Shown here piece by piece: positions 1 to 22,328 of a DNA stretch of 22,328 nucleotides (position 1 is the stretch's first letter; every line of letters begins with the position of its first letter). The position numbers and the translations under genes were made by a program. Origin of the DNA: a virus; the IMG/VR virus record IMGVR_UViG_3300042446_001048, positions 1-22,328 of that record. The stretch is one strand, 5' to 3'. The notes below the pieces were generated by a model, which was not told the origin of the DNA, did no database searches, and saw only the letters and a list, made by a program, of their open reading frames with translations.

Positions 1-176
1 GAAGCTAACTTTAGTCTGGCTAAATCAATCTTATGATTTGCGTGACATGCCATTAGCAACATCATGTAGTCATCACCAGTAAATCCTTGCAGGATATTCC
101 ACTGATCACAAATTATTGCGATTTCATAAATCTCCGCACGATCTTCTGGCGATACATACATCTTTAGTTTTTTCAT
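1..176 (-). CDS. Uncharacterised phage protein, 3' end outside window
   Basis: An open leftward frame starts at ATG 174-176 and runs off the window edge, giving 58 complete codons. The protein begins MKKLKMYVSPEDRAEIYEIA and continues as a mixed helical, soluble-looking sequence with no motif I recognise. It is the last visible member of the leftward operon of small genes starting at 1039, with a 12-base gap after the upstream membrane peptide gene. A perfect copy of the repeated TTTAG...CTAAA element (10-24) lies inside this coding region, where it is translated as part of LARLK. Function unknown; that it is coding is supported by the long open frame and the operon position. Confidence 0.7.
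   Translation of the reverse strand, partial: MKKLKMYVSPEDRAEIYEIAIICDQWNILQGFTGDDYMMLLMACHANHKIDLARLKLA
10..24 (-). repeat. TTTAG...CTAAA element inside the partial gene
   Basis: Read leftward: TTTAGCCAGACTAAA. One of three identical 15-mers in the window, here within coding sequence. Confidence 0.8.
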
Positions 177-188
177 ACTGTGATTGGC

Positions 189-311
189 TTATGAGTCTTC
201 ATCTGTGTCTTTTGCGCACTGGCATAAACACAGAATGAAAATCACAAAATACACAATGACAATAACACCAAAACCTGCAAACACTGGGTGGGTTTTTAGT
301 AATTCAATCAT
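189..311 (-). CDS. Small single-pass membrane protein, 40 aa
   Basis: A 40-codon leftward gene starts at ATG 309-311. It has a short polar head (MIELLKTHPV), one strongly hydrophobic segment at about residues 11-31 (FAGFGVIVIVYFVIFILCLC), and a short acidic tail ending KDTDEDS. This is the shape of a small phage inner-membrane protein. Its start overlaps the end of the upstream gene by 8 bases, and the leader is purine-rich (AAAAGAGAAGAAA), so translational coupling is likely. No lysis role is proven: it lacks a recognised holin signature, and no endolysin gene is nearby. Confidence 0.65.
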   Translation of the reverse strand: MIELLKTHPVFAGFGVIVIVYFVIFILCLCQCAKDTDEDS

Positions 312-609
312 TTTCTTCTCTTTTGAATTTGTGCACTGTGTATGATGAATTGTATTTAGTAGCTGCTATAGCATTTTTTTCATTATCATAAAACGAAAGA
401 TTGTATCCATTTTCGTTTTTGAGAATCCAAATGTATTCAGGTTCTGGTTTAACTCGATAATCTAATTCTTTGAAATTAAAATCATCAGCATTAATTAAAC
501 GCGCTTTAATCCACCCATACTTGGACAATTCATTTGTTTTAGCATTACATTGAATTTCCTTGCCTTCTTTATGGGCTTTTACTACTTCAATAATTTGTTC
601 GTGTGTCAT
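304..609 (-). CDS. Uncharacterised phage protein, 101 aa
   Basis: The leftward gene starts at ATG 607-609, overlapping the upstream stop as ATGA. Its middle (residues about 44-56, ending LDYRVKPEP) has the W...DYRVKP pattern that recurs in many small phage proteins of unknown role, and it resembles the YRRKV block of the gene at 5389-5784. The C-terminal third looks like a second small beta-rich module (YIWILKNENGYNLSFYDNE). There are no signal peptide, membrane segment or catalytic motifs. It belongs to the tightly coupled operon 1039 to below 1. Function unknown. Confidence 0.75.
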   Translation of the reverse strand: MTHEQIIEVVKAHKEGKEIQCNAKTNELSKYGWIKARLINADDFNFKELDYRVKPEPEYIWILKNENGYNLSFYDNEKNAIAATKYNSSYTVHKFKREEND

Positions 610-842
610 TGTTCTATTAGTTTGATGTTTGCTGTTACTTCAAGTTTGACGGTTTTAACCGCCTTGAAAATTAATACGGGATTGCACCAAGATTGTGATG
701 ATGCTGACTGAAGGCAATTGCATGAAGACTCCCAAATCTCTTTATGTTCTTTCAAGATAGCTTTTTCTGCTGCTGAAATTGACGTGAATGGTCCATTAAA
801 ATCATCGCAACCAACTTCTTTGTAGTAATATCCTGCTTTCAT
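606..842 (-). CDS. Uncharacterised small phage protein, 78 aa
   Basis: A 78-residue leftward gene, MKAGYYYKEV at the start, begins at ATG 840-842 and overlaps both neighbours by 4 bases (ATGA at each junction), a strong sign of a real coupled operon. The sequence contains FTSISAAEKAILKEH, a likely helix, and a short Cys pair (CNCLQ) near the middle with a third Cys at SWCN. Three cysteines are not enough to claim a metal site. I do not recognise the family. Confidence 0.7.
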   Translation of the reverse strand: MKAGYYYKEVGCDDFNGPFTSISAAEKAILKEHKEIWESSCNCLQSASSQSWCNPVLIFKAVKTVKLEVTANIKLIEQ

Positions 843-1039
843 AATTTTAGTAATTGTTTTGCTTTTTCTCGCATAAAGTTAGCTTCCATTACTGCGTTTA
901 CTTTATTGTCCGTTGATTCATTGCGCCATGCTTCTTCGCATAGAACATAAGAAGTAAATAAACTACGCATTTCATTAAGCTCTGTTTCCAGTTTGCGGCT
1001 TCTAGTTTCTAATTCGCTCTCTTTTCTCGCTGCATCCAT
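839..1039 (-). CDS. Coiled-coil small phage protein, 66 aa
   Basis: First gene of the leftward operon, starting at ATG 1037-1039. Residues 1-28 are highly charged with heptad-like leucine and methionine spacing (ESELETRSRKLETELNEM), predicting a coiled coil. The rest is helical with a Lys-rich end. A TAAAAT hexamer ends only 5 bases before the ATG, so the transcript may have almost no leader. It could assemble as a dimer or with a neighbour; no function is known. Confidence 0.7.
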   Translation of the reverse strand: MDAARKESELETRSRKLETELNEMRSLFTSYVLCEEAWRNESTDNKVNAVMEANFMREKAKQLLKL

Positions 1040-1105
1040 CGTCTATTTTATTATTTTCCATATTATTGATTTGATATTTTCTATTTAGCCAACTAAAATC
1101 ACGCC
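1040..1105. promoter_or_regulatory. Divergent promoter region with embedded TTTAG...CTAAA element
   Basis: Sixty-six very AT-rich bases separate divergent genes. Rightward: TTGATA (1071-1076), a 17-base spacer, and TAAAAT (1094-1099), each a 5/6 match to the sigma70 boxes. Only six bases (cacgcc) lie between the -10 box and ATG 1106, so the mRNA should be leaderless or nearly so. Leftward: TAAAAT (1050-1045) lies five bases before ATG 1039, but I find no convincing -35. The repeated element TTTAGCCAACTAAA (1084-1097) covers the end of the rightward spacer and four bases of its -10 box, so a protein bound there as DNA would block this promoter. Confidence 0.6.
1084..1097 (+). repeat. TTTAG...CTAAA element overlapping a promoter -10 box
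   Basis: TTTAGCCAACTAAA on the + strand, in the direction of the gene starting at 1106. Its last four bases are the first four bases of the TAAAAT -10 box. Confidence 0.85.
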
Positions 1106-1390
1106 ATGGACAAAAAGCCATTAATGCAGAAGCTTGGTTTGGAGGGTTTTAATAAACCTAAAAGAACTCCATCGCATCCCAAAAAGAGTCACGTTGTAAT
1201 GGCCAAGGAAGGCGATAGAACAAAGCTTATCCGTTTTGGGGAACAAGGCGCAAGTGTAGCTGGAAAGCCCAAGGCTGGCGAATCTGAGCGCATGAAGGCT
1301 AAGCGTAGATCATTCAAAGCTAGACATGCTCGTAACATAGCAAAAGGCAAGATGAGTGCTGCTTATTGGGCTGACAAAGTGAAATGGTAA
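1106..1390 (+). CDS. Conserved basic phage protein (KSHVV...ARHAxNIAKGKMSAAYWADKVKW family)
   Basis: A 94-residue, strongly basic protein. Residues 20-43 (KRTPSHPKKSHVVMAKEGDR), the IRFGEQG block, the KPKAGES segment and the C-terminus ARHARNIAKGKMSAAYWADK form a pattern I recognise from many tailed-phage genomes, where it is annotated only as a domain of unknown function. The charge suggests nucleic-acid or structural association, but no role is established to my knowledge. The start is set by a sigma70-like promoter ending six bases upstream. Together with the next Lys-rich gene it forms a short rightward unit closed by a terminator. Confidence 0.85.
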   Translation: MDKKPLMQKLGLEGFNKPKRTPSHPKKSHVVMAKEGDRTKLIRFGEQGASVAGKPKAGESERMKAKRRSFKARHARNIAKGKMSAAYWADKVKW

Positions 1391-1402
1391 TTACAATTTC
1401 TT

Positions 1403-1525
1403 ATGATGAACAACAAGAAAATGGCCGAGTATGGCAAAATGATGGGAGCAGGTAAAGCACCTGCTAAGAAAGTAGCTAAAAAAATGGCTCCAGTAGCCAA
1501 GAAAGTAGCTAAAAAAATGAAATAA
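1403..1525 (+). CDS. Lys/Ala-rich repeat peptide, 40 aa
   Basis: A 40-codon frame from ATG 1403 (or the adjacent ATG 1406) to TAA 1525, 12 bases after the preceding gene. The C-terminal half is an internal duplication: AKKVAKKM occurs twice, encoded by near-identical DNA (aagaaagtagctaaaaaaatg). The composition (many Lys, Ala, Met, no acidic residues apart from one Glu) resembles histone H1-like or DNA-condensing peptides. That is inference from composition only. It is followed directly by a strong terminator, which supports it as the end of the transcription unit. Confidence 0.65.
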   Translation: MMNNKKMAEYGKMMGAGKAPAKKVAKKMAPVAKKVAKKMK

Positions 1526-1531
1526 CAACCT

Positions 1532-1563
1532 AGCGTAGCCTCAGAGATGGGGCTACGCTTTTT
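1532..1563 (+). terminator. Intrinsic terminator
   Basis: A 9-bp perfect stem, AGCGTAGCC (1532-1540) with GGCTACGCT (1551-1559), a 10-base loop, and a run of five T (1559-1563). It ends the two-gene rightward unit 1106-1525 just before the convergent end of the leftward cluster at 1569. Confidence 0.9.
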
Positions 1564-1568
1564 AATGA

Positions 1569-1919
1569 TTAGGAATTGATTTTCATTTGTTCAAGTAATA
1601 AGGTTGTTCTTGCTTCAATTGCTTTTAGGATTTCAACAGCTTCATTTTTTACAATGTTGCTTTGAGTATCAAGCACTTCAGATATTTTATACGCAAAATC
1701 CATACCCAATTCATACAATTTTTCATCTTCGGGACAGTTTCCCCTATCTCTAGGTAAAGCTTCACATAATTGACCACAAGCACAGGTCACCCAATTATCT
1801 GCAAGAGCATTTGCTTCTTCTAAGTGATCTTCACTTATTGATTCTATGTCTTGATCTAGAAATGCAAACCAATCAAAGTCTGGATGATAAGGGTCTACTT
1901 TGTCTTCTATATTACTCAT
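1569..1919 (-). CDS. Uncharacterised phage protein with CxCGxLC motif, 116 aa
   Basis: A leftward gene, the last of the 5933-1569 cluster. Residues about 38-60 carry ALADNWVTCACGQLCEALPR, followed by PEDEKLYELGMDFAYKI. A TCACGxxC core followed by a hydrophobic helix is a pattern I have seen in small conserved phage proteins of unknown function. The Cys spacing (CxCxxxC) could hold a metal, but a fourth ligand is not obvious. The C-terminal 40 residues look alpha-helical (VEILKAIEARTTLLLEQ). The leader is A/C-rich (AACAACAAAACAATAACTCA) with no Shine-Dalgarno sequence. It ends 6 bases from the terminator of the convergent unit. Confidence 0.75.
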   Translation of the reverse strand: MSNIEDKVDPYHPDFDWFAFLDQDIESISEDHLEEANALADNWVTCACGQLCEALPRDRGNCPEDEKLYELGMDFAYKISEVLDTQSNIVKNEAVEILKAIEARTTLLLEQMKINS

Positions 1920-1937
1920 TGAGTTATTGTTTTGTTG

Positions 1938-2318
1938 TTAAACTAGATCTTTGACAAATTTACCATCAACCATTTTCCCTGATCTTTTAGAAATCACGTC
2001 ATAGGCTTGCTGTAAACAGTCTTCAAGAGTGAAACCATACATCTCACATACGCCAATCAAGGTTACTACGGTATCGCCAATGCCGTCTTTGATTTCATTG
2101 AGAAGATCAAGACATTCGTCAGCACCAACGCCAGATTGTAATTCCACATTTGCACCTAGGTATTTCAATTTGACCACTGCGTCTCGCGTTTCAGTAAGCT
2201 CTTCTTGTGTTTTCTCTAATTGCTTAAGAGGATTGCTGTTTTGAATGATTTCTTTTGCGTAAAACCATTGGCGTGTTTTATAAATTAGTTCATCCATAGT
2301 ATAAATTGGTTCATTCAT
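1938..2318 (-). CDS. mazG: MazG-like nucleotide pyrophosphohydrolase
   Basis: A 126-residue protein with the all-alpha NTP pyrophosphohydrolase layout. It has the EExxE metal-binding motif at residues 39-43 (EELTE) and the second ExxD motif at 75-78 (EIKD) followed by GIGD 79-82. The C-terminal segment (LEDCLQQAYDVISKRSGKMVDGKFVKD) is typical of phage-type MazG-like proteins. The family hydrolyses NTPs or dNTPs to the monophosphate and pyrophosphate. Phage members are thought to clean the nucleotide pool or to affect (p)ppGpp-linked starvation signalling; which applies here cannot be read from sequence. The ATG at 2318 lies 5 bases after the upstream stop. Confidence 0.9.
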   Translation of the reverse strand: MNEPIYTMDELIYKTRQWFYAKEIIQNSNPLKQLEKTQEELTETRDAVVKLKYLGANVELQSGVGADECLDLLNEIKDGIGDTVVTLIGVCEMYGFTLEDCLQQAYDVISKRSGKMVDGKFVKDLV

Positions 2319-2323
2319 ATTTA

Positions 2324-2590
2324 TTACTGATTTGTATTGTTGTTTTGATTGTTTATTTCTTTTAAAGTTTCAAGTGCTACATCAACTAAGTGCCTTGCTG
2401 ATAATTCGCTATACGCAATGTATTCAATAGTGCCAATTAACTTATCCCGTTGCTTAGTAAGCTTGGCAAGCTCGCGTTCAAGTTGTCTGCCGAATCGACT
2501 TGGAATATATTCAACTCTATTGCCACTGGCATCATCATAATATCTCACAGTTTGATTATCTGTTCTTGGCGTATATGGTTCTGTGTTCAT
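2324..2590 (-). CDS. Small coiled-coil phage protein (PRTD...RQLERELA type), 88 aa
   Basis: An 88-residue protein with PRTDN near the N-terminus and FGRQLERELAKLTKQRD around residues 33-49, a combination common in small phage early proteins. The helix continues to the C-terminus and ends in an Asn/Gln tract. A coiled coil at about 36-52 is likely. The start at ATG 2590 is preceded, four bases away, by a perfect copy of the repeated TTTAGCCAACTAAA element (read leftward), and there is no Shine-Dalgarno sequence. This is one of the clearest cases of that element placed at a translation start. Function unknown. Confidence 0.75.
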   Translation of the reverse strand: MNTEPYTPRTDNQTVRYYDDASGNRVEYIPSRFGRQLERELAKLTKQRDKLIGTIEYIAYSELSARHLVDVALETLKEINNQNNNTNQ

Positions 2591-2594
2591 TTTG

Positions 2595-2608
2595 TTTAGT
2601 TGGCTAAA
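2595..2608 (-). repeat. TTTAG...CTAAA element, copy at a start codon
   Basis: Read leftward this is TTTAGCCAACTAAA, identical to the copies at 1084-1097 and 18863-18876. It fills most of the gap between the stop codon of the winged-helix gene (2610) and the ATG of the next gene (2590). Confidence 0.85.
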
Positions 2609-2609
2609 A

Positions 2610-2963
2610 TTACTTCATTGCTGCTGCCGCTTTGATTACTTCTGCCATATCCAATTCATGGAGTTTCAACAAACTCCTCACGGTTGCTATACCTTTAGCG
2701 TTGAGCCAGTAGTGTGATTTATGAATTTTGCCTACTTTTCTACGCTTGAATTCAATCCAGAACTTTAGTCGGCTAATTGTGGATTTCATTTCCATGCCAG
2801 TGATCAAGTTAATTTCCGCTTGAGTGGCTTCGGCTGGCAGTCCTACTGATTCTTTGTATGCGCAAACATTAGCTACGGCGACTATGATACACGCTTCTCT
2901 TACTGTTAAGCCATAACCTGAGCTATTACGTGTAAATGCTGTTACTGTTTCAATGTTCCTCAT
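2610..2963 (-). CDS. Possible winged-helix DNA-binding protein, 117 aa
   Basis: Residues about 18-37 form a helix (LTVREACIIVAVANVC). This is followed by TQAEINLITGMEMKSTISRL (48-67), which reads as a helix-turn-helix with a Ser/Thr-rich recognition helix. A basic strand-like stretch (KRRKVGKIHKSHYWLNAKG) could be the wing, and a final helix follows. This order matches MarR-like small winged-helix proteins, but I have only pattern evidence. Its start overlaps the upstream gene by 14 bases. An imperfect copy of the repeated element lies inside it and a perfect copy directly follows its stop, which makes it a candidate, unproven, for a regulator of that element. Confidence 0.6.
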   Translation of the reverse strand: MRNIETVTAFTRNSSGYGLTVREACIIVAVANVCAYKESVGLPAEATQAEINLITGMEMKSTISRLKFWIEFKRRKVGKIHKSHYWLNAKGIATVRSLLKLHELDMAEVIKAAAAMK

Positions 2964-3339
2964 TTGTTTTGAATTTCTCTAAGATTTTATTACTTAAGTT
3001 AAAGTCTGACCCTAGTATGGATAATTGTTCTGGCCATCTTTCAATTGTATATTCATCATGAATTGCTTGCAAATACATCAAGAATGTTAATCTCGATTCT
3101 TCAATGTCACTGAATATTGTTTCTTTTTTATCAGTCAGAAGTTTTAGACTATTCATTTCAAAACTATAATTGTAATCTTCATCACTAATTAATGCTCCTA
3201 CTGCGCACTTTAAGTCACCACAACGGTATAGGCATGTGCCACTTTCTTCAACTGATTTCTTATTTTGCGTAAGCAGATGGTTTGCTACAAAGTCAAAGAT
3301 TTCTTGTAACGATTTATTATTTACTTCTTGTATTATCAT
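2950..3339 (-). CDS. Conserved phage protein (CLYR...LKCAVGALI type), 129 aa
   Basis: The core at about residues 34-53 (TCLYRCGDLKCAVGALISDE) matches a pattern frequent in phage proteins of unknown function: a C-x-Y-R segment, then KCAVGxLI and an acidic D/E-D/E-Y. Three cysteines lie in this core. The N-terminal LQEIFDFVANHLLTQNKKS is helical. I place the start at ATG 3339 (MIIQEV). An upstream in-frame start at 3381 would run through the 3' half of the adjacent tRNA gene and is unlikely. It is a member of the leftward cluster; function unknown. Confidence 0.75.
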   Translation of the reverse strand: MIIQEVNNKSLQEIFDFVANHLLTQNKKSVEESGTCLYRCGDLKCAVGALISDEDYNYSFEMNSLKLLTDKKETIFSDIEESRLTFLMYLQAIHDEYTIERWPEQLSILGSDFNLSNKILEKFKTNEEH

Positions 3340-3351
3340 AATGATTAAAAG

Positions 3352-3425
3352 CGCCCTGAGCAAGATTTGAACTTGCAACACCCGACTTAGAAGGTCGATG
3401 CTCTATCCAATTGAGCTATCAGGGC
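3352..3425 (-). tRNA. tRNA-Arg (anticodon UCU)
   Basis: Read leftward, the 74 bases fold as a standard cloverleaf. Acceptor GCCCTGA pairs with TCAGGGC. The D-arm is GCTC...GAGC. The anticodon stem TCGAC/GTCGG encloses the 7-base loop CTTCTAA with anticodon TCT. The T-arm GCAAG/CTTGC has the canonical loop TTCAAAT. The discriminator is G and no CCA is encoded. It would read AGA (and perhaps AGG) codons, which are used in the rightward structural genes such as the large terminase. It sits between two leftward protein genes and is probably cut from their transcript. Confidence 0.95.
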
Positions 3426-3440
3426 TTTGAAAGTAGTTTA

Positions 3441-3764
3441 TTATTCAATCCAAAGGTTAAGTGTTCGGAGAAACGCCTCGGCGCGTTGTTTTGCTGACGC
3501 GTTGACAGAATCGTCATGCGGCGGAAACAAGCCGTGCGTTGCGTTATACCGCGCCGTCCATACCTTGGTGAGATTCTGTCTAAACTTCGTGCGTTGCGAA
3601 TCTGTTAGCTTTCTAACAGCCTCATGCATCGCGTTGAGGTCATTGAGGTAGTCTGGGAGACTTCCTGATGTTCCGAATACAATGCCATCTTTAAGTTCTA
3701 GCCAATGTGATTCATCAAATCCACAAGCCTTTGCTATTCTGATTCTTTGTAGTTCTGGTTTCAT
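3441..3764 (-). CDS. Phage protein, tandem paralogue A (DLNAMHEA...QRAEAFLRTL), 107 aa
   Basis: The protein starts MKPELQRIRIAKACGFDE and carries PDYLNDLNAMHEAVRKL (about 41-57) and KQRAEAFLRTLNLW near the C-terminus. This signature (Y-x-x-D/C-LNAMHEA then Q-RAxAFLRT-x-x-x-W) is shared with the next gene upstream, so the two are diverged tandem duplicates. The layout resembles the small alpha/beta phage domain family often annotated as phage ABA sandwich or DUF2591, which has no firm function. ATG 3764 overlaps the upstream stop (ATGA) and has GGAAGAA before it, so I prefer it to the in-frame ATG at 3779. Confidence 0.75.
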   Translation of the reverse strand: MKPELQRIRIAKACGFDESHWLELKDGIVFGTSGSLPDYLNDLNAMHEAVRKLTDSQRTKFRQNLTKVWTARYNATHGLFPPHDDSVNASAKQRAEAFLRTLNLWIE

Positions 3765-4123
3765 AGTTCTTCCTTCCATTTTCCAATTGTGCGCAAGAAA
3801 GCCTTGGCGCGTTGCGCTGCTGTTGCAAATGTGTTAGATTCACATTCAGATGCAGGCAAGTTGAAAATGTAGGACACGTATGACCTTCGTTGTTCTGCCG
3901 TCAATACTTTCTCTGCTTCATGCATTGCGTTGAGACAATGCGTATAACGCTTGATGAAAACATATTCGCGCCCGTAGTTTGGGGATGGTTGATCGAGAGT
4001 GCCACAAAGTAGTTTGCCATGCAATAAACCTTGTTCAGTGCGTTTGCCACTTGATCCACAGCGGTAAATGTCCATGTAGCCCAATGATTCCGCAATCGCG
4101 ATGTTGATTTGTTCGTCAGTCAT
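3761..4123 (-). CDS. Phage protein, tandem paralogue B (CLNAMHEA...QRAKAFLRTIGKW), 120 aa
   Basis: Same family as the following gene: YTHCLNAMHEAEKVLTAEQR in the middle and ATAAQRAKAFLRTIGKW at the C-terminus, with a longer N-terminal part (MTDEQINIAIAESLGY, a helix, then a Gly-rich region). The start at ATG 4123 is decided by a near-perfect Shine-Dalgarno sequence AAAGGAGG (4129-4136) with a 5-base spacer; an in-frame ATG at 4144 has none. The overlap with the upstream gene is 8 bases. Having two copies side by side suggests they may form a heterodimer or have split roles, but this is conjecture. Confidence 0.8.
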   Translation of the reverse strand: MTDEQINIAIAESLGYMDIYRCGSSGKRTEQGLLHGKLLCGTLDQPSPNYGREYVFIKRYTHCLNAMHEAEKVLTAEQRRSYVSYIFNLPASECESNTFATAAQRAKAFLRTIGKWKEEL

Positions 4124-4415
4124 GCGAACCTCCTTTCCATGCAAGTGCCCCCAGCTGTGCCGGTGCGCAGGCGTTCGGTAGAGAAATAATATCGTCTAGC
4201 TTGCGGAAGCACGGAGAACAGTAGCCACCCCAGAACTTTAGCCCGTGTGGATTTGTCCATCCGCTTAGGTGCCAAAAGCCTCCGACTTGATTGTGCGGAA
4301 TAAAGATGTCTTGGTCGCACAATTTACAGTGCAGCGTTTTGTCCCCGAAGTGACCTTTAGAAGAAGCCAAACAAGGCGTGAGAGGCAACGCCTCGGAGTT
4401 TGTTGTTGTATTCAT
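4116..4415 (-). CDS. Small zinc-ribbon phage protein, 99 aa
   Basis: Two CxxC pairs, C30-x-x-C33 (HCKLC) and C66-x-x-C69 (YCSPC), enclose about 32 residues rich in Trp, Gly and His (FWHLSGWTNPHG). This is the classical treble-clef or zinc-ribbon spacing, so one structural zinc is expected. The N-terminal 25 residues look disordered. The gene overlaps both neighbours (4 and 8 bases). It could bind nucleic acid or protein; no specific family is recognised. Confidence 0.75.
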   Translation of the reverse strand: MNTTTNSEALPLTPCLASSKGHFGDKTLHCKLCDQDIFIPHNQVGGFWHLSGWTNPHGLKFWGGYCSPCFRKLDDIISLPNACAPAQLGALAWKGGSHD

Positions 4416-4594
4416 AATCTCGATAATTGGTATTTCATAAAATCCGCTTGGGTCAATAACCCACTGATCTCCGCGTGTTTGCGCTCTATGGCTTGTTTTT
4501 TTATTTTACGTACATCTGCCCAGTCAAAAAGCAGCGCAACGCCAAGAAGCAAAGTCGCAAAGAAAAATGCGTAAGCCCATTTTTCGTCACTCAC
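4412..4594 (-). CDS. Small membrane protein with coiled tail, 60 aa
   Basis: A start at GTG 4594 is chosen because GGAGGA (4599-4604) stands 4 bases before it; the longer frame from 4636 would overlap the upstream gene much more. The product has a hydrophobic segment at about residues 7-24 (AYAFFFATLLLGVALLF), then WADVRKIKKQAIERKHAEISG, a charged helix. The shape is an N-terminal membrane anchor with a cytoplasmic or periplasmic helix, loosely like spanin or other phage accessory membrane peptides, but nothing in it proves a lysis role. It is coupled to both neighbours by overlaps. Confidence 0.7.
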   Translation of the reverse strand: MSDEKWAYAFFFATLLLGVALLFDWADVRKIKKQAIERKHAEISGLLTQADFMKYQLSRL

Positions 4595-4985
4595 TTGCTC
4601 CTCCTTCCTCTGCCATGGCTTTCCACTCAAGCGCATCTAACCAGCCTTGTCGGTAGCGACTCCAGTATAAACCATCGCTTTTTTCTGGGTTCTTCTGATA
4701 TGCGAGCTTGCAAGCGTCATCCATCTTTTTGCTGGTGTCAGCAACATGATCAGTCCACTCAAGTATGCTCTCTTTCCATTCACTGGCGTAGGGAGGGTGG
4801 TCTAATCTATCCGCAGGATCTTCATAATCACCAACTATATATAGGTTGTCAGTGCGCGTTGGCATGTTCTGATAATGCCAAACGGTTCCGTTCTCATCCT
4901 GCGCGATGTATTTTGGCTCCTCAATCCCCGCCGCTTTACAGGCGGCAAGCAGGGAGTCCGATAGTTGTTCTTCTTGTGTGTTCAC
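4587..4985 (-). CDS. Uncharacterised phage protein, 132 aa
   Basis: Starts at GTG 4985 (MNTQEEQL), which overlaps the upstream stop as GTGA. The protein is acidic, with many Trp and Tyr (about residues 71-77 EWKESILEW; 107-114 YWSRYRQGW). No catalytic or metal motif stands out. The clean reading frame, overlaps on both sides and the Shine-Dalgarno sequence of the next gene embedded in its 3' end all support it as real. Family not recognised. Confidence 0.7.
   Translation of the reverse strand: MNTQEEQLSDSLLAACKAAGIEEPKYIAQDENGTVWHYQNMPTRTDNLYIVGDYEDPADRLDHPPYASEWKESILEWTDHVADTSKKMDDACKLAYQKNPEKSDGLYWSRYRQGWLDALEWKAMAEEGGASE
4599..4604 (-). promoter_or_regulatory. Shine-Dalgarno sequence deciding a GTG start
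   Basis: GGAGGA read leftward, four bases before GTG 4594, inside the 3' end of the upstream gene. With AAAGGAGG at 4129-4136, it shows that a minority of genes here use classical ribosome binding sites while most have A/C-rich leaders. Confidence 0.7.
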
Positions 4986-5185
4986 GATTGTCGATAACTT
5001 GCAAGAATTTTGTTCGCCCCTTTTATAGCTGCTTTTTCAGTTTGATACGATTTTAATTCGATAAAATCTTCACGACCTTGCACATTGTTAGTGACTGTCA
5101 CTGTGTAATAATAAACCCCATAACAATTAGTTGATTTTTTGATTTTTGCATTGTAATTGCCTTCAGTTAATTCTTTTTCCGTCAT
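4982..5185 (-). CDS. Uncharacterised small phage protein, 67 aa
   Basis: MTEKELTEGNYNAKIKKS begins a likely beta-rich protein (YGVYYYTVTVTNNVQG) that finishes with a helix (EKAAIKGANKILASY). This beta-then-helix arrangement, with a Y-x-T-E-K-A-A-x-x-G-A stretch, resembles small single-domain proteins that deal with amino-acid-repeat or phage-encoded substrates, but I cannot name it. Its leader is A/C-rich with ACACAC at -12 to -7 and ends in ATATG, one of the five leaders of this type in the window. Confidence 0.65.
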   Translation of the reverse strand: MTEKELTEGNYNAKIKKSTNCYGVYYYTVTVTNNVQGREDFIELKSYQTEKAAIKGANKILASYRQS

Positions 5186-5197
5186 ATTGTTGTGTGT

Positions 5198-5392
5198 TTA
5201 TGGTTCTTTCTTTTCTTGGTTGTCACTGTGGCATTCAGGCTTCTCTGTAAATACTGCAATTGGAGCGGCATCGCTACCCCACCAGTTAGCGGCGCTCAGC
5301 AACACCAAGGGCGTTAAAGGCCTGCTGCAATCATTGCGCTTGTTACACGTTTCGTAGAATGTGCAGTATGTTCTGTCTCTATAGCAAATCAT
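5198..5392 (-). CDS. Cys-rich conserved phage protein (CYRDRTYC...PECH), 64 aa
   Basis: Five cysteines: C3, C10, C16, C22 and one near the end (PECH), in the context CYRDRTYCTFYETC and NDCSRPLTP, then a hydrophobic ANWWG and IAVF. This arrangement recurs in small phage proteins of unknown function, where the cysteines may hold a metal. The ATG at 5392 overlaps the upstream stop (ATGA). Directly before it lies an imperfect copy of the repeated element (ATTAGCCTGACTAAA, read leftward at 5409-5395), which is also the coding end of the upstream gene. Confidence 0.75.
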   Translation of the reverse strand: MICYRDRTYCTFYETCNKRNDCSRPLTPLVLLSAANWWGSDAAPIAVFTEKPECHSDNQEKKEP

Positions 5393-5784
5393 AGTTTAGT
5401 CAGGCTAATTAGTGCTTTGGCGTGAAGCTCTGCGGCTTCGTGGGTTAGGTGGATTATTCCTTTTGAAAGTATTTCGTCATCAATACTGTCACCTTGCCAT
5501 GAGTAACTATGAACATTACTGTCTCTTTTGAATGATACAAAATGATACGTTTCTCCTTTATTGGGTCTTACTCGCAACGGTTCTGGCACATCGTATTCAC
5601 CAATGCGGATTGTTTTAACTTTGCGGCGGTATTCTAGTTTATGACTCCACGATGGATTGTCTTTACACGGCTGCCAACCGTCATTATACATATATATGTA
5701 TTCCCAAAGTAGCCATGGGGCATCTGATTCTTGTGCATCTTGCGCGTAGGCAAGCATTAGGTCTGCGTGTCTGTGTTTTGCCAT
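5389..5784 (-). CDS. Conserved phage protein (W..L W E..PSW...YRRK type), 131 aa
   Basis: MAKHRHADLMLAYAQDAQES opens a helix, followed by PWLLWEYI, WQPCKDNPSW and LEYRRKVKTIRIG. This is a pattern (helix, then W-x-x-W-E, W-x-x-C-x-x-x-PxW, YRxK) that I know from many phage proteins labelled hypothetical. The C-terminal half (from about residue 70) may be a separate small domain. The in-frame ATG at 5871 would overlap the SymE-like gene almost entirely, so 5784, two bases after that gene's stop, is the likely start. No function is established. Confidence 0.8.
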   Translation of the reverse strand: MAKHRHADLMLAYAQDAQESDAPWLLWEYIYMYNDGWQPCKDNPSWSHKLEYRRKVKTIRIGEYDVPEPLRVRPNKGETYHFVSFKRDSNVHSYSWQGDSIDDEILSKGIIHLTHEAAELHAKALISLTKL

Positions 5785-5786
5785 AT

Positions 5787-5933
5787 TTAGATTGGTTTGA
5801 TGATGATTAGGTTTTGACTTACGATTACTTCTGTATTTGTTCCGCGAGGAAAACCAGCTTTTTCTAGCCATTTGCCACGCAATCTTAGGAAAGGTGCTTT
5901 GCGCTCGTCAGTTACTTTGGATTTACGTTTCAT
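5787..5933 (-). CDS. SymE-like protein (AbrB/SpoVT-like fold), 48 aa
   Basis: The 48-residue product MKRKSKVTDERKAPF continues with LRLRGKWLEKAGFPRG, an exact match in pattern to the SymE signature (P-x-LRLxGxWLExAGF-x-x-G), then a strand pair ending NLIIIKPI. In Escherichia coli, SymE is an SOS-induced protein whose overexpression inhibits translation, and it is controlled by the antisense RNA SymR. I see no obvious antisense promoter here, so whether this copy is toxic is open. ATG 5933 begins the conserved core; the upstream in-frame extension crosses the terminator hairpin at 5951-5984 and is unlikely. Confidence 0.75.
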   Translation of the reverse strand: MKRKSKVTDERKAPFLRLRGKWLEKAGFPRGTNTEVIVSQNLIIIKPI

Positions 5934-5950
5934 TTTGCCTGTTCTTGCAT

Positions 5951-5984
5951 AAAAAAAGGGAGAGACGGACAAGCCGCCTCCCCC
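5951..5984 (-). terminator. Intrinsic terminator of the 6003-6398 transcript
   Basis: Read leftward, a G-rich arm (GGGGAGGCGG, 5984-5974 region) pairs imperfectly with CCGTCTCTCCC (5968-5958) around a short loop and is followed by seven T (5957-5951). It lies 19 bases after the stop of the 131-aa gene, separating it from the SymE-like gene. Confidence 0.8.
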
Positions 5985-6002
5985 TGACTACACACAGAAA
6001 AG

Positions 6003-6398
6003 TTATGGAAGCTCTTCGGTTGACGGCGTGCCGCCTTTACCGATTGCTTTGAGATATAGAGGTGATTGGATAAGTTCAGCATATGCCTCCTCGTCCATTA
6101 CTTCCATGGTTGCGATGTGCTTTGGAGCCATACAACCTGAGGAACGTCCTCCTCCAGGAAGAACTTTGTCCCATGCGCGAAGCACGGTTACTTTACCAAG
6201 AGCGGATGCAACGTCTAGAGGTAACCCTGTTGTGGTGATTGTGTCACCTGCACGGGCTGCTAGTTGCAGTTCTACTTGAGTTGGGGTTGTAAGTCCGAAG
6301 ACTACCTTAGCACCTGCTACTGCGCTAGGCATTACAGACTTGAGGACATTAAGTTCAGCTTCATCACGACAATGGATCAATTTGGTTACGTTCGACAT
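6003..6398 (-). CDS. Uncharacterised phage protein, 131 aa
   Basis: The protein starts MSNVTKLIHCRDEAEL and has an Ala/Val/Leu/Thr-rich middle (LTTPTQVELQLAARAGDTITTTGLP). A Gly-rich KVLPGGGRSSG segment sits at about residues 79-90. There is no hydrophobic membrane span and no motif I recognise. It has its own terminator, lies 96 bases after the 522-aa gene, and has an A/C-rich leader (AACAAAACCAAATACAATACC) without a Shine-Dalgarno sequence. Placed with the 522-aa gene it may belong to the same transcript and process. Function unknown. Confidence 0.75.
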   Translation of the reverse strand: MSNVTKLIHCRDEAELNVLKSVMPSAVAGAKVVFGLTTPTQVELQLAARAGDTITTTGLPLDVASALGKVTVLRAWDKVLPGGGRSSGCMAPKHIATMEVMDEEAYAELIQSPLYLKAIGKGGTPSTEELP

Positions 6399-6494
6399 GG
6401 TATTGTATTTGGTTTTGTTGTTAATTAGCGTGATTGTGATACGGAATGCGCAACCTCCGTTGTAACTGACAATTACATCAATTACATATCTACC

Positions 6495-8063
6495 TCAAGC
6501 GAAGCTTAACTTACGCTTTGTGGTTTTGATTGCTTTGGGGAGAGAACCTGTAAGCGCGAAAGCAGATACAATCGCAGCTAGCTTAGGGTTGTCTTGCAAT
6601 GAGAACTTACGCTGTGGAACCTGTGGGGCGATACCACGCACACCGTCACGGTTGATGTAAGCCGTATTAGGTTTAACAACCATGCCTGTAATGATCTTGG
6701 TTGGTTGCGGGTCAGCAAGTGTTTGCGGAAGTGGCTCAGAATACTTCTGAACTGGAGCAACGTATTCTGTTCTAGCCAAGTATTTAGTCTGGCTAAACGG
6801 ATTACGCGCTGGCATTAATGGTTTAGGATATGTTGTTGGAATACCAAAGAAACGGCAGCTTACATTGACTAGGCTTCCTTTCATTGTAAAGAAAGACTTT
6901 TCAGTATTAAGTCCTACACAATAAGCTTGTGAGTCCTCAAGTGCGTCATAGTCGTCTGAATGCATGAGTCGCGCAACATAGAAGGCTTTGTTTACGTTAC
7001 CCTCATATTTGTGCATAAGGCGCATTGCAGTCTGTTCCACTCTCATATCAAGCAAGTCATGATAATCTTGTGACTGGAATGTTGATGCACCCGACATGAA
7101 GTCAATCAAGTCACCATTTTCGGCTGCTAGTTCCATAACCAATAATTCAGTTGGTGTCATGGTTTCTGGATCAAGTTTATCTGACATAGCCTCAATCATC
7201 ATCTGCGCTTGATGGTCACCATCAAACTCATAGCAATAATTGAGTGATTGTTCTGAATCTTCCTCTTCGATGATGCCCTTGATTAAGGCATACTCTACTT
7301 CTGAAACGGAGTTAGCAGGATGATGAACATCCGTGGACTTAACCGTTCCTTCCATAGTAACATGGAAAGATGCAGGTGTAAGCTTTGGATCACGCATCAT
7401 TGTGATGAGGACAATCCATTGATTACCCACCCGCATTGCTGTTGACGTAGCAACAAGATCATCATTACCGACAATCTGCTGAGCAACTCTGTTAAAGTCT
7501 CCACCAATAGCACGTCCTAACCGTGTAGCTACGGATTGCATAGCTGAGTTAGGATTGTTGTGCAGGATTGGAGAGAATCTTCCGTCCTGTGCGCCAAGAT
7601 CAACACGGATTGAGCCGTGTTTGAATACGTAACGCGCTGGACGGTGATACACTGTGTTATTGACCTGACCTGAACGTGTAGTTGGACGTTCATACGGAGG
7701 CCATAACGTAGTCTCAAGATCATTCCACTTCCCATTAACCTTGGAGCTAACGGAGATAGACTGATGAGACTTGCGTAGGTTAGCTGCTTTCCACTTCTCT
7801 AAGGATTTGTAGGAAGCAATAACCCCGAATACTATGGAGATTGCTGTTTGAGGATGATAAGGCTCCTCTGAAGCAACTTCCATTAACTGGCGGCGTATCC
7901 GTGTCGGAACACCACCAAACTCCTTTACAATCCACCTTCTGGCGTATTGTGGGAGTAGCCCTGTTCTAAGATGGGCGTATTCTTGCTCGCTGATTAGATT
8001 TTGATCATGTAGGCCAGCGAAACCTGCATAATTCTCTGTTGTGGTGTGTGTAGTCGCACTCAT
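6495..8063 (-). CDS. Large uncharacterised phage protein, 522 aa
   Basis: The largest leftward gene, starting at ATG 8063. It begins MSATTHTTTENYAGFAGLHDQ and contains no Walker, nuclease, polymerase or membrane motif that I can find. There is an acidic stretch around residues 262-273 (IKGIIEEEDSEQ), two long helical regions (about 295-360), and a Pro-rich C-terminal third (VAPVQKYSEPLPQTLADPQPTK) ending basic (KAIKTTKRKLSFA). A perfect TTTAGCCAGACTAAA element lies in its coding sequence (6797-6783, translated FSQTK). It is divergent from the small terminase. Possible roles (recombination, replication accessory or structural) cannot be told apart. Confidence 0.85.
   Translation of the reverse strand: MSATTHTTTENYAGFAGLHDQNLISEQEYAHLRTGLLPQYARRWIVKEFGGVPTRIRRQLMEVASEEPYHPQTAISIVFGVIASYKSLEKWKAANLRKSHQSISVSSKVNGKWNDLETTLWPPYERPTTRSGQVNNTVYHRPARYVFKHGSIRVDLGAQDGRFSPILHNNPNSAMQSVATRLGRAIGGDFNRVAQQIVGNDDLVATSTAMRVGNQWIVLITMMRDPKLTPASFHVTMEGTVKSTDVHHPANSVSEVEYALIKGIIEEEDSEQSLNYCYEFDGDHQAQMMIEAMSDKLDPETMTPTELLVMELAAENGDLIDFMSGASTFQSQDYHDLLDMRVEQTAMRLMHKYEGNVNKAFYVARLMHSDDYDALEDSQAYCVGLNTEKSFFTMKGSLVNVSCRFFGIPTTYPKPLMPARNPFSQTKYLARTEYVAPVQKYSEPLPQTLADPQPTKIITGMVVKPNTAYINRDGVRGIAPQVPQRKFSLQDNPKLAAIVSAFALTGSLPKAIKTTKRKLSFA
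6783..6797 (-). repeat. TTTAG...CTAAA element inside the 522-aa gene
   Basis: Read leftward: TTTAGCCAGACTAAA, identical over 15 bases to the copies at 10-24 and 9406-9420 although here it is fully inside a coding sequence. Confidence 0.8.
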
Positions 8064-8131
8064 AATAATGCATTACAACCCATAGCGAAGCTTATTCTTG
8101 ACAACCTTTGCCAATTATTTATGCTTACGCC
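8064..8131. promoter_or_regulatory. Divergent region with sigma70-like promoter for the small terminase
   Basis: Rightward boxes: TTGACA (8098-8103, perfect), a 16-base spacer, TATGCT (8120-8125, 4/6). Transcription should begin about 7 bases after the -10 box, at or next to the A of ATG 8132, giving a leaderless mRNA. The six bases between -10 and ATG (tacgcc) closely match those of the promoter at 1094-1105 (cacgcc). I see no clear leftward promoter for the 522-aa gene in these 68 bases. Confidence 0.65.
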
Positions 8132-8614
8132 ATGGGAGATTCTATTCAGCCAATCCGTAAAGGACGGCCACCAAAGATCGCGGATCAAGTTTGGTTGGAA
8201 ATTGAAAATAGGTATGTATCAGGTGATACTTCCTTGAAAGATTTAGCTCTGGAGTTCGGGCTAAAGTATCAAACTGTCTTATCGCGTAGCAAAGACAAAC
8301 GATGGCTTAGTCCACAGAGAATCAGCCGTGCATTAACCCGCACCGATTTACCCCCACAGGATACAGCAAAGCAAATTGCAGACCGTTGGGCGGCGAGAAA
8401 AGAAGAAATGAGAGAGAAACTATACAAGGGTGCAACTAAGGCTCTTGATACTTTCTGGCTTATGTCTCCCATACCTCAGGATTTCACGGAGGCTGAAAAA
8501 GCTATGAAGATGCTTGATAAAGCAATCAACCCAGATGAAGGAAAGACAGACAGTAGTATTAACCTTTCTATCTTAACCAATGGTTTTAATCCTTCTCCTA
8601 TTGTTGACATCTGA
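8132..8614 (+). CDS. Putative terminase small subunit (helix-turn-helix), 160 aa
   Basis: The N-terminal region KGRPPKIADQVWLEIENRY, then SLKDLALEFGLKYQTVLSRS (about 35-53), reads as a helix-turn-helix of the type found in small terminase subunits: residue pattern LA-x-x-F-G-L-x-Y-x-T-V. A central helical region (ADRWAARKEEMREKLYKGATKALD) fits the oligomerisation core. The C-terminus is polar and ends PSPIVDI. Small terminases bind the packaging site and feed DNA to the large subunit. The ATG at 8132 follows the promoter directly; an upstream TTG frame (8108) lies inside the -10 region and is rejected. Unusually, the large subunit is 3.1 kb away. It could instead be another DNA-binding regulator. 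Confidence 0.65.
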   Translation: MGDSIQPIRKGRPPKIADQVWLEIENRYVSGDTSLKDLALEFGLKYQTVLSRSKDKRWLSPQRISRALTRTDLPPQDTAKQIADRWAARKEEMREKLYKGATKALDTFWLMSPIPQDFTEAEKAMKMLDKAINPDEGKTDSSINLSILTNGFNPSPIVDI

Positions 8615-8925
8615 TTACTTTAGCCAAGTTTGGATACACCAGAAAAGAGCCTATAATACGCACATGTGCAAATAAACTGCACAAAAGAGCAATAAACACC
8701 CATAAATGCGCCCAAATAAGGGCAATACAGCCGATTCTAGGGGGTTTTGACCACCGAGTAGGGTGACCATAGCGGCTGATGGGTAAGCTATGCTTAAATC
8801 GCCTTGTAGAGAGATATAGACGCACAGTGTTTTTGCCGTAACCCTAAGTAATTACGGATGGGAGAGGCACAGTAGTACAGAATAACTGTTAGGAGAGATG
8901 TTGATATACCAATGGATTTTATGTT
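8615..8925. other. Structured stretch without a clear gene, downstream of the small terminase
   Basis: About 310 bases with no convincing coding frame. It holds a partial TTTAGCCAA copy (8619-8627), a perfect rightward TATAAT (8652-8657) with a weak TTGGAT 16 bases upstream, and hairpins GTGCA/TGCAC (8666-8682), GCCC/GGGC (8710-8723), CATAGC/GCTATG (8768-8792) and CCGTAA/TTACGG (8836-8857 area). AAAAGAGC is repeated (8643-8650, 8683-8690), and the hairpin loops share AATAA. It could be a small RNA gene, a packaging site, or replication-related DNA. A leftward GTG frame of 75 codons (8825-8598) crosses it but looks weak. Confidence 0.45.
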
Positions 8926-9099
8926 TTAGCCCCGAGTAGAGCCAGAACGATCTGTATTGGTATTGATCTTTCCAGTAATCACAATGTATTCCCCTTTGCC
9001 TGTTCTCAAACCACTAAGGCAACTAATGTAGGCATTGTTTTTGCCTGCTGTTCTTGTGTGATTAGAGAATAGGATAGTGTTAATTAAGGTAACACCCAA
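8926..9099 (-). CDS. Possible small gene with TTG start, 57 aa
   Basis: A leftward frame missed by ATG-only scans runs from TTG 9099 to TAA 8926. The product reads LGVTLINTILFSNHTRTAGK then NNAYISCLSGLRTGKGEYIV and ITGKINTNTDRSGSTRG, a protein-like composition with Thr, Asn and Gly. The frame is open further upstream to 9149, across the TTTAGCCGACTAAA element at 9126-9113, without an ATG. Either it starts at TTG or it is the second part of a frameshifted product of the gene ending at 9149. No family recognised. Confidence 0.4.
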   Translation of the reverse strand: MGVTLINTILFSNHTRTAGKNNAYISCLSGLRTGKGEYIVITGKINTNTDRSGSTRG

Positions 9100-9112
9100 G
9101 ACAACGCCACAA

Positions 9113-9126
9113 TTTAGTCGGCTAAA
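9113..9126 (-). repeat. TTTAG...CTAAA element
   Basis: Read leftward: TTTAGCCGACTAAA. It lies 13 bases before the possible TTG start at 9099 and 22 bases after the stop of the gene at 9149-9331. Confidence 0.8.
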
Positions 9127-9148
9127 CTGAGGCGCTGATGGTTGGAGG

Positions 9149-9331
9149 TTATAAGCGAATCACGTCAAGCGGGGGAAGAACATTAAGTTCCTTTAACCTG
9201 ATTGGTAATCTCACCATTGGAATTACCTTATCCCAAACCTTCTTCTTCGGAGGAAGAGTAAGGAGATACTTGATTGCGTTTTCCACGGCGTTTGCGTGGC
9301 TGTCTTGTTTTCTTTCTTTATCGTATTGCAT
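9149..9331 (-). CDS. Uncharacterised small basic protein, 60 aa
   Basis: MQYDKERKQDSHANAVENAI opens a charged helix, followed by KYLLTLPPKKKVWDKVIPMV and LPIRLKELNVLPPLDVIRL. The amino-acid usage looks natural, whereas the overlapping 78-codon frame (9459-9223) is Thr/Arg/Ser-heavy and shadows the end of the upstream gene, so I choose this one. AAGGAG occurs about 16 bases before the ATG, further than usual. Its leader carries a perfect copy of the repeated element (9420-9406). Function unknown. Confidence 0.5.
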   Translation of the reverse strand: MQYDKERKQDSHANAVENAIKYLLTLPPKKKVWDKVIPMVRLPIRLKELNVLPPLDVIRL

Positions 9332-9405
9332 TGTATTATGTAGTCTCTCCTTAAACGGAAGGAGTTGCCGAGTATTGTCATTGCGACACCACCAATTCTG
9401 CCCAC

Positions 9406-9420
9406 TTTAGTCTGGCTAAA
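9406..9420 (-). repeat. TTTAG...CTAAA element in an intergenic leader
   Basis: Read leftward: TTTAGCCAGACTAAA, the same 15-mer as at 10-24 and 6783-6797. It is immediately followed leftward by GTG and sits between the 199-aa gene (ends 9441) and the 60-aa gene (starts 9331). Confidence 0.85.
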
Positions 9421-9440
9421 ATGAGCAGTGGTTGGGGATG

Positions 9441-10040
9441 TTAATGTCCGTAATTGCAACCGATCATGGCCAACTCTTGGCCAACAATGATTAGTTGATC
9501 AACGAATCTACAGCATCCATTAGCTTTTTGCACTTCATACTGCGTATAACTTGCAGCGTCTGACAGAACCGAATATCGAACATTGTCCATGTATTCATAA
9601 TTCCTATCGTAAAGCCAAACCATGACTTCAGCTTTATTATTGAAGACTATTGGAGTAGGTGTCTTTCCACGCAATGTTTGTTCATTCACATCCACAATCC
9701 ATGGCGACAACAAAGGCTCCCAATTTGTAATTGTGTTTGCGTCCTTAGCACTTGCGCCATGTGGAACAAATACTGTCATATGTGGATTATCTTGCTTGCA
9801 TTCAATCCGTTTATTAAGGAACGGTTTTAATGCCATTACCCCGCTTGAACTTACTCCTGCGTGGGTAAACATTATTGTTGTTTCATAGTTGAAGTCGTTA
9901 TCATATTCATCAACGTCATATTGCAACGTGACATGATGACAGTGTAACGTGCCTTGATCCACTTTGATGAAATCAAGGTAGTGACGCAACAATTCGATTC
10001 TCCATGCAGGAGATATTTTTAGTGCTTTATACATTACCAT
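9441..10040 (-). CDS. 2H phosphoesterase-like protein, 199 aa
   Basis: Two H-x-T motifs in hydrophobic strand contexts, H36-V-T38 (LHCHHVTLQY) and H87-M-T89 (NPHMTVFVP), are the defining signature of the 2H phosphoesterase superfamily. The segment between (TTIMFTHAGVSSSGVMALK) fits the linking strands. Superfamily members act on 2',3'-cyclic or 2'-5' phosphodiester bonds in RNA end repair and tRNA ligation, and in phages include the anti-CBASS nuclease Acb1 and PDEs that degrade signalling nucleotides. The 51-residue spacing is on the short side but reasonable. The C-terminal ~90 residues are unassigned. The leader CTACACACAAAT ends in ATATG with no Shine-Dalgarno sequence. Substrate cannot be deduced. 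Confidence 0.6.
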   Translation of the reverse strand: MVMYKALKISPAWRIELLRHYLDFIKVDQGTLHCHHVTLQYDVDEYDNDFNYETTIMFTHAGVSSSGVMALKPFLNKRIECKQDNPHMTVFVPHGASAKDANTITNWEPLLSPWIVDVNEQTLRGKTPTPIVFNNKAEVMVWLYDRNYEYMDNVRYSVLSDAASYTQYEVQKANGCCRFVDQLIIVGQELAMIGCNYGH

Positions 10041-10121
10041 ATTTGTGTGTAGTTAAATGCCATCTGAAACACACACAGGATTGTGCGCACGGAATGGGCT
10101 TTTCATCCGTTCTCCAGCCAA

Positions 10122-10140
10122 CCCGCCGAAGCGGGATTTT
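10122..10140 (-). terminator. GC hairpin with UUCG loop, probable terminator
   Basis: Read leftward, CCCGC-TTCG-GCGGG begins 7 bases after the stop of the 152-aa gene. On this strand the stem is preceded by AAAAT and followed by TTGGCT, so the T-run is poor; on the other strand ATTTTATT follows. It may act in both directions or only as an RNA 3'-end stabiliser. Confidence 0.5.
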
Positions 10141-10141
10141 A

Positions 10142-10600
10142 TTAGTAGCAAACCAAGTAATCAACTCGGTCGCAATTGAAGATATGCCTTTGGAGTTGCT
10201 CCTCACTTATCTCCCCACTTCCATAAGCTGCGCGCGCGCAGTCAAATGGTTTATCTCCGCAACCGTTTGTTAAATCTACAACATGTCCCTCGAAAGGGGT
10301 GCGTAGCTTAATGTGATAACAGTTTATTGGCGCGGCCGCTATTATCGCCTTCAGCTTGACCTCTGTCGGTGTGTCAAAATAATACGACATGTAATACCTT
10401 CCATGCCAATCCTGTTGTTCCACTGATGAGAGAACGGCTCCTATCTGGACAACGCCACTGGCGGTGTCGTATACCTCGTAAGAGGCATTCCCATTTTCGG
10501 CATAGATAATACTGCCGTCAGAGAGGGTTATGACGTCACACACATGTGTGGAATCATTTTTATCCGACCATTTAATATCAACAATAGTAATTAGTTTCAT
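10142..10600 (-). CDS. Uncharacterised phage protein, 152 aa
   Basis: MKLITIVDIKWSDKNDSTHV starts a beta-rich N-terminal half (VITLSDGSIIYAENGNASYEVYD). The C-terminal part has a Cys-containing segment GCGDKPFDCARAAYGSGEIS and ends FNCDRVDYLVCY, with a cysteine count (about six) that could support a metal site or disulfides. The leader is GCATACACATAT then ATG, one of the ACACA-type leaders. A hairpin terminator follows. Family not recognised. Confidence 0.7.
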   Translation of the reverse strand: MKLITIVDIKWSDKNDSTHVCDVITLSDGSIIYAENGNASYEVYDTASGVVQIGAVLSSVEQQDWHGRYYMSYYFDTPTEVKLKAIIAAAPINCYHIKLRTPFEGHVVDLTNGCGDKPFDCARAAYGSGEISEEQLQRHIFNCDRVDYLVCY

Positions 10601-10640
10601 ATATGTGTATGCATCTGCATGTGCGCGGTGCAGAATCCAA

Positions 10641-10733
10641 TCACTGCACAGATAACCAACATCGCTGGTCAGGCGTTGCTCTCCCCATTGGAGCTGAATA
10701 AGGGGCAGGAAAGTCGTGCCAGTTTATAGACAT
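10641..10733 (-). CDS. Possible 30-residue peptide gene
   Basis: The 148-base gap between two leftward genes contains ATG 10733 to TGA 10641, encoding MSINWHDFPAPYSAPMGRAT and PDQRCWLSVQ. The Trp/Pro/Tyr content and clean gap position (15 bases after the upstream stop) make it a reasonable small gene, but it is too short to be sure. A GTGCAG/CTGCAC hairpin overlaps its stop (10628-10649). Confidence 0.4.
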   Translation of the reverse strand: MSINWHDFPAPYSAPMGRATPDQRCWLSVQ

Positions 10734-10748
10734 GGCTGGTCTTGTGTA

Positions 10749-11093
10749 TTACCATGGAAGCCAATCGTCATCGCTGAATCTTGGCGGTGGAGAGTAGTCA
10801 TCACTCCCATCAGGTGCTGGCAAGAACCGATCGAACGGTGAGCTTACCAGCCAATAGGCTTGCGTGTCCTCGTGGACATATCCGCCGTCGATTTCATAAT
10901 AACGTCCTGCGTAAGCCCAGAGGCAGCAATCAAGAGCCGACCCAACGGCATCTAGGTGATCGCTTAATGCTCTCATTTGAGCTTTGGTAATAAGCACCTT
11001 CTCATCAACCGCGCAACGGATTGCGTGGTCAGAGAACGTGTTTCCTTCAGTCGCGAGGAAGTCACTCATGGATTCCTTTCTCAAGTCAGTCAT
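10749..11093 (-). CDS. Uncharacterised acidic phage protein, 114 aa
   Basis: The protein is acidic. It contains KAQMRALSDHLDAVGSALDC (helix), then an aromatic segment (CLWAYAGRYYEIDGG) and a Pro/Asp-rich, probably disordered end (PPPRFSDDDWLPW). Start at ATG 11093 is supported by the ATACACACGAAT leader ending in ATATG, shared with other leftward genes; ATG 11069 (MSDFLATE) with AAAGGA four bases upstream is the alternative. The frame further upstream (to 11276) passes through a run of RNA hairpins and is rejected. No family recognised. Confidence 0.65.
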   Translation of the reverse strand: MTDLRKESMSDFLATEGNTFSDHAIRCAVDEKVLITKAQMRALSDHLDAVGSALDCCLWAYAGRYYEIDGGYVHEDTQAYWLVSSPFDRFLPAPDGSDDYSPPPRFSDDDWLPW

Positions 11094-11121
11094 ATTCGTG
11101 TGTATTCTTGGTTCAAGCTGG

Positions 11122-11246
11122 CCTACCAACGTGGTAGGTTGCAGCGAGAGAAATATGACCTTTAGTTGACTAAACGGGTTTATAACACCCGAATACGTGT
11201 CTGGGCTTGGAACCAGAACTGCCGCATTACACCGCCAAAGCGGTGT
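11122..11246 (-). ncRNA. Run of stem-loops in the leader of the 114-aa gene, possible structured RNA
   Basis: Read leftward, five stem-loops follow one another: ACACCGC-TTTG-GCGGTGT (11246-11229), TCTGG-8 bases-CCAGA (11217-11200), CGGGT-GTTATAA-ACCCG (11191-11175), the repeated element TTTAG-TCAA-CTAAA (11174-11161), and CCTACCA-CGT-TGGTAGG (11138-11122). All stems are perfect. The region is between two protein genes and no frame through it looks coding. It may be a regulatory leader or a free RNA. Confidence 0.45.
11161..11174 (-). repeat. TTTAG...CTAAA element within structured leader
   Basis: Read leftward: TTTAGTCAACTAAA, the only well-matched copy with T rather than C at the first loop base. 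It abuts the CGGGT/ACCCG hairpin. Confidence 0.75.
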
Positions 11247-11260
11247 CCTCTGCGAAGGAA

Positions 11261-11575
11261 TCAAGACCGAAGCCATAGCTGGAAGAATATGTTGAGGAAT
11301 GCCAAGAGCGGCAGCAACATAATCCAGTCGATTGGTGGTCGTTTCTTAACCAATCCATATTTGGCAATAAACTGTTCAACCCTTTCATCCACATTGGCGT
11401 GAATGTCAGGAACTGCTGTCACCCTTACGTCGATCACATATGGATCGCCATAAGGAGCCGACATCTCTACCACCAGCTTATCATCACAGGAGATATCAAT
11501 CTTCTTGTGGATACTGTCGAGAAACGTGGCTAGTTCTTCGTTATTATAGATTTGAGTTGTAGTTGTAGTAGGCAT
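11261..11575 (-). CDS. Small protein with C-terminal membrane anchor, 104 aa
   Basis: First gene of the leftward island. It starts at ATG 11575 as MPTTTTTQIYNNEELATFLD, has a mixed beta/alpha middle (LVVEMSAPYGDPYVIDVRVT) and a hydrophobic C-terminal segment (WIMLLPLLAFLNIFFQLWL) ending in RS, predicting a tail-anchored membrane protein facing the cytoplasm. The leader ACACACACGCACAT ends in ATATG. The in-frame ATG at 11623 would begin a Pro/Thr-rich extension and is less likely. Function unknown. Confidence 0.65.
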   Translation of the reverse strand: MPTTTTTQIYNNEELATFLDSIHKKIDISCDDKLVVEMSAPYGDPYVIDVRVTAVPDIHANVDERVEQFIAKYGLVKKRPPIDWIMLLPLLAFLNIFFQLWLRS

Positions 11576-11751
11576 ATGTGCGTGTGTGTTGTTACGTGTA
11601 ATCTGAGGGGCGGCGGGTGTCACCTGACTCCCCTACTCCGCTGCATCGACTACACAGATGGAACAGAACGTCTGTGAAAAAATTCTCATAAAAAAATTTC
11701 CACTAAAAAAAATCCCTTGAGTCTGTAGGGGGTATGAGGTAATTAGGGTGC
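11576..11751. promoter_or_regulatory. Divergent region upstream of the large terminase
   Basis: A GC-rich stem (AGGGG...CCCCT around 11606-11636) lies near the leftward start, and a CACAGA/TCTGTG hairpin at about 11654-11676. Three A-tracts of 6, 7 and 8 bases (11677-11682, 11690-11696, 11705-11712) could act as an UP element. A weak rightward promoter is TTGAGT (11717-11722), 17-base spacer, TAATTA (11740-11745), again six bases before the ATG. The -10 match is poor, so only the geometry supports it. Confidence 0.4.
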
Positions 11752-13479
11752 ATGGATAAATATGGATACAATTGGCCGACTGGTGTGAATCAGTTGACGA
11801 TTGAGTTATGGTGTTATGCGCACAGGAAGTGTAGTGTGGAGGAGAAGTGGGATCACTTTAAGAATGTGGTGGACTTGGCGTTCAACTGTGATGGGAGTGT
11901 GAGGAGAGTTGTGTGGAATAAGTGGACGAATAAAATGATTCGTAGTGCTATTGGCGATGGGGGGAAGAAGAGGTTTTTGGGTATTGCTGGATGTTCGTCT
12001 AGTGGTAAGAGTGATGGTTTTGCTTTGTATGCATTGGTAGAGTTTTGGAGTCGGCCAGCAGACACATATGTGTTTGTAATGAGTACGACTAAAGCAGACG
12101 CAAGGAAAAGGATTTGGAGAAGTGTTACGCAGTTGTATGCACAGGCACAACGGATGGGATGTCCTGGAAAGTTGGTGGATAGCCTTGGAGTCATTCAGGG
12201 TGTAAACAAGTTGGGGAAGCTGACGAGGAACAGTGGTATTGAACTTGTAGCGGCAGGTAAGGCTGAAGCAGGAGAAGCTAGTAGTGGACTGATTGGTATT
12301 AAAAGTCCTAATGTTGTGGTTATTGCAGACGAGATGCCAAACCTTGGGGATGGTATTTTGGAAGCTGCATGGGACAACCTTACGTCCAACGATCGGGTGT
12401 TCTTTGGTGGATTGGGTAACCCCAATTTGTTTAGTGATCCGTTTGCTGATTTGTGTGAGCCAATTGGTGGATGGGCTACAATTACGGAACAGGAAGAAGA
12501 ATGGAAAACAAAGTATGGAATGTGTATTCGTTTCAATGCTGAGTTGAGTCCAAGGATTACAGAGCCTGACGGGGAGAAGTATTTCTGGCAACCAGATCAA
12601 TTGTATTGTGATAGGATTGCAGATGCTAGGGGTGGTAAGAAGAGCAGAGGATATTATCGTTTCGTTAAAGCTTTCTGGTGTCCTGAAGGAGCAGGAAATA
12701 CGATTTATCAAGAGAGTGAGTTCATTGTGAACAATGCAATGGAAGACCAAGAGCCTGAATGGGAGGGGACGCCAATTGTAATTACGGCGCTAGATCCTGC
12801 ATTTACCCGTGGAGGTGATAGGGCTTACGCTGGTGTTGCGAAGATTGGTAAAGTTGGTGGGCGCGATCATCTCCATGTTTGTCAGTATAGGGGGTTAGTG
12901 GAGGATACTTCCGACAAAAAGAATCCGTTATCTCATCAATTGGTGATTCAATGGAAGGAACTGGCAACAGACTGGGGAGTAACGCCATACAGAGCCACGC
13001 TAGACGGCACAGGGAGCGGTATTAGCTTCGGGCATATAGTTGACGCGCTTTGGAGTCCCGCTGTCTCTAAGGTCAATTTTAGCTCAAAGCCATCAGGTAG
13101 AAAAGCATTCTTCCGTGGTAAAGAAGTTGAGTATTACAACAAGAATAGCGAGTTATGGATTCAGCCAAAGGAGTTTATTCGTGGTGGTCAGATTACTGGC
13201 GTGACAAAGGAACTAATGAAGGAACTTTGCACACGACAATACTACTCGAAAGAAACTGCTAAGTTGCGCGTAGAAAGCAAAGACGAACACAAAAAGAATA
13301 ACAATGGAGAGTCTTGCGACATTGCAGACATGTTTTTAATGTTGGTGGATAAATCTATTGCTTTAGGAATGTTTCATTCTGAAGAAGTTAAGAATGTCAG
13401 TAAGGTAACTGGCAAGAATTGGAGTAGATTAGTTAAGAAAAAGCAAATTAATGCTTGCTGTGGAAGAAAATTGAGGTAA
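11752..13479 (+). CDS. terL: Terminase large subunit (packaging ATPase/nuclease)
   Basis: A 575-residue protein with the complete motor and nuclease layout. Walker A is G80-CSSS-GKS87. Walker B hydrophobics lead to D193-E194 (VVVIADE). The coupling motif LGNP is at about 221-224. An RNase H-like nuclease has acidic residues at D348 (ITALDPAF), D418 (ATLDGTGSG) and near the C-terminus D523/D526 (SCDIADM). It cuts concatemeric DNA and pumps it through the portal. Length is normal for the family. GAGG lies about 13 bases before the ATG. A 314-codon frame on the opposite strand is only a shadow of this gene's codon bias. Confidence 0.95.
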   Translation: MDKYGYNWPTGVNQLTIELWCYAHRKCSVEEKWDHFKNVVDLAFNCDGSVRRVVWNKWTNKMIRSAIGDGGKKRFLGIAGCSSSGKSDGFALYALVEFWSRPADTYVFVMSTTKADARKRIWRSVTQLYAQAQRMGCPGKLVDSLGVIQGVNKLGKLTRNSGIELVAAGKAEAGEASSGLIGIKSPNVVVIADEMPNLGDGILEAAWDNLTSNDRVFFGGLGNPNLFSDPFADLCEPIGGWATITEQEEEWKTKYGMCIRFNAELSPRITEPDGEKYFWQPDQLYCDRIADARGGKKSRGYYRFVKAFWCPEGAGNTIYQESEFIVNNAMEDQEPEWEGTPIVITALDPAFTRGGDRAYAGVAKIGKVGGRDHLHVCQYRGLVEDTSDKKNPLSHQLVIQWKELATDWGVTPYRATLDGTGSGISFGHIVDALWSPAVSKVNFSSKPSGRKAFFRGKEVEYYNKNSELWIQPKEFIRGGQITGVTKELMKELCTRQYYSKETAKLRVESKDEHKKNNNGESCDIADMFLMLVDKSIALGMFHSEEVKNVSKVTGKNWSRLVKKKQINACCGRKLR

Positions 13480-13488
13480 GAACAGCCC

Positions 13489-15804
13489 ATGTCTTTTGTC
13501 GAAAGCACACGCGAACTTGATATTATCGCAGATAATTTAAAGAGTATTAACCCCGAAACGGGTGAAGCTCCTAAAGAACGCATGGTTACGCCAGCTGGGT
13601 TACGTTCCATTCATGGTAAAAACATTAATGATGACGAAATTGGCTCCCATAACAGGGGATTGGTGCAACAAGACATGGATTTTAGTCCTCCTTTTGATGA
13701 GAAAGAACTAAAAGACAAGGGACAAGGTGAAAGATTTAACTTCAATACAGGTGAAGCAGCTGCAATCAAGAACGAAGCCGTCTCTGGTTACGTAGATATT
13801 TACAGCACACCTACTACAATCGCGCAGATTCCGTTGAAAAACGTTCCTGAGCCAATGCGTAGCATGTATGAAGCTGTATTAGCTGAAGAATTCACCACAA
13901 TGGACAAGGCGAATGACTCTGCTTTCCCCACATTCCTTCAACTTTGCGACATTTATGTAACTCATGGCGTAGCTGTTGGCTACTTTGAAGACAAACAAAC
14001 AATGCATTACAAGGTTGGTGGGTTAGACAGATTCAAATTCCCACGTAAAACTACCATTATTACAAGTGATATGCCCATGTGTACCTGCACTAGCACAATG
14101 AGCATCATTGAACTTTACAACAAGATTAGAGGTGATGAGCCACTAAAAGGTTGGAATAAAGACGCTGTAGTAAGAGCTATTACAACTGCGGCTGGTCATA
14201 CAGATACCAAGTGGAATGAGTGGGAGCGCCTACAAGAAGACCTCAAGTGTAACGATGTTTATCTTGAGAGCGCAGTTGACATGATTGAATTGGTTTATGG
14301 TTGGGTTGTAGAGTTCGACAAGAGTGTCTCGTTCTACATTACAACTAAGAACGGTTCTGACATGAACAATGCCAAAGGCGATGAGGAATTCCTGTTTAAG
14401 GAAGTCAGTTACTATGAAAACACCAATCAAGCTTTCCAGATTTTTGCATTCACTATTGGTAACAATGCCCGTATCCACTCCGTAAGAGGGTTGGGTTATC
14501 TTATTTATCAGATCTGCAACGCAATGAACGTCCTTACCTGCAAGGTTATGGACAATGCGCGTATCGAAGGTTCAATGGTTGTTCAAGCTACAACACAAGA
14601 AGACCTTGAAGACCTTGAGATTATTGACTTTGCTGGTGGTATTGCACTACCTCCAAACATTAATCTTCCAGCTAGACCACAAGCCAACAACCTCAATAAC
14701 TCTATGATTCCAGCTATTCAGCTTGGTCGTGGACTTCTTGATCGTGCTACTGGTGGATTGAGTGCTGGTAACATGATCCTTTCAAACCAACAAGATAGAC
14801 GCACAAAACTTGAGGTTAGTGCGCAACTTGATTGGATTAACAAACTAAATAGTTTTGCTATCAACCTGTTCTATGGTCCGTTGGATAAACTGATGCGTGA
14901 AAAAGTAAAACGTGCATTCACGATTCGACAACCTGACCAAGAAAGCCGTAAAATGGTGCAGGAAATGAAGCAACGCTGCATGGATAGGGGAGTGCCTGAA
15001 GAGGTATTCGCTATGATTGATTATGAAAAAATCAAAGCGCAGCGTATCATTGGAACTGGCTCAAGAGTAAGCCGTGTTATGATTTATGATCAGCTGCAAC
15101 AAATGTATGCAAGCATGGATGAAATTGGACGTAAGAACTTTACGTTCGATGTGGCTGCCGAGCTTATTGGCGCTGATAAGACAGTTCGTTACTTTGGAAA
15201 ACCAGAGGATCAACGTCTTCCAATGGATGCTAAGATTGCTGATCTTGAAAACAACCTGTTGTTACAAGGTCAACCAGTCAATCCTATTGATGGTGAAATG
15301 CATATGGTTCACATTCCTCGCCACTTGGCAGTGCTTGAAGAGTCACTTCAGGGCGTTGAAACTGGTGAAGTTGACTTGATGCAGTATGCTACAACCTTCT
15401 CTCCAGTTCATGAACACCTTACTCAAACTCTTGAAATGACTACGGTTCAACCTGAAATTCAAGAAGAGTATAACTCTTTCCTTCAAAGAGCACAGCAAAT
15501 TGGTGAAATCATTGTTAATGGTATTCGTGCTTACAACAAGCAACAACAAAAAGCTGAAGAAGAAGCTGCTGCTGCTGCTGAACAGGGTCAACCACAAGAA
15601 CAAGGTGGTAATCCAGCTGAAACAATGGAAACTCGCATGAAGATGCAGATGCAAGCAGAGATTCATCAAGAGAAACTCCGTCAAATGCGCGAGATTGGAC
15701 AGCAGAAGATCGTTCTTGAAACACAAAAAGCTATGAGCCAGATTGCAGCTAAAGATGCTGAAGCCAGAGCTAGAGTTGACAGGATCAAAGCCATGGGGCA
15801 ATAA
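13489..15804 (+). CDS. Portal protein, 771 aa
   Basis: Position directly after the large terminase (9-base gap), size, and a C-terminal segment (about 540-625) with FDVAAELIGADKTVRYFGKP, then NPIDGEMHMVHIPRHLAVLE, mark the large portal type found in podovirus-like groups. The last ~120 residues are a Gln/Glu/Ala-rich coiled coil (KAEEEAAAAAEQGQPQEQGG, then a Met-rich helix), expected for the crown region. Twelve copies would form the DNA entry channel at one capsid vertex. GAGG precedes the ATG with a long spacer. The exact portal subfamily cannot be decided by eye. Confidence 0.85.
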   Translation: MSFVESTRELDIIADNLKSINPETGEAPKERMVTPAGLRSIHGKNINDDEIGSHNRGLVQQDMDFSPPFDEKELKDKGQGERFNFNTGEAAAIKNEAVSGYVDIYSTPTTIAQIPLKNVPEPMRSMYEAVLAEEFTTMDKANDSAFPTFLQLCDIYVTHGVAVGYFEDKQTMHYKVGGLDRFKFPRKTTIITSDMPMCTCTSTMSIIELYNKIRGDEPLKGWNKDAVVRAITTAAGHTDTKWNEWERLQEDLKCNDVYLESAVDMIELVYGWVVEFDKSVSFYITTKNGSDMNNAKGDEEFLFKEVSYYENTNQAFQIFAFTIGNNARIHSVRGLGYLIYQICNAMNVLTCKVMDNARIEGSMVVQATTQEDLEDLEIIDFAGGIALPPNINLPARPQANNLNNSMIPAIQLGRGLLDRATGGLSAGNMILSNQQDRRTKLEVSAQLDWINKLNSFAINLFYGPLDKLMREKVKRAFTIRQPDQESRKMVQEMKQRCMDRGVPEEVFAMIDYEKIKAQRIIGTGSRVSRVMIYDQLQQMYASMDEIGRKNFTFDVAAELIGADKTVRYFGKPEDQRLPMDAKIADLENNLLLQGQPVNPIDGEMHMVHIPRHLAVLEESLQGVETGEVDLMQYATTFSPVHEHLTQTLEMTTVQPEIQEEYNSFLQRAQQIGEIIVNGIRAYNKQQQKAEEEAAAAAEQGQPQEQGGNPAETMETRMKMQMQAEIHQEKLRQMREIGQQKIVLETQKAMSQIAAKDAEARARVDRIKAMGQ

Positions 15805-15809
15805 ACTTT

Positions 15810-16043
15810 ATGACAGAAGCAGAACAACAAGCGTTAGGCCGTATTTTGGCTACGCCATTATTGGAGAAAGTATTCTCTGAAATTCCACGCACTAGATGCA
15901 AGATAGATGTTGATACAGTGGAGAAAGCCGCTTTATCACAGGCTTATAACATGGGGCTTTTAGCTGGGCTAAACGCATTCTATGAACTAGCCAAAACCAA
16001 ACAAACTGTAACATTAACAACAAGAAAGTTGCGCCATGAATAA
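15810..16043 (+). CDS. Small protein between portal and scaffold, 77 aa
   Basis: MTEAEQQALGRILATPLLEK starts a mainly helical protein; KAALSQAYNMGLLAGLNAFY forms a second amphipathic helix. It begins 5 bases after the portal stop and overlaps the next gene by 8 bases, so it is translationally coupled to head genes. It may be a head-assembly accessory, but I recognise no family. A TTTAG-CTGGG-CTAAA sequence (15959-15973) occurs inside its coding sequence (LLAGLN). Confidence 0.75.
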   Translation: MTEAEQQALGRILATPLLEKVFSEIPRTRCKIDVDTVEKAALSQAYNMGLLAGLNAFYELAKTKQTVTLTTRKLRHE

Positions 16044-17196
16044 AGAAGACACCGATGACGGAGGAGAAATTGAAATCCTAAAAGCAATGAATGATTCATT
16101 CCCAACGGATGATAATTATTCATTACCAGACAACACTGACCCTGTTGAACAAACACCTGTTGCTGATCCTGTGAAAAAGGATGATGTAGCTCCAGTTGTT
16201 AAAGATGATGATGTTAGCTTGATTGACGAAGCTGATGACTTCCTTGGTTTATCTGAAGAAGAGAAATCATCCGAGTTCAATGAAGATTCTTTCAATAAAG
16301 AAACTGAAGAAATGTCGAAAGGCATGGATGCTAAAGCTGGGGATAAGTTCCGTGCTTTACGTCAAGAGCTTAAAGACTATAAACAAAAACAAGTTGAGGT
16401 AAAAGTTCCTGCTGATGTTGAGGCTAAAATCAAAGAGCTAGAACTTAAAGCTGCTGAAGCAGAAGGCCTACGTCAACAAGTTGAGGAACTTAGCTCGGTT
16501 AGTGCTAAGGTTAAAGTTGAGTCTTCTCAAGAATACAAAAAGAAAGTTCTTGAGCCAGCCGTAGCCATCCTACAAGAGTCTGAAAAGATTGCTGCTGCGC
16601 ATGAAGTTGACGCTGAAGTAGTTCAAGACATTGTGCGTGAACAAGATAGAGAGTTGCAGGTCGAACTAATTAATGCTCACCTTTCTGGACTTAATGAACT
16701 TGAGAAGCAGGATCTTTATCGAATGATCTATGAATACCGTAACCTTGGTAAACTTAGACAGGATATGCTTGATAATGCTTCAACTAAACTTAGCCAGATG
16801 GAGGCTGAACAGATTGAGCAACAACAAAGACAATCTGAAGAAGAGAAAAAAGCTGTTCAACAAATTCAATCTAGTATTTGGGATAAATACAAAACTGTTA
16901 TTCCAGGATTTACTAATGAAAATGGAGAGTCCACTGAGGACTGGACAAAGCTACGCAATAGAGCGTTGTCTATTGATTTCAATAAAGCTGCTGGCAAAGA
17001 CAAGGCTTATGCTGCATTTGCTGGTGTTGCGCTTCCTCATGTAATTAAAGAGCTTAACAATGCCAAGAAAATGCTACAGGAGCTTACAGGTAAAGAGGCT
17101 AATGAGATTCTGCGTAGGCCTAAACTTGGTCAACCAGTAGTTGAATCAACGGAGCCTGATGACTTCCTTACTGCAATGAGAAAAATGAAATTTTAA
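16036..17196 (+). CDS. Scaffolding-like head assembly protein, 386 aa
   Basis: Highly acidic N-terminal 90 residues (DDDVSLIDEADDFLGLSEEE), then long coiled-coil helices (about 105-165 and 240-280, with Lys/Glu/Gln heptads) and a basic C-terminus ending AMRKMKF. This charge layout, and its place between portal and major capsid gene, are those of phage scaffolding proteins, which form the internal core of the procapsid and leave before DNA entry; the basic tail usually contacts the coat protein. No protease motif is seen. The start ATG follows gcgcc rather than a Shine-Dalgarno sequence. Confidence 0.85.
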   Translation: MNKEDTDDGGEIEILKAMNDSFPTDDNYSLPDNTDPVEQTPVADPVKKDDVAPVVKDDDVSLIDEADDFLGLSEEEKSSEFNEDSFNKETEEMSKGMDAKAGDKFRALRQELKDYKQKQVEVKVPADVEAKIKELELKAAEAEGLRQQVEELSSVSAKVKVESSQEYKKKVLEPAVAILQESEKIAAAHEVDAEVVQDIVREQDRELQVELINAHLSGLNELEKQDLYRMIYEYRNLGKLRQDMLDNASTKLSQMEAEQIEQQQRQSEEEKKAVQQIQSSIWDKYKTVIPGFTNENGESTEDWTKLRNRALSIDFNKAAGKDKAYAAFAGVALPHVIKELNNAKKMLQELTGKEANEILRRPKLGQPVVESTEPDDFLTAMRKMKF

Positions 17197-17381
17197 TTTT
17201 TGTAAAATAGTTTTTGACACATGCTGCTTTTTATGACAATTGTCTCTCGAACTGTTCGAGGTGCATGGTTCTAAAAAGCAGCATTTTCCGTTGGCTCGGT
17301 CGTTATCCGTTCTAGTAGTTACTTCTACAGAGGTTTTCCTCAGTGGTATTTTCTTCTTAAACTTTTAACTAATAATAAATT
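17197..17381. promoter_or_regulatory. Leader of the capsid gene with a 13-bp inverted repeat
   Basis: ATGCTGCTTTTTA (17221-17233) and TAAAAAGCAGCAT (17272-17284) form a perfect 13-bp inverted repeat. Its 38-base loop contains a second dyad, CTCGAAC-T-GTTCGAG (17246-17260). TTTT follows. A perfect TTGACA (17214-17219) stands directly upstream with only a weak -10 (GACAAT, 15-base spacer). Further small stems (GTAG/CTAC, GAGG/CCTC) follow before the AT-rich start region TTAACTAATAATAAATT. It can be a terminator/attenuator between scaffold and capsid, or an mRNA 5' stabiliser for the capsid message. Confidence 0.6.
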
Positions 17382-18797
17382 ATGGCTGACACAATTAATG
17401 ACTGGTTGCTCCGCGAGTCGGGCAGAATCACCCCAAATATTAACCAAAAAATGATGGCTAAGACCACTCCTTGGCTTACCTTGCATCTTCGTGAAGCATG
17501 GGAAGAAGGAATGGGTAATGTCCATAAAACCTTCGTGTTTGATCGCGCTCAACTTGTTGGCGCTGCTCCTGTTGATTGGCAAAACATGTCTGATGCAGAT
17601 GGTGCTAACACAGTAGGCAGTAGCTGCGTCCCTCAATCTGATGAAGTTAAATTCACGCAACAAAGCCGTGAATACTTTTTGCAAACTAAAGCGATTTGGG
17701 GTCCAAATCTTTGCGTAAATAACCTTCGCAATACTTTTGTTCGTGAACAACAAATGAAAGCTTCGATCAATGCCCTTGCTGATCAAGCGCGTGAAACTTG
17801 GATTGAGCGCTATCGTAGTGAGTATACTCGCGTAGCTGCTAGCAAAGCTCTTGCCGATGCCTCCTTTGCTCTTAACGCTGATAAATACAATAGCTTTGAA
17901 TTCCCAAGTCCAGGTGCTACCCCAGCTGTTTCTATCCTCACCCAAGGTTTCCTTGATTATGTTTATGAATACATGAACCATCAAGGTGCTCAAGATGGCG
18001 CTATGGGTATGGTAGAAACTCGTCCTGTTTACGGCCTTGTCACCAGTGCTCGCACTAGTCGCAACCTTATCATGGCTAACCCTGATATCCGTGAGGACTT
18101 CCGTTATTCGTCTCAAAACGAAAAACTGCTTGCTCCTATGGGTGTTAAGTGGAACTACGCTGGTTTTGTTCACTTGATTGATGATAAGACTCCTCGTTGG
18201 AACTGGCTACCCGCTGCAACTGGAAAAATCAAAGTAGCAGGCACAACTCTTACTACTTACGCTGCTGACGGAACAACCCTTGCTGCAACAACTCTTACTG
18301 TTGGTTCGCAAGTGTATTCTGGTTCCAATCAATACATTATCAAAGCTGTATTGACTGGTGGTAGCACTTACACTGTAATGAATCCAGATGGTTTAGCACC
18401 TACTGTTCAAGGTACTGCCGCCGTGTATAGCGCATGGGTTAAAGTTCCTGAGTTTCTTAAAACTTCTGGTCCAAATCCAGTTGTTATCCCAAATCCTGCT
18501 TGGCTCTCTGCTGAGTATGAAGACTCTTACATCTTTCACCAAAAAACTGAAGTGTGCTTGATTCCTAAGCCTATCACTAATGTTGCTGGTGCTAAATTTG
18601 ATATTGTTAATCATGCTGGTGAGTTCTCTTGGAAGAACTATCTGGATGAAGAGAAGAACCCTGACGGCACGATTGGTCGCTTCCGTGGTGTTCTTAGTTC
18701 TGGCACTCGTCCTGAAAACCCAGAGTTCGGTGTAGTTATCCGTCACAAAGCATGTCCTAATGCTTACGGTATGGTAACTTGCGCTGATCTTCTGTAA
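17382..18797 (+). CDS. Major capsid protein, 471 aa
   Basis: Placed right after the scaffold gene. The N-terminal arm MADTINDWLLRESGRITPNI, the middle (KFTQQSREYFLQTKAIWGPN, about 90-109), helical spine (DQARETWIERYRSEYTRVAA) and conserved end (VIRHKACPNAYGMVTCADLL) fit a phage HK97-type coat protein of this length class. Residues about 279-350 are Thr/Gly/Val/Tyr-rich (AGTTLTTYAADGTTLAATTL) and look like an inserted beta domain on the shell surface. Hundreds of copies form the icosahedral head. It has its own structured leader and a terminator hairpin downstream, consistent with high expression. The C-rich, even codon use also fits. Confidence 0.85.
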   Translation: MADTINDWLLRESGRITPNINQKMMAKTTPWLTLHLREAWEEGMGNVHKTFVFDRAQLVGAAPVDWQNMSDADGANTVGSSCVPQSDEVKFTQQSREYFLQTKAIWGPNLCVNNLRNTFVREQQMKASINALADQARETWIERYRSEYTRVAASKALADASFALNADKYNSFEFPSPGATPAVSILTQGFLDYVYEYMNHQGAQDGAMGMVETRPVYGLVTSARTSRNLIMANPDIREDFRYSSQNEKLLAPMGVKWNYAGFVHLIDDKTPRWNWLPAATGKIKVAGTTLTTYAADGTTLAATTLTVGSQVYSGSNQYIIKAVLTGGSTYTVMNPDGLAPTVQGTAAVYSAWVKVPEFLKTSGPNPVVIPNPAWLSAEYEDSYIFHQKTEVCLIPKPITNVAGAKFDIVNHAGEFSWKNYLDEEKNPDGTIGRFRGVLSSGTRPENPEFGVVIRHKACPNAYGMVTCADLL

Positions 18798-18810
18798 TGT
18801 TCATAGCTCG

Positions 18811-18847
18811 CCTCCCTCATGACCTGAAATCATGGGGGAGGTTATCT
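18811..18847 (+). terminator. Strong hairpin after the capsid gene
   Basis: CCTCCCTCATGA (18811-18822) pairs with TCATGGGGGAGG (18830-18841) over 12 positions (one T-G pair) around a 7-base loop; TTATCT follows. The stem is strong but the T-run short, so it may be a partial terminator that lowers expression of the fibre gene relative to capsid. Confidence 0.65.
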
Positions 18848-18862
18848 CCCTACGGGGAAGAA

Positions 18863-18876
18863 TTTAGCCAACTAAA
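18863..18876 (+). repeat. TTTAG...CTAAA element before the tail fibre gene
   Basis: TTTAGCCAACTAAA ends 5 bases before ATG 18882. This copy is on the + strand, as is the gene. No Shine-Dalgarno sequence or -35 box accompanies it. Confidence 0.85.
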
Positions 18877-18881
18877 CCGCT

Positions 18882-21704
18882 ATGAATCTCTACGTTGACC
18901 TTGCTACTAGACGTATCGTCTTTAGCCCAAAACTGAACAAAGAACTTGTAAGAGTTGATGTTAAACGTGGAGACGTTTTTCCTCTTTCTATTGTATTTAT
19001 AAGCAATGGGAAACCAGTTCAAATTGCTACTGGATCAGAAATTGTATTTTGCGCCAAGAAAAGAAATGACTTTGAAGGAGACGCACTTGTTTTAACAAAC
19101 TCATTTACATTAAATGGCGCTAGCACAGATAACCCAAGTTACGATGGTGTTATCAATCTTAATTCCGATGAGCTAATTGATTATCTTGATAACGTAGTCA
19201 ACACAGCAGATGATCTTATTTTTGCTGATCTGCATTCAGAAATCAACTGGAGTAGTAATACAGAGTCACTTACGACTAATACGTTGATACTTCGAGTATA
19301 TAACGATATTTACAAAGGTGATGAAGGTAATCCAGTTATTACACCCGGTTCTCCATTTGTATTTCCTAATGGATTACAAACTGCTACAATTACTGGAATT
19401 AATGGAGGACCAGTTACAATCAACTCAACATTAGTTGCTAGTCACATTCATGGCAATATTGCTGGAAGTGTTTATACACATGCAAGAGCAGGTGAGCAGA
19501 TTTACAAAGGCAATCCAGTTTATGTTTCTAGTTACTATACTTCAGCAGGTGTAATCTACCCAGTTGTAAGTAGGGCAGATGCATCAAATGCCGCTAAGAT
19601 GCCAGCTATTGGTATTGCTAGCGCTGATGCAGCAAACAATGCTGATACTCACGTAATTATTATTGGTCAAGTTGAGTCACTTGACACACAGTCATTTAAC
19701 GCCAATGCAGAACTCTATGTTGCTTCTGGTGGTGGATTGACTGCAACTCAACCAGCTGACAGGACACAACTTGTTGCAAGAGTAGAAAGAAGCCAACAAA
19801 ACAATGGAGCAATTCTTGTAACTATTGGTGAATCATCTGCTTCAAATGCAATCATCAATACTATTGTAAGACGCGACTCCACAGGTGCAGCTAAGTTTAA
19901 TGGTCTGGCAATTCCTAGCTTTATTAGTGGCAATGTGGTAACAGTTACTACTGCTGGCGCATTCGCGAATACTTCCCGCAGTGGAATTGACTCACGCACA
20001 TCTTTCCCAAATACAGATGTCACTAATGCAACGTCTTTGGCTATTGCCAATAGGATAGTAAAAAGAGATGGGATAGGAGACATTGCGGTAAGTGGTCTTA
20101 TAGCAAACACTATTTCTGTTGGGGATATTGATGCAAGTGGTTACGTTATGGCAGGTGGTTTTGAAAGCCCTGCCATAACTCTTACAGATAGTGTATACTT
20201 GGATGCGTTGACTTATGTTTTTGGTGCTGGCGCAGATCAAGCGCTTAAAGATGCTTTAGGTATAACCTTCTCTAACATTACAGACTCTGAATCAGGAACG
20301 GCATACCTCAATTTGTCTACCCTTGCCCTTTCCGAGCCAATCGTTTCTGGGCTTCAGCCAAAGTTGGTATTCACAGCTAACCCGACAGCAGTTGGGGATG
20401 GACAACAAATTCTCTGGCAGTGGTATGATGGCACAACTACAACTACGACAGCATCTATTTCGTCCGAGGCAACAGGATCAACTACCGACAAATTGATTTT
20501 CCAAACTACCGCAGGTGGAGCACTTGGGACATCGCTGGATTTGACCAACACGCTTGCAACATTTTCAGGCGCAATCGCAGCAGCCGACTCAATCACCATT
20601 GATGGTGTAGAAGTAGCAAAAGTCGTTGACCCTGTTCGCACAACTCTTACAGGGAATGGATCAACAAGCGTATATGCCATCGGTGGGGCGAGCGGCTTAA
20701 CCAATCCAAGTGCCTTGGTTGTTGCCATTGATGGTGTATTGCAAGAGCCAACCGTTGACTACGGAGTAGGTAGTGGCAATATCACATTCACCAGTCCATT
20801 GCCAAACGGTAGCAAAGCAGTCGTCATCTCTCCTACAAACACCATACAGGTAGGGCAGGTAACACCCAGTGATGGCAGCGTCACAAGTTCCAAGATTGCT
20901 AGCGGGGTCACGTTGGTGAGTCCGACAATTACTGGCCCAGCTAACTTGACATCACAGGATTCAAGCACGGCGGATCGAGTGATGAATAGAGATTTGTCAG
21001 ATACTCGCGTCATCAAAAATCGTGTCGAAGGAAAGGCGCGGGTTTTTACACTGATGAATACACCAAACGCACTTGTAGGGTCAGTAAACCAATTAACTTT
21101 CCCGAGTTTTGTTGAGATGGCCATTACTGCTGCAAACACTCATTCGGGCTTTCTTTTCTGCGACTTGAATCCACATAATGACTGGTCAGGTGCAGGATTC
21201 AATTTTGCTAGAAATTTCTTGTGCTCAGGAGTTTTCTACCTGCGTGCAATCGGAGATCAAAACGGCTCATTGCGATTTTTCATCGGCACGCCAGCGTTTT
21301 ACAGGTCTAACCAAGCAGCTCTTGCAACGCCCGGGTTATGCTTAGAGTTTCGACGGAATGGTTCCAATTTGCAAGCAAGACTTGCTTATTACGCTACAAC
21401 TTACATAGAGACCGCATGGGTAACAGCATACGCAACATCTACTTACTTCAACAGCGTGTTTAGATTTGTTGTTAGAAATACGGGTAATGGCAATGTCGAT
21501 GTTTATTTTCTAGCAGGCGGAGACACAGGGTCAACCAAGCCATTGCCTGACATTGATGGAACACCACTTATATCTGTGACAAATGGCCCGACGATCAGCG
21601 GTGGCCGAAGCCTAGTTGCTGCATTTTGCGCAGACACCACTTTGACTCCCACAGCTAACAATCAAGCCCGTGTTCAACATTTTGATGTAGAACTTTTATC
21701 ATAA
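18882..21704 (+). CDS. Tail fibre / receptor-binding protein, 940 aa
   Basis: Modular. Residues 1-145 (MNLYVDLATRRIVFSPKLNK, then KRGDVFPLSIVF and GSEIVFCAKKRND) resemble the N-terminal baseplate or tail attachment domain of BppU-like proteins. Residues 185-315 (HARAGEQIYKGNPVYVSSYY, PAIGIASADAA, ELYVASGGGLTA) resemble a capsid-decoration-type beta domain often built into fibres. About 590-650 is a fibre repeat-like domain (STSVYAIGGASGL, VAIDGVLQEPTVDYGV, PLPNGSKAVVIS). The last ~220 residues look like a lectin-like beta sandwich (DVYFLAGGD, SVTNGPTISGG, RVQHFDVELLS), probably the receptor-binding head. It would be trimeric and sits at the tail tip. The start is beside the repeated element. 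Confidence 0.8.
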   Translation: MNLYVDLATRRIVFSPKLNKELVRVDVKRGDVFPLSIVFISNGKPVQIATGSEIVFCAKKRNDFEGDALVLTNSFTLNGASTDNPSYDGVINLNSDELIDYLDNVVNTADDLIFADLHSEINWSSNTESLTTNTLILRVYNDIYKGDEGNPVITPGSPFVFPNGLQTATITGINGGPVTINSTLVASHIHGNIAGSVYTHARAGEQIYKGNPVYVSSYYTSAGVIYPVVSRADASNAAKMPAIGIASADAANNADTHVIIIGQVESLDTQSFNANAELYVASGGGLTATQPADRTQLVARVERSQQNNGAILVTIGESSASNAIINTIVRRDSTGAAKFNGLAIPSFISGNVVTVTTAGAFANTSRSGIDSRTSFPNTDVTNATSLAIANRIVKRDGIGDIAVSGLIANTISVGDIDASGYVMAGGFESPAITLTDSVYLDALTYVFGAGADQALKDALGITFSNITDSESGTAYLNLSTLALSEPIVSGLQPKLVFTANPTAVGDGQQILWQWYDGTTTTTTASISSEATGSTTDKLIFQTTAGGALGTSLDLTNTLATFSGAIAAADSITIDGVEVAKVVDPVRTTLTGNGSTSVYAIGGASGLTNPSALVVAIDGVLQEPTVDYGVGSGNITFTSPLPNGSKAVVISPTNTIQVGQVTPSDGSVTSSKIASGVTLVSPTITGPANLTSQDSSTADRVMNRDLSDTRVIKNRVEGKARVFTLMNTPNALVGSVNQLTFPSFVEMAITAANTHSGFLFCDLNPHNDWSGAGFNFARNFLCSGVFYLRAIGDQNGSLRFFIGTPAFYRSNQAALATPGLCLEFRRNGSNLQARLAYYATTYIETAWVTAYATSTYFNSVFRFVVRNTGNGNVDVYFLAGGDTGSTKPLPDIDGTPLISVTNGPTISGGRSLVAAFCADTTLTPTANNQARVQHFDVELLS

Positions 21705-21739
21705 CGCCATCCCTCACCACAACTAACTGAACAACCACA

Positions 21740-22328
21740 ATGGCAACCACTAAAGTAACCTCAAACTTATTAGCACCTAGTGCCGCTCAGACCAACATCA
21801 ACAGTGGTGCTTCACTTACTTTGTCTGTTCCGACACAGGTCAACAATACCCTGACCACAAACAACAAAGTCGTTATTGATTCTGCGAATGCGATTGCCAA
21901 CCCAAAAATGTTGGTAATGTCCACAACAGCTTCAGGGGCTGCGGATAACGCACCCTTGGTAATAAAAGGATCTGGTGTTAATATACTCGCAAGCATAAAC
22001 TTAAGAACAACTGGTGGAAGCGGTGAGTCTTATGACGCATGGGTTACTGGCAGAGTTGGTGGCGGAATTCAAGTGAATAACTCATTCGCTGTAAGTGGGG
22101 GAAATTCTGGCCCAGTAACGGGTTCTACCAACTTTATAGTGCTTTCTACTGGAAGTGTCGGCGTTGGAACAATAACACCTACTTCTAGCTTTTCCAGAAC
22201 ACTCCAAGTCACAGGAGATGGAAGTTCGGCTATTACTCTTTCAAATACAGCTGCCACTAAAAAATACAGTTTTGGACTCACTAGCACTAATTCGCTAGGA
22301 TTCTATGACGAAACGGCTTCTGCATATA
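21740..22328 (+). CDS. Second tail fibre-like protein, 5' part only
   Basis: The frame is open from ATG 21740 (MATTKVTSNLLAPSAAQTNI) through all 196 remaining codons, so the gene is cut by the window edge. It has low-complexity, Thr/Ser/Asn/Gly-rich beta-type sequence, then VGVGTITPTSSFSRTLQVTG and LSNTAATKKYSFGLTSTNSL followed by GFYDETASAY, typical of fibre shafts that end in an intramolecular chaperone (peptidase S74 type). The start is preceded by an A/C-rich leader (AACTGAACAACCACA) without a Shine-Dalgarno sequence. The chaperone itself would lie outside the window. Confidence 0.75.
   Translation, partial: MATTKVTSNLLAPSAAQTNINSGASLTLSVPTQVNNTLTTNNKVVIDSANAIANPKMLVMSTTASGAADNAPLVIKGSGVNILASINLRTTGGSGESYDAWVTGRVGGGIQVNNSFAVSGGNSGPVTGSTNFIVLSTGSVGVGTITPTSSFSRTLQVTGDGSSAITLSNTAATKKYSFGLTSTNSLGFYDETASAY

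Follow-up and report, generated by a model that had tools for sequence, protein, structure and literature searches.

A compact 2H phosphoesterase joined to a phage-specific GCC/GCNYGH domain: a likely RNA-end-healing enzyme

What does a phage do with a 2H phosphoesterase? The question is raised by a gene at positions 9441 to 10040, on the minus strand, of the 22,328-nucleotide stretch analyzed here (the window), a 22-kb virus fragment (IMG/VR record IMGVR_UViG_3300042446_001048). An initial annotation offered two answers, destruction of cyclic oligonucleotide signals in the manner of the anti-CBASS protein Acb1 or repair of cleaved tRNA.

Results

The gene encodes a two-part protein. The open reading frame of the initial annotation was recovered as 199 amino acids plus a stop codon, and the strand, which had not been given, is minus. 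Sequence comparison indicates that the gene is real and under purifying selection, as dN was 0.027 and dS was 0.151 relative to a close relative with a 94% identical protein (L004), and both halves were constrained. Residues 1 to approximately 118 form a 2H/CPD-type domain, and residues from approximately 125 to 199 form a separate one, the GCC/GCNYGH domain. Thus, the C-terminal half that had been left unassigned is a real domain in its own right. The protein had also been called longer than Acb1. The whole protein is longer, but only through the fusion of an independent phage domain, and its 2H part alone is shorter. A PADLOC search with the protein gave no match, and the Pfam family DUF5932 scored an E value of 0.015, below the cut-off.

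The N-terminal domain (residues 1 to 118; positions 9687 to 10040, minus strand) is, from its sequence, a compact 2H phosphoesterase, as had been proposed. Members of the 2H superfamily carry two H-x-T/S-x motifs in which x is hydrophobic (PMC5434554), and the only H-x-T/S motifs of the protein begin at residue 36 (HVTL) and at residue 87 (HMTV). The corresponding catalytic motifs are H36-V-T38 (9927 to 9935, minus strand) and H87-M-T89 (9774 to 9782, minus strand). Counting HxT motifs alone is weak evidence, because at least two arose in 7.6% of 20,000 shuffles of the same protein; two H-hydrophobic-T-hydrophobic motifs arose in 0.035%. A clade profile built without the protein nevertheless scored it at 48.1 bits, whereas 1,000 shuffles reached 8.9 bits at most, and when L084 (37% identical to the protein over 86 residues) was also left out, the scores were 26.6 bits and 10.2 bits for the best shuffle. 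We note that L084, L085, L087, and L091 emerged, among chance matches, from a scan of viral contigs for a DNA pattern containing both motifs, and therefore the motifs in those four are not independent evidence. By way of L084 and L085, relatives were found in crAss-like phages (Kolpuevirus and PhiCrAssBcn1), in jumbo phages (Atu_ph07 and Phosso), and in Bacteroides phage DAC19. A further 45 viral loci were fetched after the profile test, and in an alignment of 34 clade sequences, H36, T38, P86, H87, and T89 were invariant. Both HxT motifs of the initial annotation are thus present, with the H and T of each conserved throughout the clade.

A 2H fold would turn both histidines toward a single pocket. 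The N-terminal model was fairly confident (mean pLDDT of 67 to 94 per ten-residue block over residues 1 to 110), and all four of its best Foldseek matches in the PDB were to the 2H domain of AKAP18, though weakly (E values of 0.04 to 0.13). Among viral models, the best match was a Cafeteria roenbergensis virus protein (3e-5) and the second was an annotated Marseillevirus RNA ligase (8.6e-3); a coronavirus ORF2 protein ranked lower, and Acb1 ranked sixth (E value of 0.07), behind three giant-virus proteins. No protein family library named the N-terminal domain directly. When the PDB was searched by sequence, the queries being the whole protein, the N-terminal part, a relative, and the clade profile, only chance matches came back. 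Phage and plasmid sequences searched by tblastn with the N-terminal part likewise gave chance-level matches only, and one candidate relative from that tblastn search (L074) was rejected as a different protein.

Which branch of the 2H superfamily the domain belongs to bears on its function. The Pfam family tRNA_lig_CPD (PF08302) matched five clade relatives or their records above the cut-off: L085 (8.7e-8), the record of L101 (1.8e-11), L102 (4.3e-6), L094 (5.3e-6), and L103 (6.9e-6). The protein itself did not match PF08302 above the curated cut-off; because only other clade members pass, we file it as a relative of the tRNA-ligase CPD and not as a member, and its link to that family runs through its relatives. 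The Acb1 profile (PF23474) matched nothing in eight records, comprising that of the gene and seven that carry relatives. Moreover, the catalytic histidines are 51 residues apart in the protein and mostly 49 to 50 apart in the clade, whereas those of Acb1 (H44 and H113) are 69 apart (PMC9117128). We conclude that the 2H part belongs to a phage clade related to the tRNA-ligase CPD and not to Acb1.

Proteins fused to or encoded beside clade members are largely RNA-end enzymes. Clade domains are fused to an AAA_33 P-loop kinase in L133 and L137, to HAD_SAK_1, a Swiss-Army-Knife HAD and RNA-repair phosphatase, in L103 and likewise in L125, to the head of a CCA-adding enzyme in one viral protein (L107, 1693 to 3222, plus strand; PolyA_pol, 8.6e-37), and to an ADP-ribosyltransferase in L119. 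Among 86 neighboring proteins, CCA-enzyme domains occurred five times, HAD_SAK_1 four times, and RNA ligase once, and in PhiCrAssBcn1 the clade gene has a TROVE gene nearby. RNA_ligase was found in 6 of 9 clade-bearing records longer than 50 kb, in 9 of 20 records with the C-terminal domain, and in 1 of 20 controls of 40 to 95 kb, counts that are supportive only, because the records differ in size and relatedness. Searches of the 22-kb record itself turned up neither an RNA ligase nor RtcB nor an AAA_33 kinase, and the RNA-repair pathway is incomplete within that fragment.

The C-terminal domain (residues 125 to 199; positions 9444 to 9668, minus strand) is essentially phage specific. It matched phrog_33577, a family of phage proteins with no assigned function, with an E value of 5e-9, and the characteristic DNxR, GCC, and terminal GCNYGH (9444 to 9461, minus strand) are all present over the roughly 75 C-terminal residues. 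The part also matches small stand-alone phage proteins, and indeed family members are mostly stand-alone and 70 to 120 amino acids long, whereas here the domain is the tail of a 2H enzyme and carries GCCR in place of the usual GCCG. At 66 viral loci with the domain, all 63 open reading frames that were extracted end exactly in GH, the histidine being the last residue, and among 50 sequences of the domain an R, the CC, a G, an N, a G, and the terminal H were invariant. A zinc site formed by the conserved cysteines was considered and not adopted, as L033 and L050 have another residue in place of the GCNYGH cysteine. The model was confident (pLDDT of 93.9) and arranged as strand-helix-strand-helix-strand-strand, and neither fold nor sequence gave a convincing match in the PDB. 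An exact motif scan of a genome collection yielded one true match in a bacterial assembly, a Phycisphaerae MAG (L079), and by that scan the domain is nearly absent from bacterial genomes.

Among the CPD proteins examined, only those of this phage and of three close relatives (L089, L003, and L004) carry the C-terminal domain. In L070 and L071, the fusion partner of the domain is instead a P-loop kinase domain (AAA_33, 9e-13; phrog polynucleotide kinase, 8e-8). The neighbors of the domain shared no common theme. The domain also ends longer proteins whose N-terminal parts are unassigned (L030 and L037; L023 and L079).

Discussion

How the protein acts may be read from its relatives. We consider it likely that the protein heals RNA ends as a 2',3'-cyclic phosphodiesterase and belongs to the tRNA-ligase-CPD branch of the 2H superfamily. 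Metal-independent nucleases or a self-cleaving ribozyme would cut tRNA or other RNA and leave a 2',3'-cyclic phosphate end, which the paired HxT motifs would hydrolyze to an open phosphate, which the fungal and plant tRNA ligases suggest would be a 2'-phosphate, and a kinase and a ligase would then complete the repair. Cleavage of host RNA may be the main source of such ends, the enzyme would probably act against that cleavage, and the C-terminal domain might place it on broken RNA. Of the two uses first suggested, RNA-end repair is favored, given that the tRNA-ligase CPD family matches relatives and that RNA-repair enzymes are fused to them.

One close known counterpart is the CPD of the fungal tRNA ligase Trl1 (PF08302). 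Both have two HxT motifs, phage relatives match the region of the profile around the second motif above the cut-off, and kinase-CPD fusions occur in both the phage clade and Trl1 (PMC5434554). The phage domain, however, is far shorter, approximately 118 amino acids against a 250-position profile, and the protein has the GCC/GCNYGH domain in place of an attached ligase or kinase. The associations of the clade mirror the kinase-CPD pairing of the yeast tRNA ligase (PMC5434554). They also mirror the role proposed for 2H phosphoesterases of jumbo phages, RNA repair by clearing of 2',3'-cyclic ends (PMC7824862). Those proteins are likewise phage borne, and the jumbo phage Atu_ph07 has a clade member, but they come from other phages, and the part of the source consulted does not describe a fusion to the C-terminal domain.

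What is new is the arrangement, a compact 2H enzyme joined to a GCC/GCNYGH domain; the kind of enzyme is known, and no new system is implied. The gene, at first a candidate anti-CBASS factor, is now placed on the RNA-repair side of phage-host conflict, and a widespread, unnamed phage domain gains a first functional hint, as it sits at the C terminus of two different types of end-healing enzyme. We speculate, with considerable doubt, that the domain is an unrecognized phage-specific RNA-repair module that brings end-healing enzymes, the CPD here and the kinase in L070 and L071, to broken RNA, and that stand-alone copies partner with separately encoded repair enzymes. Should the domain indeed direct such enzymes to RNA damage, many small phage proteins now called hypothetical could be tested as RNA-repair factors.

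Might the enzyme instead destroy the cyclic oligonucleotide signals of CBASS or type III CRISPR? Acb1 (PF23474; PMC9117128) belongs to the same superfamily, has the HxT/HxT tetrad and the 2H fold that is predicted here, and was among the structural matches, and two proteins encoded near clade relatives match Acb1, so such phages do face CBASS. Acb1, however, is a single domain of about 150 amino acids, its profile found nothing in the record of the gene or in seven related ones, its histidines are spaced more widely, it placed only sixth among viral structures, and the partner domains of the clade are RNA-repair enzymes. An Acb1-like role for the predicted enzyme is unlikely.

Free small cyclic phosphates, such as ADP-ribose 1'',2''-cyclic phosphate or 2',3'-cyclic mononucleotides, could also be substrates. 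The ADP-ribosyltransferase fusion in L119 is consistent with such a role, and a step after KptA-type reactions has been proposed for the 2H proteins of jumbo phages (PMC7824862). Most fusions and neighbors are nonetheless RNA-end or tRNA-end enzymes, and we regard free cyclic phosphates as quite improbable substrates.

A local source of RNA ends lies nearby. A type-P5 twister self-cleaving ribozyme (11201 to 11254, minus strand; RF02684, 56.5 bits, gathering score of 37.6) is located approximately 1.2 kb upstream of the gene on the same strand, both in the window and in L089. The 2',3'-cyclic phosphate end that a twister leaves on cleavage is the expected substrate of a CPD, and the ribozyme is therefore a possible companion of the gene, though not a generally conserved one. 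In L004, a probable type-P1 twister takes the place of the type P5 and lies about 440 nucleotides upstream of the gene (1903 to 1957, plus strand), with 43.6 bits, below the gathering score of 67.2. That the gene belongs to a ribozyme cassette, in which the enzyme processes the end made by the phage's own twister, is very doubtful, however, as the twister-P5 sits inside a variable block, roughly 1.5 kb long, that is missing from L003, other members of either domain family had no twister at gathering score near them, and 43 other viral stretches that bear a twister (386 kb) encode neither domain. Similar twister cores were found on 44 viral stretches, some of which have two. A general link between twisters and CPDs was rejected, as the pairing was not repeated at loci elsewhere.

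Other features were noted in passing. In L004, the sequence CCGCCCTGAGCAAGGCGTTAAACTGCTC is present twice near the P1 twister, and the second copy follows a fragment that matches the first part of the window's twister letter for letter. The window also carries a MazG-like pyrophosphatase (1938 to 2318, minus strand; phrog_715, E value of 8e-29) and a phage-borne tRNA-Arg with anticodon TCT (3351 to 3425, minus strand).
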